Shown in pieces: positions 1 through 64,000 of a DNA stretch of 64,000 bases. Below the pieces are notes generated by a model, which was not told the origin of the DNA, ran no database searches, and saw only the letters and a program-made list of their open reading frames with translations. The position numbers and the translations under genes were made by a program. Source of the stretch: Azospirillum sp. TSA2s. Lineage in GTDB: Bacteria; Pseudomonadota; Alphaproteobacteria; Azospirillales; Azospirillaceae. Each line of letters begins with the position of its first letter. Position 1 is the first letter of the stretch. The stretch lies in NCBI RefSeq assembly GCF_004923315.1, contig NZ_CP039645.1:1-64000 (forward strand). Direction: 5' to 3'.

Positions 1-678
1 GTCGGCCAGCGGCAGCAGATCGTCCAGGCCGAATGACATCTCGTCGTTCTCGACGGTCAGCAGGTTGCGGGCATCCTCCGACAGCAGGGCAAGACCGCGG
101 CGGAAGCCGGCGGTCCCCTCCCCGCGCCCGCCGCCATGGATGTTGACGTGGGAGCCCCGCGGGTGCCAGCCGCCGGCCAGACCCATCATCCGCAGGATGT
201 CGGCATGGTATTCCAGCTCCGCCACCGAATTGGTGAGGGTGGCGGGGTTGGCGCTGTTCAGCACGCAATACTGGTCCGGATGCAGCCCGATGCGGATGTC
301 CGCCTCCATCGCCTTGCGGCCGGCATGCTCCAGCCCGCTCCGCACCAGCGCCTGGACGCCGGGCTGCTGGTAGAGCGGCCGCCCGACCTCATGGGTGTAG
401 GCCGGCAGCAGGCCGCTGTTGACGCGCAGCAGGCGGCGGTAGGCCGGATGGCGGGCGACCTCGTCCAGCTGCAGGTGCAGGGCGTGGAGATTGCGGCGCA
501 GCACCTCCGTCAGCTTTTCCTCGGCGCGGGCGGGGCTCAGCTTGCTCAGCGTCGCGATGGTGACGGTGCCGGGATTCATGCGCTTGGCAAGGGCGGCGTC
601 GCCATCGGGCGGGACAAACTGGCAGCACCAGCCGAAACGGGCGGCGGACGGGAGCGGCAGGGAGGAGCTGTCGGGCAT
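1..678 (-). CDS. uvsE: UV DNA damage endonuclease (UvsE/UvdE), 3' end outside window
   Basis: The first 226 residues are present; the frame is still open at base 1, so the C-terminus lies outside. Family motifs visible are RFGWCCQF near the N-terminus, HPDQYCVLNS, ELEYHADIL, NIHGGG and LLTVENDE. These match the metal-binding TIM-barrel core of UvdE-type endonucleases, which nick 5' of UV photoproducts in an alternative excision-repair pathway. The ATG at 678 is the only start that keeps the RFGWCCQF block. There is nothing odd in the visible part. The family call is recognition of motifs; activity is inferred. Confidence 0.88.
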   Translation of the reverse strand, partial: MPDSSSLPLPSAARFGWCCQFVPPDGDAALAKRMNPGTVTIATLSKLSPARAEEKLTEVLRRNLHALHLQLDEVARHPAYRRLLRVNSGLLPAYTHEVGRPLYQQPGVQALVRSGLEHAGRKAMEADIRIGLHPDQYCVLNSANPATLTNSVAELEYHADILRMMGLAGGWHPRGSHVNIHGGGRGEGTAGFRRGLALLSEDARNLLTVENDEMSFGLDDLLPLAD

Positions 679-773
679 CGGACGGCATGAGGAAGCGGAC
701 GGGCCGCTTAATATGGACCGCGGATACCGGGCTTCCACTGCAGCTTCCACCGCGAGGCCGGGCGCAGGCGGCA

Positions 774-1463
774 TCACCCCATGCGGCGCAGCGCTCCCGT
801 CGCCAATACCCTCGGATCCGGGGCGGCCGCCTCGCGCGGGGCGGCGTCGGCGAGCGCTTGCAGCCGGTCGGCCAGGGCGCGTTCCGGGGCGCAGATCTCC
901 TCGCACAGGGCGCGCATCTCGGCGATGGAAGGCCGCCATTTGCGGCTGCGGCGCCAGTTGCGGGCGGCGGCGTCGATCACCCAGGCCGGGTATTCGCCGA
1001 GATCGTCGGCCCAGTCGAGCGCCATCATCCGCTCCACCTCCGGAGACAGGCCCTTGGCCGGGAAATGGCTGAGCAGGGTCAGCACACGGCCGAGCAGATG
1101 GTCGCTGTCGGCCGGGGCCAGCACGGTGGCGGACAGCTCCTCCAGGGTCTGCCGGGCGAGCGCCGACTGGGCGGCGGTGACGCCGGCGGGGGGAGACCAC
1201 TGCTCGATCATGCCGTCGAAGCCATCCTCGCCGAAGCGCGGGCGGCGGTCGGTGCGGCCCCGGGCCAGAAGCTCCTGAAGCGGCGGCGGCAGCGCGGCGG
1301 TCAGCCGGATCCGGCGCTGGGGAGCGGGCAGCGCCGGGTCGAAGGCGGCGGCCGGCGCGGCGGGGCTGTGGGCGCGTGGCAGGGCGGTGATGGTGGCGCT
1401 GCCAGAGGGGGAGTTTCCAGTGCGGGCGCTTGCGGGTCTTGCGGTCATCGGCTTTCCCTTCAT
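774..1463 (-). CDS. Hypothetical protein coupled to the origin-adjacent HTH gene
   Basis: 229 residues. The start (ATG 1463) overlaps the stop of the upstream HTH gene as ATGA, so the two are translationally coupled. The N-terminal about 60 residues are Ala/Pro-rich and low in complexity. The C-terminal half is a helical block containing EYPAWVIDAAARNWRR, KWRPSIAEMRALCEEI and ALADRLQAL. I do not recognise a named family. Small helical partners that follow an HTH initiator-like gene are often helicase loaders or replisome organisers on phages and plasmids, and the position beside the origin is compatible with that. Function is not shown by the sequence. Confidence 0.6.
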   Translation of the reverse strand: MKGKPMTARPASARTGNSPSGSATITALPRAHSPAAPAAAFDPALPAPQRRIRLTAALPPPLQELLARGRTDRRPRFGEDGFDGMIEQWSPPAGVTAAQSALARQTLEELSATVLAPADSDHLLGRVLTLLSHFPAKGLSPEVERMMALDWADDLGEYPAWVIDAAARNWRRSRKWRPSIAEMRALCEEICAPERALADRLQALADAAPREAAAPDPRVLATGALRRMG

Positions 1464-2329
1464 GACCAGGAGGGGGTGGAGCGCTGGCGCAGTTCGGCGG
1501 CGGCGGCGCTCCAGGCGGTGAGACGCTGTTCGGCGGCGGTGGCGGTGGGGCGGCCCGGCGCTGTTATCGGGGAGCGGTCGCGGGACACCGGCGCCTTGCC
1601 GACGGCGGCGTCCTGCGACAGCCACGCCCTCCAGGCCGAGGAGATGTCGCGGTAGCGGTAGCCATGGGCGCGGCAGCGCAGGATGAAGCCCTCGACATGG
1701 CGGCCAAGGTCGATGTCGGCATGGCGGGCCTTGGCCCAGGCGAGGTCGGCGGCGGTCGGCATCCAGTCCTCCGGAACCGGCTGTGCCCGTTCGCGTGTGT
1801 CCATGGGCCCGCGTCCGTCCGTGGGCTCGCCCGGGGCGTGCGAGTCCGGAATCTGTTTGGAATGGACCTGTTCCTGACTCGTCGGCGGACAGGGGGTGTT
1901 TGTCGCCGAGTCATCCCTGTCGTCCGTTGGGACAGGCCTGTCGGCGGCCGGAACAGGGCGGGTCGCGGCGGCGACGTCCGGCGATTCCACATCCGACGGG
2001 GTGAAGCGCAGGCGGTAGAGGCAGGACAGCCGGGCGCCGTCACGGCCGCGGCGATGCTCGACGCTGAGCAGACCGAGGTCGCTCAAACCCTGGATGATGC
2101 GGTTGATGGTGGGGCGGGACCGCTTCAGCTTGGCGGCAAGCGTCGATTGCGACGGCCAGCACAGGCCGCCGTCGTCGGCGAAGGTGGCCAGCGCCGCCAG
2201 CACGGCGAACCCATCGGCGTCGAGGCCGGGGTGGTCGAGCCACCATGCCGGAATCCGGCCCCATCTGCGATTGTCGAGGGGATGGCCGGCCATCGGATGT
2301 GGTGCCGGATGTGGTGTCGGGTGCGACAT
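1460..2329 (-). CDS. Helix-turn-helix protein (HTH_36-like), origin-adjacent
   Basis: 289 residues, from ATG 2329, which has a GGAG sequence upstream on the minus strand. Residues about 20-90 form a winged-helix block (LDADGFAVLAALATFADDGG, WPSQSTLAAKLKRSRPTINR, LSDLGLLSVEHRRG), as in HTH_36 DNA-binding proteins. A Pro/Thr/Asp-rich linker follows, then a C-terminal helical segment (DLGRHVEGFILRCRAHGYRY, SSAWRAWLSQDA). Proteins of this layout are found as replication or plasmid-maintenance proteins in alphaproteobacteria. The gene lies directly beside the iteron array and is transcribed away from repA, so a role in replication or its control is likely but inferred. Confidence 0.7.
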   Translation of the reverse strand: MSHPTPHPAPHPMAGHPLDNRRWGRIPAWWLDHPGLDADGFAVLAALATFADDGGLCWPSQSTLAAKLKRSRPTINRIIQGLSDLGLLSVEHRRGRDGARLSCLYRLRFTPSDVESPDVAAATRPVPAADRPVPTDDRDDSATNTPCPPTSQEQVHSKQIPDSHAPGEPTDGRGPMDTRERAQPVPEDWMPTAADLAWAKARHADIDLGRHVEGFILRCRAHGYRYRDISSAWRAWLSQDAAVGKAPVSRDRSPITAPGRPTATAAEQRLTAWSAAAAELRQRSTPSWS

Positions 2330-2438
2330 GGGAAACTCCGCAAAGCATCGGGACCGGCTGGCGGCCAGCTGGAGTGAGCCAACTGGACGGCCGGTGAACT
2401 TGCGCGAAGGATTCCGCCGGTCGGCGCGGGCGTCGAAT

Positions 2439-2969
2439 CGCGGGCAAATGGGACCGAGTCCGGTGTGTCCCCTTCGCCCGCAGCTGTGTCCCATCAGCCC
2501 GCGCCTGTGTCGCCTTTGGTCGCGAAGCGGTCCCATTTGGCCGCGGCAGGCTTGCGAATCGGATTCGATCCCGTTTGCCCGCGTTTTGTGGGGGCGGGTT
2601 GTCCCGCTTGCTCGCGGTTGGACGGGCGGATGGTCGTGTGGGCTCGCGGAGGAGAGAAGAGATTCGGTCCCATTTGCCCGCGTTTGCGCCCGCTGTCACA
2701 GCTTATGCGGTCAAGCCTGTGTCCCGAATGCTCGCGTTTTGGAGTCCGCTGCGATCCGGGCTGTCCCATTTGCCCGCGTTTCGTCGTGCTGGCGGGAGAA
2801 TTGGGGCTCCCGAGTCTCTGTCCCAAATGCTCGCGCTTCGCCGTTCCGCTCCCGATTCGGGACGATCGGGGTGGTTCCGGGACGGTCGGGCGGCGACGAT
2901 CCGGTCGAAGCGCGGGCATTCGGGACACAGGCGCGGGCAATTCCTACACAAGCGCGGCCAAACGGGACA
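2439..2969. other. Iteron-type replication origin (oriV candidate)
   Basis: About fourteen imperfect copies of a 17-base unit, best form TGTCCCATTTGCCCGCG (exact at 2762). Plus-orientation copies start near 2466, 2487, 2508, 2530, 2567, 2600, 2666, 2720, 2762 and 2819. Minus-orientation copies lie near 2439, 2911, 2932 and 2953. Copies 2466-2530 and 2911-2953 are spaced 21-22 bases apart, two helical turns, as expected for initiator binding on one DNA face. The array ends 85 bases before repA, so the Rep protein probably also controls its own promoter here. Apart from the iterons, I see no gene between 2330 and 3054. Confidence 0.82.
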
Positions 2970-3054
2970 CAGGGCTTGGCGGCGGATAGGAGCCGCCGGT
3001 TGCGTCCGTCCGACGCCAGCCCCTATCGTGGCGGTTGGCGAGGAGGGATGAGCC

Positions 3055-4227
3055 ATGAGCAAGGCGAACGCGGTCCAGCTGACTCTGTTCGAGATGGAGG
3101 ACCGCAGTCAGTCCCATATGATCGCGCTTTACGACACGGCGCCGCGATTCGTGTTCGTGTCGAAGGGCCGCGGGACCGAGCCGGAGCTGCCGGCCGCCAA
3201 TGCGTTCGTCCAGTCGGTGCACAAGGAGTTCCCCTTCAAGGACGCCCTGTTCTCGCTGACCCTGCAGCCCGCCCGCATCTACCGCCCGGCCAAGCCCGGC
3301 CCCGGCGACGATCCGGCCGACAAGCGCATGGTCGAATATGAGGTGTTCCCGTCGGAGCGCGAGCAGATCGTCGAGCAGGTGGTCCGCCGCCTCGCCATGG
3401 ACCGCTCGCGCCTGTCGCTGATGGGCGACAAGCAGGACCGGGTGCGCGTGCATTTCTCGCTGTACGAGATCCGGCGCGAACTGCGGGCGGTCAACCGCAC
3501 CATGGACACGGCGGAGATCCGCGAGGCGCTGGAGATCCTGGCCCGTACCCGCATGATCATCAGCAAGGTGCCGGAGAACGGCCGCAAGTCGGCGCGGCCC
3601 GTCCTGGAATCCTCGGTCTTCCCCACCCTCTACATCCGTCCGCGCACCGGCGAGGGCGGCGAGGACGACGAGAACGACACCTATCTGGAGTTCAACGCGC
3701 TGGTCGCCTCGGCCATCCGCAACCTGGAATTCAAGCCGATCTCCTACCAGTGGATCATGCGGCTGAAGAGCCCGGTGGCGCGCTGGCTCTACAACCGGCT
3801 GTCCATCGAGTATGGCGACCTCGACCTGACGCGGATGCCGGACGGCGTGCCGCCGATGATCCTGTCGGCCGACGACATCATCAACAACAGCGGCATGAAC
3901 GAGTGGAGCCGGCGGCGCGACACGCTGCGCACCGTGACATTGGCCGTGGATTCTCTGGTGGAGGAGGGAATCCTCGACCATGTCGAGAAGACGGTGTCGA
4001 AGGATGGCCGGCGCATCAACGACATCGAATACATCATGATGCCGAGCAAGAAGTTCCTGGATCAGGTCCGCCGCGGCAACGACGTGCAGGAGGCGAACGC
4101 CGCCACCTACCGCGCCCTGGCCGGTAGCGACGAGCGCCCGCGGGAGTTCCTGCCGATCACCCCCGGCCAGAGCGTCGAGATCCGCCGCCGCCGCGGCAGC
4201 CTGCTGGGCGCCCAGGGCGAAGGGTGA
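3055..4227 (+). CDS. repA: Plasmid/chromid replication initiator protein (RepA-type)
   Basis: 390 residues. The ATG at 3055 is preceded by GAGGAGG at good spacing; an ATG at 3048 is in another frame. Two winged-helix-like halves are visible. The first spans about 55-185 (KDALFSLTLQPARIYRP, VRVHFSLYEIRRELRAVNR). The second spans about 205-345 and contains WIMRLKSPVARWLYNRLSIE, which resembles the conserved LKSxxAxxLY helix of Rep_3/RepA initiators. It should bind the iterons immediately upstream and load the host replication machinery. Large alphaproteobacterial secondary replicons carry proteins of this type. The family call is firm; the exact subfamily is inferred. Confidence 0.85.
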   Translation: MSKANAVQLTLFEMEDRSQSHMIALYDTAPRFVFVSKGRGTEPELPAANAFVQSVHKEFPFKDALFSLTLQPARIYRPAKPGPGDDPADKRMVEYEVFPSEREQIVEQVVRRLAMDRSRLSLMGDKQDRVRVHFSLYEIRRELRAVNRTMDTAEIREALEILARTRMIISKVPENGRKSARPVLESSVFPTLYIRPRTGEGGEDDENDTYLEFNALVASAIRNLEFKPISYQWIMRLKSPVARWLYNRLSIEYGDLDLTRMPDGVPPMILSADDIINNSGMNEWSRRRDTLRTVTLAVDSLVEEGILDHVEKTVSKDGRRINDIEYIMMPSKKFLDQVRRGNDVQEANAATYRALAGSDERPREFLPITPGQSVEIRRRRGSLLGAQGEG

Positions 4228-4600
4228 TCTGTCAAAGCATTCCGGATTGAATGCCGTCCCGCCGGTTCGCGTCAGGACCGGTGAGGCGGATCTGCGCGAT
4301 GTCGGCACCCCGTTCCGGCATCGCCCGGCCCGGCCGGCATGGGTGCCGCCCGATCGGTTCCGGATTCGGATCTAAGGAAGTAATCCACCCTTTGCCGTAA
4401 AGCGGGAAATGCCCTCTACGGGATGGTTGTTTTTCCCCCGCTACATCTTAAAATAAAACGACCTTAAAGCGGTCGGTAAGATAATAAAGAAATCGAAACA
4501 ACTGACGGCGTAAAACATCGCCGCATATCTTTCAAAAGTCCCGAAATTCGGTCCGGCTGCAAGGCTGGTCTTGAGGGATTTTGTCTGGGAGGATGCCGCC
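4228..4600. other. Gene-free stretch downstream of repA with an AT-rich core
   Basis: No credible ORF on either strand. The segment from about 4435 to 4540 is much richer in A/T than the surroundings (runs such as TTAAAATAAAAC and AAGATAATAAAG). A small inverted repeat CGACC-TTAAAGC-GGTCG lies at 4459-4475. The stretch could hold the repA terminator, the promoter of the next gene, or an unwinding element. I do not see DnaA boxes. Confidence 0.5.
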
Positions 4601-6040
4601 ATGCGCGAGATGCGGTCCGGTTTTCTGCGCCCTTTCCTGCATCGTGCCGATTTGCGGCGCGGTTTTCAGCATGGTGACGCCAGACCGCGGAGTCCGGGCT
4701 CCTTACGCCCCTGTCTGGCCGTGCTGACGGTCCTGGCGCTGCCGGTGCAACTGGACGGCGTTTCCTGGCGGTCGGGCGTGCTGCTTGCCGGAATGGCGCA
4801 GGGGGAGGATGGCCGAGAGGAGGGCGGCGCGGACAGCACGCTGGATTCCTGGCTCGTCGTGCGCGAGAAGCCGCCGGCCATTGCCCAGCCAGCCACCGCC
4901 CCGCCGGCGGATGCCGTCGCCACGCGCACGATGGTGATCCCGAAACGGGAAGAGGCCAAAGGAGCCGGGACCAAGAGCGACGGAGCGGAGACCGACTGGC
5001 GGCTGATGCCGTTCGTTGCCGCCCAGGCCTCCGCCAGCGGGACGGGGCAGCCGATCCTGCTGTCCATCGCCGTCACCGCCCCCTATGGCCAGCCGAACCC
5101 GCAGCATGAAGCGATCACCTATGTGCTGATCGACAATCTGCCGGCGAAGGCCCGTCTTTCGAATGGCGAGAGGGGCGCGGACGGCGCGTGGAAGGTGCAG
5201 TTGGAAGGGCTGCCCGACCTGACCTTGACCCTGCCGCCGGAAAGCTCCGATCCGGTGACACTGCGCATCACGGCGGTGACCGACCATGGCGGCGGCGTGG
5301 TCGCCAAACAGGCGGTGACCCTGGCGATCCCGGTCTCCCAAGCGGTCGCCGCCGCCGAATCGTCGGTGCCGGACACGCCGCCGGCGCATGGGGGCTCGTC
5401 CCCGACCATGGAGCAGGCCATGGCGGCGACCGGTCCGGATACGGGGCCGGTGGGATCGGGAAGCGCCGCGTCACCGTCGCCGCAGGAACCGCCGCCAAGC
5501 GAAGCCGTGGCGAGCAAGGCCACCCCTGATCCGGCACCCGTCGAATCGCCGGATCGGGAGATTGACGCCGTCCCCGAAGTGACCGTGCAGGCCGCTGTTC
5601 AGGAGGCTGTCGCCGCGCCGCCGGTGCCGGAACCGCCGGTCACCACCGCCGCCCTTCCGGCCGCGCCGGCGGTGGCCGCCCCGCCCTCCCCCTCGCCGCC
5701 GCAGCAGCGCGAGGTGGCGGTGCAGCGCCCGCCCAAGCTGCCGTCCGGCATTCCCGAGGCGGCGCTGATGAAGCGGGGCGACGACCTGTTCGCCCAGGGC
5801 GATCTGGCGGGGGCGCGGCTCTATTACGAGATGGTGGCCGCGACCGGCAGTGCGAAGGCCGCCTTCGCGCTCGGCCGCACCCACGATCCGCTGGTCCATG
5901 AGCGGCTGCATGTCCGCGGGCTTCCGCCCGATCCGGAGCAGGCGGCCTCCTGGTACCGGCGGGCGGTCGCCGCCGGCAGCGGCGACGCCGAACAGCAATT
6001 GAAGAAACTGACCGACTGGCTCGCCGGCAAGTCCAGATAG
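4601..6040 (+). CDS. Exported Sel1-repeat protein with long Pro/Ala linker
   Basis: 479 residues from ATG 4601, which has GGAGG eight bases upstream; a TTG 30 bases earlier is less likely. A hydrophobic segment (LAVLTVLALPVQL, about residues 40-52) after a basic N-terminus suggests membrane anchoring or export. Residues about 130-250 form a beta-rich domain. A Pro/Ala/Glu-rich stretch (about 260-385) precedes a C-terminal Sel1-like repeat pair (GDLAGARLYYEMVAATGSAK, PEQAASWYRRAVAAGSGDAE), a helical hairpin used for protein-protein contacts. It is co-oriented with the TAXI receptor 35 bases downstream and probably cotranscribed. The biological role is unknown. Confidence 0.72.
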   Translation: MREMRSGFLRPFLHRADLRRGFQHGDARPRSPGSLRPCLAVLTVLALPVQLDGVSWRSGVLLAGMAQGEDGREEGGADSTLDSWLVVREKPPAIAQPATAPPADAVATRTMVIPKREEAKGAGTKSDGAETDWRLMPFVAAQASASGTGQPILLSIAVTAPYGQPNPQHEAITYVLIDNLPAKARLSNGERGADGAWKVQLEGLPDLTLTLPPESSDPVTLRITAVTDHGGGVVAKQAVTLAIPVSQAVAAAESSVPDTPPAHGGSSPTMEQAMAATGPDTGPVGSGSAASPSPQEPPPSEAVASKATPDPAPVESPDREIDAVPEVTVQAAVQEAVAAPPVPEPPVTTAALPAAPAVAAPPSPSPPQQREVAVQRPPKLPSGIPEAALMKRGDDLFAQGDLAGARLYYEMVAATGSAKAAFALGRTHDPLVHERLHVRGLPPDPEQAASWYRRAVAAGSGDAEQQLKKLTDWLAGKSR

Positions 6041-6075
6041 CCGGGCGCAGGCGGAGCCATCGAGGGGGGAGCATC

Positions 6076-7215
6076 ATGAAGGCATCGGTCGCCCATAGTC
6101 TTCTTTTTGGCCGTATTCTTCTTTTGGGCCGCATGCTTGCGTTGGGAGCATGCATCGCCGGCAGCGCGATGGCGGGGGCCGGCACGGCGTCGGCCGCCGA
6201 TGCGCGCGGCGTCAACGCCAACAGCGGTACCGTCGGCATCGTGTCGGGCGGCGTCGAGGGGACCTATGTGCGCATCGCCGCCGATCTGGCGTCGGTGCTG
6301 GACGACGGCGACACGCTGCGCGTCTTGCCGATGCTGGGCAAGGGGTCGGTCCAGAACCTGAAGGACATCGTGCTGCTGAAGGGGATCGACGTCGGCATCG
6401 TGCAGTCGGACGTTCTCGCCTATGCCAAGCGCGAAAGGCTTCTGCCCAATCTCGACCGGCGGATCAAATACATCGCCAAGCTCTACAACGAGGAAATGCA
6501 CATCCTCGCCGGCCCCGGGGTGACGCGGATCGAGGATCTGGCAGGCCGCAAGGTCAATGTCGACGTGCAGGGAAGCGGGACCAGCATGACGGCTTCGCTG
6601 GTCTTCGACATGCTGGGCATCAAGGTGGAACCGCAGGCGGACGACCAGGCCCTGGCCCTGGAAAAGCTGCGCCGGGGCGAGATCGCGGCGATGGCCTATG
6701 TCGCCGGCAAGCCGACCCGGCTGTTCCGCGACCTGAAAGGGAATGACGGGCTGCATTTCCTGTCAATCCCGATGAGCGCCGCCCTGCTCGACACCTATCT
6801 GCCGTCGCGGCTGACCAGCACCGACTATGAGGGGCTGGTCAAGCCCGGCGAAGAGGTGGACACGGTGGCGGTCGGCGCGGTGATGGCGGTCTATGGCTGG
6901 GACCGCGACGTGGACCGCCATCGCAAGGTCGCCCGCTTCGTCGACGCCTTCTTCAGCAAGTTCGACGAGTTCCTGAAGCCGCCGCGCCATCCGAAATGGA
7001 AGGAGGTCAATCTGGCGGCGGACGTGCCCGGCTGGACCCGCTTCGAGCCGGCCGAGCAGTGGCTGCGTCAGGCGTCGGCGGCGAAGGAGCCGCAGACCGC
7101 CGCCGCGAGGAAGGAGGAGTTCCGCAGCTTCGTCGAACAGCGCGGGGTGCCGCCCCAGCAGGCGGAAAAGCTGTTCGAGCAGTTCCTGCTGTGGCAGGCG
7201 CGGTCGCCGCAATAG
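6076..7215 (+). CDS. TAXI family TRAP-type solute-binding protein
   Basis: 379 residues with a signal peptide ending near TASAADA. The mature part has the TAXI (TRAP-associated extracytoplasmic immunogenic) receptor pattern: [19 protein letters not shown] near the N-terminus, [24 protein letters not shown], then [18 protein letters not shown] and [10 protein letters not shown]. Such receptors capture small organic acids for a fused DctQM membrane transporter. No TRAP membrane subunit is encoded nearby, so this copy is an orphan, perhaps paired with a distant transporter or acting as a sensor with the Sel1-type protein upstream. The C-terminal about 60 residues are unusually rich in Glu, Gln and Arg. 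Confidence 0.85.
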
Positions 7216-7240
7216 GGGGCAGCGCGCCTGCGCCCGGGGG

Positions 7241-8044
7241 TCAGGCCGCCGCCCCCGGTCCGGGCACCGCGCCCGGCGGGCATTTGCCGAGGATGATCAT
7301 CCCCAGCACCTCGTCCTTGGTCACATCCGACACGCGGGCGGTGCCGACCAGCTTGCCGTTCTTCATCACATGGATGCGGTCGGCCAGATCGAACACGTCG
7401 TGGATGTCGTGGGAGATCAGGAAGATGCCGATGCCCTCCTGCTTCAGCTGCTTCACCAGCTCGCCCACCTGCTGGGTTTCGGCGGGACCCAATGCTGCGG
7501 TCGGCTCGTCCATGATCAGGACGCGGGCGTCGAAATGGATGGCACGGGCGATGGCGACCGACTGGCGCTGGCCGCCGGACAGGGCCTTGACCGGCTCCTT
7601 GAAGCGGCGGAAATGCGGGTTCAGGCGGCCCATCACCTTGCGCGCCTCCGCCTCCATCGCGTGGTCGTCCAGCGTGCCCCAGGGGGTCAGCTTCTCGCGG
7701 CCGAGGAAGATGTTGGCAGCGGCGTCGACATTGTCGGCCAGCGCCAGCGTCTGGTAGATCGTCTCGATGCCGCAGCGCTTGGCGTCGCGCGGGCTGGCGA
7801 TGTGGACCGGCTCGCCGTTCACCCGGATCTCGCCATGGTCGGCGGCATAGGCGCCGGACAGGATCTTGATGAGCGTCGATTTGCCGGCGCCGTTGTGGCC
7901 GAGCAGCCCGACCACCTCGCCGGGATAGAGGTCGATGCTGACGCCGTCCACCGCCTTGATGCCGCCGAAGGCGATGGAGACGTCGCGCATCTCCACCAGC
8001 GGGCGGGTCGCGGCCTGGGGTTCCGCCATGGCAAGGCCGGTCAT
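7241..8044 (-). CDS. xylG: Xylose ABC transporter ATP-binding protein, single-domain form
   Basis: 267 residues. One nucleotide-binding domain is complete: Walker [10 protein letters not shown] (about 49-57), Q-loop, signature LSGGQRQ, Walker [10 protein letters not shown] and switch LISHD. Sugar-type ATPases such as E. coli XylG are near 500 residues with two fused domains, whereas this one has a single domain and would have to work as a homodimer. Its ATG (8044) overlaps the xylH stop as ATGA. It is the last gene of the xylose operon and ends 25 bases from the convergent TAXI gene. Confidence 0.9.
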
Positions 8045-9363
8045 TTCATCCCCCTGCGATAGAGCGTGTCGATATAGACCGCGGCGACCAGCACGACGCC
8101 GACGACGATGTTCTGCATCGGCGCGTCCACCCCCAGCAGCACCATGCCGGACTGCAGCGACTGCATCACCATGGCGCCGAGCATCGCCCCCAGTATGGTG
8201 CCGACGCCGCCGGCCATCGAGGTGCCGCCGATGATCGCCGCGGCGATGACATACAGCTCGTCCAGCGTGCCGTTGGCGTTGGTGGCGGCGTTCAGCCGGG
8301 CGGTGGCGATGCAGGCGGACAGGCCGCACAGCGCCCCCATCAGGCCGAACACCATCACCAGGACCCGTTTGGTGTTGATGCCCGACAGCTCCGCCGCCTC
8401 CGGATTGCCGCCGAGCGCGAAGACATAGCGGCCGAAGCGGGTGCGCCGCGACAGGAAGGTCACCGCCACGCCGACCGCCAGCGCGATCAGCACCGGGATG
8501 GCGAAGCCGTGCGCGACGACCGGCAGGGTGCCGTCGGTGGCGAGACCCTGCGCCTCCATCATCCGGCGCACCACCGGCATCGGCAGGGGATAGGCGTTGA
8601 CCACCAGCACGGCGCCGGTGATCGCGGCGGCGACCAGCAGGATCACCACCCCCTCCGCCCACAGCGGCCGGACGGGGAAACCAAAGCCGGCCCGGCGCCG
8701 CCGCGTCATCACGATTGCGGCGACCGACAGCAGGATGGCGGCGATGCCGACCGCCCAACTGGGACCGGCACCGATGGCGCCGTCGAAGCCGCCGCCCAGC
8801 CGCTTGAACAGCCCGTCCATCGGCGCCACCGTCTGGCCGGTCGTCACCCACCATGCGGCGCCGCGCCAGACCAAAAGCCCGCCCAGCGTGACGATGAAGG
8901 ACGACACGCCGAGATAGGCGATGACGGCACCCTGCAGCGCCCCCACCGCCCCGCCGACGGCGATCGCCGCCAGCACCGCCACCACCCAGGTCAGCGGATT
9001 GTCGAAGCCCCAGATCTCCGGCAGGACGCGGGCCTGGAGCACGCCGACCACCATGCCGGTGAAGCCCAGGATCGAGCCCACCGACAGGTCGATGTTGCGG
9101 GTGACGATGACCAGCACCATGCCCGTCGCCATCACGGCGACGGACGCGGTCTGCACCGACAGGTTCCACAGGTTGCGCGGGGTCAGGAAGGCGCCGCCGG
9201 TCAGGATGTCGAAGCCGATCCAGACGACGGCGAGCGCCCCGATCATCCCGACCATGCGGGTGTCCAGCTCCAGCGCGCGCAGGGCGTCGCCGATGCCGGC
9301 CCGCCGGCCGGCCGGCGCCTCCGAGGAGGACGACGCCGGGGACAGGGAGGACGGCTCCGCCAT
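8041..9363 (-). CDS. xylH: Xylose ABC transporter permease
   Basis: 440 residues, about ten or more hydrophobic helices. The start is ATG 9363, which shares one base with the xylF stop (TGATG). It matches the BPD_transp_2/RbsC-XylH class: [19 protein letters not shown] and the later [25 protein letters not shown] and [19 protein letters not shown] are the hallmark loops. A hydrophilic insert around [12 protein letters not shown] is typical of the longer XylH members. It forms the membrane channel for the XylF receptor with the XylG ATPase. Confidence 0.93.
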
Positions 9364-10421
9364 CAGTTGCAGGCCTTGACGCTGCCGGGCTTCACGCCCT
9401 GGCAGACCACGTCCTTGGTCACCCAGCCGGCGTCGATCACCTGGCCGAGGTTGTCCTTGGTGATGGCGATCGGGGTGAGGAACAGCGAGGTCATCTTCTG
9501 CTTCTTCGGGCCGCCGTCGAAGCTGGTGGCGCCGGCGATGTCGGTCATCTTCTTGCCGCCGGCCAGCTCCATGGCGATTTCGGCGGCGCGGCGGCCGAGT
9601 TCGCGGGCGTCCTTCCACACCGAGACCGTCTGGGTGCCGAGCGCGATGCGGTTCAGCGCCGCCTTGTCGCCGTCCTGGCCCGACACCGGCACGGTCCCGG
9701 CCAAGCCCTGCGCCGCCAGCGCGGCGACGGCGCCACCCGCCGTGCCGTCGTTGGAGGCGACCACGGCATCGACCTTGTTGCCGGTCTTGGTCAGGATCTG
9801 CTCCATGTTCTGCTGGGCGATGGCGGGAAGCCATTTGTCGGTATAGGCCTCGCCGACATTCTTCACGTCGCCGCGGTCGATGGCGGATTTCAGCACCTCC
9901 ATCTGGCCGGCGAACAGGAAGTCGGCGTTGGGGTCGGTGGAGCTGCCCTTGATGAAGGCGTAGTTGCCCTTGGGCTTCAGCGCGAAGACGCTGCGCGCCT
10001 GGAGGCGGCCGACCTCCTTGTTGTCGAAAGTGATGTAGAAGGCGGACGGGATTTCGATCAGGCGGTCATAGCCGACGACCGGAATGCCTTCGGCGGCGGC
10101 CTTCTCCACCGCCGGGCGGATGGCGTCGCTGTCCTGCGCCAGGATGATCAGCGCGTTGGCGCCGCGCGAGATCAGCGATTCGATGTCGGAGAGCTGCTTG
10201 GCCGGGGAGGACTGGGCGTCGGCCGAGAGATAGGTGCCGCCGGCCTTTTCGATGACGGCCTTGATCGCGGCCTCGTCGGTCTTCCAGCGCTCTTCCTGGA
10301 AGTTGGACCAGGAGACGCCGACGGTGGTGCCGGCGGCGAGCGCGGCGGTGGCGGTCATGGTGGTGGCGGCGGCCAGCGTCAGGAACAGGCCGGCCATGGT
10401 GGCGGTGAGGCGGTGCTTCAT
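9363..10421 (-). CDS. xylF: D-xylose-binding periplasmic protein
   Basis: 352 residues. The ATG at 10421 has GGAGG upstream and is followed by a signal peptide ending ATAALAAG. The periplasmic sugar-binding type I fold is clear: [67 protein letters not shown] and [16 protein letters not shown] are all characteristic of XylF rather than RbsB. It delivers xylose to XylH. It is separated from xylA by a 250-base spacer holding a palindromic intergenic element, the only loose joint in an otherwise overlapping operon. mRNA processing at that element could set a different level for the receptor. Confidence 0.93.
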
Positions 10422-10501
10422 CGTGTTTCCTCCCTGTGTGGCCGTCCTGGGGCGGCGGCCTTGTTGATGGACGTGAGCAGAATTCCGAGGGGTGGCATGA
10501 A

Positions 10502-10657
10502 CTCCCTCTCCCGTCCCGGGAGAGGGAAGGGGCCCGCCGCGAAGCGGTGGGAAGGGTGAGGGGTGGTGCAAGGAACCATGCGGTTTGGGATTCTTGGAAT
10601 CCCCCTCACCCTCCCCGCCTTCGGCGGGTCCCCTCCCTCTCCCGGGGCGGGAGAGGG
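10502..10657. repeat. Long palindromic intergenic element, copy A
   Basis: About 155 bases with near-complementary ends (CTCTCCCGTCCCGGGAGAGG on the left, CCTCTCCCGGGGCGGGAGAG on the right). A second nested pair is AAGGGTGAGGGG / CCCCTCACCCT, around the core AAGGAACCATGCGG. The same element recurs at 16835-16993 and 19567-19719. It lies between xylA and xylF and would form a strong RNA hairpin in the operon transcript. Confidence 0.85.
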
Positions 10658-10674
10658 CATGTCACATGCCCTTC

Positions 10675-11997
10675 TCAAACGTACCGGTTGACGATGTTCT
10701 CCAGATACTCCTGCCGGCCGGAGCGCGGCTGGGGGTTGAGGGTGCCGGACAGCGCCCGGTCGGCGAGCGTGGCGAGGTCGCGCTTGCCGGACAGGATCGC
10801 CTGCCCCTCCGCGCCGTCCCAGCCGGCGTAGCGCTCGGCCAGCGGTTTGGTCAGGGCGCCGTCCTCCAGCATTTGGGCCGCCTGCAGCAGGGCGCGGGCG
10901 CAAGAGTCGATGCCGCCGATGTGGCCGTGCAGCAGGTCCGCCGGGTCGAGCGACTGGCGGCGGATCTTGGCGTCGAAATTCAGGCCGCCGGTGGTGAAGC
11001 CGCCGCCCTTCAGGATGTCGTGCATCACCACCGTCAGCTCGCCGATGTCGTTGGCGAACTGGTCGGTGTCCCAGCCCAGCAGCGCGTCGCCGCGGTTCAT
11101 GTCGAGCGAACCGAAGATGCCGAGCGCCAGCGCCAAGGCCACCTCGTGCTGGAAGCTGTGGCCGGCGAGGATGGCGTGGTTCTGTTCGATGTTCACCCGC
11201 ACGTCGGCCAGCAGGTCGTAGCGCTCCAGGAAGCCGTAGACGGTGGCGACGTCGAAGTCGTACTGGTGCTTGGTCGGCTCGCGCGGCTTCGGTTCGATCA
11301 GGATCGGGCCGTCGAAGCCGATCCTGTGCTTGTGCTCCACCACCATCGCCAGGAAGCGGCCCATCTGGTCCAGCTCGCGCTTCAGGTCGGTGTTCAGCAG
11401 CGTCTCATAGCCCTCGCGACCGCCCCACATGACGTAGTTGGCGCCGCCCAGCGCGTGAGTGGCCTCCAGCGCCGCGCGCACCTGCCCGCAGGCGTAGAGG
11501 AAGACGTCCGGGTCCGGGTTGGTCGCGGCGCCGGCCATGTAGCGGCGGTGCGAGAACAGGTTGGCGGTGCCCCACAGCAGACGGACCTTGGCGGTCTCCA
11601 TCTTGGCCGCGAACAGCTCGGTGATGGCCTTCAGGTTGTCGGTGCTCTCGGCCAGCGTGGCGCCTTCGGGGGCGGCGTCGAGGTCGTGGAAGCAGAAGAA
11701 GGGGATGTCGAGCAGCCGGAACATCTCGAAGGCGACGTCGGCCTTGGCGCGCGCCGCCGCCATCGGGTCCTGGCCGGGACGCATCCACGGGCGCTGGAAG
11801 GTCTCGCCGCCGAAGGGGTCGCCGCCCGGCCAGCAGAAGCTGTGCCAGTAGCAGGCGGCCAGCCGCAGATGGTCCTCCATCCGCTTGCCCAGCACCACGC
11901 GGTCCTTGTCGTACCAGCGGTAGGACAGCGGGTCGCGGCTGTCCGGGCCGCGATAGGCCACCGGGGACAGGTCGCCGAAGAAAGAGGCGGTGCTCAA
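10675..11997 (-). CDS. xylA: Xylose isomerase
   Basis: 440 residues, the usual length for class II xylose isomerases. The start appears to be TTG 11997, overlapping the xylB stop (TTGA) and preceded by AAGGAG; no ATG is suitably placed. Motifs include [31 protein letters not shown] (catalytic His-Asp), [32 protein letters not shown] (metal-binding Glu/Lys) and [17 protein letters not shown]. It converts D-xylose to D-xylulose in the cytoplasm, which XylB then phosphorylates. Non-ATG initiation may keep synthesis coupled to xylB translation. Confidence 0.95.
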
Positions 11998-13445
11998 GAC
12001 GCGAACTCCTTGGCAAGGGGGTAGAGCCGGCGCCAGCGCAGCCAGGCCAGGCTGTACGCCTCGGCGCGGGCCGGATCGGGGGTGAAGGTCTCGAGACGGC
12101 GGGGCTTGCGGCAGACGGCGGCGGGGGCTTCCCCGGTCGCCGCCATGCGGCCGAGATGGGCGGCGCCGAGAGCCGCTCCGACCTCGCCGTCCTCGATGCG
12201 GTGGATGGTGACGCCGATCGCGTCGGCGCAGATGCGCGCCCACAGCCGCGAGCGGGAGCCGCCGCCGGCGAGGTCGAAGACCGTCGGTGCGCCGGCCCCG
12301 AGTGCCACGAGGTTGTCGCGGGAGGCGAAGGCGACGCCTTCGAGAACCGCCTGGACCATGGCGTTGCGGTCGGTCTCCGCCGACAGGCCGGCGAACAGGC
12401 CGCGCACGGTGGCGTCGTTGTGGGGGGTGCGCTCGCCCGACAGATAAGGCAGGAAGGCGACCGGCGAGGGGCCGTCCACCGCGTCGCCGAGCGGGGCCAG
12501 CAGCTCCGCCTCCGGCGCGCCGAGGGTGGAGGCGGCCCAGGCGAGCGAGGCGGCCGAGGACAGCATGACGCCCATCTGGTGCCAGACGCCCGGCAGCGCG
12601 TGGCAGAAGGCATGGACCGCCATCGCCGGGTTGGGCAGGAAGCGGTCGGTCGTCCGCCACACCACGCCGGAGGTGCCGAGGCTGAGGAAGCCGTCGCCGG
12701 GCGTGATGGCGCCGAGGCCGACGGCGCTGGCGGCGCAGTCCCCTGCCCCGCCCGCCACCACCGGCGTCGTCGGCATGCCCCAGCGGCGGGCGAGGTCGGG
12801 CGACAGCCGGGCGACGGCGTCGGAGCCTTCGGCCAGATCCGGCATGTGGGCGCGGGTCATGCGGGTGGCGGCGAGCAGATCGTCCGACCAGTCGCGCCGC
12901 GCCACGTCCAGCCACAGCGTGCCGGAGGCGTCGGACATCTCCTCCACCATCGCGCCGGTCATCCGCCAGCGGACATAGGCCTTGGGCAGCAGCACCTTGG
13001 CCAGCGCGGCGAAGATGTCCGGCTCCTCCTCCGCCACCCACAGCAGTTTGGGGGCGGTGAAGCCGGGCATGGCGATGTTGCCGCTGATGGCGCGCAGAGT
13101 CGGGAGGGTTTCCTCCAGCGTCGCGCATTGGTGGTGGGAGCGGCCGTCGTTCCACAGGATGGCGGGGCGCAGCACCCGGTTGTCGGCGCCCAGCAGGACG
13201 GCGCCGTGCATCTGGCCGGAGAAGCCGATGCCGATGACGGCAGCGAGATCCGCCGGCTGGCGTTCGGCCAGTTCGTCCACCGCGGCGATGGCGGCGGCGA
13301 CCCAGTCCTCCGGCTCCTGCTCCGACCACAGGGGGTGGGGGCGGGAGACGGTGCAGGGGCGGGACGCGCTGCCGGCGACGGCCCCGTCGGCGTCGGTCAG
13401 CACCGCCTTGACGCTGGACGTGCCGATGTCGATCCCGAGAAACAT
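11994..13445 (-). CDS. xylB: Xylulokinase
   Basis: 483 residues, FGGY carbohydrate kinase family, full length. The N-terminal nucleotide-fold motif is [52 protein letters not shown] and the C-terminal [19 protein letters not shown] are family signatures. It phosphorylates D-xylulose to xylulose 5-phosphate for the pentose phosphate route. The ATG lies 31 bases after the regulator gene and its stop overlaps the xylA start. Confidence 0.95.
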
Positions 13446-13476
13446 GACTGTCGACCTTATCTGATGCCCCGAGTGG

Positions 13477-14535
13477 TCAGGGCAGGTTGTCGCGCAGGAT
13501 GACCTGGACCCGGATGTGCTCCTGCGCCGCGACGATCTCCTGGCCCGTAACCAGGGCGTGGAGCACCCGCGCCATCGAGCGCGCCTCGTGCCCCGGATCC
13601 TGGGCGACCAGGGCGGCGAAGGTGCCGTCCAACAGCATGCGGCGGGTGGCGGGGGTCAGCTCGTGCCCGACGCAGAGGATCTTGCGGGCAAGGCCGGCCT
13701 CGGCCAGCGCCTCGCCGATGCCGACCGAGCCTTCGCCGGTGTTGTAGATCGCCACCAGACCGGGCGTGTCGGCCAGCATGCGGCGGACCAGATCGCGGTT
13801 GCGCTCGGGATCGTCGCGCCCCTCCACCGGGATCAGGCGGGTGAGGTGGGGGTATTCCTCCGCCAGCACCTGCCCGAAGCCGAAACGGCGTTCGGCATGG
13901 TCGCGCAGGCTGCCGGAGCCGGTGACGATGCCGACGGAGCCGCCGGGCTCGCCGGTGCGCGGCGGGCCGAGGAAACGGCCGACCAGCGATCCGGCGGTGC
14001 GGCCGGCAGCGATGTTGTCGATGCCGACATAATGCTGGCGCCGTGACGACGGCGCATCCGACACCAGCGTCACCACCGCCATGCCGGCCTCCACCAGATC
14101 GTCGATGGCGGCGCGGATGCGCGGGTGGTCGAGCGCGACCAGCGCCACCCCGTCGAAACGGCCCGGCAGGGTGGCCAGCTCCGCCGCCAGGGTGTCGGCG
14201 TCGAACACGTCGGTCTCGACGATCTCCACCGCGATGCGGCGGGCGCGGAACCAGTCGGCCTGGGCGCGGACGTTGTCGGCGATGTCCATCATGAAGCGGT
14301 TGCCGCCGCCGGGCAGCACCACGGCGAAGCGCCAGGATCGCGCCCGCGCCAGCTCCGCCGCGGCAGCCAGCGGGCGGAAACCCAGACGCTGCACCGCCTC
14401 CTGCACCTTGGTCGCGGTCTTGGCGCTGACGCCGGGGCGGCCGTTGACCACCCGGTCGGCCGTGGCAAGGCTGACGCCGGCCGCAGCAGCCACGTCACGC
14501 AGGGTCAGGGGTGCGTCGTTGACTTGATTGTTCAT
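13477..14535 (-). CDS. LacI family transcriptional regulator of the xylose operon
   Basis: 352 residues. The N-terminal LacI HTH is intact (TLRDVAAAAGVSLATADRVV, NGRPGVSAKTATKVQEA), followed by the periplasmic-binding-protein-like sensor (FDGVALVALDHPRIRAAIDD, VGIDNIAAGRTAGSLVGRFL, FAALVAQDPGHEARSMARVL). It is the first gene of the operon, so it probably controls its own synthesis together with xylBAFHG and releases DNA when xylose or a related sugar binds. A strong inverted repeat just upstream (14556-14577) is the likely operator. The ligand is inferred from gene context. Confidence 0.9.
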   Translation of the reverse strand: MNNQVNDAPLTLRDVAAAAGVSLATADRVVNGRPGVSAKTATKVQEAVQRLGFRPLAAAAELARARSWRFAVVLPGGGNRFMMDIADNVRAQADWFRARRIAVEIVETDVFDADTLAAELATLPGRFDGVALVALDHPRIRAAIDDLVEAGMAVVTLVSDAPSSRRQHYVGIDNIAAGRTAGSLVGRFLGPPRTGEPGGSVGIVTGSGSLRDHAERRFGFGQVLAEEYPHLTRLIPVEGRDDPERNRDLVRRMLADTPGLVAIYNTGEGSVGIGEALAEAGLARKILCVGHELTPATRRMLLDGTFAALVAQDPGHEARSMARVLHALVTGQEIVAAQEHIRVQVILRDNLP

Positions 14536-14555
14536 GCCGCGAACATATGCCGGTG

Positions 14556-14577
14556 TTTTGAGGTACGCAACTCAAAA
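14556..14577. promoter_or_regulatory. Candidate LacI-family operator of the xylose operon
   Basis: Perfect 7-base inverted repeat TTTTGAG-N8-CTCAAAA, 21 bases upstream of the regulator start codon on the minus strand. Position and symmetry suit an autoregulated operator. The palindrome lacks the central CG of classical LacI sites, so assignment rests on context. Confidence 0.6.
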
Positions 14578-14681
14578 ACTGAAGCGTGATTGGTGCTCTA
14601 AAAGTTTGTGGTTTTTCGTGAGTCCTGTTGAGAGACGCTTCAAGTTTGAACCGCTTCGCATTGGACCCCATCATGAGCCCG

Positions 14682-14781
14682 CCTCGGCCGTCATTCCCGC
14701 GAAGGCGGGAATCCAGACGTTCTAAGGGTCCAAGAAGCGGATTAGCCTGGATCCCCGCCTCCGCGGGGATGACGGCCGAGG
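14682..14781. repeat. Palindromic intergenic repeat, GTCATTCCCGCG type
   Basis: Two arms of about 35 bases in inverted orientation. The left starts CCTCGGCCGTCATTCCCGCG and the right ends GCGGGGATGACGGCCGAGG, with a loop of about 30 bases. The GTCATTCCCGCGAAGGCGGG core is a widespread type of proteobacterial intergenic repeat. The rest of 14536-15043 holds the operon promoter/operator, and I see no gene in it. Confidence 0.8.
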
Positions 14782-15043
14782 GAGGCCCGTAAAAACGACA
14801 AGCTCTGACGTCCGGCCGATCCGCTGTGAAATTCAGCAGGTTGCCGGACCCACGATTTTAGGTGCGTACGTCAAAATGCGTCGGCGGTTCGTCGTCATTG
14901 GGCTTAGGCGGCGCGAATCGCTGCCCCCGACCGGAGACTGCGCTACTCCCGATGGGGCTCGACACCTTCGATTGCACCCATGACCGGGGGACACGCGGGA
15001 ATTTAGGCTTGCTCCTCCCTCGTGCCACAGCCAGCAGGGTGGA

Positions 15044-16891
15044 ATGCCGCAGCTGAGAACCCATCAGCAACTGGTCAGCGCCATCGCCAACGCCATCGGC
15101 CAGCAGCAGACGGAGGTTCGCGACGTTCTGGCGGCGGTGACGCCCGGCGGGGGGAAATCGCTGCTGCCGGTCATCATGGCGGCGGCGCTGCACAAGGCCG
15201 GGCGGATCGACCGGGTCTGTTGGATCGTGCCGCGCGACAGCCTGCGCCAGCAGGCGGAGGAGGCCTTCGTCGATCCGCGCTGGCGCGAGCTGTTGGGACA
15301 CACCATCGCCTTGCGGGCGGCGGAGAACGGGCGCGACCTCTGCCGCGGGTTGGAGGGCTACGTCACCACCTATCAGGCGGTCGCCGCCGCGCCGGACCTG
15401 CATCTGCAGGAGTTCCGCCGCCACCGCTACCTGCTGGCGGTCGACGAACTGCACCATCTGCCGGCGGTGTTCGACACCGACCGCATGGCGGCGGTCGAGG
15501 AGGAAACGGCGTGGAGCCGGTCGATCCTGCCGCTGCTGGAAAACGCGTCGGCCCGGCTGCTGATGAGCGGGACGCTGGAGCGCGCCGACGGGCGGCCGAT
15601 CCTGTGGTTGCCCTACCGCGCGCCGCAGGGGACGCGGAAGGTGCGGGAGATCGACTTCAAGGCGCCGGGCTGGGCGGTGGTCGGCTATTCCCGCCGGCAG
15701 GCGCTGGCGGAGAAGGCGATCCTGCCGGTCACCTTCGGCGCGATGGACGGCTCGGCCTCCTGGCTGGATGCGGAGCGCACCAACCGCTGGGTCGATGCCC
15801 TGTCCAAGGCGGGGGAGAACACGCGCGACGCCCTGTTCACCGCGCTGCGCACCGGCTTCGCCCAGGCGATGCTGCGCGAGGCCTACCGCTCCTGCCGGGA
15901 GCATCGGGCCAAACGGCGGGCGGAGCTGAAGCTGCCGAAGGGGCGCGACGATCCGGGGCTGGGCAAGCTGCTGGTGATCGCGCCGGACCAGGGGACGGCG
16001 CGCTTCTATCTGGAGACGCTGCAAGGCTGGATGCCGAAGGAGCAGGCCGGGCGCATGGCGCGGCTCGCCATTTCGGACTGCCGCGACGCGCAGGAGGTGG
16101 TGGCCGCCTTCCGGCTGCGGCCGGAGCCGGCGGTGCTGGTCTCGGTCGCCATGGCCTATGAGGGGCTGGACGCGCCGTCGATCACCCATGTCGCCTGCCT
16201 GACGCACATCCGCTCCCGCCCCTGGCTGGAGCAGGCGATCGCGCGGGCGACGCGGGTGGACCCGCATGGCGGACCTTACGATCGGCAGCGGGCGCTGATC
16301 TACCACCCCTCCGACGCGCTGTTCGAGCAGTTCCGCACCATGGTGGAGACCCAGCAGGGCACCCGCGCCATGGTGAAGACCCGCCGCCCGCAGCAGGAGC
16401 TTCCCTTCGAACGGTCGGCGGAGCGGGAGCCGGAGATCATCCCGCTGGAATCCAACGCGACGGCGCTGAGCTTCGCGGTGGTGGCGCCGGGGCCGGATTT
16501 CGGTGCGCAATCGCGCGATCCGGGGGAACTGCCGCTGACGCCGAGCGCGGCGGAGCATCACCTGCGCCAGCGCATCGGCCAGCTGGTCGCCGCGCAGGTG
16601 ATCGAGGACGAGGACAACAACCTCGTCGCCGAGGGGCCGACCGGCTACCACATCTACAACGCCGTGCTGAAGCGGCTGATGAAGAAGGCGCGCTCGGAAA
16701 TGACGCTGTCGGAGCTGGAGGCGACGGTCGGCTGGCTGGAGCGCAACCGGCTGTCGGACCACCGGCATTTGATCGTCGACGATCCGCAGTACCAGTGGTC
16801 GACCCGGCGGCGGGGGAAGACTATCGCATATAGTCCCCTCTCCCGCCCCGGGAGAGGGAAGGGGCCCGCCGCAAAGCGATGGGAAGGGTGA
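15044..16891 (+). CDS. DEAD/DEAH-box (SF2) helicase
   Basis: 615 residues. Helicase motifs are readable in order: I VTPGGGKS (about 32-39), II DELHH, III MSGTLERADG, and VI AIARATRVDP. The region after about residue 490 (HHLRQRIGQLVAAQVIEDED, KARSEMTLSELEATVGWLER) is a helical accessory domain seen on phage and plasmid helicases. It stands alone between two palindromic repeats with no partner nuclease or methylase, so a specific defence role cannot be argued. The last about 18 codons read into palindromic element copy B, so the native C-terminus may have been replaced by the insertion. Confidence 0.82.
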   Translation: MPQLRTHQQLVSAIANAIGQQQTEVRDVLAAVTPGGGKSLLPVIMAAALHKAGRIDRVCWIVPRDSLRQQAEEAFVDPRWRELLGHTIALRAAENGRDLCRGLEGYVTTYQAVAAAPDLHLQEFRRHRYLLAVDELHHLPAVFDTDRMAAVEEETAWSRSILPLLENASARLLMSGTLERADGRPILWLPYRAPQGTRKVREIDFKAPGWAVVGYSRRQALAEKAILPVTFGAMDGSASWLDAERTNRWVDALSKAGENTRDALFTALRTGFAQAMLREAYRSCREHRAKRRAELKLPKGRDDPGLGKLLVIAPDQGTARFYLETLQGWMPKEQAGRMARLAISDCRDAQEVVAAFRLRPEPAVLVSVAMAYEGLDAPSITHVACLTHIRSRPWLEQAIARATRVDPHGGPYDRQRALIYHPSDALFEQFRTMVETQQGTRAMVKTRRPQQELPFERSAEREPEIIPLESNATALSFAVVAPGPDFGAQSRDPGELPLTPSAAEHHLRQRIGQLVAAQVIEDEDNNLVAEGPTGYHIYNAVLKRLMKKARSEMTLSELEATVGWLERNRLSDHRHLIVDDPQYQWSTRRRGKTIAYSPLSRPGRGKGPAAKRWEG

Positions 16892-16993
16892 GGGGTGATC
16901 CAAGGAACCATGCGGTTCGGGACCCTTGCTCTGCCCCTCACCCTCCCCACGCCTGCGGCGTGGGTCCCCTCCCTCTCCCGGGGCGGGAGAGGG
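16835..16993. repeat. Long palindromic intergenic element, copy B (overlaps helicase 3' end)
   Basis: Same element and same orientation as copies at 10502 and 19567, with core CCAAGGAACCATGCGG and ends CTCTCCCGCCCCGGGAGAGG / CCTCTCCCGGGGCGGGAGAG. Its left arm is translated as the C-terminal tail of the helicase gene, and the right arm ends 10 bases before the convergent LysR gene, where it could act as a bidirectional terminator. Confidence 0.85.
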
Positions 16994-17003
16994 CGTTAAT
17001 TGC

Positions 17004-17912
17004 TCACCCCAGCCACGGACACCGCCCCTCCAGCAGGTCGCGGTCGCGGGTCAGGGCGTCGGCCATGAAGTCGAGGAAGGCGCGGACGCGGCCCATGTGG
17101 CGCAAATCCTCGTGCGTCAGCAGCCAGAGCTTGGCGTCGGCCTCCGGCACCGGGTCGCCGATGCGGCGGAAGGCGGGGTCGCGGTCGACCACGCCGCAGG
17201 GCAGCAGGCCAAGGCCGATTCCCGCCCGCACCGCCTCCACCGCGCCCGCCACCGAGTTGACGCGGTAGCCGACGGAGGCCTCGGGCACCGTCCGCTTCAT
17301 CCAGTGGGCGAGGTTGGTGTGGTCGAAGGACTCGTCCAGCCCGACCCAGGGGTGGCGGTCGAGATCGCCGGTGCGGTCCGTCCCGTCCAGATAAGCGGCG
17401 GCGCCATAGACGGCGAAGGCGAGGCCCGACACCGCACGGCCCACCAGATTCTCCGGCGGGCTGCTGGTGGCGCGGATCGCCACGTCGGCTTCGCGCCGGG
17501 TCAGGCTGAGCGAGGCCTCCGCCGCAACCAGATCGACGCGCAGCTCCGGATGCAGCCGGCGGAAGGCGGCGATGTGGCGCGGCAGGATGTAGAGGGTCAG
17601 GATGTCGACGGTGGTCACGCGCAGGCTGCCGCTGATCCGGGTGTCGCGGCCGGACAGCAACCGGTTGGCGGCGGCCAGATCCTCCTCCATCTTCTGCGCC
17701 ACCCGGTGCATCTCGTCGCCGGCCGCGGTCAGGACATAGCCGCCGGGCATCTTGTCGAACAGCCGGGCGCCCATCGCCTGCTCCAATGCCGTCACCCGGC
17801 GCAGAACCGTGCTGTGGTTTACCCCCAGGACACGCGCCGCCGCCGACAAGGACCCATGCCGCGCCACAGCCAGCAGAAAGCGAAGATCATCCCAGTTGCT
17901 GCTACTCAGCAT
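17004..17912 (-). CDS. LysR family transcriptional regulator
   Basis: 302 residues, standard LTTR length. The N-terminal winged HTH reads WDDLRFLLAVARHGSLSAAA, RVLGVNHSTVLRRVTALEQA and ARLFDKMPGGYVLTAAG. The rest is a substrate-binding domain (ILPRHIAAFRRLHPELRVDL, READVAIRATSSPPENLVGR, EAVRAGIGLGLLPCGVVDRD). It is divergent from the membrane protein/yceI pair 124 bases away, the usual arrangement for a LysR target, so it probably controls that pair. The effector is unknown. Confidence 0.9.
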   Translation of the reverse strand: MLSSSNWDDLRFLLAVARHGSLSAAARVLGVNHSTVLRRVTALEQAMGARLFDKMPGGYVLTAAGDEMHRVAQKMEEDLAAANRLLSGRDTRISGSLRVTTVDILTLYILPRHIAAFRRLHPELRVDLVAAEASLSLTRREADVAIRATSSPPENLVGRAVSGLAFAVYGAAAYLDGTDRTGDLDRHPWVGLDESFDHTNLAHWMKRTVPEASVGYRVNSVAGAVEAVRAGIGLGLLPCGVVDRDPAFRRIGDPVPEADAKLWLLTHEDLRHMGRVRAFLDFMADALTRDRDLLEGRCPWLG

Positions 17913-18036
17913 TTATTCCCGCTCATTCCTGCAGATGCTTTTTGCAAATCTCCTGAATTCGCGCTTACCAGAGCACAGGTTAGGGTCTCGACCAAGCGCA
18001 ACCTGCGCCACCCTATCGAGACCCGGCTGTTCCCCC

Positions 18037-18906
18037 ATGTCCGAGCTGCTTCAAGACCCCTTCGTTCAATCCAGCGTGCTGCCCCTGCTGGTCGGGCTGG
18101 TCCTGGTCGGCGTCCTGCATCTGCTGCGCCGTTCGCTGGCGGCGGCCGGCATCGCCGCCGGTTTCCTGGTCGTCTTCGCGCTGGTGATCGGCTTGCCGGC
18201 CCTGCCGCCGCCGTCCAGCATGGGCAAGCTGTTCTGGGCCTCGGCCGCCGGGCTGCTGCTGGGTGTTGGTGCCGATGCGGCGGGGCTGCGCGGGCGGATC
18301 GCTTCGGTGGTGCTGGCGGTCTGGCTGGCCGCTTCGCTGCTGTGGATCGCCCTGCCGGCGCTCGATTCCGTGGCGGCGGTCGTCAGTGTGCTGGTCCTGC
18401 TCGGCACCGCGGCGTGGGTCGCTTTTGCCCGCGGTTCGGAGCCCCCTGGTTCGGAGCCCCGTGGCTCCGAGACGGTGGAGAGCCCGACGGCGCCGGCGGC
18501 CTCGCTGCTGGCGCTGGCGCTGGCCGTCGGCGGCACCGCGCTGATCGGCTCCTCGGCCTCAATCGCCCAGATGGCGCTGGCGCTGGCGGCGTCGGCCGGT
18601 GGGTTCCTGCTGTGGAACTGGCCGGTGGAGCGCCATGGCTGGGGCCTGTCGGGCCGCGTGGCGACCGGCATCGCCGTGCTGCTGGCTGGGGTGCTGGCCC
18701 TGTACACCCAGACCCAGGCCGCGGTGCTGCTGCTGGCCCTGCCCGCCCTGTTCGCTGGCCATATCCGCCGCTTCCTTCCCCGCGGCGACGGCCTGATCGG
18801 CCGCGCCGCTTCGTCGGCGGCTGTCACGGTGGTCGCGGTCCTTCCGGCGCTGGTCGCCATCGGTGCGGCCTATGCGCTGACCGGCGGCGAGGCGTCGCCC
18901 TACTGA
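18037..18906 (+). CDS. Hypothetical multi-pass membrane protein
   Basis: 289 residues, almost entirely hydrophobic, with about eight or nine predicted helices (for example VLPLLVGLVLVGVLHLL, IAAGFLVVFALVIGLPAL, VAVVSVLVLLGTAAWVAFA and AVLLLALPALFAGHI). A short hydrophilic loop with a GSEPPGSEPRGSE repeat lies near residues 132-144. No family motif is recognised. It is divergent from the LysR gene and 44 bases upstream of yceI in the same direction, so the two may form one unit. Paired membrane and YceI proteins suggest an envelope or isoprenoid-related role, but this is conjecture. Confidence 0.65.
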   Translation: MSELLQDPFVQSSVLPLLVGLVLVGVLHLLRRSLAAAGIAAGFLVVFALVIGLPALPPPSSMGKLFWASAAGLLLGVGADAAGLRGRIASVVLAVWLAASLLWIALPALDSVAAVVSVLVLLGTAAWVAFARGSEPPGSEPRGSETVESPTAPAASLLALALAVGGTALIGSSASIAQMALALAASAGGFLLWNWPVERHGWGLSGRVATGIAVLLAGVLALYTQTQAAVLLLALPALFAGHIRRFLPRGDGLIGRAASSAAVTVVAVLPALVAIGAAYALTGGEASPY

Positions 18907-18950
18907 TCCCCTCTTTCCTCCATTCATCCTGTTTTTTCGGAGTTCCGTTT

Positions 18951-19535
18951 ATGAAGAAGACCCTGTTCGCCGCCGCCCTGTTCGCCGCGACCGCCGTCGG
19001 TTCGGTTGTTCCCGCCTTCGCCGCGCCGGTCAGCTACAAGATCGACCCGGCGCACACCGCGGTCGCCTTCATCGTCAACCATGTCGGCTTCTCCAACGTG
19101 ATCGGCCGCTTCAACACGGTCGGCGGCGACGTGAGCTTCGACAAGGACGCCGTCGAGAAGAGCGTGGTCAACGTCACCATCGACACCACCAGCGTCGATA
19201 CCAACCACGCCAAGCGTGACGAGCATCTGCGTTCGCCGGACTTCTTCAATGCGAAGGAGTTCCCGAAGATGACCTTCAAGAGCACGAAGATCGAGAAGAC
19301 CGGCGACAAGACCGGCAAGCTGCATGGCGACCTGACCATGCTGGGCGTGACCAAGCCGGTGGTGCTGGACGTCACCTTCAACAAGGACGGCGTCAGCCCG
19401 GCCAGCAAGCTGGAGACCGCCGGCTTCTCCGCCCGCGGCACGGTCAAGCGCACCGAGTTCGGCATGAAGTACGGCGCCCCGGCCATCGGCGACGACATCC
19501 AGCTGCTGATCGAGGTCGAAGCGGTCAAGAGCTGA
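18951..19535 (+). CDS. YceI family periplasmic protein
   Basis: 194 residues with a clean Sec signal peptide (cleavage after VVPAFA). The mature lipocalin-like YceI barrel shows YKIDPAHTAVAFIVNHVGFS, GRFNTVGGDVSFDK, DTNHAKRDEHLRSPDFFN, FPKMTFKSTKIEK and FSARGTVKRTEFGM. YceI proteins bind polyisoprenoids in the periplasm, and the physiological role varies. GGAG precedes ATG 18951. The gene is followed by palindromic element copy C, which probably terminates transcription. Confidence 0.92.
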   Translation: MKKTLFAAALFAATAVGSVVPAFAAPVSYKIDPAHTAVAFIVNHVGFSNVIGRFNTVGGDVSFDKDAVEKSVVNVTIDTTSVDTNHAKRDEHLRSPDFFNAKEFPKMTFKSTKIEKTGDKTGKLHGDLTMLGVTKPVVLDVTFNKDGVSPASKLETAGFSARGTVKRTEFGMKYGAPAIGDDIQLLIEVEAVKS

Positions 19536-19566
19536 TCGCCGGCGGATTTCGGCTGTTGCATATGTC

Positions 19567-19719
19567 TCCCTCTCCCGCCCCGGGAGAGGGAAGGGGCCCG
19601 CCGCGAAGCGGTGGGAAGGGTGAGGGGTGATCCAAGGAACCATGCGCTTCTGGATTCTTGCCCTACCCCTCACCCTCCCCACTTCGTGGGTCCCCTCCCT
19701 CTCCCGGGGCGGGAGAGGG
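19567..19719. repeat. Long palindromic intergenic element, copy C
   Basis: Third copy of the element, again in the same orientation (core CCAAGGAACCATGCGC). The spacer palindrome between the nested arms is shorter here (CACTTCGTGGG in place of the copy A/B versions), a length variation that suggests divergence by small deletions. Confidence 0.85.
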
Positions 19720-19799
19720 CCATTATCACTTGTTGTAGGATGAAGGGGCCGGTTCGCCGGCCCCTTCGCGTATGGGTCACATCGACAGGAGAGACCGCG

Positions 19800-20801
19800 A
19801 TGCCGCAGCTTGTGAACGGCGTTTGGGTGAAGGGCGACATCGCGGCCAGCGAGATCAAGGGCGGCGCCTTCCACCGCGAGCCGACCCGCTTCCGCAGCTG
19901 GATCACGCCGGACGGCGCGCCGGATGCGGAGGGGAACCCCACCCTGCCGGCGGTGGCCGGGCGCTATCACCTCTATGTCTCCTACCTGTGTCCCTGGGCC
20001 TCGCGCACGCTGATCTTCCGCGTGTTGAAAGGGCTGGAGGGGGTGATCGGCCTGTCCGCCGCCGAGCCGGTGCTGGGCGAGGATGGCTGGGTCTATGCCG
20101 AGGAGCAGGACGGCGGACCGCGCATCGACCGCTTCCGCCACCATTACAGCCTCTATACGGCGAGCGACCCGACCTACACCGGCAAGGTCTCGGTCCCGGT
20201 TCTGTGGGATCGGCAGGAGGGGCGGATCGTCAACAACGAGTCGGCGGACATCATCCGCATCCTGAACAGCGCCTTCGATCATCTGACCGGCAATCGGTTG
20301 GACCTCTATCCCGAGCCGCTGCGGCCGGAGATCGACCGCTGGAACGAGGCGGTCTATGCCAGCGTCAACAACGGCGTCTACCGCTGCGGCTTCGCCAAGT
20401 CGCAGGCCAGCTACGACGAGGCATTCGACGGGCTGTTCGCCACGCTCGACCGGCTGGAGGAGCATCTGTCGGCCAGCCGCTATCTGGCCGGGGAGCATCT
20501 GACCGAGGCCGATTGGCGGCTGTTCGTGACTCTGGTGCGCTTCGACGCCGCCTATTTCGGTGCCTTCAAGTGCAACCTGCGGCGGATCGAGGACTACCCG
20601 AACCTGTCGGCCTACCTGCGCGAGTTGTACCAGTGGCCAGGCATCCGCGACACGGTGAAGATCGACCATATCAAGGCCGGCTATTACACCAATCCCGCTA
20701 TCAACCCGACGCTGATCGTGCCGAAGGGGCCGGCGCTGGACTTCGACCGTCCGCATGACCGTGAGCGGCTGCCCGGCAAGGGGATCTGGCAGCGGGGGTG
20801 A
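19800..20801 (+). CDS. Glutathionyl-hydroquinone reductase (GST Xi class, YqjG-like)
   Basis: 333 residues. The ATG at 19800 has AGGAG upstream. The catalytic Cys64 lies in SYLCPWASRT, the signature that separates these Cys-type GSTs from ordinary ones. Other family blocks are GAFHREPTRFRSWITPDGAP, VSVPVLWDRQEGRIVNNESA, NNGVYRCGFAKSQASYDEAF and GAFKCNLRRIEDYPNLSAYL. They reduce glutathionyl-hydroquinones, recycling or detoxifying quinones in the cytoplasm. The gene is monocistronic and convergent with nnrS. Confidence 0.93.
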   Translation: MPQLVNGVWVKGDIAASEIKGGAFHREPTRFRSWITPDGAPDAEGNPTLPAVAGRYHLYVSYLCPWASRTLIFRVLKGLEGVIGLSAAEPVLGEDGWVYAEEQDGGPRIDRFRHHYSLYTASDPTYTGKVSVPVLWDRQEGRIVNNESADIIRILNSAFDHLTGNRLDLYPEPLRPEIDRWNEAVYASVNNGVYRCGFAKSQASYDEAFDGLFATLDRLEEHLSASRYLAGEHLTEADWRLFVTLVRFDAAYFGAFKCNLRRIEDYPNLSAYLRELYQWPGIRDTVKIDHIKAGYYTNPAINPTLIVPKGPALDFDRPHDRERLPGKGIWQRG

Positions 20802-20805
20802 GAGG

Positions 20806-21900
20806 TCATCGCCTTTGCCGTCTCGGTCGGGTGAGCAGCACGGCGGCAGTCAGCAGTTGGCCGAGCGTCCAGGCGGTCGCCGCGGCGGTCAGCAGGGGCA
20901 TCGACGGTATCCAGACCGCCGCCACACGGAGAGCGGCGGCGCTGGCCATCAGCGCGACGGCGACGGTGGCGGCGGGCGGGAAGCGCTCCGGCTCCGCCTC
21001 CCGCTGCAGGGTGGTGCGGATGGTCATGGCGCTGGCGAGGATGCCGAGCGCGCCGATCCCCAGCAGGTGCCAGCCGGCGGCGGGCGGCAGTTCGAACAGC
21101 GCCGCGCCAGCCACCAGGAGCCAGCCGGCGCCGAGGCAGAGATAGCCCAGATGCAGGCTGGCGATCTCCGGCTGGCGCAGCAGGCGATGGGGCTTCCAGC
21201 GGGCGAGGCGGAGGAGCGCGCTCGTCCCCGCCAGCGCGGCGCCGGCGCCACCCAGCAGCGGCAGCAGGCCGGTGGCGGCCGACAGCAGGCAGAGGGCGGC
21301 GCCGGCGATGCCCATCGCCTCCAGCCTCGGTTGGACTCGCTGCGTCAGGGTGATCCCCTGGCGGCGCAGGGCGCCGGCGGTCGCGGCGGGGATGACGCGT
21401 CCGCCCATGGTCAGCAGCAGCGTGGCGATCAGCAGCAGGCCGACCGGCTGGCCGACGCCTTGGACGAGGCCCAGTTGCGACGCCCAGAACAGTGCTTCGG
21501 CAAGCAGGAAAGCTCCGATCAGCGGGCCGAACACCGCGTTGTGGCCGCTGCGGCTGGTGCGCAGGAACGGCAGGCCGGCGACAATGAACAGCAGAACGGG
21601 ATAGGCGAAGGCGAGCGGCAGGGCCAGCGCCGCCGGCAGTCCGGCCAGCAGCGCCAGCCGTCCGGCGAGCCAGGACAGGAATGCCGCCGCCAGCATCGGG
21701 CGCGACAGCCGGGTCATCAGGAAGCCGCCGACCACCGCCAGCGCATAGCCCAGCGTCATCTCGTGGGCATGGATCGCCGGGGACCAGCCCAGCGGCAGCA
21801 GGCCGCCGATCTGCGCCAGCCACAGCGGAACGGCCAGCGCGGCGAAGAGGGACGCGGCCGGATACATCAGCCGGTGGGCGCTGGTGACGGGAGCGGGCAT
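20806..21900 (-). CDS. nnrS: NnrS family membrane protein
   Basis: 364 residues with about twelve hydrophobic helices. NnrS hallmarks are PLWLAQIGGLLPLGWSPAIH, AHEMTLGYALAVVGGFLMTR, RSGHNAVFGPLIGAFLLAEA and GGRVIPAATAGAL. The family are haem- and copper-containing membrane proteins made by denitrifiers that protect against nitric oxide and related stress. It is divergent from the Crp/Fnr regulator gene, and the 153-base shared promoter holds a degenerate FNR-like site. A short tandem repeat lies in its leader. Confidence 0.88.
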   Translation of the reverse strand: MPAPVTSAHRLMYPAASLFAALAVPLWLAQIGGLLPLGWSPAIHAHEMTLGYALAVVGGFLMTRLSRPMLAAAFLSWLAGRLALLAGLPAALALPLAFAYPVLLFIVAGLPFLRTSRSGHNAVFGPLIGAFLLAEALFWASQLGLVQGVGQPVGLLLIATLLLTMGGRVIPAATAGALRRQGITLTQRVQPRLEAMGIAGAALCLLSAATGLLPLLGGAGAALAGTSALLRLARWKPHRLLRQPEIASLHLGYLCLGAGWLLVAGAALFELPPAAGWHLLGIGALGILASAMTIRTTLQREAEPERFPPAATVAVALMASAAALRVAAVWIPSMPLLTAAATAWTLGQLLTAAVLLTRPRRQRR

Positions 21901-21918
21901 GGTATGGGGGCTTTCAAT

Positions 21919-21944
21919 GGTGCTGTCAGGCGGTGCTGTCAGGC
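21919..21944. repeat. 13-base tandem duplication in the nnrS leader
   Basis: Two exact adjacent copies of GGTGCTGTCAGGC, ending 18 bases upstream of the nnrS start codon on the minus strand. Such a duplication can arise by slippage and could change leader folding. Confidence 0.75.
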
Positions 21945-21988
21945 GGTGGCGTAGCGCGTCATTCTGGCGGCGGCCGGGATTTCGCGCT

Positions 21989-22002
21989 TTGAGCCGCAAC
22001 AA
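21989..22002. promoter_or_regulatory. Degenerate FNR/DNR-like site between nnrS and the regulator
   Basis: TTGAGCCGCAACAA keeps the outer TTG-N8-CAA of the FNR-family palindrome but not the inner bases. It is centred about 58 bases before the regulator start and about 96 before nnrS, so it could serve either. It is the weakest site of the series. Confidence 0.4.
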
Positions 22003-22053
22003 AGTCGTGCACGAATGGATACAGATCACGCACAGCGAGCCAGGACGACCGCC

Positions 22054-22794
22054 ATGCCCCCGCCCCCCGATCCCGCCGTTCTGCGCGGCATGCCGCTGTT
22101 CGCCGGCCTCGACGCCGGTGCGCTGGCCGACGCGGTGGCGCTGGCGCGGCCCCGGCTGCATCCCCGCGGCACCGCCGTCTTCACCCAGGGGGAGCCGGCG
22201 GCGGCCGGCCATGCGCTGATCGACGGGCGGGTGAAGATCGTGCAGACCGGCCCCGACGGGCAGCAGGTGGTGATGCGCTTCATCGGCCCCGGCGAGATGT
22301 TCGGGACGCTGGCCATCTTCACCGACGGGCTCTATCCGGCCGATGCGGTGGCGGTGGCCGATTGCGTCGAGCTGTCCTGGCCGGCGGCGACGATGACCGA
22401 GCTGATGGACCGCCATCCCGCCATCGCCCGCAACGCGCTGTCGATCATCGGCGGCCGGCTGCGCGAGTTGCAGAACCGCCTGCGCGAGGTGGCGACGGAG
22501 CGGGTGGAGCGCCGCATCGCCCACGCCCTGCTGCGGCTGGTGCGGCAGGCTGGACGGCGGGTCGAGGCGGGGGTGGAGATCGACTTTCCGCTGTCGCGCC
22601 AGGATGTGGCGGAGATGACGGGGACGACGCTGCACACGGTCAGCCGCACCCTGTCGGCCTGGGAAAGCCAGGGCATCGTCGAGAGCGGCCGGCAGCAGGT
22701 GGTGATCCGCAAGCCCCACGCGCTGGTCGTCATCGCCGAGGATCTGCCGCCGGTGCCGCCGCCGGTGAAGCCTCCGGTGCCTGGGCGGGAGTGA
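22054..22794 (+). CDS. Crp/Fnr family regulator, DNR/NnrR-like
   Basis: 246 residues from ATG 22054 (an ATG 39 bases earlier is possible). The N-terminal cyclic-nucleotide-like fold includes LFAGLDAGALADAVALARPR and QQVVMRFIGPGEMFGTLAIF. The C-terminal HTH_Crp is SRQDVAEMTGTTLHTVSRTL, with the recognition helix ending SRTLSAWESQGIV. There is no N-terminal Cys cluster, so it cannot be an oxygen-sensing [4Fe-4S] FNR; it fits the DNR/NnrR class that senses NO through haem. Its position among nnrS, hemerythrins, nos and nap, and the TTG-N8-CAA sites across the region, make it the likely local regulator. Confidence 0.85.
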   Translation: MPPPPDPAVLRGMPLFAGLDAGALADAVALARPRLHPRGTAVFTQGEPAAAGHALIDGRVKIVQTGPDGQQVVMRFIGPGEMFGTLAIFTDGLYPADAVAVADCVELSWPAATMTELMDRHPAIARNALSIIGGRLRELQNRLREVATERVERRIAHALLRLVRQAGRRVEAGVEIDFPLSRQDVAEMTGTTLHTVSRTLSAWESQGIVESGRQQVVIRKPHALVVIAEDLPPVPPPVKPPVPGRE

Positions 22795-22806
22795 TCTCCG
22801 GCAGGG

Positions 22807-22820
22807 TTGCTGTGGCGCAA
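22807..22820. promoter_or_regulatory. FNR/DNR-like site before the DUF1858 gene
   Basis: TTGCTGTGGCGCAA, matching TTG-N8-CAA with a near-symmetric TTGC/GCAA. It is centred about 70 bases before ATG 22883. A class II promoter would start near 22855, which rules out upstream ATGs in the same frame and supports the chosen start. Confidence 0.65.
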
Positions 22821-22882
22821 AGATCGCTTGCGGTGTGGTGGCTATGGTGGCGGCCTGTCCCCCTGTGCCGGAGCATGCGGAA

Positions 22883-23146
22883 ATGACGGTCGCCGATATG
22901 GCGCTTGCCGATATGAAGCTCGCCGATCTGACGATGGCCGAGCTGATGAGCGCGCGGCCGGCGGTGGTGCCGGTGCTGCTTCGCCATGGCCTCGCCTGCC
23001 CCGGCTGCGCCATGGCGCCCTTCATGACGGTGCGCGAGGCGGCCGAGGCCTATGGGTTGGAGCTTGACGCTTTCCTGGCCGATCTTGCCGCCGCGGACGG
23101 GCGGCCCGGCCATTCGATCGAGGCCCATTCGACGGAGACCCGGTGA
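22883..23146 (+). CDS. DUF1858 domain protein (CPGC motif)
   Basis: 87 residues, nearly all one DUF1858 domain: TMAELMSARPAVVPVLLRHG, ACPGCAMAPFMTVREAAEAY and GLELDAFLADLA. The conserved CxxC (ACPGC) and the fold resemble the ScdA_N/DUF542 domain that caps RIC iron-repair proteins. The start at 22883 has GGAG nine bases upstream and sits downstream of the FNR-like site. Its stop overlaps the next gene's start, so it is coupled to a hemerythrin, which together would correspond to a split RIC-like pair. This functional reading is an inference. Confidence 0.82.
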   Translation: MTVADMALADMKLADLTMAELMSARPAVVPVLLRHGLACPGCAMAPFMTVREAAEAYGLELDAFLADLAAADGRPGHSIEAHSTETR

Positions 23147-23649
23147 TGCACACCGACAGCCTGACCGGACGCATCCTGCATGACGACCATCACCGCGTGA
23201 TGGAGCTGCTGGATCGGCTGGAAGCCCTGTTCGGCCGCCATGGCGAGGACAGCCTGCCGGTGCTGACGGCGGAGGAACGCGACACCGTCGCCGCCCTGGC
23301 CGCGGAGCTGGACGGCCCGCTGGAGAGCCATTTCGCGGCGGAGGAGGCGCTGTTCCCGGCGCTGGCCGTGGCGGGCGGGCATGAGTGGACGGCCGACCTG
23401 CTGGACGACCACGAGCACATGCGCCCGATCATCCGGCGGCTGGGCCGCTTCTGCGCGCTGGCTCTGCGGGAGGGGTTCGATTGGGACAGCTGGCCGGTCT
23501 TTCGCAGCTTCGGCGAGGAACTCGTCCGCGCCCTGGTCCTGCACATCCAGAAGGAGGAGACGACGCTGGTGCCGGCCACCGACGCCCTGCTGTCGGTCGA
23601 GGAGGACCGGGCTTTCGCCTCCGCACTGGCAGGGGCGATGGCCGGCTGA
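23146..23649 (+). CDS. Hemerythrin HHE domain protein (first copy)
   Basis: 167 residues, four-helix hemerythrin-like protein. Likely diiron ligands are in DDHHRVMELLDR, ESHFAAEEALFPAL, DDHEHMRPIIRR and VLHIQKEETTLVPATD, arranged as H-HxxxE-HxxxD-like repeats. ATG 23146 overlaps the DUF1858 stop (TGATG); a GTG three bases earlier is possible. Diiron proteins of this class repair nitrosated or oxidised iron centres or scavenge NO and O2. The coupling to DUF1858 and position in a denitrification island favour nitrosative-stress repair. Confidence 0.85.
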   Translation: MHTDSLTGRILHDDHHRVMELLDRLEALFGRHGEDSLPVLTAEERDTVAALAAELDGPLESHFAAEEALFPALAVAGGHEWTADLLDDHEHMRPIIRRLGRFCALALREGFDWDSWPVFRSFGEELVRALVLHIQKEETTLVPATDALLSVEEDRAFASALAGAMAG

Positions 23650-23670
23650 GCGCCCCACCCTCTCCGGCGT

Positions 23671-23684
23671 TTGTGCTGGAGCAA
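23671..23684. promoter_or_regulatory. FNR/DNR-like site before the DUF2249 gene
   Basis: TTGTGCTGGAGCAA, of TTG-N8-CAA form, centred about 82 bases before ATG 23759 and 22 bases after the hemerythrin stop. It suggests the DUF2249 gene has its own promoter. Confidence 0.55.
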
Positions 23685-23758
23685 AGAAGGGGGCGGTGAT
23701 CCGGAGTACAGGGGGGCATGGCGATCCTGCCGCTCCCCCACAGACCAGACGGACGACG

Positions 23759-24274
23759 ATGCCGACCACCAACTCCCACGCCACCGCCCAGGCCGAACCG
23801 GTTCTCGATCTCCGCGCCATCCCGCCCTATCAGCGCCACCAGCTGATCTTCCAGTCGGTGCAGGACCTGACGCCCGGCGACGGTTTCTCGCTGGTCAACG
23901 ACCATGACCCGCGTCCGCTACACCACCAGCTGCTGAGCCTGTTCGGCGCCGGCTTCGCCTGGGAGTATCTGCAGCAGGGTCCCGAGGTCTGGCAGGTCCG
24001 CATCTCCCGGCCCGAAGGCGCGGTGGCGACCAGCCTGCGCGTGTGCATCGACCGCAACGGCGATGTGGCGGTCACGGCGGCGGATGCCCGGCTGGGGCCG
24101 GACGGCAGCGGCGCCTCGGTCTGCGAGGTGACGGACATCCCGCCGGGCACGCTGGAGGCCGACGTGCTGTCGCTGCTGCAGGGCGTGATCCCGCCGGCCG
24201 GCGTGGTCAGCATCGCGTATGAGCGGCTGCTGGCCCGGCGCAACGGCTCCTGCTGCGGCGGCATGTGCGGCTGA
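23759..24274 (+). CDS. DUF2249 domain protein
   Basis: 171 residues. The N-terminal about 75 residues match DUF2249 (LDLRAIPPYQRHQLIFQSVQ, GDGFSLVNDHDPRPLHHQLL, GFAWEYLQQGPEVWQVRISR). This SirA-like small domain is common beside hemerythrins and in denitrifiers. The second half (SLRVCIDRNGDVAVTAADAR, ASVCEVTDIPPGTLEADVLS) is less familiar, and the protein ends in a Cys-rich tail SCCGGMCG that could bind metal. No enzymatic role is established. Its FNR-like site suggests anaerobic or NO-responsive expression. Confidence 0.78.
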   Translation: MPTTNSHATAQAEPVLDLRAIPPYQRHQLIFQSVQDLTPGDGFSLVNDHDPRPLHHQLLSLFGAGFAWEYLQQGPEVWQVRISRPEGAVATSLRVCIDRNGDVAVTAADARLGPDGSGASVCEVTDIPPGTLEADVLSLLQGVIPPAGVVSIAYERLLARRNGSCCGGMCG

Positions 24275-24384
24275 GGACCCCGTTTGGCTGACGGTCAGGG
24301 TTGCGGCAACCATTCCTGTTCCGACCGGTTCTGTGTGGGGCGCTTCACCGCGTCGCACACAGAGTGCCGACTCAGGAGACAGGT

Positions 24385-25287
24385 ATGGACCGCAAGGACG
24401 ACACCGTCACGCCGCAGGACCCGCGCAGCAAATACCCGCGCCCGCCCTTCAACGGCCAGTCGCAGCCCTGGCCGGGGCTGGCACGCGACATGGATCCGCC
24501 GCCCGACCATGGCGAGACCAGCTACAAGGGCTCCGGCCGGCTGGCCGGGCGCAAGGCGCTGATCACCGGCGGCGATTCCGGCATTGGCCGGGCCGCCGCC
24601 ATCGCCTATGCCCGCGAGGGCGCCGACGTCGCCATCAACTATTTCCCCTCCGAAGAGCCGGATGCCCGTGAGGTCGTCGCGCTGATCGAGAAGGCCGGCC
24701 GCAAGGCGGTGGCGATTCCCGGCGACCTGCGCGACGAGGGCTTCTGCCGAAAGCTGGTGGCCGATGCGGTCGCGGGGCTTGGCGGGCTCGACATCGTCGT
24801 CTGCAACGCCGCGCGGCAGCAGGCCTTCCCGTCGATCCTCGACGTCAGCAGCGAGGAATTCGACGCGACGATGAAGACCAACATCTACGCCCCCTTCTGG
24901 ATCATCAAGGCCGCCCTGCCCCACCTGAAGCCGGGGTCGGTCATCATCGGCACCACGTCGGAACAGGCCTATGACCCGACGCCGGATCTGTACGCCTATG
25001 CCCAGACCAAGGCGGCGACGATGAATTACGTGAAGTCGCTGGCCAAGCAGCTGGCCGACAAGGGCATCCGCGTCAACGGCGTGGCTCCCGGCCCGATCTG
25101 GACCCCGCTTCAGGTCAGCGGCGGCGCCAGCCAGGAGAAGCTGAAGCAGTTCGGCAGCCAGACCCCGTTCGGCCGTCCGGGCCAGCCGGCGGAGCTTGCC
25201 AGCATCTATGTCCAGCTCGCTGCGGAGGATGCCAGCTTCACCACCGGCCATGTCTATGGCGCGGCGGGCGGCAGCGGTCAGCCGTAA
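24385..25287 (+). CDS. Short-chain dehydrogenase/reductase, YghA/general-stress type
   Basis: 300 residues. The long N-terminal extension (PRPPFNGQSQPWPGLARDMD) is typical of the YghA/YdaD-like SDR group. The Rossmann NAD(P) motif is TGGDSGIGRAAA, the structural motif is NAA, the catalytic Ser is in GTTSEQAYD, and the catalytic pair is YAYAQTK. GRPGQPAELASIYVQLAAED and FTTGHVYGAAGG are the usual C-terminal blocks. AGGAG precedes ATG 24385. These enzymes are often stress-induced oxidoreductases of unknown substrate. No FNR-like site lies directly in front. Confidence 0.9.
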   Translation: MDRKDDTVTPQDPRSKYPRPPFNGQSQPWPGLARDMDPPPDHGETSYKGSGRLAGRKALITGGDSGIGRAAAIAYAREGADVAINYFPSEEPDAREVVALIEKAGRKAVAIPGDLRDEGFCRKLVADAVAGLGGLDIVVCNAARQQAFPSILDVSSEEFDATMKTNIYAPFWIIKAALPHLKPGSVIIGTTSEQAYDPTPDLYAYAQTKAATMNYVKSLAKQLADKGIRVNGVAPGPIWTPLQVSGGASQEKLKQFGSQTPFGRPGQPAELASIYVQLAAEDASFTTGHVYGAAGGSGQP

Positions 25288-25297
25288 GCGGCGGAGC

Positions 25298-25450
25298 CTA
25301 CCCCATGACGTCCTCGCCGGACCGCCGGCGGGTGGATGGGGCGGTCCTGGTCCCGGCGATGTCCGACGTCAGAGTGAAACAGAGATCGCACCCGACCAGC
25401 AGGCCCAGGCTCAGGATCGACGTGGCGGCGGTGATGCAGAGGATGGTCAT
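25298..25450 (-). CDS. Small putative lipoprotein or membrane peptide
   Basis: 50 residues, start ATG 25450 with GGAG eight bases upstream. A hydrophobic stretch (residues 2-20, CITAATSILSLGLLVG) ends in LLVGC, which matches a lipobox, and is followed by a short polar tail (TRTAPSTRRRSGEDVMG). No basic residues precede the hydrophobic part, which is unusual for a signal peptide. No homologue is recognised. It lies divergent from the second hemerythrin. Confidence 0.4.
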   Translation of the reverse strand: MTILCITAATSILSLGLLVGCDLCFTLTSDIAGTRTAPSTRRRSGEDVMG

Positions 25451-25624
25451 GGGATCGCTCCGTCCGGCGAGGTTCGGCGCCGTCCATCCGACCGGGGGTG
25501 GTTTGCGGCGTTGGAGCGATCCTGGGCGCATCCGGAGTCTGGCGCTGTGAGTGGGGCCACAGTCGGGACTTTGTGACGCCGGGGCTGTGGGCCAATCACT
25601 GACAGTAGTGCGAATAGGAGTTGT

Positions 25625-25638
25625 TTGCGGTGGCGCAA
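25625..25638. promoter_or_regulatory. Perfect NNR/FNR-type palindrome before the second hemerythrin
   Basis: TTGCGGTGGCGCAA: a fully symmetric TTGCG-N4-CGCAA, centred about 83 bases before ATG 25715. This is one of the best sites of the set. Confidence 0.75.
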
Positions 25639-25714
25639 CGATGCCGCGGCCGCCCGTCGGCATGCTGGCTTCAACGCGGCCCAATCAAGGGCGGCCCCGG
25701 TTGGAGACAGCATC

Positions 25715-26161
25715 ATGTCCAAAGTCACCGTCAGCACCGCGCTCTACCGCGATCATCATGCCAATGTCGGCCAGTTGGTCGGGCGCATCGAAGCGCTGCT
25801 CGCCTCGCGCACCGTGGAGGCGGATCCGGCGGCGCTGATCGCCGCGGTGCGGGAGTTGTTCGGCACCTTCGCCGTCCATCTGTCGCTGGAGGACAGCGCG
25901 CTCTATCCCCGGCTGCTGGCCCATCCGGATGCCGCGCTGCGCAGCACGGCGGCGCGGTTCCAGACGGAAATGGGCGATCTGCGGGGGCGGTTCGACCAGT
26001 ACCGCACGCGCTGGCCCGGCCCGGTCGCCGTCGCCAAGGACCCGGCCGCCTTCATCCGCGAGACGCGGGAGGTGGTCGCCGCGCTGAAACACCGCATCGG
26101 CCGCGAGGACCGCGAGCTGTACGACCTGATCGACCGCGCCGGGCTGGCGAGTGCGGCCTGA
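25715..26161 (+). CDS. Hemerythrin HHE domain protein (second copy)
   Basis: 148 residues, four-helix hemerythrin-like. Putative ligands are in YRDHHANVGQLVGRIE, FAVHLSLEDSALYPRLLAHP, RFDQYRTRWPG and LKHRIGREDRELYDLIDRA. GGAG precedes ATG 25715. It differs clearly from the first copy, so the two are not a recent duplication. A perfect FNR-family palindrome lies upstream, and the next FNR-like site (ubiTUV) begins 25 bases after its stop. A role in NO or oxygen sensing or repair is likely but unproven. Confidence 0.84.
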   Translation: MSKVTVSTALYRDHHANVGQLVGRIEALLASRTVEADPAALIAAVRELFGTFAVHLSLEDSALYPRLLAHPDAALRSTAARFQTEMGDLRGRFDQYRTRWPGPVAVAKDPAAFIRETREVVAALKHRIGREDRELYDLIDRAGLASAA

Positions 26162-26172
26162 CGGCGGAGCCT

Positions 26173-26199
26173 TTCAAGCTTGAACTTGACCGAGGTCAA
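26173..26199. promoter_or_regulatory. FNR/DNR site of ubiTUV abutting a second palindrome
   Basis: TTGACCGAGGTCAA at 26186-26199 is a symmetric FNR-family site centred about 70 bases before ubiT. Directly upstream, separated by one base, is the 12-base perfect palindrome TTCAAGCTTGAA (26173-26184), which may bind a second factor. Confidence 0.75.
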
Positions 26200-26262
26200 T
26201 GACGTCAGGCGGTTACCGGCTTTCATGGGCGGCGGAATGACCGATGAGGAGGGAAGCCGCCC

Positions 26263-26940
26263 ATGCGCGATCCCGATGTCGCACCGAATGTTTTCGCCTC
26301 CGATGCCCCTGCCTTCTACGAGCGCGCCCGCCGGTTCGAGACCGGGTTGAGCCGGGCCGGTCTGGGGCTGGTGCCCAAGCTGGGGCGGCGGGCCAGCGAT
26401 GCGCTGCTCGCCCGGCTGCTGCGGCTGCTGGCCGAGCGGCATCCGCGTGCCTTCGAGGCGCTGCGCGAGATGCCGGACGCCCGCGTGCTGATCGAACCGG
26501 TGGACGCGCCGGTCGCCCTGCTGATGCGTGTCGGACATGATCTGTCGCTGCATGCCCTGCCCCGTGGGGTCGACGGTGTGGACGAGACGGGGGCCGACGC
26601 GGTGGTCCGGGGGCCTTATGCCCGGCTGCTCGACCTGCTGGAGGGACGGATCGACGGCGATGCGCTGTTCTTCCGGCGCGAACTGAGCATTTCCGGCGAC
26701 ACCGCGCTGATCCTGGCATTGCGCAACACGCTGGATGGCGAGGAGGAGATGGATCTGGTCGCCGACGCCGCTTCCATCGCCGGGCCGCTGGCCCGCGCCC
26801 TGCCGGTGCTGCGGCGCAATGCCGGGCCGGTGCTGGACCGGATCGAGGCGGCGCGCCGGCTGCTGCCGCCGCCGTTGCGGCGGGGGATCGAGCGGGTGGA
26901 GGCGCGCATCACCGGGGTGCTGCCGGGCACGAGGGCCTAA
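26263..26940 (+). CDS. ubiT: UbiT, SCP2-domain protein for anaerobic ubiquinone synthesis
   Basis: 225 residues. The central SCP2-like lipid-binding domain is recognised by VRGPYARLLDLLEGRIDGDA and FFRRELSISGDTALILALRN, the same blocks as E. coli UbiT (YhbT). UbiT is a lipid-binding accessory protein that, with UbiU and UbiV, supports oxygen-independent ubiquinone synthesis. The gene lies 6 bases upstream of ubiU and is first in the operon behind an FNR-family site. The N-terminal about 40 residues are longer than in the E. coli protein. Confidence 0.87.
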   Translation: MRDPDVAPNVFASDAPAFYERARRFETGLSRAGLGLVPKLGRRASDALLARLLRLLAERHPRAFEALREMPDARVLIEPVDAPVALLMRVGHDLSLHALPRGVDGVDETGADAVVRGPYARLLDLLEGRIDGDALFFRRELSISGDTALILALRNTLDGEEEMDLVADAASIAGPLARALPVLRRNAGPVLDRIEAARRLLPPPLRRGIERVEARITGVLPGTRA

Positions 26941-26946
26941 GGAATC

Positions 26947-27945
26947 ATGGACAATTTCGAGCTGATCTGCCCGGCGGGGACGCCGGCCGCGCTGCGCGCC
27001 GCCGTCGATGCCGGGGCCGATGCCGTCTATCTCGGCTTCCGGGACGAAACCAACGCCCGCAATTTTCCGGGGCTGAACTTCACCCGGCAGGATGTCGCCG
27101 ACGCGGTGGATTACGCCCATGCGCGCCGCGTCGAGGTCTATGTCGCCATCAACACCTATCCGCAGGCGGGCAATCTCGGCCCCTGGCAGAAGGCGGTGGA
27201 CGATGCGGCGCGGTTGAAGGTGGATGCCGTCATCCTGGCCGATCCGGGGCTGCTGGCCTATGCCGCCAAGCGGCATCCCGACCTGCGGCTGCACCTGTCG
27301 GTCCAGGCCTCCGCCGCCAATGTCGAGGCGATCCGGCTGTACCGCGATGCCTTCGGCGTGCGGCGCGTCGTGCTGCCGCGCGTGCTGACGGTGCCGGAAA
27401 TCGCCAAGCTGAACGCCGAGATCGACATCGAGACCGAGGTGTTCGTCTTCGGCGGGCTCTGCCCGATGGCGGAGGGGCGCTGTTCGCTGTCCTCCTACGC
27501 CACCGGCCTGTCGCCCAACAAGCAGGGCGTCTGTTCGCCGGCCAACCATGTCCGCTACGAGCAGCGGGGCGGCGCGCTGGCCTCCACGCTGGGCGGCTTC
27601 ACCATCAACGTGTTCGGCGAGGCCGAGCAGGCCGGCTATCCGACGCTGTGCAAGGGCCGCTTCGTCGCTGGTGACGGCGTCGGGGAGGGGCCGGCCTATC
27701 TGTTCGAGGAGCCGACCAGCCTGAACGCGATGGACCTGCTGCCGGAACTGAAGGCGGCCGGCGTGCGGGCGCTGAAGATCGAGGGACGGCAGCGCGGCAA
27801 GGCCTATATCGCCGCGGTGGTGCGTGCCTATCGCGAGGCGCTGGAGAGTTTCGCCGCCGGGCGGCCGGTGTCGCACATCGATCTGCAGGCGATGGTCGAG
27901 GGCGGGACCCAGACCACCGGTGCCTATACCCGCGGATGGCGGTGA
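26947..27945 (+). CDS. ubiU: UbiU, U32 peptidase-like O2-independent ubiquinone hydroxylation protein
   Basis: 332 residues, U32 family. Blocks include LICPAGTPAALRAAVDAGAD, AVYLGFRDETNARNFPGLNF and LHLSVQASAANVEAI. The four Cys expected for the [4Fe-4S] cluster are seen in FGGLCPMAEGRCSL, NKQGVCSPANHV and PTLCKGRF. UbiU forms a complex with UbiV that hydroxylates ubiquinone precursors without O2, using prephenate as oxygen source in E. coli. It would supply quinone for the nap and nos electron chains encoded nearby. Confidence 0.93.
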   Translation: MDNFELICPAGTPAALRAAVDAGADAVYLGFRDETNARNFPGLNFTRQDVADAVDYAHARRVEVYVAINTYPQAGNLGPWQKAVDDAARLKVDAVILADPGLLAYAAKRHPDLRLHLSVQASAANVEAIRLYRDAFGVRRVVLPRVLTVPEIAKLNAEIDIETEVFVFGGLCPMAEGRCSLSSYATGLSPNKQGVCSPANHVRYEQRGGALASTLGGFTINVFGEAEQAGYPTLCKGRFVAGDGVGEGPAYLFEEPTSLNAMDLLPELKAAGVRALKIEGRQRGKAYIAAVVRAYREALESFAAGRPVSHIDLQAMVEGGTQTTGAYTRGWR

Positions 27946-27958
27946 GGAGTTTTACGGA

Positions 27959-28870
27959 ATGACTGCGTCACTCACTTTGGGGCCGGTGCTGTTCAACTGG
28001 CCGGTCGACCGCTGGCGCGACTTCTACGCCCGCATCGCCGACGAGGCGCCGGTGGACACGGTGATCGTCGGCGAGATCGTCTGCTTCAAGCGGGCGCCCT
28101 TCTTCGCCGAGGCGATGGGGGACGTGATCGAACGGCTGAGCGCCGCCGGCAAGACGGTGTGGCTCGCCAGCCCGATCCTGGTCGGCAGCGAGCGCGAACG
28201 GGCGGCGATGCGCGATCTGGTGGAGTCCGATGCCGGGCTGCCCGACGGCGGGCTGATCGAGGCGAACGACATGGGGGCGCTGGCCCTGCTGGCCGGGCGG
28301 CCCCATGCGGTCGGGCCGACGATCAACGTCTACAACGAGGCGACGCTGGGCTGGATGGCCGGGCGCGGCGCGGTGGCGGTGTCGCTGCCGGCGGAACTGC
28401 CGGCGGCCACCGTCGCGGTGCTGGCCAAGGCCGGGCGGGACCTGGGGGTGGAGACCGAGGTGCAGGTCTGGGGACGGGCGCCGCTCGCCATCTCGGCCCG
28501 CTGCTATCACGCGCGCGCCCATGGGCTGCACAAGGACGGCTGCCAGTTCGTCTGCGGCAACGACCCGGACGGCATGCCGGTGACGACGATGGACGGCCAG
28601 CCGTTCCTGACCGTCAACGGGACGCAGACGATGTCGCACGGCTGTTTGTGCCTGGCGGCGGAGATGAATGAGTTGGTGGAGATGGGGGTTTCGCGCTTCC
28701 GCCTGTCGCCGCAGGCGATGGACATGGTGCGCGTCGCCGAGGCGTTCCGGGCGGTGCTGGATGGGCAGCGCGACGGGGCGGAGGTCGCCGCGGAACTGGG
28801 CGGGCTGATCGACGCGCCGCTGGTGAACGGGTTCTACCACGACACCGCGGGGGCGCTGCGGGTGGCGTGA
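27959..28870 (+). CDS. ubiV: UbiV, partner of UbiU
   Basis: 303 residues, U32 family, shorter than UbiU as usual. Motifs are LGPVLFNWPVDRWRDFYARI, TVIVGEIVCFKRAPFF (Cys42) and SARCYHARAHGLHKDGCQFV plus CGND, which supply the four cluster Cys; SHGCLCLAAEMNEL follows. The start at 27959 lies 13 bases after the ubiU stop. The operon ends here; a GC-rich inverted repeat follows. Confidence 0.93.
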   Translation: MTASLTLGPVLFNWPVDRWRDFYARIADEAPVDTVIVGEIVCFKRAPFFAEAMGDVIERLSAAGKTVWLASPILVGSERERAAMRDLVESDAGLPDGGLIEANDMGALALLAGRPHAVGPTINVYNEATLGWMAGRGAVAVSLPAELPAATVAVLAKAGRDLGVETEVQVWGRAPLAISARCYHARAHGLHKDGCQFVCGNDPDGMPVTTMDGQPFLTVNGTQTMSHGCLCLAAEMNELVEMGVSRFRLSPQAMDMVRVAEAFRAVLDGQRDGAEVAAELGGLIDAPLVNGFYHDTAGALRVA

Positions 28871-28892
28871 GGGGGGGCTTTGCGAAGTTAGA

Positions 28893-28998
28893 CCCCCACC
28901 CTAACCCTCCCCCGCTGGGCGGGGGAGGGGATCAAGTGCTTGTTCGGAAAAGTAACAGCAGTCCCTCCCCCGCCCAGCGGGGGAGGCTAGGTGGGGGC
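28893..28998. repeat. GC-rich palindromic element between ubiV and tatE
   Basis: Two near-perfect inverted arms of about 36 bases (left includes CCTCCCCCGCTGGGCGGGGG, right includes CCCCCGCCCAGCGGGGGAGG), separated by about 33 bases of AT-richer sequence. Each arm is itself palindromic. It sits between the convergent ubiTUV and nos operons and probably terminates both. It is unrelated in sequence to the 10502/16835/19567 family. Confidence 0.82.
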
Positions 28999-29017
28999 AT
29001 CGTCAGCCGGCGCCTTG

Positions 29018-29182
29018 TCACGCGATCGGCTTGCGATCCTCGTCCTCGTCCTTCAGGCCGGCCTTGAAGCTCTTGATGCCCTTGGCGAAGTCGCCCATCA
29101 CGGACGGCAGCTTGCCGGCGCCGAACAGCAGGAGGACGACCAGCAGCACGATGGCCCAGTGGAACAGGCTGAAGCTTCCCAT
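29018..29182 (-). CDS. tatE: TatA/TatE family twin-arginine translocase subunit
   Basis: 54 residues. One N-terminal membrane helix ([20 protein letters not shown]) is followed by the amphipathic helix ([16 protein letters not shown]) and a short acidic tail ([11 protein letters not shown]). FGAGKLP is the conserved TatA/E hinge. It is the last gene of the nos operon, 18 bases after nosX. NosZ (35880) and NosX carry RR signal peptides, so this subunit most likely supports export of NosZ during denitrification. A truncated TatA/E of this size is seen in other nos clusters. Confidence 0.88.
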
Positions 29183-29200
29183 GACGATGATCCGATCTCT

Positions 29201-30211
29201 TTAAGCCGGCAGCCGCAGGATGCGGCCGTCGGGATGGGTGAAGCGGGCGGTGACGCCGGGATAGGCGGCCAGGATGGCCGGAACCCGATCCGCCGGCACC
29301 ACCGACAGCGCGGTCGACAGGGCGTCGGCCGTCGTGGCGTCCGGTGCCTGCACGGTAACCGCCAGCCACTGGGCGGCGCAAGTGCCGCTCGCCGGGTCGA
29401 ACAGGTGGGTGAAACGGCCCGCCGTGTCGAAACGGGTGCCGTATCCGCCAGAGGTCGCCATCGCGCCGTCGGTCAGTTCGACCGTGGCGGTGGTGCGGTC
29501 CGGGTTGCCGGGATCGGCGAGGCCGACGGTCCAGGGACGGCCGGAGGGGTGATGCCCCAGCGCGCGCAGCTCGCCCATGTCGACCAGCACATGCTCCAGA
29601 CCTTCCGCCTTCAGCCGTTCGGTGACGCGGTCGGTGATGTAGCCCTGGGCGATGCCGTTCAAGGTCACCGCCATGCCGCCGGCGGCGAAGGCGATGCGGT
29701 CGGGCTCCACCCGCAGGGCGCGGACATCGACCAGCGCGCGGGCGGCGCGGACGGCACCCGCCGGCGGGCCGGCGGGGTCGGCGTCCGGGCGCTCGAAATG
29801 GCCGGCATAGAGCTGCCACAGCGGCTGCACCGTGGGATCGAAGGCGCCGCCGGTGTTGCGGGCGGCGGCGGCGGCCTCGGAGAGAAGCCGCACGAGGTCG
29901 GCGGGGGGCGAGTCCAGCACGCCGTCGCGGTTGAGGCGGCGCAACGCGGAGTCGGCGCGGTAGAGGCTGAAGACACGCTCCAGACGGGCGACTTCCTCCA
30001 GGCTCAGCGCGATCAGGCGGTCGGCTTCGGCCGGGTCGGGATGGGCGATGCTCAGGCTGGCGTCGGCGCCGAGCGCCACGCCGCGCCAGACGCGGACGGG
30101 AACTCCTTCAGCGCGCAGCAGGCGGTGCGGCAACAGCGAGAGGCCGGCGGCGACGGCGCCGATGGCGAGGAAGCGGCGTCTGGCCAGGGGACGGGTGAAG
30201 ACGGTCTGCAT
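29201..30211 (-). CDS. nosX: NosX, ApbE-type FMN transferase for NosR
   Basis: 336 residues with a twin-arginine signal (ARRRFLAIGAVAAG). The ApbE/flavin transferase family is seen in VFSLYRADSALRRLNRDG, FDPTVQPLWQLYAGHF, LNGIAQGYITDRVTERLKAE, VDMGELRALGHHPSGRPW and TSGGYGTRFDTAGRFTHLFD. It attaches FMN covalently to a Thr of the periplasmic domain of NosR, which sustains N2O reduction. The start overlaps the nosL stop by one base (TGATG). Confidence 0.9.
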   Translation of the reverse strand: MQTVFTRPLARRRFLAIGAVAAGLSLLPHRLLRAEGVPVRVWRGVALGADASLSIAHPDPAEADRLIALSLEEVARLERVFSLYRADSALRRLNRDGVLDSPPADLVRLLSEAAAAARNTGGAFDPTVQPLWQLYAGHFERPDADPAGPPAGAVRAARALVDVRALRVEPDRIAFAAGGMAVTLNGIAQGYITDRVTERLKAEGLEHVLVDMGELRALGHHPSGRPWTVGLADPGNPDRTTATVELTDGAMATSGGYGTRFDTAGRFTHLFDPASGTCAAQWLAVTVQAPDATTADALSTALSVVPADRVPAILAAYPGVTARFTHPDGRILRLPA

Positions 30212-30744
30212 CAATGCTCTCCCTCGGCCATGGTGGCGGCGGGCGGGGCGAGGATCTGGTCCTCGGGCACGTCGGCGAAGCGCAGGACCTTGCCGCCGTT
30301 GGCCTGGGCGAAGCGCTCGGCCGCCGATTTGTCGGAGAAGGGATAGGGTTCGGCGTCGCCCATGCCACCGCGGAGCTTGCTGCCGAGGACGTACCACGCC
30401 TGGCGCGCTTCGACCCAGGCGGTCATGTCGGGGGCGGCGGGATCGGTCGCCTTGGCCACGTCGGTGACATAGATCGCGCTGATCTCCTTCGGCTCCTCCG
30501 GCAGCATGGTGAAGGCGAAGGTGTCGCGGACGGAGGACAGCCAGATCGGCCGCGCTTCCCCCTTCACCAGGATCTGGCCCTTGGGACCGGGATGGTCGGC
30601 GAGGTTCATGCCGCAGTAATGGCCGACGGCGTCGGCGGTCAGGGTGACCGGCGGCGGCGGAGCGATCTCCGCCTTCTCCTGCTTGCAGGCGGCGAGCGGC
30701 AGCAGCAGGGCGGCGGCGAGAAGGGCGGTTCGCAGGGTACGCAT
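30211..30744 (-). CDS. nosL: NosL, copper-binding outer-membrane lipoprotein
   Basis: 177 residues. Lipobox LPLAAC with Cys20. The CGMNLADHPGPKGQI motif (Cys/Met copper ligands) and the ending block SDKSAAERFAQANGGKVLRF are typical of NosL, a Cu(I) carrier that feeds the CuZ cluster of NosZ. The start overlaps the nosY stop (TGATG). Confidence 0.92.
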   Translation of the reverse strand: MRTLRTALLAAALLLPLAACKQEKAEIAPPPPVTLTADAVGHYCGMNLADHPGPKGQILVKGEARPIWLSSVRDTFAFTMLPEEPKEISAIYVTDVAKATDPAAPDMTAWVEARQAWYVLGSKLRGGMGDAEPYPFSDKSAAERFAQANGGKVLRFADVPEDQILAPPAATMAEGEH

Positions 30745-31568
30745 CAGATCTGCTTCCTCGAAAAGAGGGCGGCGGCCAGCGCCAGCGGGGCGGCGATCCA
30801 GCCGGCCATCACCGCCAGCAGAAGCGGGACCGACAGCTGGACATGGGCGGCGAGGCCGGCAGTGCCGGCGAAGGCGCTGACGCCCTTGAAGCCGGTGAGG
30901 TTGAACAGGCGGTAGGCGTCGGCCGGGTTTGCGAGCAGCAGCCAGTTCAGCGCCTCCACCCCCAGGCCGCTGCCGCTGGCGAGGATGCCCAGCAGCGCCA
31001 TGTCGTAGAGCAGGACGAAGCCGAGCCACACCGCCACGGCGATGCCGGCCGCCGTGCCGCGGTCGCGGACGATGGTGGAGGCGAGATAGCCGAGCGCGGT
31101 GAAGGCGGCGCCCAGCATGACGCTGGACCCGATCATCGAGGCGAAGGCGCGCCAGCTTTCCGGACCGATGGCGGTGTTGCCCATGGCGAGCGCGACGCCG
31201 GCAGCGCCGTAGCCGACCACGGTCGCCAGCGCGATCACCGCGGCATGGCCGAGGAACTTGCCGAGCAGCAGCTGCCAGCGCGCCACCGGGTAGGACAGCA
31301 GCAGGGTCATGGTGCCGCGGTCGATCTCCCCCACCACGGCGTCGAAGGACAGCAGCAGGGCGATCAGCGGCAGGAGGAAGATGGTCAGGCTCGACAGGCT
31401 GACGATGGTGACCTCGACCGGGCCGACGCCGACCGTGCCGGTGGGGACGGATCCCAGGAAGCTCAGCGTCAGGGCCAGCGCGGCCATCAGCAGGGTGGTG
31501 GCGACGACCCAGCGGTTGCGGGTCGCCTCGCGCAGTTCCTTGCCGGCGACGATCAGAAGCGTGTTCAT
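30744..31568 (-). CDS. nosY: NosY, ABC permease of the NosDFY complex
   Basis: 274 residues with six hydrophobic segments. GKELREATRNRWVVATTLLM at the N-terminus, EIDRGTMTLLLSYPVARWQL and VGYGAAGVALAMG are NosY-type. With NosF and periplasmic NosD it forms the complex needed for CuZ maturation. The start overlaps nosF (ATGA). Confidence 0.93.
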   Translation of the reverse strand: MNTLLIVAGKELREATRNRWVVATTLLMAALALTLSFLGSVPTGTVGVGPVEVTIVSLSSLTIFLLPLIALLLSFDAVVGEIDRGTMTLLLSYPVARWQLLLGKFLGHAAVIALATVVGYGAAGVALAMGNTAIGPESWRAFASMIGSSVMLGAAFTALGYLASTIVRDRGTAAGIAVAVWLGFVLLYDMALLGILASGSGLGVEALNWLLLANPADAYRLFNLTGFKGVSAFAGTAGLAAHVQLSVPLLLAVMAGWIAAPLALAAALFSRKQI

Positions 31569-32491
31569 TCGGCGGCCTCCCGGCGCAGGAAATGGGCGTA
31601 CATCTCGTCAAGGCTGGGCTGGACGATCTCGATGTCGGCGACCGTGGGACCGTCGCAGGTGATGCGGCGGACCAGACCGACCTTGTCGTCGTTGGCGCAG
31701 GCCAGTTCGACCACGCCACCGGCCAGACGGGTCAGAGCGGCGCCCTCCCCCACCCTGGCCGCGAGTGCGTCGATGTCGTCGGTCGGCAGGGTCAGGCGGA
31801 TGCGCACCGGAAGCTGGGCGAGGCTGCGCAGGGTGGCGAGCGAGCCGTCGGCGACCTTGCGGCCGCGGTTCATCACCACGACGCGGTCGGCCTGCCCTTC
31901 CAGCTCGGTCAGGGCGTGGCTGCACAGCAGGATCGTGGTGCCCTGGTCGCGCAGTTCGGCGACGATGGCGTAGAAGCTCTGGCGCAGGGCCGGGTCGAGG
32001 CCGGTGGTCGGTTCGTCGAGGAACAGCAGCTTCGGGCCGCCGAGCAGGGACTGGGCCAGGGCCAGACGCTGGCGCATGCCCTTGGAATAGGTGGAGACGC
32101 GGCGCTTGATCGCGGCGGGTTCCAGCCCGACCTTCTCGAACAGGGCGTCGTTGCCGCGGCGCGGGGCGCCCTTCAGCCGGGCGTAGAAGTCCAGCGTTTC
32201 CCGCCCGGTCATGTTTGGGTGGAAGGCGACGTTTTCCGGCAGGAAGCCGATCTGGCGGCGGATGTGGGAGCAGGCGGCGCTGGCCGGGTCGCCGCCCAGC
32301 ACGCGGATGCGCCCCTCCGTCGGGGTGGTCAGGCCGAGCATCAGCTTGATGAGGGAGCTTTTGCCGGCGCCATTGTGGCCGACCATCGCCACGCATTCGC
32401 CGGGCGCCAGCGTCAGGTCCACGCCGCGCACCGCCTCGGTCTCGCCATAGCGCTTGGTGACGCCCTGCACCTCTGCGGTGAAGTCGGTCAT
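31565..32491 (-). CDS. nosF: NosF, ABC ATPase of the NosDFY complex
   Basis: 308 residues. Walker [10 protein letters not shown], signature STYSKGMRQRLALAQ, Walker B LLFLDEPTTG and switch LLCSHA are intact. The domain order and the C-terminal extension (RLTLPTDDIDALAARVGEGA) match NosF. Its start overlaps the nosD stop as ATGA. Confidence 0.94.
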   Translation of the reverse strand: MTDFTAEVQGVTKRYGETEAVRGVDLTLAPGECVAMVGHNGAGKSSLIKLMLGLTTPTEGRIRVLGGDPASAACSHIRRQIGFLPENVAFHPNMTGRETLDFYARLKGAPRRGNDALFEKVGLEPAAIKRRVSTYSKGMRQRLALAQSLLGGPKLLFLDEPTTGLDPALRQSFYAIVAELRDQGTTILLCSHALTELEGQADRVVVMNRGRKVADGSLATLRSLAQLPVRIRLTLPTDDIDALAARVGEGAALTRLAGGVVELACANDDKVGLVRRITCDGPTVADIEIVQPSLDEMYAHFLRREAAE

Positions 32492-33852
32492 GGCTGTTTC
32501 CTTTCGGCAGTCTGGACGGAACTTGGCATGGGAGGAGGCGCCATCAGCGGGGCGCTGTCGATCACGCCGCCGGGATGCAGGGCCGGGAACTGCTTCTGCG
32601 CCCAGCGGATCACCTGGACGCCGGGGCTGTTCATCAGCAGCTTGGCCGCCGGATATTCCCACATCACCCGGTCGACCACGTCGTTGGGGCGATAGGGCTC
32701 GTCGGAGATGCCGTCGCCGTTCAGGTCGAAGGCCGCATTGTCGGACCAGTAGTTGCCGCGCCCATTCTCCGACCAGTCGAGATAACGGGTGCCGACATAT
32801 TTGACCTGGGTGCGGTTGCCGATGAAGGCGTTGCCGGTCAGGCTGTTGCGTTCCGACCCGGCGGTGAAATGGACGCCGATCTCGCAGCCCTCGAACCGGT
32901 TGCCGGTGAAGCGGTTCTTGTTGGCGTTGTAGATGAAGACGCATTTCCAGGTGCCGCTGCGCAGACGGTCGCTCATCGCCTCGCTGTCGCGGGGGATGTC
33001 GTTGTCGGGCAGCGCCTCGCCGCTGTCGGAGACCGCGCCGGCGAAGCTGCCTTCGATCACGTTGCCTTCGATGCGCGAGCCGTTGGCGCTGTTCAGCATC
33101 AGCCCATGTTCGCGGTCGGCCTTGGAGCGGTTGTTGCGGATCAGCAGGTTGTTGGAGAACATCACCGCATAGCCGACATTGTTCCCGATGGAGACGTTGT
33201 CGGTCAGCTCGGAATCGTTCGTGTACATGTAATGGATGGCGAACCGGACACGCTCGAACCGGTTGCCGGAGAAGACGTTCTTGCGGGACGAGGTGGTGAA
33301 CAGCCCGTCGCGCCCTTCGCGCACGCTGTTGTCGAGCACACGGGTGCCCGGCGCGTTCCACAGCTGGATGCCGTTGCCGCGTTCCGACACGCGCAGGTCG
33401 GTGCGGCCGACGATGTCGTTGCGGCGGACCAGGCTGTCGGCGGCGCCCCAGATATAGATGCCGATCAGGTTGTCGCGCAGCCGGTTGTCCTCGACCACGG
33501 CGCCGCGCGCCTCCTTGCCGAGGAAGATGCCGGAATTCTGGTCGATCAGGCTGAGGCCGGAATTGCGGATCTCGAGGTTCCGCACGGTGACGTCGGGAGC
33601 GAGCACGGTGAGCGTGCTGTCCTTGCCGTTGCCGTCGATGACGGCGCCCGGTTCGCCGGTCAGGGTGACCGGGGTGCGGACCGTCAGCGGCCCGGGATGA
33701 ACGCCGGTGGCCAGCACCAGCGTGTCCCCCGGAGCCGCCGAGGCCAGCGCCGCCTGCAAACTGCCCGGTGCCACCGTCACCGTGGCGGCGGCCAGCGGTT
33801 CCGTCACCAGGGCAAGTGTGACACCGAGCAGGATGGAGAGGCGGTGACGCAT
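32488..33852 (-). CDS. nosD: NosD, periplasmic copper-chaperone-interacting beta-helix protein
   Basis: 454 residues from ATG 33852, with a signal peptide ending EPLAAA. The body is a right-handed parallel beta-helix of repeating N-x-I/V units (for example VVEDNRLRDNLIGIYIWGAA, SGNRFERVRFAIHYMYTNDS, DNVSIGNNVGYAVMFSNNLL). The C-terminus SPGVQVIRWAQKQFPALHPG is typical of NosD. It works in the periplasm with NosFY and NosL to load copper into NosZ. Confidence 0.93.
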   Translation of the reverse strand: MRHRLSILLGVTLALVTEPLAAATVTVAPGSLQAALASAAPGDTLVLATGVHPGPLTVRTPVTLTGEPGAVIDGNGKDSTLTVLAPDVTVRNLEIRNSGLSLIDQNSGIFLGKEARGAVVEDNRLRDNLIGIYIWGAADSLVRRNDIVGRTDLRVSERGNGIQLWNAPGTRVLDNSVREGRDGLFTTSSRKNVFSGNRFERVRFAIHYMYTNDSELTDNVSIGNNVGYAVMFSNNLLIRNNRSKADREHGLMLNSANGSRIEGNVIEGSFAGAVSDSGEALPDNDIPRDSEAMSDRLRSGTWKCVFIYNANKNRFTGNRFEGCEIGVHFTAGSERNSLTGNAFIGNRTQVKYVGTRYLDWSENGRGNYWSDNAAFDLNGDGISDEPYRPNDVVDRVMWEYPAAKLLMNSPGVQVIRWAQKQFPALHPGGVIDSAPLMAPPPMPSSVQTAERKQP

Positions 33853-33930
33853 GGGGTGCTCTCGGAACTGTGACGAGTGCCCCACCCGCCCCCGCCCCTG
33901 GAGGGGTGGAGGCGGGTGGAGCGTCGCGGG

Positions 33931-35880
33931 TCAGGTGGAGGACGGCTCGACGATCATGCGGCCGGCCATTTCCATGTGCAGAGCATGGCAGAACCACTGG
34001 CAATAATACCAGTGCACGCCCGGACGGTCGGCGGTGAAGGTGACCGAGGCGGTCGCCTGCGGGCCGACTTCCATGCAGACGCCGTGGTTGGTGATGCTGA
34101 AGCCGTGGGTCAGGTCGTCGATGTCGTCCATGTTGGTCACATAGACGGTCACCTCGTCACCCTGCTTGACCGTGAACTCCTCCAGACCGAAGGCCGGGGC
34201 ACGCTGCCACATGTAGACGCGGACCTTCTTGCCGTCGCGGATGACCTTGGTGTCATCCTCCAGCACCACGCCGTCCTTCTTGGCCTGCTGGCGCGCCTCT
34301 TCCCACATCGGGTCGTTGCGGTCGTAGACCGAGCGCGGGTTCACCTTGGAGCGGTGGACGATCAGCGTGTCGTGCGGCTCGGCGAAGGTCGGGCCGTCAT
34401 GCACCACCCGCATCTCGTCGCCGGAGATGTCGATCAGCTGGTCGTTCTCCGGCTTCAGCGGGCCGACGTTGAGGAAGCGGTCCTTGGAGAACTTGTTCAG
34501 CGACACCAGCCACTTGCCGTCGGCCTCCTTGGTCTCGCCCATGGAGGTGTGGTTGTGGCCGGGCTGATACTGGACGTCCAGCTTCTGGACGATCGGGTCG
34601 ACCTTCTCGCCCTTGTAGGCACGCCGCGCCTTGTCGATGTTCCACTTCACCAGCTGGCTGTCGAGGAACAGGGTGGTGTAGGCGTTGCCGCGGCCGTCAT
34701 AGGCGGTGTGGAGAGGCCCGAGGCCCAGCTGCGGCTCGGCGACGACGACGTCGCGCGGCTTGATCTTGTCGTCGAACAGGTCATCCAGCAGGCGCACGTC
34801 GAACACGGTGACGGTCGGCGACAGCTTGCCGTTCACGGTGACGTGGATGCCGTCCGGAGCGGCGTTGATGCCGTGCGGGTTGGCGGGCACCGGGATGTAG
34901 CGGGTGAAGGCGCTGCCGTGGCGGCCGTCGACCACCGGCACGCCGTTCACCAACGGGATCTTGCCGGACTTCACCGCCTCGTCGATGCGCTTCAGGTTGA
35001 AGACGACGACCCAATCCTGCTCGGCGCTGGTCATCTCCGCCGCGGTGACGCCCTCTTCGGAGTCGTAGCAGGTGGAGAAGGCGTATTTGCCCTGATAGTC
35101 GGCGTCGGTGTTGTCGAGGTTGCCGTCGACCCAGACCTGCCACGCGATCTTCATCGTGTCGCCGTCGATGGCGGTGAAGTGCGACTTGTAGGCCTTCGTG
35201 TTGGTCAGGTCGCGGCCATCATTCGGGGTCGGCACGCGCTGTTCGCCGTTGGCGAAGACATAGCCGGTGCGCGGGTAGCGCTGCGGACGCAGACCGTGGA
35301 TGGCGGCGGCGTTCGGGATCTCGATGATGGTGTCGGTCTTCATGATGTCGCAGCGGATGCGCGCGACACGGGTGTTGGCCTTGTCGTTGATGAAGATGTA
35401 ACGGCCGTCATAGGTGCCGTCGGTGAAGGACATGTGCGGGTGGTGGGCGTCGCCGTTCAGATAGATGCCGCCGCGCGTCTCCAGGAACTTCTTGGTTTCC
35501 GGGAGCATGTGCTCGGTCAGGATCTTCCGGCTTTCGTTGGTCAGACCCCAGCCGGTGGCGGAGCAGCGGTTGAACACCGGAATGCGCATCAATTCGCGCA
35601 TCGACGGCAGGCCGAGGATGCGGACTTCGCCCGAATGCCCGCCGGAATGGAAGGCGTAATATTCGTCGAGATCGCCCGGCTTCACCTCGGCGTTCTGATG
35701 GCCGGCCTGGGCGTTGGCCGCCAGGGCTTCGGTGGCACCGAACAGGGCGCTGCCCGCGATGCCGCCGGCGGTCGCACCGCCGACCGCGCCGGTCAGCCCG
35801 GCAAGCGCCGCGGCCTTCGCCGTTCCGCCCAGTAGAGCACGGCGGTTGACGCCTGCCGTGTTGTTGGTCTCACTCGACAT
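33931..35880 (-). CDS. nosZ: Nitrous-oxide reductase
   Basis: 649 residues from ATG 35880 (AAGGAG eight bases upstream). The twin-arginine signal ([18 protein letters not shown]) marks a clade I, Tat-exported enzyme. The seven-bladed propeller holding the CuZ centre contains [18 protein letters not shown] and [17 protein letters not shown]. The C-terminal cupredoxin holds the CuA site [12 protein letters not shown], with Cys627, Cys631, His635 and Met638. It reduces N2O to N2 in the periplasm. It is the second gene of the nos operon, with two small hairpins in the 86-base gap after nosR. Confidence 0.97.
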
Positions 35881-35897
35881 AGTCTGCTCCTTCGCTG

Positions 35898-35940
35898 ACC
35901 CCGCTTTTGGGGTTGTCATGAGACCCGTTGCGACCGGGTC
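35898..35940. promoter_or_regulatory. Two hairpins in the nosR-nosZ intergenic gap
   Basis: ACCCC-N6-GGGGT at 35898-35913 and GACCCG-N7-CGGGTC at 35922-35940. In the minus-strand transcript both fold just ahead of the nosZ ribosome-binding site, and could shield the nosZ mRNA from 5' decay or pause transcription between nosR and nosZ. Confidence 0.5.
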
Positions 35941-35966
35941 CCGTTATGGGGATGAGGGGATGGCGG

Positions 35967-38306
35967 TCAGGACTGGTGCGGCCGGATCGTCAGCCGGCCG
36001 GTGGCCGGATCGGCGGTGGGCACCGTGCTGCGGGAGGCGGCGCCGGCGGGGGCGGGCTGGGCCGCAGCCGCGGCTTCCTTTTCCGCCGCCAGCCGGGCCT
36101 CGGCGGCCTGCCACTTCTCGCGCTTCTGCCGCTTCTGGATCATGACCGGGCATTTGTGGTCGTGGTGGTAGAGCATCTGGCAGTGCAGACACTGGATGCA
36201 TTCGTTGGGGTTGATCGAGCCGTCGGGGTGGATGGCCTGGACCGGGCATTCGTTGCCGCAACGCTGGCAGGGGCTGCCGCATTCCTTGTAGCGGCGCAGC
36301 CAGTCGAACATCCGCAGCCGGCCGGGGATCGCCAGCGCCGCGCCCAGCGGGCAGAGATAGCGGCAGAAGAAGCGTTCGATGAACAGGCCGGCCGCCAGCA
36401 GCGCCACGGCGAAGGCGACGAACCACCAGTCGCGGACGAAATGCAGGATGATGGCGGTCTTGAACGGCTCGATCTCCGCCGCCTTCTCCGCCGTGCCCAG
36501 CGATTGCAGCGACAGGGCGAACAGCATCAGGAAGATGATGTATTTGATCGGCCACAGGCGCTGGTGCAGGCCGAAGGGCACGGTGATCTGGCGGATGCCG
36601 ATCTTCTTCGCCGCCTTCGACAGCAGTTCCTGCAGCGAGCCGAACGGGCAGAGCCAGCCGCAGAAGGCGCCCCGGCCCCAGAACAGCAGCGACGCCGCCA
36701 CCGAGAACCACAGGATGAACACCAGCGGGTCCATCATGAAATAGTCCCAGCGGAAATCGGTGCGCAGCGCGTTGGCGAAGGTCAGGACATTGACAACCGA
36801 CAGCTGGGCCGTGGCGTACCAGCCGAGCCAGACCAGGGTGAAGACCAGATAGGCCGTCCGCACCCGCTCATACAGTGCCGGACGCTTGGTCAGCTGGTCC
36901 TGGAAGAAGAAGATGCCGGTCAGCAGAAGGATGGCGACGGACAGGATGGCGACATCGACCTTCCGGTTCTGCCAGATGCGCTGCCACAGCGGCGTTTCGG
37001 CGGCTTCCTCCGCCTCCGCCGCACCGGCGGCCTGGATGGCGGCGCTGTGGCTGGCGGATTGGGCGGACGCCGGTGCGGCGGCCGATGCCGGGGCCGGGGC
37101 CGGAGCGGCCGGCTTTTCGGTCTTCAGGAACTTGTCGGGCGGCTGGTAGCCGAGGTCGAAGGTGACGAACACCTTGTCGAGCGCCGCGATGGCGCGCTGG
37201 ACCAGCAGCTGCAGGCGCCAGGAGTCGGCCGGGTTGAACTCCGCATTCTCCGGCAGGACGAACAGGCCGATCTCCGGGAAATCGGGGGCACCGGCGGCGG
37301 CGACGCTGCCCAGGCGCTTGTGCATCTTGTCGCGGAAGCGGACGGAGCCCTCATGCTGCACCAGTTCGATGCGGTCGAAGATGCCGCCGCGGACATAGCC
37401 CGAGCCTTTGAAGGAATAGCGCCCCTGCCCAGCCACCAGGATCGCCTGCTGGCCCGGCTTCAGCTGCTTGGTCAGGGTCTCGTACTCCGCATCGCCCAGC
37501 AGCGAGCGGCCGATGGTGGGGATGGTCACCAGGGCGGCATAGAGGTCGATGAAGGTCTCGTCGGGGCTGCCGGCCTCGGCGCGGGCGATGGCCTCCGCCT
37601 TGCCGGTCTTCTCGAAGGCGGCATTCACCTCCCCCACCGTCAGGGTCAGCCGGCGCACCGATCCGTCGCCGATCAGGGTCGCCCAGTCCTCGACCCCGGT
37701 CTTCGACAGGTCGATGGTCTTGGTCACGACCGGTTCCGCGTCCGTCCCGCCCTGCCCCAGCGACTGCATCACCTTCTTGCCGGAGCGGATGATGGAATCG
37801 CCGATGACCATCACGGTCACCGTCGCACCCGACACGATGTCGACCGGCGGGCTGGCGGCGCTCTGGCTGGCGAGCTGCAGCACGTTCTTGCCGACATAGC
37901 CGTTGATGAAGCCGTTGATGCGGGCCGGCGGGATGCCGATCAGCACGATGGGCTCGTGATGGTCCATCAGCCGGGCGCCGGTCACCGTGCCGTCCGCCGC
38001 CAGCCCGACCACCACGTCGATCGGCCGGCCCGAATAGCCGGTGGTGTTGACATAGTCCGACGTCAGATAGGCGTGGCCCACCACGGCGTCGCCCTTGTAG
38101 ACGGGGACGGTGGGGGCATTCGGGGTGGGCTTGCCGAAGCGGTCGGCGCCGGGGACGAGATCGGAAGGCTGCAGCTTCGCCAGATAAGGCAGCAGACGGC
38201 CGCTCTCGGCCGCCTCGGCCGCGGCAATGCCGGTCAGCAGCAAAAGGACGGCGACAAGTGCCGATCCCACCCAACGTTGCAAACGCGTGAACCTCACGAC
38301 GGCCAT
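35967..38306 (-). CDS. nosR: NosR, membrane flavo-iron-sulfur protein for N2O reduction
   Basis: 779 residues from ATG 38306. A GTG nine bases further in (38297) has GGAGG at better spacing, so the true start may be there. An N-terminal signal segment is followed by a periplasmic FMN-binding domain, with SGATVT the likely site of covalent FMN attached by NosX. Membrane helices follow, with RGAFCGWLCPFGSLQELL and FCRYLCPLGAALAIP, then two C-terminal [4Fe-4S] clusters (CQRCGNECPVQAIH, CIQCLHCQMLYHHDHKCP). It passes electrons from quinol toward NosZ and is needed for nosZ expression. It is the first gene of the nos operon, behind an FNR-type site. Confidence 0.95.
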   Translation of the reverse strand: MAVVRFTRLQRWVGSALVAVLLLLTGIAAAEAAESGRLLPYLAKLQPSDLVPGADRFGKPTPNAPTVPVYKGDAVVGHAYLTSDYVNTTGYSGRPIDVVVGLAADGTVTGARLMDHHEPIVLIGIPPARINGFINGYVGKNVLQLASQSAASPPVDIVSGATVTVMVIGDSIIRSGKKVMQSLGQGGTDAEPVVTKTIDLSKTGVEDWATLIGDGSVRRLTLTVGEVNAAFEKTGKAEAIARAEAGSPDETFIDLYAALVTIPTIGRSLLGDAEYETLTKQLKPGQQAILVAGQGRYSFKGSGYVRGGIFDRIELVQHEGSVRFRDKMHKRLGSVAAAGAPDFPEIGLFVLPENAEFNPADSWRLQLLVQRAIAALDKVFVTFDLGYQPPDKFLKTEKPAAPAPAPASAAAPASAQSASHSAAIQAAGAAEAEEAAETPLWQRIWQNRKVDVAILSVAILLLTGIFFFQDQLTKRPALYERVRTAYLVFTLVWLGWYATAQLSVVNVLTFANALRTDFRWDYFMMDPLVFILWFSVAASLLFWGRGAFCGWLCPFGSLQELLSKAAKKIGIRQITVPFGLHQRLWPIKYIIFLMLFALSLQSLGTAEKAAEIEPFKTAIILHFVRDWWFVAFAVALLAAGLFIERFFCRYLCPLGAALAIPGRLRMFDWLRRYKECGSPCQRCGNECPVQAIHPDGSINPNECIQCLHCQMLYHHDHKCPVMIQKRQKREKWQAAEARLAAEKEAAAAAQPAPAGAASRSTVPTADPATGRLTIRPHQS

Positions 38307-38373
38307 CCTCCGGCTTTCGCCAATTGGCTTCGGTGTTTCCGGCGGATCAAATACCCAGCCAGAGCGTAAGGAC

Positions 38374-38387
38374 TTGACCAAGGTCAA
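38374..38387. promoter_or_regulatory. FNR/DNR site of the nos operon
   Basis: TTGACCAAGGTCAA, a perfect TTGAC-N4-GTCAA palindrome centred about 75 bases before the nosR start. Spacing is right for a class II activator site with a roughly 30-base leader. Confidence 0.82.
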
Positions 38388-38411
38388 GAGTTCGGCGGAT
38401 GGCCGTACGAA

Positions 38412-38425
38412 TTGCGCCAGATCAA
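38412..38425. promoter_or_regulatory. FNR-type site in the nos/nap divergent region
   Basis: TTGCGCCAGATCAA (TTGCG-N4-ATCAA), a good FNR/DNR half-site pair. Its centre is about 38 bases from the nosR-proximal site and about 208 before napE, so it may serve nap through a long leader or act together with the first site. The rest of 38426-38626 shows no gene. Confidence 0.65.
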
Positions 38426-38626
38426 CAACCTTCGGCTGGGGTTGTGATTTGGCAAGAGAAATACCCTCTCTGGCTGTATGGCTTCCTTTCTCCCCAGAAA
38501 TGAAGGGGGGATGGGGAATTACTCGCCTGATGGCATACTCCCTAGGGGCAGTGGGCTGCTGCGAGACGTTTCCAGCAATTTGCGGTTGGAACGGTCAGCC
38601 CGAGATAAAGCGGAAGGCGGCATCCC

Positions 38627-38854
38627 ATGAGCGCAGCCCGGCAAGGCAGCCCAGCCCGCAATGTCGATGCCTCCACCTCTGCCGACCCGCGCCCGCCGGT
38701 TGACCAGGGCACCCGCCGGCGCGAGATCGCGATGTTCCTGCTGCTGGCGGTGTTCATCTGGCCGGTGCTGTCGATCGCCGTGGTCGGCGGCTATGGCTTC
38801 ATCGTCTGGATGTCGCAGATGATCCTGGGTCCGCCCGGTCCGCCGCCGGTCTGA
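38627..38854 (+). CDS. napE: NapE, small membrane protein of periplasmic nitrate reductase
   Basis: 75 residues. A single membrane helix region (EIAMFLLLAVFIWPVLSIAV, VGGYGFIVWMSQMI) ends in GPPGPPP, which is the NapE signature. The N-terminal about 28 residues are polar and longer than usual. It is the first gene of napEFDABC. Its exact role is unknown in the family. Confidence 0.9.
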   Translation: MSAARQGSPARNVDASTSADPRPPVDQGTRRREIAMFLLLAVFIWPVLSIAVVGGYGFIVWMSQMILGPPGPPPV

Positions 38855-38869
38855 CGGAGGGACCGTCCC

Positions 38870-39415
38870 ATGGCCGATGATGGCTTAGATGGTAGATCCA
38901 TAGACCGGGGAAGGCGGGGCCTCCTGCGCGGTCGGCCGGCGGCAGGGCCGGCGCCGATCCATCCCCCCTGGTCCCGTCCCGATTATTTTACCGCACTCTG
39001 CACCCGCTGCGGCGCCTGTGCCGCGGCCTGTCCCGAGGCGATCCTGCGGCCCGGCGACGGCGGCTATCCCGAGGTCGATTTCACGCGCGGGGAATGCAGC
39101 TTCTGCGGCGCCTGCGCCGATGCCTGCGCCGAGCCGATCTTCGACCGGACGGCGCCGCCCTGGGCGTTGCGGGCGAGCGTCGCGCCATCCTGCCTTGCGG
39201 TGCAGAGGGTGGTGTGCCGGAGCTGCCAGGACGCCTGCCCGGAAGGGGCGATCCGTTTCCAGCCGGCGGCCGGCGGGGCCGCCCATGCCCGCATCGACGA
39301 TGCGGCCTGCACCGGCTGTGGCGCCTGCGTCGCCGCCTGCCCGTCCGGCGCCGTCACCCTCACCCACCAGACCGCCCCTCACCAGACTGGGAGCCCAAGC
39401 CATGCCGTTCGATGA
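38870..39415 (+). CDS. napF: NapF, cytoplasmic polyferredoxin
   Basis: 181 residues with [4Fe-4S] motifs CTRCGACAAACP (Cys44, 47, 50, 54), CSFCGACADACA (Cys76, 79, 82, 86) and C-terminal CTGCGACVAACP, plus the CRSCQDACP block. NapF takes part in assembly of NapA in the cytoplasm before Tat export. It overlaps napD by 14 bases. Confidence 0.92.
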   Translation: MADDGLDGRSIDRGRRGLLRGRPAAGPAPIHPPWSRPDYFTALCTRCGACAAACPEAILRPGDGGYPEVDFTRGECSFCGACADACAEPIFDRTAPPWALRASVAPSCLAVQRVVCRSCQDACPEGAIRFQPAAGGAAHARIDDAACTGCGACVAACPSGAVTLTHQTAPHQTGSPSHAVR

Positions 39416-39713
39416 CATCACGGGATTGGGGACGAGCGCCGAACGGCATCTCGCCTCGCTGCTGCTGCATGTGCGGCCGGACCGGCAGGCGATGGTGCGC
39501 GCCGCCATCGCCACCCTGCCCGGCACCGAACTCCACATCGAACAGGCCGGCAAGATGGTGGTCACCGTCGAGGGACCGCATGAGGGCTGGATCGCCGACC
39601 GCATGACCGCGCTGCACCTGCTGGACGGCGTGTTCTCCGCCGTCATGGTCTTTCACCACATAGACCGGGGGCACATCGACCGCGCGGAGGTGGAGGCCGC
39701 CGAGGGGAGCTAG
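39402..39713 (+). CDS. napD: NapD, NapA signal-peptide chaperone
   Basis: 103 residues. The ferredoxin-like fold shows HLASLLLHVRPDRQAMVRAA, LPGTELHIEQAGKMVVTVEG and LDGVFSAVMVFHHID, typical of NapD. It binds the twin-arginine signal of NapA and proofreads cofactor loading. ATG 39402 lies within the end of napF, so the two are translationally coupled. Confidence 0.92.
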   Translation: MPFDDITGLGTSAERHLASLLLHVRPDRQAMVRAAIATLPGTELHIEQAGKMVVTVEGPHEGWIADRMTALHLLDGVFSAVMVFHHIDRGHIDRAEVEAAEGS

Positions 39714-39715
39714 TC

Positions 39716-39735
39716 CTGCCCTGCCCTGCCCTGCC
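39716..39735. repeat. Pentanucleotide tandem repeat in the napD-napA gap
   Basis: Four exact copies of CTGCC, about 30 bases before the napA ribosome-binding site. Copy number could vary by slippage. Confidence 0.7.
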
Positions 39736-39767
39736 AGCCGGATCCGAACACCAGAAGAAGAAGGGGG

Positions 39768-42266
39768 ATGCCCATGTTGGACCGTCGCGACTTCATCAAG
39801 GCCCAGGCGGTGGCCGCCGCTGCCGCCGCCGGGGGCATCAGCCTGCCGGCCGCCGCACAAAGCTCGCTGGTGGCGGGCGAGGACACGGCGCTGAAATGGT
39901 CGAAGGCGCCCTGCCGGTTCTGCGGCACCGGATGCGGCGTGATGGTCGCGACCAAGGACAACCGCGTCGTCGCCACCCACGGCGACATGCAGGCGGAGGT
40001 GAACCGCGGCCTGAACTGCGTGAAGGGCTATTTCCTGTCGAAGATCATGTATGGCGAGGACCGGCTGACCCAGCCGCTGCTGCGCATGCGCGACGGGCAA
40101 TATCATAAGGAGGGCGAGTTCCAGCCGGTGTCGTGGGACCGCGCCTTCGACGAGATGGCCCGCCAGTGGAAGCGGGTGCTGAAGGAGAAGGGGCCGGAGG
40201 CGGTCGGCATGTTCGGCTCCGGGCAATGGACGATCTGGGAGGGCTATGCCGCGACGAAGCTGATGCGCGCCGGCTTCCGCACCAACAACCTGGACCCCAA
40301 CGCCCGCCACTGCATGGCGTCGGCCGCCGTCGCCTTCATCCGCACCTTCGGTATGGACGAGCCGATGGGCTGCTACGACGATTTCGAGAATGCCGACGCC
40401 TTCGTGTTGTGGGGCTCCAACATGGCGGAGATGCACCCCATCCTGTGGACCCGCGTCACCGACCGCCGGCTGGCGCACCAGCATGTGAAGGTGGCGGTGC
40501 TGTCGACCTTCGAGCATCGCAGCTTCGAGTTGGCCGACATCCCGATGATCTTCACGCCGGGGACCGATCTGGCGATCCTGAACTTCATCGCCAACCACAT
40601 CATCCAGACCAACCGGGTGAACAGGGAGTTCGTCGAGAAGCATTGCAACTTCCGGCTCGGCCAGAAGGACATCGGCTATGGGCTGCGGCCGGAGAATGTG
40701 CTGGAGGTGCGGGCGGCCAACGCCAAGGACCCGACCGATTCCAAGCCCATCGATTTCGACGCCTTCGCCAAGTTCGTCAGCACCTACACGGCGGATTACA
40801 CGGCGGAGCTGACGGGAGTGCCGAAGGAGCGGCTGACCGCGCTGGCGGAGCTGTATGCCGACCCGAAGACCAAGGTCATGTCGCTGTGGACCATGGGGTT
40901 CAACCAGCATGTCCGCGGCGTCTGGGCCAACCACATGGTCTACAACATCCATCTGCTGACCGGGAAAATCTCCCAGCCGGGGAACGGTCCCTTCTCGCTG
41001 ACCGGCCAGCCGTCGGCCTGCGGCACGGCGCGCGAGGTGGGGACCTTCGCCCACCGGCTGCCTGCCGACATGCAGGTCACCAACCCGACCCACCGCGCCC
41101 ATGCGGAGGAGGCGTGGAAGCTGCCGAAGGACCTGCTGCCGGGCAAGATCGGCTATCACGCCGTGCTGATGGACCGGATGCTGAAGGACGGCAAGCTGAA
41201 CGCCTACTGGATCATGGTGAACAACAACCTGCAGGCGGCACCGAACAGCGCCAACGAGACCTATCCCGGTTACCGCAACCCGGACAATTTCATCGTGGTG
41301 TCGGACGCCTATCCCACCGTCACCGCGTCCGCCGCCGACCTGATCCTGCCGGCGGCGATGTGGGTGGAGAAGGAAGGCGCCTATGGCAACGCCGAACGCC
41401 GCACCCATTTCTGGCACCAGCTGGTCACTGCACCGGGAGAGGCGCGGTCGGATCTGTGGCAGCTGATGGAGTTCTCCAAGCGCTTCACCACCGACGAGGT
41501 GTGGCCGGCGGCGGTGCTGGACGCCAACCCGTCCTATCGCGGCAAGACGCTGTTCGACGTGCTGTACCGCAACGGCACCGTCGACCGCTTCCCGCTGTCG
41601 GATGTCGATCCGGACTATGCCAACGACGAAGCCAAGCATTTCGGCTTCTACGTCCAGAAGGGGCTGTTCGAGGAGTATGCCGATTTCGGGCGCGGGCACG
41701 GCCATGATCTGGCGCCCTTCGACACCTATCATCAGGTGCGCGGCCTGCGCTGGCCGGTGGTGGACGGCAAGGAGACGCGCTGGCGCTACCGCGAGGGCTA
41801 TGACCCCTTCGTGAAGGCGGGCGAGGACGTGCGGTTCTACGGCAACCCGGACGGCAAGGCCAACGTCTTCGCCTTCCCCTACGAGCCGCCGGCGGAGGCG
41901 CCAGACTATGACTTCGACCTGTGGCTGGTGACGGGGCGCGTGCTGGAGCATTGGCACAGCGGGTCGATGACCATGCGGGTGCCGGAGCTGTACAAGGCGA
42001 TGCCGATGGCGCTGGTCTTCATGCATCCCGACGATGCCAAGGCGCGGGGCTTGCGCCGCGGATCGGAGGTGAAGGTGGTCTCCCGCCGCGGCGAGATGCT
42101 GACGCGGGTGGAGACGCGCGGGCGCAACAAGCCGCCGCGCGGCGTGGTGTTCGTGCCGTGGTTCGACTCCGCCCGGCTCATCAACAAATGCACGCTGGAC
42201 GCCACCGACCCGATCAGCAAGCAGACCGACTTCAAGAAGTGCGCCGTCAAGATCGTCGCTGCCTGA
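39768..42266 (+). CDS. napA: NapA, catalytic subunit of periplasmic nitrate reductase
   Basis: 832 residues (ATG 39774, six bases on, is nearly as good). Twin-arginine signal DRRDFIKA. The N-terminal [4Fe-4S] cluster uses Cys49, 52, 56 and 84 (CRFCGTGC and NCVKG). The molybdenum ligand is Cys182 in PNARHCMAS. The rest is the molybdopterin-guanine-dinucleotide fold to the C-terminal [20 protein letters not shown]. It reduces nitrate to nitrite in the periplasm, taking electrons from NapB. Full length. Confidence 0.97.
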
Positions 42267-42281
42267 GGGAGGAGTTGAGCC

Positions 42282-42767
42282 ATGCGACCCCATCACCTTG
42301 CCGCGCTGGCGGCCCTGCCCTTCCTCGTGCCGGCGGTTCTGTCGGCGCAAAGTACGCCCGCGCTGCGCCTGGACTCGCCGTTCCGGCCGCCGGTGAATTT
42401 CGTCGAGCAGAACCCTGCCCCGCCGATCCCGCCGGACGTCACCGACGACCGCCGCGTCGCCCGCAATTACCCGGAGCAGCCGCCGGTGATCCCGCACAAT
42501 GTCCGTGATTACCAGATCACGCTGAACAACAACCAGTGCCTGACCTGCCACAGCCGCCGCTTCACCGAGGCGGTGCAGGCGCCGATGGTCAGCATCACCC
42601 ATTACGTCGACCGTGAGGGCCAGACGCTGGGCGCCGTGTCGCCGCGGCGGTATTTCTGCATGCAGTGCCATGTGCCGCAGACCACGGCGCAGCCCATCGT
42701 TCCCAACACCTTCAAGGATCTCGACAGTCTGGTCAGCCGGCCGTCGGACCGGGGGGATCACCGATGA
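42282..42767 (+). CDS. napB: NapB, dihaem cytochrome c subunit
   Basis: 161 residues. Signal peptide ends near VLSAQS. Two haem c sites: CLTCH (86-90) and CMQCH (126-130); conserved [17 protein letters not shown] and [17 protein letters not shown] match NapB. It passes electrons from NapC to NapA. The stop overlaps the napC start (ATGA). Confidence 0.95.
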
Positions 42768-43435
42768 AGCCGCGGGTCCCGGTGTCGCTGAAAACGGCGT
42801 GGCAGACTTTCTCCCGTCCCAGCCGGACCTTCAGCCTGGGCTTCCTGACGCTGGGCGGCTTCATCGCCGGCGTGATGTTCTGGGGCGGCTTCAACACCGC
42901 GCTGGAGGCCACCAACAAGGAAGCCTTCTGCATCGGCTGTCACGAGATGCGGGCGAACCCTTATGAGGAGATGAAGCAGACCATCCACTTCACCAACAGG
43001 TCGGGCGTGCGGGCGACCTGCCCCGACTGCCATGTGCCGCATCAGTGGACCGATAAGATCGCCCGCAAGATGCAGGCGTCCAAGGAGGTCTGGGGCAAGA
43101 TCTTCGGCACCATCGACACGCGCGCCAAGTTTCTGGCGAAGCGCCGCGAACTGGCCGAGCATGAGTGGGCGCGGCTGAAGGCGAACAACTCGCTGGAATG
43201 CCGCAACTGCCACAGCGCCGATTCGATGGACATCACCAAGCAGGGGGCGCGGGCGGCGCGCATCCATGAACAGTACCTGTTCACCGGGGAGCGCACCTGC
43301 ATCGACTGCCACAAGGGCATCGCCCACCGCCTGCCCGACATGCAGGGCGTGCCGCCGGGTTGGAGCGAGGTGTCCGACAACCCACAGAAGCCGATCGGGC
43401 ATTGGCTGGCGAATGCGGGCGGGGAGGGGAGGTAG
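42764..43435 (+). CDS. napC: NapC, membrane-anchored tetrahaem quinol dehydrogenase
   Basis: 223 residues. One N-terminal membrane helix ([20 protein letters not shown]) and four haem c motifs: CIGCH (56-60), CPDCH (86-90), CRNCH (146-150) and CIDCH (179-183). NapC/NirT family. With no napGH in the operon, NapC must be the route from ubiquinol to NapB. It is the last gene of the operon. Confidence 0.96.
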
Positions 43436-43461
43436 CTATCTCTCCCGCCCCGTGACGTCAC

Positions 43462-43507
43462 TGGTCGGAATCCGACCACCCTTCGCGCGGTGGTCGGATT
43501 CCGACCA
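43462..43507. promoter_or_regulatory. Perfect 18-base inverted repeat of two palindromes (candidate parS or terminator)
   Basis: TGGTCGGAATCCGACCAC (43462-43479) is followed after ten bases by its exact complement inverted (43490-43507), and each arm is itself a palindrome (TGGTCGG/CCGACCA). It lies between the convergent napC and parB genes and directly adjoins parB. It may be the centromere-like site bound by ParB. A bidirectional terminator is the alternative, but no long T run follows. Confidence 0.6.
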
Positions 43508-43510
43508 GTC

Positions 43511-44386
43511 TTACTTTCCGGCTCCGGCCAGGATGGCGTCGATGGCGGTGCGCATGTCGGCCAGCGCCTGCCGGTCGGTGTCGGACAGAGGCTGCGGCTT
43601 GGCCTGAAGCTCCTGCAGCACGTCGCGGGCCTGGAAGACCGGCTTGGAGACGCGCTTGGGCAGGGCGCTGGACGCGATGCCGGAGGGGGCGCTGACCGGT
43701 TCGCGCCTGGGCTGGGCGGCGGCCGGGGAGGGCGGGGAACCGGCCTCGGCGCGCTTCAGCTTCTCCCAGGCGCGGAGCTGCTCGTCCTGGTCGTCGATGG
43801 CGGCCAGCGCCTCCAGCTTCGCCTTGGTCGGGCGGAGCAGGGGATAGTCCTCGCGGATCGCCGGGGCCAGACGCTGGAAGGACAGCATCATGGTGACGTA
43901 GGTTTTCTTGCGGCCCAGCGCCTCGGCAAGCTGGCGGTGGGAATAGCCGTGCCGTTCGGCCAGCCGGGCCAGCGCGTCGGATTCCTCCAGCGGGTTCAGG
44001 TCGCTGCGCTGGAGGTTTTCGACGATGGCGATCTCCTCGTCGTCGTCGCCGGTGAACAGGATGCCGAAGATGGTCTCCCGTCCCAAGAGCCGTATCGCCC
44101 GCAGCCGCCGCTCGCCATAGACCAGCTGCCAGCTGTCGTCGGCGGTCTGGCGAACGCCGATCGGTTGTTGCAACCCGTGACGCTCGATGGAGGCGGACAG
44201 CCCGCGCAGCTCGTCCTCGTCGAACTCGCGGCGCGGCTGGTTCGGGTTGGGGGCGATGCGGTCGACCGGCACCTCGACCAGATGCGGCGCGTGGCGGCTG
44301 AGGCCGAACAGCGCGTCCTTCATCCTTGCGGCTGCGGTGGCGCTCTGCGCCGGCTTGGTTGCCTTGCCGAGAAGACTACGCGACAC
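43511..44386 (-). CDS. parB: ParB family partition protein
   Basis: 291 residues from GTG 44386, which has GGAGG seven bases upstream and lies inside the end of parA. The N-terminal ParB/Srx domain is seen in VPVDRIAPNPNQPRREFDED, YGERRLRAIRLLG and AIVENLQRSDLNPLEESDAL. The HTH follows as HGYSHRQLAEALGRKKTYVT. The C-terminus is rich in Ala, Glu and Pro. ParB loads at its centromere site and is moved by ParA during segregation of this replicon. Confidence 0.92.
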   Translation of the reverse strand: MSRSLLGKATKPAQSATAAARMKDALFGLSRHAPHLVEVPVDRIAPNPNQPRREFDEDELRGLSASIERHGLQQPIGVRQTADDSWQLVYGERRLRAIRLLGRETIFGILFTGDDDEEIAIVENLQRSDLNPLEESDALARLAERHGYSHRQLAEALGRKKTYVTMMLSFQRLAPAIREDYPLLRPTKAKLEALAAIDDQDEQLRAWEKLKRAEAGSPPSPAAAQPRREPVSAPSGIASSALPKRVSKPVFQARDVLQELQAKPQPLSDTDRQALADMRTAIDAILAGAGK

Positions 44387-45389
44387 GGTCGACCTCCTTG
44401 ATGCGGGCGGTGCGTTCCTCGACCAGGGCGGAGGCGACGTCGCGATAGACGGCGGCGCCGGCCACGTCCGGCATCGCTTCCACCGCCGCGCGGCCGACCG
44501 AGGTCGCCTGGGCATAGACCGACGCCTTCGGCACCGGATCGAACACCCGCAGATGCGGGCCGTACTGTTCCAGGATCTGCTCCAGAACCTCGCGGTCGTT
44601 GCGTTCCCGCTGCTTGAAGATGGTCGGCACGATGCCGAGCACGCCGAGCGCGGTGTTCATCCGCCGGCGGATCTTCGCGACGTTTTCCAGCAGGAAGGCC
44701 ATGCCGAGCAGGCTGAACTTCTCGGTCTGGCAGGGGATGATCGCGGTGTGGGCGGCGACCATGGCGTTCTTGGTCAGCTCGCCGATGTTGGGCGGCGTGT
44801 CGATGACGATGAAGTCGAAGCTGCGCTTCGCCGCGGCGATCTTCTCCTTCATGATGAAGTCGCCACCGGCTTCCTTGCCCAGCTCCACCTCCGTCTCGGC
44901 AAGCCGGATGGAGGAGGGGGCGACGCGCAGGCCGCTTTCCGGCACGGTGACCAGGATGTCGTCCAGTTCCAGGTCGCCATGCATGACGTAGTAGAGGGTC
45001 TTGCCCTCCGTCTCCATCGTATAGGAATCGATGCCGAGGTGCTGGGTGGCGTTGGCCTGCGGATCGCAGTCGATCAGCATGGTCGAATAGCCCTTCAGCG
45101 CCAGGGCCGAGGCGATGTTCACCGCCGACACCGTCTTGGCGCAGCCGCCCTTCTGGTTCGCCACGACGACGACCAGGGCAGGGCCGCCCAGCCTTTCCGG
45201 CTCCGGCCCGGCGATCTCGCGCGTCATCAGCGCATCGACGGCCGCCGGGATGCGCTCCGCGTCGTTTTCCCAGCGGCTGATCTTCTGCTTGTCATAGCGG
45301 CGCTGCAGCCGCCCGTTCAGCCAGACGGCGAATTCGGACTGCGACAGTCCTTTCGCTTCCCGTTGGGTCCGCAACTCCTCGCCCTTCAC
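44376..45389 (-). CDS. parA: ParA family ATPase with N-terminal HTH
   Basis: 337 residues from GTG 45389 (GGGGAGGGG upstream). Residues 1-55 hold a Cro/CI-like HTH (EAKGLSQSEFAVWLNGRL, KQKISRWENDAERIP), so ParA probably represses its own promoter. The ATPase carries a deviant Walker A KGGCAKT, then LIDCDPQANATQHLGID and FIVIDTPPNIGELTKNA. The Ala in the P-loop in place of the common Gly is unusual but is known in some ParA proteins. It drives replicon segregation with ParB. Confidence 0.92.
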   Translation of the reverse strand: MKGEELRTQREAKGLSQSEFAVWLNGRLQRRYDKQKISRWENDAERIPAAVDALMTREIAGPEPERLGGPALVVVVANQKGGCAKTVSAVNIASALALKGYSTMLIDCDPQANATQHLGIDSYTMETEGKTLYYVMHGDLELDDILVTVPESGLRVAPSSIRLAETEVELGKEAGGDFIMKEKIAAAKRSFDFIVIDTPPNIGELTKNAMVAAHTAIIPCQTEKFSLLGMAFLLENVAKIRRRMNTALGVLGIVPTIFKQRERNDREVLEQILEQYGPHLRVFDPVPKASVYAQATSVGRAAVEAMPDVAGAAVYRDVASALVEERTARIKEVDRVA

Positions 45390-45418
45390 CGTCCCCTCCC
45401 CAGCATGAACAGGGCGGG

Positions 45419-45447
45419 AGGGTAGGGGTAGATGCTACAATGGTCAA
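45419..45447 (-). promoter_or_regulatory. Candidate parAB promoter
   Basis: On the minus strand TTGACC (45447-45442) and TACCCT (45424-45419) are separated by 17 bases and would start transcription about 20 bases before the parA GTG. The remainder of 45390-45710 has no convincing gene; it holds the FNR-like site below. Confidence 0.45.
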
Positions 45448-45612
45448 GGAGGCCGTTGGGAGAGCGTGGCGGCAGACCTTCCAGAAGACGTGGTTCCGCC
45501 GGCACGGAGCGCCTCCACGGGGCTTATCCCGTCGAACTCGCCGTCCGCGATCTGCCGCCATGCCCTGAGCATCCAGGGTTTTCCACCGGCAGGGTCGCCC
45601 ACGCAGAATTGT

Positions 45613-45626
45613 TTGACCAAGATCAA
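45613..45626. promoter_or_regulatory. FNR/DNR site before the second SDR
   Basis: TTGACCAAGATCAA, differing by one base from the nos operon site, centred about 91 bases before ATG 45711. It ties a gene outside the denitrification island to the same circuit. Confidence 0.75.
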
Positions 45627-45710
45627 GACTCTCGGACCCGGTTTCTCCGATGCTTCCGACGTCGGGACCCACACGGCTCCCGGTCTCGATTTCGAACAGG
45701 GAGACCCTTC

Positions 45711-46463
45711 ATGGCGAAGCTTCTGGACGGCAAGGTTGCCGTCGTCACCGGCGGCAGCAGCGGCATCGGCGCATCCATTGTCGAGCGCTATCTGGCCGAG
45801 GGTGCCAAGGTCGCCGTCTTCGCCCGCAGCGCCGGGGCGCTTCAGGACCTCGCCGCACGGAACCCCGATCAGGTGCTGGCCGTGCCCGGCGACGTCACCG
45901 TGCGCGCCGACCTCGAGCGTCTGGTCGCGGCGACGGTCGAGCGCTTCGGCGGGGTGGACGTGGTGGTGCCGAACGCCGGGGTCGCCAAGGTGGTCTCCTT
46001 CGCCGACAGCGACGAACAGGCTATCCAAGAGCAGTTCTCGGTCAATTTCGTCGGGGCGCTGCAGACTGCGCGGCTGTTCCTGCCGCACATGCGCCGGGGC
46101 GGCTCGATCGTCTTCGTCACCACATTCCTGGTGCAGGTCGGCTTCCCCGGTCTGGCGATCTACAGCGCCAGCAAGGCGGCGCTGACCTCGGCGACCAAGA
46201 CACTGGCGGCCGAACTGGCACCGCAGGGCATCCGGGTGAATGCTGTCGCCCCCGGCCCGATCGCCACGCCGATCTGGAGCAAGGTCGGCCTGCCCGAGGA
46301 TGTGCTGGGCCAGGTCGCCGCCACCGTCACGGCCCGGTTGTTCCCCGGCGCGTTCGGCGCCCCGGAGAGCATCGCCGACGCGGCGCTGTTCCTCGCCTCC
46401 GATCAGGCAAAGAACATCTACGGCCAGGAACTGGTGGTCGACGGCGGCTATACGGTGGGATGA
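45711..46463 (+). CDS. Short-chain dehydrogenase/reductase under an FNR-type site
   Basis: 250 residues. Rossmann motif TGGSSGIGASI, PNAG in place of NNAG, and the YSASK catalytic pair are present. The residue 13 before the catalytic Tyr is Thr (FVTTFLVQVG), where most SDRs have the catalytic Ser, so activity may be altered. The C-terminus (NIYGQELVVDGGYTVG) is standard. The substrate is unknown. A strong FNR-family site upstream suggests anaerobic or NO-linked expression. Confidence 0.87.
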   Translation: MAKLLDGKVAVVTGGSSGIGASIVERYLAEGAKVAVFARSAGALQDLAARNPDQVLAVPGDVTVRADLERLVAATVERFGGVDVVVPNAGVAKVVSFADSDEQAIQEQFSVNFVGALQTARLFLPHMRRGGSIVFVTTFLVQVGFPGLAIYSASKAALTSATKTLAAELAPQGIRVNAVAPGPIATPIWSKVGLPEDVLGQVAATVTARLFPGAFGAPESIADAALFLASDQAKNIYGQELVVDGGYTVG

Positions 46464-46559
46464 GGGTTCCTCGGCCCGCAGCGCCACGCCGGCGGTGCTG
46501 ACGCCCTTTCGGAGCGAAATGCGGTAGACCGAAACTGGCGCGCACCCCGTCTCGGCGGC

Positions 46560-47000
46560 GATCGCGGCTTCGGTCTAGCCGCGGTCGTCCCCACGGGGCA
46601 CCAGCCCGCCGGAGCGCGCGCCGAATGGTCTGCTCCGAGCGCCCCGTCCGGGACCCGCCTCTCCGTCCCGACCGGTCAGACTTAACAGCGCCGCGCGGTG
46701 CCGGACAAGGCCGGCGCCATGATCGCGACATTCGCCGGCCGACGCCGTGCACCAGCATGCGGCGCAGATAGCCATCCCCAGCTTTGGAGATGCCGCCCAG
46801 GCGCTCCTTGCCACCGCTCGAATTTTGCCGCGGCACCAATCCGAGCCAAGCCGCCAAGTGGCGCGCTGAGGTGAAAGTCTTCGTATCACCGATGGGGGCC
46901 ACCAGCGCCGTTGCAACGATCGGGCCGATGATCGTGGGCTGCAAGGGAAGGATCTCCGTTTTCAGAGGGTCGATCCCCTTCAGCTGGTGTCACTCACCAG
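46560..47000 (-). pseudogene. IS110/IS116/IS902-type transposase, C-terminal remnant
   Basis: The minus strand still encodes the conserved C-terminal block (TIIGPIVATALVAPIGDTKT, HLAAWLGLVPRQNSSGGKER, GGISKAGDGYLRRMLVHG) that defines IS110-family transposases. It then loses frame and ends without the normal tail. The N-terminal catalytic DEDD domain is absent. It is a decayed element beside an AT-richer patch, marking a past insertion between the SDR and the chemoreceptor. Confidence 0.82.
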
Positions 47001-47203
47001 AAACGGAGGGCGTCCATCGCATCATAGCCTTTCAGAACAATCGGCCATCCACCGCAATCGCAAATAAACAATTTTGCTGAATATTTTAAATAAGAATAAG
47101 AACTTTTGTGACGTCATGAAATATCTTTAAACCATTGATTAAGTTATAATGTGTCAATTTTCTTCAGATGCTCCAGGCCGTGACTCACAGGATGATACGA
47201 GTG

Positions 47204-48910
47204 ATGCAGTTCAGTAATGTGAAAATTTTTGCCAAGATCCTCGTCCTGGTGGTTCTGATGTCAGCAGTTACTGCTGTGATCAGCGTGATGGGCGTACGAG
47301 CGCTTACGACACTCGATCAGGACGCCGGTGAGATCGAGCAGGCTGGCCGTGAGGCGCTTACGGGCGCGCGAGCCAACCGTAACGTGGTTGGTCTCAATCG
47401 CGCAGAATACTACATTGCCGCCGATCCCTCACGCGCCGGGTTAAGTGAGGCTGAGAAGGAGGTCGCCGCTCAGCGGCGCGAACTCGAACAGCGGCTCACC
47501 GTTCTGAAGAAGACCGCCGACACGCGCCAAGCGGAGTTGCTCAGCGTCGTCGATGGGGCCTATGCCTCCTATCTGAAGGAACTGGATGATACGATCGTCC
47601 AGGCCCGCAATGTCGGGGACCAGATTAGTATGGATGCGGCGCGCAAGACTGTCCTCGACTCTGTCGTGACGTCGCGAACTGCCGCCAACCAACTTCAGAC
47701 GGCCATTAACGCTTACAACAAATACACCGACGACAAGGCAAGTGCTGTTTCGCAGAACGCCAGCATCAATGCCCAATCTGTCCACAACATGCTGATTGCA
47801 GTGGCGGTGCTGGGCATTCTCAGCGGTATCGTCGTCGGTTTGCTAATCGCCCGATACGGCATCAGCCGTCCGATCAGCGCGTCGGTCACCAGTCTGCGCG
47901 GCCTCGCCGACGGCAACCTGAACGTCGATATCTATGGCGTTGGGCGCAAGGATGAGATCGGCGATATCGCTGGCACGATGCAGGTCTTCAAGGAGAACCT
48001 CCAACGTGCCCGCACCATGGAAGAGGAAGCCAAGCAGGCCGAGCAGCGCGCAATGGCAGAGAAGAAGCGCGCCATGAACGAGTTGGCCGACAGCTTTGAA
48101 GCCAGCGTGCAGGGCGTGGTCAGCACCGTATCGTCCTCTGCCACCCAGCTTCAAGGAAATGCCCAGAGCATGTCCTCAATTGCTGAGGAAACGACACGTC
48201 AAGCCTCCTCTGTGGCCGCGGCAACCGAACAGGCGTCCAGTAATGTCCAGACCGTCGCGTCAGCGGCCGAGGAGTTGTCCAGTTCGATCGCTGAAATCGC
48301 TCGGCAGGTAGAATCCGCCGCACAAATCAGCCGCACTGCGGTGGATGAAGCGCAACGCACCAACGCCACCGTGGAGAGCCTCGCCCAGGCTGCCGAGAAG
48401 ATCGGTAGCGTGGTGCTGCTCATCCAGCAAATTGCCAGCCAGACCAATCTTCTGGCGCTGAATGCTACGATCGAGGCGGCTCGTGCTGGTGAAGCGGGCA
48501 AGGGCTTCGCCGTCGTGGCGTCCGAGGTGAAGAGTCTCGCCAACCAGACCGGGCGTGCCACCGAGGAGATCGCCAGCCAAATACAAGCGATCCAAAAGGA
48601 GACGCAGGGTGCTGTCAGCGCAATCCGGGGCATTGCCGACACGGTTCTGCAGGTGAACCAGATCGCCGCGACCATCGCCTCGGCGGTGGAGGAGCAGACC
48701 GCCGCCACCGGCGAGATATCACGCAATGTCCAGCAGGCCGCACAAGGTACCTCTGAGGTTTCCCGCAGTATTGTTGGTGTCAACGAAGCTTCCAATCAAG
48801 CCGGTCAATCGGCCTCGGAAGTCTTGCGAGCCGCCAACAACCTTGGACTTCAGGCGCAGACCCTGCAGTCATCCGTAGATGAATTTGTCAAACGCATCAG
48901 AACTGCATGA
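47204..48910 (+). CDS. Methyl-accepting chemotaxis protein
   Basis: 568 residues from ATG 47204 (in-frame ATGs at 47168 and 47192 are possible). Membrane helix 1 is [20 protein letters not shown] periplasmic four-helix-bundle sensor (about 35-190) contains [16 protein letters not shown]. Helix 2 is [24 protein letters not shown] follows ([20 protein letters not shown]), then the signalling domain with the hairpin tip [20 protein letters not shown] and [20 protein letters not shown]. There is no C-terminal methylase-tethering pentapeptide. Base composition is AT-richer than the neighbours, with an AT-rich leader (47030-47200), which suggests later arrival. The ligand is unknown. Confidence 0.93.
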
Positions 48911-48937
48911 AGTTTGTCAAAAGGTTGGGTGTGATGC

Positions 48938-48959
48938 TCGACCGCCTTTGGGCGGTCGA
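48938..48959 (+). terminator. Hairpin downstream of the chemoreceptor
   Basis: TCGACCGCC-TTTG-GGCGGTCGA, a nine-base perfect stem 28 bases after the stop codon. No U tract follows, so it is a terminator-like hairpin of moderate strength. Confidence 0.6.
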
Positions 48960-49016
48960 TGCTCTGTAATGTAGGCGAGGCATAAGCTTCCCCGCTGCCG
49001 AAGAGTCCGGTTATAA

Positions 49017-49148
49017 TCAGGCCGCAGTCACGCCTAGCCGGTGATTCTTCTCTCGCGCTTTACGAAGAAATTCAAGAAAGCCTTCTTTACTGAACTGCTT
49101 TGCCGCGGCGCTTACGTATAGGATATAGTAGATCTTCCTTTTTTCCAT
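49017..49148 (-). pseudogene. Truncated BLUF-domain photoreceptor (N-terminal fragment)
   Basis: 43 residues from ATG 49148. YYILYVSAAAKQF and FLEFLRKAREKNHRLGVT reproduce the first about 40 residues of BLUF domains, including the beta1 Tyr and the R/K-x-N-x-RLG(I/V)T segment that contacts flavin. The frame then stops exactly where GLLLY and the catalytic Gln/Met strands should follow, and no continuation is visible in other frames. It cannot bind flavin normally. It lies 22 bases after the stop of the hybrid kinase on the same strand, probably a relic of a blue-light input module. Confidence 0.7.
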
Positions 49149-49170
49149 CGATACACGCCCCCTTTCTTAC

Positions 49171-52100
49171 TCATTCAGCATCTTCCAGACACTTGGCGAC
49201 ACCGACCCGCAGGGCGTTGAGAGCCTCGTCGAAAGCGAAGTCTTCAATGAGCCGTGCGACGGCATCGGCAGGGTGGCCGAGAACCGAACGCAATTCACCC
49301 TCATGTGCGTGAAAGAGGGTGCTCGCCGCCATATCATCAGCCGCAAGCAGTGCCTCGAGGTCCTTGATGACCACACGCATGCGTGATGGGTCGACCGACG
49401 ACGCCATGGCTTCCTGCCCGGACGCCGCCGGCAGGGCCAGCGCGATCGCGGCTTTCAGCGTCTCTACGCTCTGCCCGACGGCTCGAGCGCGCGCCATGAG
49501 CCCGTTCAGGGCTTCCGGGCCGGCACCGGGTTCGGGCAAGGCAGCAATGGCGGCTTCCAGCGACGCCGCCTCATCGCGCAGGCGGAGCGCACCAAGGGTT
49601 GCGGCGACACCCTTCAGAGTGTGTGCCGCCCGCCGGGCTCCGATGAAATCGCCGATGACGAGAGACGCAGCAGCCGCATCCGTCTGGTGGTCCTGGACGA
49701 AGCGGGACAACAGACGCAGGTAAAGGTCCAGCCGTCCGTTTGCCGCCTTCAGTCCCGACCCGACATCAAGCCCCGGCACCGCTTCCAACTTCCTGCGCAC
49801 GGCATCCGATACCTCTTTGTCAGAAGAATCGACCGCCCGACCCGACGATGGTGAGCTGCCTTTCCCCGTCGTGACAGGCCTTAGCGGCAACCAACGGAGC
49901 AGCGCCGCGTACAGCGCCTCGGGATCGACCGGCTTGGCGATGTGGTCGTCCATGCCCGCGTTCAGGCAGGCCTGCCGGTCCTCGTCAAAGGCATTCGCCG
50001 TCATCGCCAGGATCGGCGTCCGAGCGTGCAGCGGAAAGCCACGGATGGCGCGGGTCGCGGTCAAACCATCCATTTCCGGCATCTGCATGTCCATCAGGAT
50101 GAGGTCGTAGGCTGCAGCCTGCGCCATGTCCACGGCATGCCGCCCGTCCCGGGCGACGTCGACCTCAAGGCCAACCTCGTTGAGCAATTCGAGTGCGACC
50201 TCCTGGTTGACCGGGTTATCCTCGGCCAGAAGCACACGGCTGCCCGGTCGCTGGCGCAAACGCGCTTCAGCTTCGCCGGGCGCCAGCTCATGGACGGGGA
50301 CCCTCGCTCCCGACAGCAGTTCCTCAAGAGCGTAGGTCAAGCGCGAGGGGGAAAGCGGCTTGATGAGCACGCTCGCATAGCCGGTGCGGACCAGTTCGTC
50401 CCTGGACACGCCGTCGCCATACGCGCTGACCAGCAGGCATGAGGGCGGCCGTGCCAGCGGCATGGCCATGAGGCGGCGGCCGACCTCCAGCCCGTCCATC
50501 CCCGGCATCTGCCAGTCCACCAGCATAAGGTCGAACGGCCTGCCGGCTGCCTCCGCGGCGGCCACACAAGCAAGTGCGTCCTGGCCGCTCGACACCGCCG
50601 TGACCAGGATGCCGATTTGGTCAAGCATGTCGGAGAGCGACTCCCGCGCTTCCTGCAGATCGTCGACCACCAGCACCCGCCGCCCCTTCAGGTCGATCGC
50701 GGGCGTCCGCTCCGGCGGGACGCTCCTCACAATGCCCAGAGGCAACTCGATCCAGAAGGTACTGCCCACGCCCAAGCTGCTCTCGACGCCGATGCGCCCG
50801 CCCATCAGCTCCGTGAGATGGCGGCTGATCGCCAGCCCCAGCCCCGTTCCACCGTACCGCCGCGTCGTCGAGGTGTCGGCCTGCTGAAAGGGCTGGAACA
50901 GGCGATCCTTCTGCTCGGGGGTCAACCCGATGCCGGTGTCGGTGACCTCGAAGCGGACGACAACGCCTTGTGCGGTGGTCGCGACGGCCCGGCCACGCAG
51001 GCTGACGCTGCCGGCATCCGTGAACTTGACGGCATTGCTCATGAAATTGAGCAGGATCTGCCCAAGGCGCAGTTCGTCCCCGCGCAACATGTGGGGGACA
51101 TCCCGCAGGTCGAGGACGATTTCCAGACCCTTCGCCGCCGCCTTGTCGCGAATCAGCGCGCAGACCCGCTCGACAACCCGCTCGACGTCGAGGTCGGCCA
51201 GTTCGAGCTCCAGCTTTCCGGCGTCGATCTTCGAGAGATCAAGAATGTCGTTGATGAGAGAGAGAAGGTGGTGTGCGGCATCGGATATGGTGTCGAGCTT
51301 CTTGGCCTGATCCGGGTCGGCGCTTTTGCGGCGCAAGAGATGAGTGGTGCCGACGATGGCGTTCATCGGCGTGCGGATCTCGTGGCTCATGTTGGCGAGG
51401 AAATCCGACTTCGCACGGGCCGCATCTTCGGCCAGCGCACGGGCGCGGGCCATTTCCTCGATGGCTTTGCGTTCCGCCGTGATGTCGTCGATGACCCACA
51501 CCGATCCCCGTTCGTGATCGTTGGGATCGACCGCCCTGGCGTTCATCCGGGCCCAGAACAGACTGCCGTCGCGACGCGACAGCTGCTGCTCCCGCCGGTG
51601 GGCTTCACCGCGCCAGATCTGGTCATAGCACTCGTTGCCCAGGTTCCAGGCATCCTCGTCCGCGTACCAGATGCGCGTCGGCTTGCCGATCATTTCGCCC
51701 GGCGGCCAGCCGAACATCTCATGCAGCCTCATGTTGCCCTGCTGCAGGATGCGGTCCTTGATCAGCACGATGCCCGAGGTGGCGGACTCGAAGATGGCCT
51801 GCTGTTCCGCCGCGGAAATGCGCAAGGCCTCGGCGGCTTCACGTTCGGCCGTGATGTCCTCGAGGATGGCGACCAGCCCCCGGTCGAGGTCGGCCGGATC
51901 GATCGCGCGGGCATAGATGCGCGCCCAGAACCGGCTGCCGTCGTGGCGCACGTATCGTTGCGCACGCACATGGGTCTGGCCAAGCCGGAGTTGCGTATAG
52001 ATGTCGTCGCCCGCCGCCAACCAGGCCGCTTCGTCTTCGTACCATTGGCGGGTGGACGTCCCGATCATGGCGCCGGCCGGGCAGGCGAAGAGTTCTTCCA

Positions 52101-54552
52101 TGCGGTGGTTGCAGTGGTGGACGTAACGGTCGCGGATCAGGGCGATACCGACACTCGCGGCGTCGAAGATGGCTTCCTGCTGCTGGTTGGCGGCAAGAAG
52201 CTCGGCCGTTCGTTCGGCAACCAGCTGCTCCAGCTGATGGCGATGCCGCTCGAGTTCCTCGGCCATCCGCTTCTTCTCGGTGATGTCCTCCTTGATGGCG
52301 AGATAATGGCTCACACTCCCGTCGGGCTGCCGCACCGGAGCGATATGGGCCAGTTCGACGTACTCGCTGCCGTCCTTGCGCCGGTTGACCAGTTCGCCGT
52401 GCCAGATGTTGCCGGTGGTCAGCGCGTCCCACATCGCGCGGTAGGCGGCCGGGTCGGTCCGGCCCGACTGCAGAACGCGCGGATTCCGACCGATCACCTC
52501 GTCGCGGTCGTAGCCGGTGTTGCGGCAGAATGCGTCGTTCACATACTCGATACAGGCGTTGAGGTCGGTGATGACGATGCTTTCGGGGCTCTGGTTGACC
52601 GCCAGGAACAGCTTGCGGAGCAGATCCTCCTGCCGGCGGCGTTCGGTGACGATCTCCTTGACGGCCACGTAATGCGTGATCACGCCGGTGTCGTCACGCA
52701 GCGGCACGATGGAGGCCGCTTCGATCTCCTGGCGGCCGTCGCGCGTAAGGTTGATGAACTCGCCGCTCCAGGCCTCGCCACGGGTCAGCGCACTCCACAT
52801 CGCCTCGTATGTCGCGCTCGGCGTCTTCCCGGACTTGAGGAAACGCGGATTGCGGCCGAGGGCGTGCTCGCGGCTGTAGCCGGTGGCGCGGGTGAAGGCG
52901 TCGTTCACGTACGTGATGTTTCCCGAGAGGTCGGTGATCACCACCAGGTTGGGGCTCTGCTCCACGACCAGGGAGAGTTTGCGGATTTCGTCGCGCGCCA
53001 CTTTGGCCTGGGAGATGTCCTCCCACAGCGCCAGCAGATACTCACGATCACCCTGCCGGAAGGCCGAAACGTTGACGCGGACGTCGAAAACCGAGCCGTC
53101 CTTCCGTCGATGACGGCTCTCGAGCTGAAATCCGCCGTCCCTCAGGGCTCTTTGGGCATTGCGCTGCAACTGGTCGCGCGGAATCTCGTCCTGGATGGCG
53201 GGGAGGTCGAGCGCCAGAAGTTCCTCCTCGCTGTAACCGAGTTGGCGGCAGGCTGCGGCATTGACCTTGAGGAACCTGAGGGAAACCGGATCGATCACCT
53301 CGACGGCAAGCGGCGAGAATTCGACGACGGCGTTGATCAGCGCCTGCTGGTCCTGCTTTTTGGTTTCGTCCCGCTTTCTGCGCACCGCCATCTGCAGGCG
53401 CAGGGCAACGGCCTCGATCAGGGCGGCTTCCTCGTCCAGGAATGGAGCGCCGGCCCCGGCGGGCAAAGGGGCGCGGTAGGTAACGGCGACGGTACCGGCC
53501 ACGCCGTCTCCGTCGACGAACGTGGCAGCCAGCCGCTGTCCGTCCACCTCCTCACCGAACAGCACGGTCCCATACGCGATCTGCCCGGCGGAATGCTCCG
53601 GGTAGCGCATGGCGGCAGGCAGCAGCGCCGCAACCATTTCAAAGATCGTCGGCACGTCCAGATCGGTGCGTTCGGTGATGCGGGTGACTTCGTACAGGCA
53701 GGAAAGCTCCTTCATCCGCTCGCCCAGGTCGGCTTCGGCCTTCTGGCGCAGCATCAGGGAGTCCCGGAAGCTGAGCACCGCCCGGCCCATGTCGCGCAGC
53801 ACGCTCCGGCTATCGGAGGCGATGGACCGCACGCGGTCGAACCCGGCGGGATGGATGTTGCCGTCGGCCAGATCGAGCAGAGCATGGCTGATCAAGCGGA
53901 CCCGGAGGAACGTCCAGCGGGCGAGAAGCACCCACATCACCACGAGCCCCAGGTTCAGGCCGACCCCCGCGATCATCAGGCGGGAGGTCCGGTCATGCAG
54001 CATCCTGGTCTGGCGCGCTTCGCGTTCGCCGGAGGAGCGGACGATTCCCTCGACGACGGCATGGGCATGGTGCGACAGGTTGGCGAAAATGGTGGCCGCG
54101 CTATAGGCGAAGTCGCGCGCACGGGGAGGGTCGATGGCAGCCAGATCGGTTGCCGTGACGATGTGGTTGCGGTAGTCGTCGAACCACCTGATCGCCATAT
54201 CCGTGTGTTCGGAAACCCGCTCCAGGGACCTCAGCTGGTCCGCCATGGTGGTCAGCGTCTCGATGAATCCGGCATGGATGCGATAGACCTCGCCTTCATC
54301 CAGGCGCCCGCCGGCGGCGTCGTCCAGCGTCGTCGCCACCTGCGCCTGCACCTCATCCAGGGCGGCATTGAAGCGGCTGGCCGCCTCGATGGCCTGGACA
54401 TCGCGTTCGGACTCCAGATTGACGGCCCGCTGGCTCTCGCTCAGGCTCCAGAAGGACAGCAGGTTGATCGCCACCGACAGCGCCACGATCACCAGGACCG
54501 GGAGCAGCAGCAGGCGGAAATACGGGGTGGACGAGGTCCGGCGCGTCGGCAT
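49171..54552 (-). CDS. Hybrid histidine kinase with five PAS domains, two REC domains and HPt
   Basis: 1793 residues. Helix 1 ([19 protein letters not shown], about 14-34) and helix 2 ([20 protein letters not shown]) bracket a helical periplasmic sensor. A GAF-like region ([20 protein letters not shown], about 290-400) follows, then five PAS/PAC units (about 410-1050, each closing with xxExDIT-type motifs). The HisKA box is [10 protein letters not shown] with His1057, followed by HATPase ([34 protein letters not shown]). Two receiver domains have Asp1346 and Asp1488. A C-terminal HPt ([14 protein letters not shown]) carries His1644. It is a complete internal phosphorelay. The HD-GYP regulator upstream is a likely output partner. 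Confidence 0.94.
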
Positions 54553-54647
54553 GCCCTCTCCTACTGCGCGAGTTCAAGCCATCGGGAAGCCGGTATGCCG
54601 GCACCGTGATCCATGGCGTCATTCCCCTTCGGACGGAAGGATCGTGT

Positions 54648-55850
54648 TCATTCGCGACTCACTGCATTTCCACCCTGAGGCTTGACCGTCATGTCCGTCT
54701 CGGGATCGGCGAAGCGCCGGGCGATATCGGCGAAGCGCTCGCGGCAGGCCAGGAAGGCGTCGACCACATCGGGATCGAAATGCGTGCCGCGCCCCTGGGC
54801 GATGATCCGGGTCGTTTCCTCCAGGCCCATGGCCGGCTTGTAGATGCGCCGGCACATCAGCGCATCGAAGACGTCGGCCAGCGCCATCAGGCGGGCCGAC
54901 ACCGGGATGGCGTCGCCCGCCAGCCCGGAGGGATAACCGCTGCCATCCCATTTCTCGTGGTGGCGGAGGGCGATCTCCTGGGCGACCCGCATGAAGGCGA
55001 AGGCGCCCGAAGCCTGCGCCACCGCAGCGGCATCGGCGCTGGCCAGGGTGCCCCTCATCGCCTTTTCGATGGCGTCGGCCCCGATTCTGGGGTGCTCCTT
55101 CATGATCGCAAATTCTGCCTGATCGTAGCGGCCGGGCTTGCGCAGGATGGCGTCCGGTATGCCCACCTTGCCGATGTCGTGCAGGGGAGCGGCCTTCACG
55201 ATCATGTCCAGAAGCGGGCCGGCAAGCGCATCCCGGAATCGCACGTGCCCGGCAAGATGCCGCGCCAGGACCTCGACATAGCTCCGCGTGCGGACGATAT
55301 GGAGCCCGGTCTCGTTGTCGCGCGCCTCGCCCAGGCAGGCAAGGGCACGGATGCCAAGATCCTGGATCAGCAGGTTTTCGCTCATCCGCCGCGCCACTTC
55401 GGCTTCCAGCCAGTCGTTCTGGCGGGTCAGCCGGTCGCGGGCGTGCTTCAGTTCAAGATGCGTGCGCACACGCGCCAGCACGATGGCGGGGGTGATCGGC
55501 TTGGTGATGTAGTCGACCGCCCCCAGGGACAGGCCCAGTTCCTCGTCCTCGGTCGCGCCCATTGCGGTGACGAAGATCACCGGCATGCCGCAGGTGGCGG
55601 GATCGGCCCGCAGGCGGCGCAGCACCTCGTGACCGTCCAGCACGGGCATCATCACGTCCAGCAGGATCAGGTCGGGGCGCGGTTCGCTGTGCGCGGCACG
55701 AAGGGCCCGTTCCCCGGAGTTGACGGCGCGGACACGGTAATGCGGCTGCAGCACTTCGCCCAGGATCAGCAGATTCTGCGGCGTGTCGTCCACGATCAGG
55801 ATCGTTGAGGGCGGAGCGGACCCGTCCACCGCGGGATGATCGGTGTTCAT
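54648..55850 (-). CDS. Response regulator with HD-GYP phosphodiesterase domain
   Basis: 400 residues from ATG 55850, with GGAG upstream. The receiver domain has DD at 21-22, phosphorylation Asp65 (LILLDVMMP) and Lys117. A coiled linker (about 125-165) leads to HD-GYP with HDIGKVGIP (224-232) and HHEKWDGSGYPSGL (297-310), so the catalytic His-Asp and GYP motif are intact. Such enzymes hydrolyse cyclic di-GMP. The gene is 95 bases upstream of the hybrid kinase on the same strand, so the two should form one signalling operon. Confidence 0.94.
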   Translation of the reverse strand: MNTDHPAVDGSAPPSTILIVDDTPQNLLILGEVLQPHYRVRAVNSGERALRAAHSEPRPDLILLDVMMPVLDGHEVLRRLRADPATCGMPVIFVTAMGATEDEELGLSLGAVDYITKPITPAIVLARVRTHLELKHARDRLTRQNDWLEAEVARRMSENLLIQDLGIRALACLGEARDNETGLHIVRTRSYVEVLARHLAGHVRFRDALAGPLLDMIVKAAPLHDIGKVGIPDAILRKPGRYDQAEFAIMKEHPRIGADAIEKAMRGTLASADAAAVAQASGAFAFMRVAQEIALRHHEKWDGSGYPSGLAGDAIPVSARLMALADVFDALMCRRIYKPAMGLEETTRIIAQGRGTHFDPDVVDAFLACRERFADIARRFADPETDMTVKPQGGNAVSRE

Positions 55851-56184
55851 GGGCTGCTCCATCGGACCGGCCGCCGCATCGTCATGGCTCCACTCCCGTC
55901 GTCGGCAGGCAATGGTAGGTGGTCACCGCACGCTCTCGGGAGCTTCCTACTCTCGTCAAGCATTCCACCAACCAATGAATGAAGCGTAACCGTGACCATA
56001 GGCATGTTCCATCATGCCGACGTTGGTGCGAAACTCTGCAAGGCGCTCTGCCCGGTGGATTTTTCAATGCGATCTGGTCGGCGGCAACACCGGCGGCGCC
56101 ATCACGAACAGCTACGCACAACCAGTGACGAACCCGGCTGGAGGCGTCCTTGGCTCGGGTGACCGCCAGCTCGGGTGACCGCCA
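55851..56184. other. Gene-free stretch with a 16-base tandem duplication
   Basis: No credible gene on either strand. At its right end GCTCGGGTGACCGCCA occurs twice in tandem (56153-56168 and 56169-56184), ending exactly at the mrpG stop codon. The minus-strand kinase-operon promoter region probably lies at its left end. Confidence 0.55.
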
Positions 56185-56529
56185 TCAAGTCGACGGCGGC
56201 ACGTCGTCGTTGCCTTCCGTGCGGTCGCGATACAGCGCCGCGCGGGCCAGCAGCATCAGGGTGATGGGCGTCGTGACGACCATCAACACCGTGATCAGCA
56301 CCTCATGCAGCACGGGGCGTGACTGCAGAACCGAGAAGAACAGCATGGACGCGATCAGCACGAAGCCGATGCCCAGCGTCGACCCCAGCGTCGGGGCGTG
56401 GATCCGTTCGTAGAAGCTGCCGAACCGCAGCAGCCCGAACGAACCGATCAACGCCAGGGCGGCGCCGAGCAGGAGGAGCAGGGCGGTCAGCAGCGCTGCC
56501 CATGACGGCAGTTCGGCCAAGTGCGTCAT
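56185..56529 (-). CDS. mrpG: MrpG/MnhG subunit of Na+/H+ antiporter
   Basis: 114 residues. Three membrane helices (LLTALLLLLGAALALIGSF, STLGIGFVLIASMLFFSVL, VLITVLMVVTTPITLMLLA) and the family motif LLRFGSFYERIHAPTLGST. Last gene of the Mrp operon. Its start overlaps the mrpF stop (ATGA). Needed for the assembled antiporter complex. Confidence 0.92.
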   Translation of the reverse strand: MTHLAELPSWAALLTALLLLLGAALALIGSFGLLRFGSFYERIHAPTLGSTLGIGFVLIASMLFFSVLQSRPVLHEVLITVLMVVTTPITLMLLARAALYRDRTEGNDDVPPST

Positions 56530-56807
56530 TCGATCACCTCTCCACGCATGAGGAACTTGGCGATCGCCGCCGTCGAGACGAACCCGAGCAGGGCGATGAT
56601 GAGCGCCGCCTCGAAATACAATGTGCTTGTCGTGCGGATGCCGAAGATCAGCAGTAGCATCGTCGCATTGACGTAAAGGGCGTCGAGCCCGACCACCCTG
56701 TCCTGCGCCCGCGGGCCCCGGAAGATGCGGACCACCGCGCAGCCCATGGCGAGGACCAGCAGGATCTGCGCTATGAGGATGGACCAGATCAGAATGGTCG
56801 TGATCAT
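56526..56807 (-). CDS. mrpF: MrpF/MnhF subunit
   Basis: 93 residues. Three helices and the conserved RIFRGPRAQDRVVGLDALYV motif of MrpF/PhaF. The start at 56807 overlaps the mrpE stop. Confidence 0.92.
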   Translation of the reverse strand: MITTILIWSILIAQILLVLAMGCAVVRIFRGPRAQDRVVGLDALYVNATMLLLIFGIRTTSTLYFEAALIIALLGFVSTAAIAKFLMRGEVIE

Positions 56808-57292
56808 TCGAACACCTCGATCAGGCGCTGTTCGTACCGTTCCTTGATGGTTTCGATCCACACGCGCTCGTCGACAAGGTCGAGGATGTGAAGGAGCACG
56901 GTGTTCCCCGCGGAATCGTACTCCACCCAGATCGTGCCCGGCGTGGCCGTGATGATGCAGGCGAGCGCCGCCAGGCCATAGGGCGCGCGAAGGTCGAGCG
57001 GAATCCGCACGAAGCCCGAGGTCCGGTTCCTGGTGCCGGGCCGCAGGATGATCCGGGCGACCGCGTTGTTCGACCGGACGATGTCGCCCAGGACCACCAG
57101 CGTGAGCATCAGCGCCGCCAGCGGCCGCCGGAAGCGCCCCTCCGGCGGCTCGAGCGGCATCAGCATCCGGACCGCGGCAATCGACAGGACGCCGCCCAGG
57201 ATGACCGCGCCCGGCGACACACTCTCGTTCAGGATCAGCCACACGGCCAGCAGCGTTGCGGTCAGCAGGGGAAAGGGCAGCCACCGCGTCAT
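56804..57292 (-). CDS. mrpE: MrpE/MnhE subunit
   Basis: 162 residues. LPFPLLTATLLAVWLILNES at the N-terminus and ALACIITATPGTIWVEYDSA, the MrpE signature, are present. The start at 57292 overlaps the mrpD stop as ATGA. Confidence 0.92.
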   Translation of the reverse strand: MTRWLPFPLLTATLLAVWLILNESVSPGAVILGGVLSIAAVRMLMPLEPPEGRFRRPLAALMLTLVVLGDIVRSNNAVARIILRPGTRNRTSGFVRIPLDLRAPYGLAALACIITATPGTIWVEYDSAGNTVLLHILDLVDERVWIETIKERYEQRLIEVFE

Positions 57293-58920
57293 CGGACGTC
57301 TCCTTCCTGTGGCCCAAACGGCCAGGGCGTCGGCAGGACGCCGCCGACATAGCCGTGCGGCGCGTGCATCGACCGGGCCGTGGCCTCCATGTAGCGCATC
57401 ACGGGGCCGGCCTGGACGGAGAGCGCCACGCACATCGCCAGGAGCAGCATGACCGGCGCGAGTTCGACGACGCGCACGCGCGGGACGGTGGCCGCCGGCG
57501 ACGCCCAGAAGACGTCGATGCCGGTGCGGGTCATGGCCACAACCGTCGCCAGCCCGGACAGGACGAACGCGGCCAGCAGCGCCCAGGTCGTCGCGGACAC
57601 GCCGGCGCCACCCGGAGACAGCAGGGGACCCAGCATGGCGAACTTGGCCAGGAATCCGGACAGCGGCGGCAGCCCCGCCAGGAGAATGGCGCAGGCGATG
57701 AAGCTGGAGCCGAGGATCGCCATCGTCGCCGGTATGGGGACGCCGACCTGGTCATCCTCGTCCGCCTCCTCGTCCTCGCCGAACGCCTCGCGCGTAACGG
57801 CCAGCACGTCGGCGCCCAGCTCCCGGCCGCGTTCGACCAGCTCGATCAGCAGGAAGAAGCCGGCGATCCCCAGGACCGAACCGGTCAGGTAGAACAGCGC
57901 GCCCCCGGTCACCGCGACCTGCCCCGTCCCCACCGCCGCCAGCAGCGTGCCGGAGGAGACCAGCACGCTGGCCCCGGCGAGCCGCGCCATGTTCTGCGTC
58001 GCCAATACCGCCACGGAGCCGAAGGCGATGGTCAGCAGCCCCCCAGCCAGCAGCCAGACACCGCCGAAACCCGCCGAGGCCCCGCCGCCCTCGCCGAACA
58101 TCAGCAGCCACAGCCGCAGAACGGCGTAGATGCCGACCTTGCTGAGGATCGAGATGATGGCCGCCGACGCGGCGTTGACCGTGGCGTAGGTGTTCGGCAG
58201 CCAGAAGCCCAGCGGCCACATCCCCGCCTTGATCAGGAAGGCAATGCCCAGGATCGCCGCGCCCGCCTCCAGCAGCGCCCGGTCCTCGTTGGCGACGACC
58301 GCGATGCGGCTTGCGAGGTCGGCCATGCTGAGGGTGCCGGCCACGCCGTAGATCATGCTCACCCCGATCAGGAAGAGCAGGGAGGCCGCGAGGTTGATGA
58401 CGAGATAATGCAGCCCGGCCCGGACACGGGCCAGGCCGGAGCCATGCAGCGCCAGGCCGTACGACGCGGCCAGCATGATCTCGAAGAAGACGAACAGGTT
58501 GAAGAGGTCGCCGGTGAGGAAGGCGCCGTTGAGCCCCATCAGCTGGAACTGGAACAGCGAATGGAAATGCGCCCCCGCGTTCTGCCAGCGCGCCAACGAG
58601 AACATCAGCGCGGCGACCCCGAGGATGGCGGTCAGCACCAGCATCAATGCGGCGAGACGGTCCAGCACCAGCACGATGCCGAAGAGCGCGGGCCAGTCGC
58701 CCAGCCGGTACACGCGCACGGCGGCCTCCCCGCCGCCCGCGGGCATGCCGTCGGCCAGCAGAAGCAGAAGGATCGCCAGGACGAGCAGAGCCAGGGCCGA
58801 CGCGAGGCCGATGGCGGCCTTGAGCGTCCGCCGCCGCTCGTCGATCAGCATCATCAGCGCCCCCGCCAGAAGCGGGATGATGATCGGGGCGATCGTCAGA
58901 TGGTCCATCCAGCCGCTCAT
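57289..58920 (-). CDS. mrpD: MrpD/MnhD subunit, proton-pumping NADH dehydrogenase-like
   Basis: 543 residues, about fourteen helices, homologous to Complex I subunits NuoM/N. Blocks are FQLMGLNGAFLTGDLFNLFV, FFEIMLAASYGLAL and FLIKAGMWPLGFWLPNTYAT, with the buried Lys and Glu of the ion path. An acidic cytoplasmic loop (EAFGEDEEADEDDQVG) is longer than usual. The start overlaps mrpC. Confidence 0.94.
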   Translation of the reverse strand: MSGWMDHLTIAPIIIPLLAGALMMLIDERRRTLKAAIGLASALALLVLAILLLLLADGMPAGGGEAAVRVYRLGDWPALFGIVLVLDRLAALMLVLTAILGVAALMFSLARWQNAGAHFHSLFQFQLMGLNGAFLTGDLFNLFVFFEIMLAASYGLALHGSGLARVRAGLHYLVINLAASLLFLIGVSMIYGVAGTLSMADLASRIAVVANEDRALLEAGAAILGIAFLIKAGMWPLGFWLPNTYATVNAASAAIISILSKVGIYAVLRLWLLMFGEGGGASAGFGGVWLLAGGLLTIAFGSVAVLATQNMARLAGASVLVSSGTLLAAVGTGQVAVTGGALFYLTGSVLGIAGFFLLIELVERGRELGADVLAVTREAFGEDEEADEDDQVGVPIPATMAILGSSFIACAILLAGLPPLSGFLAKFAMLGPLLSPGGAGVSATTWALLAAFVLSGLATVVAMTRTGIDVFWASPAATVPRVRVVELAPVMLLLAMCVALSVQAGPVMRYMEATARSMHAPHGYVGGVLPTPWPFGPQEGDVR

Positions 58921-59261
58921 CGGTCCTTCTCCCGGCCATCTACGTGGTCGGTCCCCGTCAGGCCGCGCGCGGCCAGCAGCAGGACGAGGAACAGCGCCGT
59001 GGTGGCGAAGCTGATGACGATGGCGGTGAGCACCAGCGCCTGGGGCACAGGGTCGGCGTAGGTGGCGAGGTGGCCCATGGTTCCCCGTTCCAGCACGGGG
59101 ACCGCCCCCGTGCGCAGCCCGCCGGTCGAGAAGATGAACAGGTTGACGGCGTAGGAGAGCAGCGAGAGGCCGATGATCACCTGGAAGGTCCGCGGCCGAA
59201 GCAGCAGCCACACGCCCGACCCCGTCAGCACGCCGATCCCAAGGGCGAGGATGAGTTCCAT
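58917..59261 (-). CDS. mrpC: MrpC/MnhC subunit (NuoK-like)
   Basis: 114 residues, three helices. LLRPRTFQVIIGLSLLSYAV, NLFIFSTGGLR and DPVPQALVLTAIVISFATTA are the NuoK/MrpC signatures. The start overlaps the mrpAB stop (TGATG). Confidence 0.94.
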   Translation of the reverse strand: MELILALGIGVLTGSGVWLLLRPRTFQVIIGLSLLSYAVNLFIFSTGGLRTGAVPVLERGTMGHLATYADPVPQALVLTAIVISFATTALFLVLLLAARGLTGTDHVDGREKDR

Positions 59262-62242
59262 CAATCGTCTCCCATCGCTGTCGCGGCAGGTCCCGCCACG
59301 GGGGCGGCCGAGGGGGCGGCCAAGGGGGCGGCAAGCTCGTCGGCGGGGCGCGGCGCCGCGGCGCGGTGTCCGCGAACCGACTGGCGGGCGAGCGCGATCA
59401 GGGTCAGCATCGTGGCGCCGACGACCAGGGCGAAGACGCCGATGTCGAAGATCAGGGCGCTCGCCACCGGAACCGTGCCGACGAGGGGCAGTTCCGCGTA
59501 GCTGAAATAGGTCGTCAGGAAAGGACGCCCGAACGCCCAGGCGGCCAGGCCGGTGCCCGTCGCCAGCAGGAGGCCGAGGCCCATCCAGCGCAGCGGAAGC
59601 ACCCGCAGGCGCGCCTCGACCCACTGGGTCCCACCCAGCATGTACTGCAGGATCAGGGCGATGGACGCGGTCAGGCCAGCCGCGAAGCCCCCGCCGGGCA
59701 GATCATGGCCGCGCAGCAGGAGGTACACCGCGACCAGACCGATGACCGGGAACAGCAGCCGGGCGATGATGGACGGGATCAGCAGCCAGTCGGCAACGGT
59801 GTCGCCCTCCCGCCGTCCCGGCCGGGCGATGTCGTGGGCGCTCTGGTCGCGCTGCTGTTCCGGAACATCGACGCTGTCGGGGGCCGGGCGGAAGCGCCGC
59901 AGCAGCGCATAGGCGGTGAGCGCCACCACGCCCAGGACGGTGATCTCGCCCAGCGTGTCGAAGCCGCGGAAATCCACGAGGATGACGTTGACCACGTTGG
60001 TGCCGCCCCCTTCCGTGTAGGAGCGCTCCAGGAAATGCTCCGCCAGGATCTCCGGCGGGAACCGGGTCATGACGCCGAACGCCAGAGCCGCCATGCCGAG
60101 ACCGGCGGCGACGGCGATGGCGAGATCGCGCAGGCGGCGCGTCGCGGTGATGACCTCCGGCGGACGCGCGCCGGGCACGTCCAGGCGCTTGGGCAGCCAG
60201 CGCAGCCCGAGCAGGAGCAGGATGGTGGTGACGACTTCGACCAGCAGCTGGGTCAGGGCGAGGTCGGGCGCCGAGAACCAGACGAAGGTGACGCAGGTGA
60301 CCAGTCCCGTGCCGCCGAGCAGGATCAGGGCGACGAGCCGGTGGTACTTGGCCTGCCACGCCGCGCCGACGGCGCAGGCCGCTCCGATCGCCCAGATCAG
60401 CGCCAGCACGGGATCGATGCCGGAGGGGATGAGGTTGCCGGGGCCGAGCCCGCGCAGCCAGACGGTCCAGCCCGCGGCCAGAACCGCCACGCACACCACC
60501 AGCCGCAGCTGGGGTTGCAGGCGCCGGGTGCCGAGCAGCCCCTCGAGCGTCCGCGCCAGCCGCCAGGACAGGAAGACCATGGTGCGTTCGAACATGCGCT
60601 GGCCCTGCAGGCCGCCGATCAGCGGCGCCCCTTCCACGCCCTTTTTGAGATGCCGCTGGAGCAGGAGGTAGAGCGAGACGCCGGCGACCAGGGCGATCAG
60701 GCTCATCAGCAGGGGAAGGGTGAAGCCGTGCCAGACCGCGAGGCTGTAATCCGGCGTGGCGGCGCCCAAGGCCGCGTGCGCCGCCATATCCAGATACGGC
60801 CCCACGGTGGCCGCCGGGAGAAGGCCGATGATGATGCAGGCCAGCACCAGGATCTCCACCGGGAACCGCATCCAGGTCGGCGGCTCGTGCGGCGTGAGCG
60901 GAAGGTCCACCGGGTCGGGGCCGAAGAAGGCGCCGTGGATGAAGCGCAGCGAGTAGGCCACGCTGAAGGCGCTCGCCACCGTGGCGGCGGCCGGAAGGAC
61001 ATCGAGGAGAAACGGCAGCGGCCCCTCGGCCGACAGCGCCTCGGCGAAGAACATCTCCTTGGACAGGAAGCCGTTGAGCAGCGGCACGCCGGCCATGGCC
61101 GCCGCCGCGACCAGGGCCAGCCGCGCGGTGAACGGCATGAAGCGGTTCAGGCCCGACAGGCGCCGGATGTCGCGCGTGCCGGTCTCGTGGTCGATAATGC
61201 CCGCGGCCATGAACAGCGACGCCTTGAACGTCGCGTGGTTGATGATGTGGAAGATCGCCGCCACCATGGCGAGCTTGCTGTTGAGGCCGAGCAGAAGCGT
61301 GATCAGTCCGAGATGGCTGATGGTCGAATAGGCCAGCAGGCCCTTCAGGTCGTGCTGGAAGATGGCGATGTAGGCGCCGAGGATCAGGGTGGTGACCCCG
61401 GCCGTGCCCACGATCCAGAACCAGGCGTCGGTCCCCGCCATCACCGGCCAGAGACGCGCCATCAGGAAGACCCCCGCCTTCACCAGCGTCGCCGAATGCA
61501 GGTAGGCGGAGACCGGCGTGGGCGCCGCCATGGCGTGCGGCAGCCAGAAGTGGAAGGGGAACTGCGCGCTCTTGGTCAGGGCGCCCAGGAGGATGAGGAC
61601 CAGCGCCGGAAGATAGAGCGGATGGGCACGGATCCGGTCGCCCGAGGCCAGCACGGCGTCGAGGTCGTAGCTGCCCACGATGTGGCCGAGCACCAGCACG
61701 CCGGCGAACAGGCACAGCCCGCCGGTGGCGGTGATGGTCAGCGCCATGCGGGCGCCGTCGCGCGCGGCCGCCAGATGATGCCAGTAGCCGATCAGCAGGA
61801 AGGAGAAGAGGCTGGTCAGTTCCCAGAAGAAGGCGAGCTGGATCAGGTTGCCGGAGATGACCACACCGGTCATCGAGCCCATGAAGGCAAGGAGGAAGGC
61901 GAAGAAGCGCGGGACCGGGTCGTCCTCGGCCATGTAATACCGCGCGTAGACGATCACCAGCGCGCCGACGCCGGACACCATTCCCGCGAACAGCCAGGCG
62001 AAGCCGTCCATTCTCAGGACGAGGTTGAGCCCGAGGGACGGCATCCACGCGATCTCGTGGCGGAGCACGCCGCCCGCCGCCACCGTCGGATAGCCGGCCC
62101 ACACCAGCGCGACCCCGGCCGCGGCGATCCCACCGGCCAGCCACGCCGCAGCGTTGCGGGCGTGCGTCGGCAGCAGCCCGGCGGCAATTGCGCCAAGGAA
62201 GGGAAGACCGACGAGGGTCAGGAGCAGGAGGGCGTCGGGCAT
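59261..62242 (-). CDS. mrpA: Fused MrpA-MrpB subunit of Na+/H+ antiporter
   Basis: 993 residues. The first about 770 residues are MrpA (NuoL-like): FFWELTSLFSFLLIGYWHHL, KSAQFPFHFWLPHAMAAPTP, LKGLLAYSTISHLGLITLLL and the C-terminal PDLALTQLLVEVVTTILLLL block. The last about 170 residues are MrpB (LPGGGFAAGLTASIALILQY), followed by an Ala/Pro tail. A fused A-B gene with a six-gene operon is the group 2 (PhaAB-type) layout of rhizobia and pseudomonads. The complex exports Na+ (or K+) in exchange for H+ and supports alkaline and salt tolerance. Confidence 0.94.
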   Translation of the reverse strand: MPDALLLLTLVGLPFLGAIAAGLLPTHARNAAAWLAGGIAAAGVALVWAGYPTVAAGGVLRHEIAWMPSLGLNLVLRMDGFAWLFAGMVSGVGALVIVYARYYMAEDDPVPRFFAFLLAFMGSMTGVVISGNLIQLAFFWELTSLFSFLLIGYWHHLAAARDGARMALTITATGGLCLFAGVLVLGHIVGSYDLDAVLASGDRIRAHPLYLPALVLILLGALTKSAQFPFHFWLPHAMAAPTPVSAYLHSATLVKAGVFLMARLWPVMAGTDAWFWIVGTAGVTTLILGAYIAIFQHDLKGLLAYSTISHLGLITLLLGLNSKLAMVAAIFHIINHATFKASLFMAAGIIDHETGTRDIRRLSGLNRFMPFTARLALVAAAAMAGVPLLNGFLSKEMFFAEALSAEGPLPFLLDVLPAAATVASAFSVAYSLRFIHGAFFGPDPVDLPLTPHEPPTWMRFPVEILVLACIIIGLLPAATVGPYLDMAAHAALGAATPDYSLAVWHGFTLPLLMSLIALVAGVSLYLLLQRHLKKGVEGAPLIGGLQGQRMFERTMVFLSWRLARTLEGLLGTRRLQPQLRLVVCVAVLAAGWTVWLRGLGPGNLIPSGIDPVLALIWAIGAACAVGAAWQAKYHRLVALILLGGTGLVTCVTFVWFSAPDLALTQLLVEVVTTILLLLGLRWLPKRLDVPGARPPEVITATRRLRDLAIAVAAGLGMAALAFGVMTRFPPEILAEHFLERSYTEGGGTNVVNVILVDFRGFDTLGEITVLGVVALTAYALLRRFRPAPDSVDVPEQQRDQSAHDIARPGRREGDTVADWLLIPSIIARLLFPVIGLVAVYLLLRGHDLPGGGFAAGLTASIALILQYMLGGTQWVEARLRVLPLRWMGLGLLLATGTGLAAWAFGRPFLTTYFSYAELPLVGTVPVASALIFDIGVFALVVGATMLTLIALARQSVRGHRAAAPRPADELAAPLAAPSAAPVAGPAATAMGDD

Positions 62243-62292
62243 GCGTTCTTACACTTGATCGTCGTTGCGGTGGGGGTGGTCGACGACGGCGG

Positions 62293-62781
62293 TCATTCCC
62301 CGGGCGGCGTATCGTCCTGGGCCGCTTCGGGAGGAACTGCCTGGAGCACCAGCTGGACCACGTCCTCGGCCGTCTCCGCGGCGCGCAGCCGGCGCAGCGT
62401 CTGCGGTTCGCGGAGGGCGCGACAGATTTCCGACATGGTGGGCAGCAGGCCCTTGCGGGCCGCAGCGGGCCAGAGCACCAGGAAGACGAGATCCACGGGC
62501 TCCTCGTCGCGGGCGTCGAAATTGACGGCGCGGCGGAGCCGGGCGAACAGGACCAGCGGCGCCCGGGCATCCTGGATCTCGGCATGGGGAAGCGCGACCC
62601 CCCGGCCGAGCCCGGTGGAGCCGATCTTCTCGCGCGCCTGAAGCGCGCTGAGGACCTCCGGCTTGGGAAGTCCAAGCCGCTGCCCGGCTTCCTCCGCCAG
62701 AAGGTCGAGCAGGGCCGCCTTGTTGGGCGGCTCGGCGTCGAGAATGACGTTGGGTGCCGGTAGCAACTCCGGGATGCTCAT
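62293..62781 (-). CDS. PTS IIA (PtsN/fructose-type) domain protein
   Basis: 162 residues from ATG 62781, with GGAG upstream. The EIIA fold includes KAALLDLLAEEAGQRLGLPK and VLSALQAREKIGSTGLGRGV; the phosphorylatable His66 is in ALPHAEIQDAR, and PVDLVFLVLWPAAA follows. As in PtsN it probably regulates K+ or other transport by phosphorylation rather than importing sugar. It ends 51 bases before the Mrp operon on the same strand, which suggests a regulatory link to ion homeostasis. Confidence 0.9.
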   Translation of the reverse strand: MSIPELLPAPNVILDAEPPNKAALLDLLAEEAGQRLGLPKPEVLSALQAREKIGSTGLGRGVALPHAEIQDARAPLVLFARLRRAVNFDARDEEPVDLVFLVLWPAAARKGLLPTMSEICRALREPQTLRRLRAAETAEDVVQLVLQAVPPEAAQDDTPPGE

Positions 62782-62953
62782 CGCCGTCTCCATCATGGCG
62801 GACTGTCCGCGGTTTCCATTGGCTGGCCTCCGCCGTCAGTCCCTTCACGGACATCCGACATCTGCTGGACGACCAGAACATCGCACGGCACATATCCGGT
62901 GTTTCTGTCCGCGGTGGAAGCGGGTGGCATCGCGGCTCCCGCAGCGCCGGGAC

Positions 62954-63808
62954 TCAACGCTGACGGTCCCTGACCGAATCGCCCGCCAGCAGGGCGTCGC
63001 AGGGCAGGTCGGCGAGCACGTCCTGGGTGACGCTGCCCAGGAAGGCGCGCATCAGACCGTCGCGTCGCGCCGATCCCATCACCACCAGATCGTAGCGCCC
63101 GTACCGTGCAGCCCGGACGATCTCCGGAACCGGGTGACCGATCCGCACCTCGCGGGTGACGGCGGGACCGTCGGGAGCCATTCCCCTCAGCATCTCCCCG
63201 AACTCGCCGGCGAACTCATGGGTGATATCGCCGGCCGTGGCCCGCCCCGTCGGGGAGCGGGAGGCGAGCGGGAGGTCCGCAACATGCAGCAGGTGGAGGT
63301 TGCCGTCGCTCAACAGCCGACGCGCGGTCTCCACCGCAGCGCGCGACCGTTCGGAGAAGTCGACGGGAACCAGGGCACGGGCATAGGGGCCGTGCGGCTT
63401 GTCGCGCACGATCAGCACGGGGGTTTCGTCGGCGATGGCAATCCTTTCGACGGTGGGCGGCAGGAACACGTCTGCCAAGCCGTCATGCGCGTGGACGCCC
63501 ACCACGACCAGATCGGGCCACCACAACCCGGCATAACCGGCGACCTGCGGTTCCACCGCGGCCCCCCGTACGGCGACCGCCCGCATCGTGAGGCCGGCGG
63601 CGCCCGGGACCGCGAGCAGATGGCGATGCAGTTCCGCCTCGATATGGTGGAGCGGCAAATGGGCGTACGGACCGTCCCCGTCATGGACGACGTGCAGGGC
63701 GGTCAGCTCGGCGCCGGACTGGCGGGCGAGTTGCGCCGCGCGCTCCATCGCCCGATCCGATTTCGGTTCGAGGTCGGTGGCCAGCAGAATTCGTCGCAGG
63801 TTCTTCAT
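62954..63808 (-). CDS. Tandem-domain universal stress protein
   Basis: 284 residues with two UspA domains (about 1-145 and 146-284). ILLATDLEPKSDRAMERAAQ opens the first and ARALVPVDFSERSRAAVETA the second. The second ends with the G-2x-G-9x-G(S/T) type nucleotide motif (VMGSARRDGLMRAFLGSVTQ); the first is degenerate. GGGAG precedes ATG 63808. It is a stress protein beside the ion antiporter and PTS IIA genes. Confidence 0.92.
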   Translation of the reverse strand: MKNLRRILLATDLEPKSDRAMERAAQLARQSGAELTALHVVHDGDGPYAHLPLHHIEAELHRHLLAVPGAAGLTMRAVAVRGAAVEPQVAGYAGLWWPDLVVVGVHAHDGLADVFLPPTVERIAIADETPVLIVRDKPHGPYARALVPVDFSERSRAAVETARRLLSDGNLHLLHVADLPLASRSPTGRATAGDITHEFAGEFGEMLRGMAPDGPAVTREVRIGHPVPEIVRAARYGRYDLVVMGSARRDGLMRAFLGSVTQDVLADLPCDALLAGDSVRDRQR

Positions 63809-63975
63809 GGCTGTACTCCCCGCCCCAAACGGGCGTGCTGCATTCGGGCATTCATGTTCAGGACATGATCGGGAATGGCCGCCGGCCCTGTCTATGCCGG
63901 CTAATACGGATTGCATCGCGCCCGGCCGTTCCTATCGTTACAGGCGGGATCACCACATCGATCGGGCGGGAGGAC

Positions 63976-64000
63976 ATGCCGAAGGATCTCCGGGGCCGCT
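63976..64000 (+). CDS. Start of an unidentified gene, cut by the window edge
   Basis: ATG 63976 preceded by GGGAGG at good spacing; only eight codons (MPKDLRGR) are in the window, too few to identify. It is divergent from the stress protein across a 167-base promoter region. Confidence 0.55.

Follow-up and report, generated by a model that had tools for sequence, protein, structure and literature searches.

Locus and Gene Content

Azospirillum sp. TSA2s encodes a DUF1858 protein, a hemerythrin and a DUF2249 protein in direct succession within a denitrification island, which raises the question whether the first two are the separated halves of a di-iron repair protein of the RIC/YtfE/ScdA type and the three together a distributed system for nitrosative-damage repair or NO handling, as an initial annotation had proposed. 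In the 64,000 nucleotides analyzed (contig NZ_CP039645.1; hereafter the window), the trio adjoins nnrS-nnrR, nos, nap, and ubiTUV. A profile scan of the window placed NosZ, NapA, NapC, UbiT, UbiU, UbiV, and NnrS above curated cut-offs, which corroborates the denitrification setting; the NosR and NapB-like genes gave clear matches, yet below their cut-offs. The nnrS gene (20806..21915, minus strand, start not refined; PF05940, 202.3 bits against a cut-off of 28) is divergent from a gene for a Crp/Fnr regulator with PF00027 and PF13545 domains (22015..22794, plus strand). All features named below also lie on the plus strand. The DUF1858 gene begins with the ATG at 22883, and its stop codon (23144–23146) shares one base, within TGATG, with the start codon of the hemerythrin gene hemA (23146 to 23649), so that the coupling of the two genes was correctly recognized. 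The DUF2249 gene extends from the ATG at 23759 to 24274, and a second hemerythrin-like protein, HEMB, is encoded at 25712..26161. A search of the whole genome found one DUF1858 and one DUF2249 protein.

The DUF1858 Protein

The family assignment of the DUF1858 protein is sound. It scores above the cut-offs of PF08984 (37.9 bits; cut-off 32.2) and TIGR03980 (61.9 bits; cut-off 44.95), both scores being taken from the longer open reading frame that starts at 22835, and it contains the expected CPGC motif. By its name, TIGR03980 is presumably tied to the hybrid cluster protein. The motif of the window protein reads ACPGCAMA and differs from the DfCCgG of ScdA_N, and a search of the whole genome with PF04405 (ScdA_N) returned no match. 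Solved relatives by sequence are 2k5e and 2k53. A structure model of the protein (pLDDT 74.8) resembles residues 2–70 of YtfE with Z scores of 7.5–8.0 (5fny_B: Z 8.0, 65 residues, rmsd 4.5; 5fnn_A: Z 7.9, 63 residues, rmsd 2.4; 5fnp_B: Z 7.5, 52 residues, rmsd 1.7), as compared with 5.4 for the best unrelated row. Foldseek gave YtfE structures probabilities of 0.98 and 0.95, and 0.72 for 5fnn_B, at E values of 0.5–2.3. Since small helical folds may score by chance, this match is regarded as similarity and not as proof. Alignment of the DUF1858 and ScdA_N profiles scored 28.6 with all 65 DUF1858 sequences and 22.6 with the 50 alphaproteobacterial ones, for which 100 column shuffles reached 16.7 at most; the 15 non-alphaproteobacterial sequences alone gave no alignment (16.4 over 9 columns, inside the shuffle range). 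A resemblance of DUF1858 to the ScdA_N domain in predicted fold and profile is thus supported. One alphaproteobacterial DUF1858 domain (locus L013) lacks Cys and is part of a DUF1858-DUF2249-DUF2249/TusA-like protein.

The Hemerythrins and the Relation to RIC

HEMA matches PF01814 with 62.4 bits (cut-off 25.3) and has no convincing solved relative by sequence. RIC proteins open at the N terminus with a helical ScdA_N domain that bears a Cys pair and continue as a hemerythrin fold with the ligands H, HxxxE, H, HxxxE; the family belongs to a nitrosative-stress setting. All six di-iron ligand columns (four His, two Glu), identified according to PMC9268430, are occupied in the window HEMA when it is aligned with 15 RICs (the 17 ScdA_N loci except L230 and L236), and HEMA therefore probably holds a metal site, as judged from these residues. 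Among the six HEMA rows of this alignment, that of L226 lacks one bridging Glu, and HEMB is without two of the ligands. A C-terminal Cys tail occurs in 3 of the 15 RICs. However, the window has two separate genes instead of a single RIC polypeptide, the DUF1858 protein carries CPGC where ScdA_N has CCGG, DUF1858 elsewhere occurs without a hemerythrin, and HEMA stays far below the cut-off of the RIC model TIGR03652 (19.5 bits; cut-off 204.7). No match to this model was found in the genome of strain TSA2s, and none above the cut-off in 45 Azospirillum genomes, where one weak match was seen. A neisserial RIC without ScdA_N still has its di-iron site (PMC9268430), so that the two halves of RIC need not act together.

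Iterated profiles started from the window HEMA and HEMB stayed narrow (9 and 5 matches), and PF01814 was therefore used instead for 29 chosen DUF1858 genomes. Relatives of HEMA with 56–57% identity were fetched from four loci (L259–L262), and in three of these another gene was noted within 1 kb: a COX3-type (NorE-like) gene in L259 and multicopper (NirK-like) genes in L260 and L262. None of the four relatives has an NnrR-type box in the 300 nt upstream, and one is present upstream of the HEMA relative of L211.

The NnrR Regulator and its Predicted Regulon

The regulator of the window is the best match in its genome of an nnrR-type protein from locus L094 (49% identity, 238.7 bits, in a search run in one direction), the next of 14 matches scoring 68.7 bits, and we regard it as the NnrR orthologue on this basis. 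The strict FNR site TTGATN4ATCAA is absent from the window, and the relaxed pattern TTG-N8-CAA occurs 13 times as compared with 6.0 expected, a number reached by 1 of 100 shuffles. Such boxes precede the DUF1858 gene (TTGCTGTGGCGCAA, 22807..22820), the DUF2249 gene (TTGTGCTGGAGCAA, 23671..23684), and the HEMB gene (TTGCGGTGGCGCAA, 25625..25638). The site described initially as FNR-like before the DUF2249 gene does exist, but an NnrR-type box is the better reading of it.

When TTG-N8-CAA was counted within 300 nt upstream and compared with mononucleotide shuffles, boxes were found before DUF1858 in 26 of the 28 loci from Azospirillum and 21 of the 22 from other Alphaproteobacteria (L083 dropped), before DUF2249 in all 19 Azospirillum loci where this gene was seen, and before HEMB in 9 of 10 cases, the shuffle expectation being 0.2–0.9 in each set; for non-alphaproteobacterial DUF1858 the count was 3 of 17 with 1.2 expected. 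The one-way best match of the regulator and these upstream boxes together suggest that the trio is under direct NnrR control in strain TSA2s. They also bear on the idea that the neighborhood is a product of chance and functionally meaningless. Its restricted extent fits such an origin, as a single set of Azospirillum loci shows the gene order of the trio and hemA is only weakly clustered on the NnrR tree (see below), but conserved boxes far above the shuffled expectation and a regulator-DUF1858 pair kept over several families leave it strongly disfavored and very improbable.

Gene expression in Bradyrhizobium diazoefficiens agrees with this assignment. There, the DUF1858 gene bsl7085, the tag after nnrR (blr7084), dropped 29.2-fold in an nnrR mutant and rose 133.8-fold in anoxia (PMC6710368, Table 1), and sterol-binding/U32 genes of the UbiT/UbiU-V type depended on NnrR too (PMC6710368). 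Its nnrS-nnrR-bsl7085 region shares with the window a DUF1858 tag next to nnrR, an NnrR-type box and a divergent nnrS. In loci of the same order (L091, L093–L095), whose genomes appear Bradyrhizobium-like from this gene order, nnrR and DUF1858 are convergent, in contrast to the window; a hemerythrin is absent within 1 kb, and so is DUF2249 within 3 kb. Besides PMC6710368, no report joining NnrR with DUF1858 was found in the literature searched, which included parts of PMC12412097, PMC4982691, and PMC9312934; NnrR and hemerythrin came up together in three papers of that literature, PMC1274295 among them.

Conserved Partners of DUF1858

The conserved partner of DUF1858 is the NnrR-type regulator and not the hemerythrin. 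At most 1 kb separates DUF1858 from a regulator of this type in 22 of 23 alphaproteobacterial loci outside Azospirillum and in 26 of 28 inside the genus, as compared with none of 17 non-alphaproteobacterial loci. The sole exception in the first set, L083, did not match a DUF1858 profile built without L013. The pair occurs in convergent and in tandem arrangement over several families, and genome G080 has four DUF1858 copies, each with a regulator at a distance of about 120 nt (three of the copies were seen in short loci). Two further alphaproteobacterial DUF1858 matches (G075 and G169, E 8e-4) showed no regulator match in their 3-kb loci. The non-alphaproteobacterial set comprises those 17 of 28 genomes with a DUF1858 match that were taken as larger regions; the matches left out (G299, G302, G311, G314, G324, G332, G346, G374, G382, G389, G508) were below the cut-off with the exception of G382. 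A hemerythrin was not found within 1 kb of DUF1858 in any of the 22 non-Azospirillum alphaproteobacterial loci, and 5 of the 29 chosen DUF1858 genomes had no hemerythrin (PF01814) among the matches listed. DUF1858 must therefore work without a hemerythrin there.

The proximity of the regulator could mean that DUF1858 is a thiol-redox modulator of NnrR itself, with hemerythrin and DUF2249 as merely co-regulated passengers. The constancy of the pair in either arrangement, the four copies in G080 and the genomes without a listed hemerythrin are in line with this, as is the Thermus protein DrpB, which affects the Dnr regulators: mutations in drpA and drpB alter transcription from the dnr and nar promoters (PMC6282519). 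However, adjacency to the regulator is equally expected of a plain regulon member, DUF1858 outside the Alphaproteobacteria has no such neighbor, and in the Thermus double mutant nitrate reductase is present as protein but shows little activity (PMC6282519), which points to maturation besides signaling. We consider a role as NnrR modulator unlikely. DrpA and DrpB, whose expression depends on the regulator DnrT, resemble the window proteins in bringing DUF2249 and DUF1858 domains into a nitrate-respiration cluster (PMC6282519). They differ in that DrpB is a fusion of DUF1858 with two DUF2249 domains, whereas the window genes are separate, and in that the available parts of this source propose them as nitrate sensors and mention no hemerythrin (PMC6282519).

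Coupled hemA was found in 7 of 28 Azospirillum loci, once truncated. In five of the six loci with a full-length gene, the overlap of hemA with DUF1858 amounts to 1 or 19 bases, and in the sixth the two genes abut. All seven loci fall into one set of 12 on a tree of NnrR alone (27 rows from Azospirillum plus 3 outgroups, with stars on 9 of the 27 inner branches), and hemA is missing in 5 of these 12. The closest relative of the window on this tree, L210, has an NnrR identical over 242 columns and no hemA at this place, its only HEMA relative (56%) being located 4.9 kb away. The presence of hemA changed several times on the tree, with weak clustering (40 of 500 shuffles as low). Of the 28 Azospirillum loci, 4 have HEMB next to DUF1858 and 11 have DUF2249 divergent from nnrR. 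HEMA homologues (E < 1e-20, a cut picked after the list was seen) occur in 18 of 28 Azospirillum genomes with DUF1858 and 1 of 17 without (Fisher p 1.2e-4, kinship ignored); at E 0.001 they were found in 22 of 45 genomes, 19 of which have DUF1858.

In a phylum-wide sample, 28 of 47 DUF1858 genomes also contain DUF2249 (Fisher p 7e-13, kinship ignored). Inside the class this applies to 6 of 19 DUF1858 genomes. Both genes are located within 5 kb on one contig in five of the 28 (G000, G440, G615, G363, and G317, read by eye). We therefore dismissed the idea that the trio clusters in general, as 22 of the 28 co-occurrences fall outside the class and only five are that close. As a whole, the trio is not widely conserved, which speaks against the interpretation in the initial annotation.

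The DUF2249 Protein

Profile score (89.6 bits; cut-off 29.5) and translation confirm the DUF2249 protein with its C-terminal SCCGGMCG; the tail, RRNGSCCGGMCG, was read straight from the translation. Solved relatives by sequence were not convincing. The predicted fold of residues 11–88 is TusA/SirA-like with a best Z of 8.0–8.3, a weak call as unrelated rows reach Z 7.1, and Foldseek retrieved nothing at E 0.001 with this model. The catalytic Cys that TusA uses belongs to the N-terminal part of its domain. Unlike TusA/SirA-like proteins, the DUF2249 protein contains no Cys in residues 1–88, hence no TusA-type persulfide site, and has the Cys-rich C-terminal tail instead. No report joining DUF2249 with TusA was found in the literature searched. 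Natural fusion proteins of DUF2249 with hemerythrin and of DUF1858 with DUF2249 exist; a DUF1858-hemerythrin fusion was not seen among the loci examined.

The three genes might also be independent members of the NnrR regulon that are clustered by regulation and share no joint chemistry: a small redox protein, an NO- or O2-binding hemerythrin and a nor/nap-related DUF2249 protein. A separate box precedes DUF2249, which in 11 of the 28 Azospirillum loci is divergent from nnrR; in other organisms this family (COG4309) is reported to be probably transcribed together with nor genes (PMC1274295) and to be induced in haloarchaeal denitrification (PMC11218638); and hemA is absent from 5 of the 12 loci within its own clade. 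However, the overlapping or abutting DUF1858 and hemA genes, an ScdA_N-like predicted fold adjoining a RIC-like metal site, the naturally fused proteins built from these kinds of domain and the concentration of HEMA in DUF1858-containing genomes make such independence somewhat unlikely.

Proposed Function

As the best explanation, albeit somewhat short of probable, we tentatively propose an NnrR-controlled accessory cluster of denitrification and the NO response, with a stand-alone ScdA_N-like thiol protein, DUF1858, as its core, to which one Azospirillum lineage has added the RIC-like di-iron protein HEMA. NO would activate NnrR, and DUF1858-hemA and DUF2249 would be induced. The di-iron site of HEMA might then bind or reduce NO or nitrite, or lend iron, and DUF1858, possibly in physical association with HEMA, could act in trans, like ScdA_N, as a thiol electron partner or oligomerization partner. 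DUF2249, with its putative TusA fold and Cys tail, may ferry metal or sulfur species into damaged centers or away from them. The chemistry of such a system had been called undescribed, which is partly true: DUF1858 has been tabulated in the NnrR regulon, Thermus DrpAB have been the subject of genetic work, and the RIC/ScdA proteins now have a description as nitrite reductases.

The notion of two RIC halves survives in part. The ScdA_N-like predicted fold and profile match, the six RIC ligands, the lack of a RIC above the cut-off in 45 genomes, the concentration of HEMA in DUF1858-containing Azospirillum genomes and the recombination of the domain types in fusion proteins favor it, but the hemerythrin is not the conserved partner of DUF1858. 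Also counting against a split RIC are the restricted and unstable coupling, the missing hemA in L210 and Glu in L226, the low RIC score of HEMA, the weak Foldseek E values, the unaligned non-alphaproteobacterial DUF1858, the boxless loci L259–L262 and the lack of a DUF1858-hemerythrin fusion. A bolder version appears doubtful: DUF1858 proteins adjacent to nnrR would be free-standing ScdA_N-type redox domains that form a dedicated alphaproteobacterial arm of the NO response and serve several clients in trans, and Azospirillum, with HEMA and a TusA-fold, Cys-tailed carrier, would have reassembled RIC from two or three subunits.

Denitrifiers repeatedly carry DUF1858 and DUF2249, and the tie of DUF1858 to the fold of ScdA_N and, in several families of the Alphaproteobacteria, to NnrR-type regulators offers a concrete, testable role. 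If the split RIC were true, the debated function of ScdA_N could be assayed on a separate protein.

Gene order and probable NnrR-type control

In the window, nnrS (minus strand), a Crp/Fnr regulator gene, the DUF1858 gene (22883–23146, plus strand), hemA (23146–23649, plus strand, encoding the hemerythrin-like protein HEMA), the DUF2249 gene (23759–24274, plus strand), an SDR gene, the gene of a second hemerythrin-like protein, HEMB (25712–26161), and ubiT-ubiU-ubiV for O2-independent ubiquinone synthesis (26186–28870) follow each other in this order at 20806–28870. Also encoded in the window are nosZ and a nosR-like gene (minus strand), together with napA, a nap cytochrome gene and napC (plus strand). 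The coordinates and domains predicted by the initial annotation for DUF1858, hemerythrin and DUF2249 are correct, as is the proposed coupling of the first two: stop and start codons share one base (TGATG), and where hemA is full-length (six loci), the spacing is −1 (window), −19, −19, −1, 0, and −1. A genome search found one DUF1858 and one DUF2249 in Azospirillum sp. TSA2s.

The regulator is taken as NnrR because nnrS is divergent and because it is the best match of the nnrR-type protein of locus L094 (49% identity, 238.7 bits; next of 14 matches 68.7; searched in one direction only, from L094 to TSA2s). L094 has the order nnrS-nnrR-DUF1858, as in Bradyrhizobium. Few genomes of the class encode DUF1858 (11 of 289 at E 0.001, six above the cut-off; 47 of 397 genomes in the phylum sample), and an NnrR-type regulator is the near-constant neighbor of DUF1858 in the alphaproteobacterial loci examined. 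A homolog lies within 1 kb in 22 of 23 loci outside Azospirillum (20 pairs convergent, two tandem), with nnrS within 8 kb in 16 of the 23, and in 26 of 28 Azospirillum loci; of the two exceptions, L202 has the regulator on the far side of nnrS and L225 sits at the very start of a contig. Neither regulator homolog nor nnrS was found in 17 DUF1858 loci outside Alphaproteobacteria. The 8.1 Mb TSA2s genome contains 14 such regulator matches, from which chance adjacency is estimated at below 1%. One alphaproteobacterial genome (G080) has four DUF1858 copies (L018, L023, L024, L025), each beside an NnrR-like regulator. Published data agree with this association: the B. diazoefficiens DUF1858 gene bsl7085, whose tag follows nnrR (blr7084), was down 29.2-fold in an nnrR mutant and up 133.8-fold under anoxic conditions; its box, TTGCGCTCCAACAA, is at −62 (PMC6710368, Table 1). 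The accessible part of that paper states no function for it.

TTG-N8-CAA boxes precede DUF1858 (TTGCTGTGGCGCAA), DUF2249 (TTGTGCTGGAGCAA), HEMB (TTGCGGTGGCGCAA), and ubiT (TTGACCGAGGTCAA). Counted within 300 nt, with expectations from mononucleotide shuffling, the DUF1858 box is present in nearly every Azospirillum locus (26/28, 0.5 expected) and nearly every other alphaproteobacterial locus (21/22, 0.9; L083 excluded), but in 3 of 17 loci outside the class (1.2). The NnrR-type boxes before DUF2249 (19/19 loci, 0.4 expected) and HEMB (9/10, 0.2) are likewise conserved in Azospirillum. Wherever the fetched Azospirillum regions include ubiT, a box precedes it as well (14/14 loci, 0.3). Nearly all DUF1858, DUF2249, and HEMB boxes are of the TTGC/TTGT…GCAA/ACAA type, and the ubiT boxes of the TTGA…TCAA type; in Bradyrhizobium, a sterol-binding/U32 pair depends on NnrR (PMC6710368). 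In coupled loci, no separate box precedes HEMA, as its place second in an operon would predict. The conserved NnrR-type boxes of DUF1858, DUF2249, and HEMB in Azospirillum, and the pairing of DUF1858 with an NnrR-type regulator across the alphaproteobacterial loci examined, are the secure findings.

Resemblance to RIC proteins

DUF1858 and the hemerythrin had been proposed to be the two halves of RIC (YtfE/ScdA), and this proposal gains partial support. DUF1858 as modeled by AlphaFold2 (11 sequences, pLDDT 74.8, pTM 0.61) matched, among solved DUF1858 structures, the YtfE N-terminal domain, with Foldseek probabilities of 0.98 and 0.95, yet E 0.5–0.87, and with Z 7.5–8.0 over 52–65 residues (next unrelated row 5.4). 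Profiles of 65 DUF1858 and 15 ScdA_N domains scored 28.6 (probability 86%). The 50 alphaproteobacterial sequences scored 22.6 (48%) against a maximum of 16.7 in 100 column shuffles, the 15 others 16.4 over nine columns, and the controls DUF2249 and hemerythrin 8.5 and 6.8. In an alignment with 15 RICs, five of six HEMA rows keep all six ligand columns, L226 having Ala for one Glu. However, the Cys motif is CPGC in DUF1858 and CCGG in ScdA_N, and HEMA scores 19.5 bits against a RIC cut-off of 204.7. The resemblance therefore concerns layout and metal-site residues, not family membership. No RIC above cut-off was found in 45 Azospirillum genomes (one weak partial match). HEMB lacks two of the six ligands in all eight aligned rows and may have lost its di-iron site, even though it has its own box.

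A redox chemistry of DUF1858 is favored by the record of a selenoprotein form with CxxU (PMC9312934). In two Azospirillum loci, L202 (1427–1834, PF01883) and L211 (by sequence likeness), the gene after DUF1858 apparently encodes a DUF59/SufT-like iron-sulfur assembly protein, which appears to be a further tie to metal-center maturation.

The best rows for the DUF2249 model (seven sequences, pLDDT 79.2, pTM 0.51) were TusA/SirA-like proteins (residues 10–88, Z 8.0–8.3; unrelated Alba-type rows up to 7.1), with no Foldseek match at E 0.001. The weak Pfam TusA match of the last domain of a DUF1858-DUF2249 protein in L013 (18.5 bits, cut-off 28.6) agrees with this reading. The DUF2249 domain of the window lacks Cys; instead, the seven aligned Azospirillum proteins all terminate in SCCGGMCG. 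Cys tails also end 3 of 15 RICs; those in L228, L233, and L234 (GSCCGSCQ, SCCCGSCGG, AACC) look much like it. Elsewhere in the phylum, two proteins (L149, L152; open frames 243 and 229 aa long) carry DUF2249, just below the Pfam cut-off (28.3 and 28.7 vs. 29.5), fused ahead of hemerythrin in the same layout as ScdA_N-hemerythrin. Published links of DUF2249 to nor genes (PMC1274295), haloarchaeal denitrification (PMC11218638), and Thermus DrpAB (PMC6282519) are consistent with an accessory function in the respiration of nitrogen oxides.

Distribution of the hemerythrin coupling

HEMA homologs (E < 1e-20) are concentrated in Azospirillum genomes with DUF1858 (18 of 28, vs. 1 of 17 without), but HEMA is coupled to DUF1858 in only seven of 28 Azospirillum loci, the L205 copy being a short remnant, and in 22 other alphaproteobacterial loci the 1 kb around DUF1858 contains no hemerythrin. 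PF01814 was absent among the matches listed in 5 of 29 DUF1858 genomes searched. HEMB lies beside DUF1858 in four Azospirillum loci other than these seven (one tandem, three convergent), and DUF2249 lies within 3 kb of DUF1858 in 19 of the 28. In the NnrR tree, one well-supported set of 12 rows holds all seven HEMA loci and five without, including L210, whose NnrR is identical to that of the window over 242 columns and which has a HEMA relative (56%) at a distance of 4.9 kb. The starred branches require at least four HEMA changes, and clustering of the label is only weak (40 of 500 shuffles equally low). Therefore, the coupling either originated within this set and then underwent several losses, or had more than one origin. 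Among four fetched HEMA relatives of 56–57% identity, L259 has a COX3-type (NorE-like) gene and L260 and L262 a multicopper (NirK-like) gene within 1 kb, which we infer to be NorE and NirK; neither was seen within 1 kb in L261. The hemerythrin group is thereby linked to denitrification also where DUF1858 is not nearby.

In S. aureus ScdA, the N-terminal domain is reported to be non-catalytic yet to improve the nitrite reductase activity of the di-iron domain (PMC12412097), and a separate DUF1858 protein could give help of this kind. As the best mechanism, DUF1858 would be a free-standing thiol domain resembling ScdA_N that serves the NO response and that, in one Azospirillum lineage, would have become coupled to a RIC-like di-iron protein. 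There are two main rivals: DUF1858 might act on NnrR or in the maturation of enzymes, as may be the case for DrpB in Thermus, and hemA would then be optional; or the genes might have only their regulator in common.
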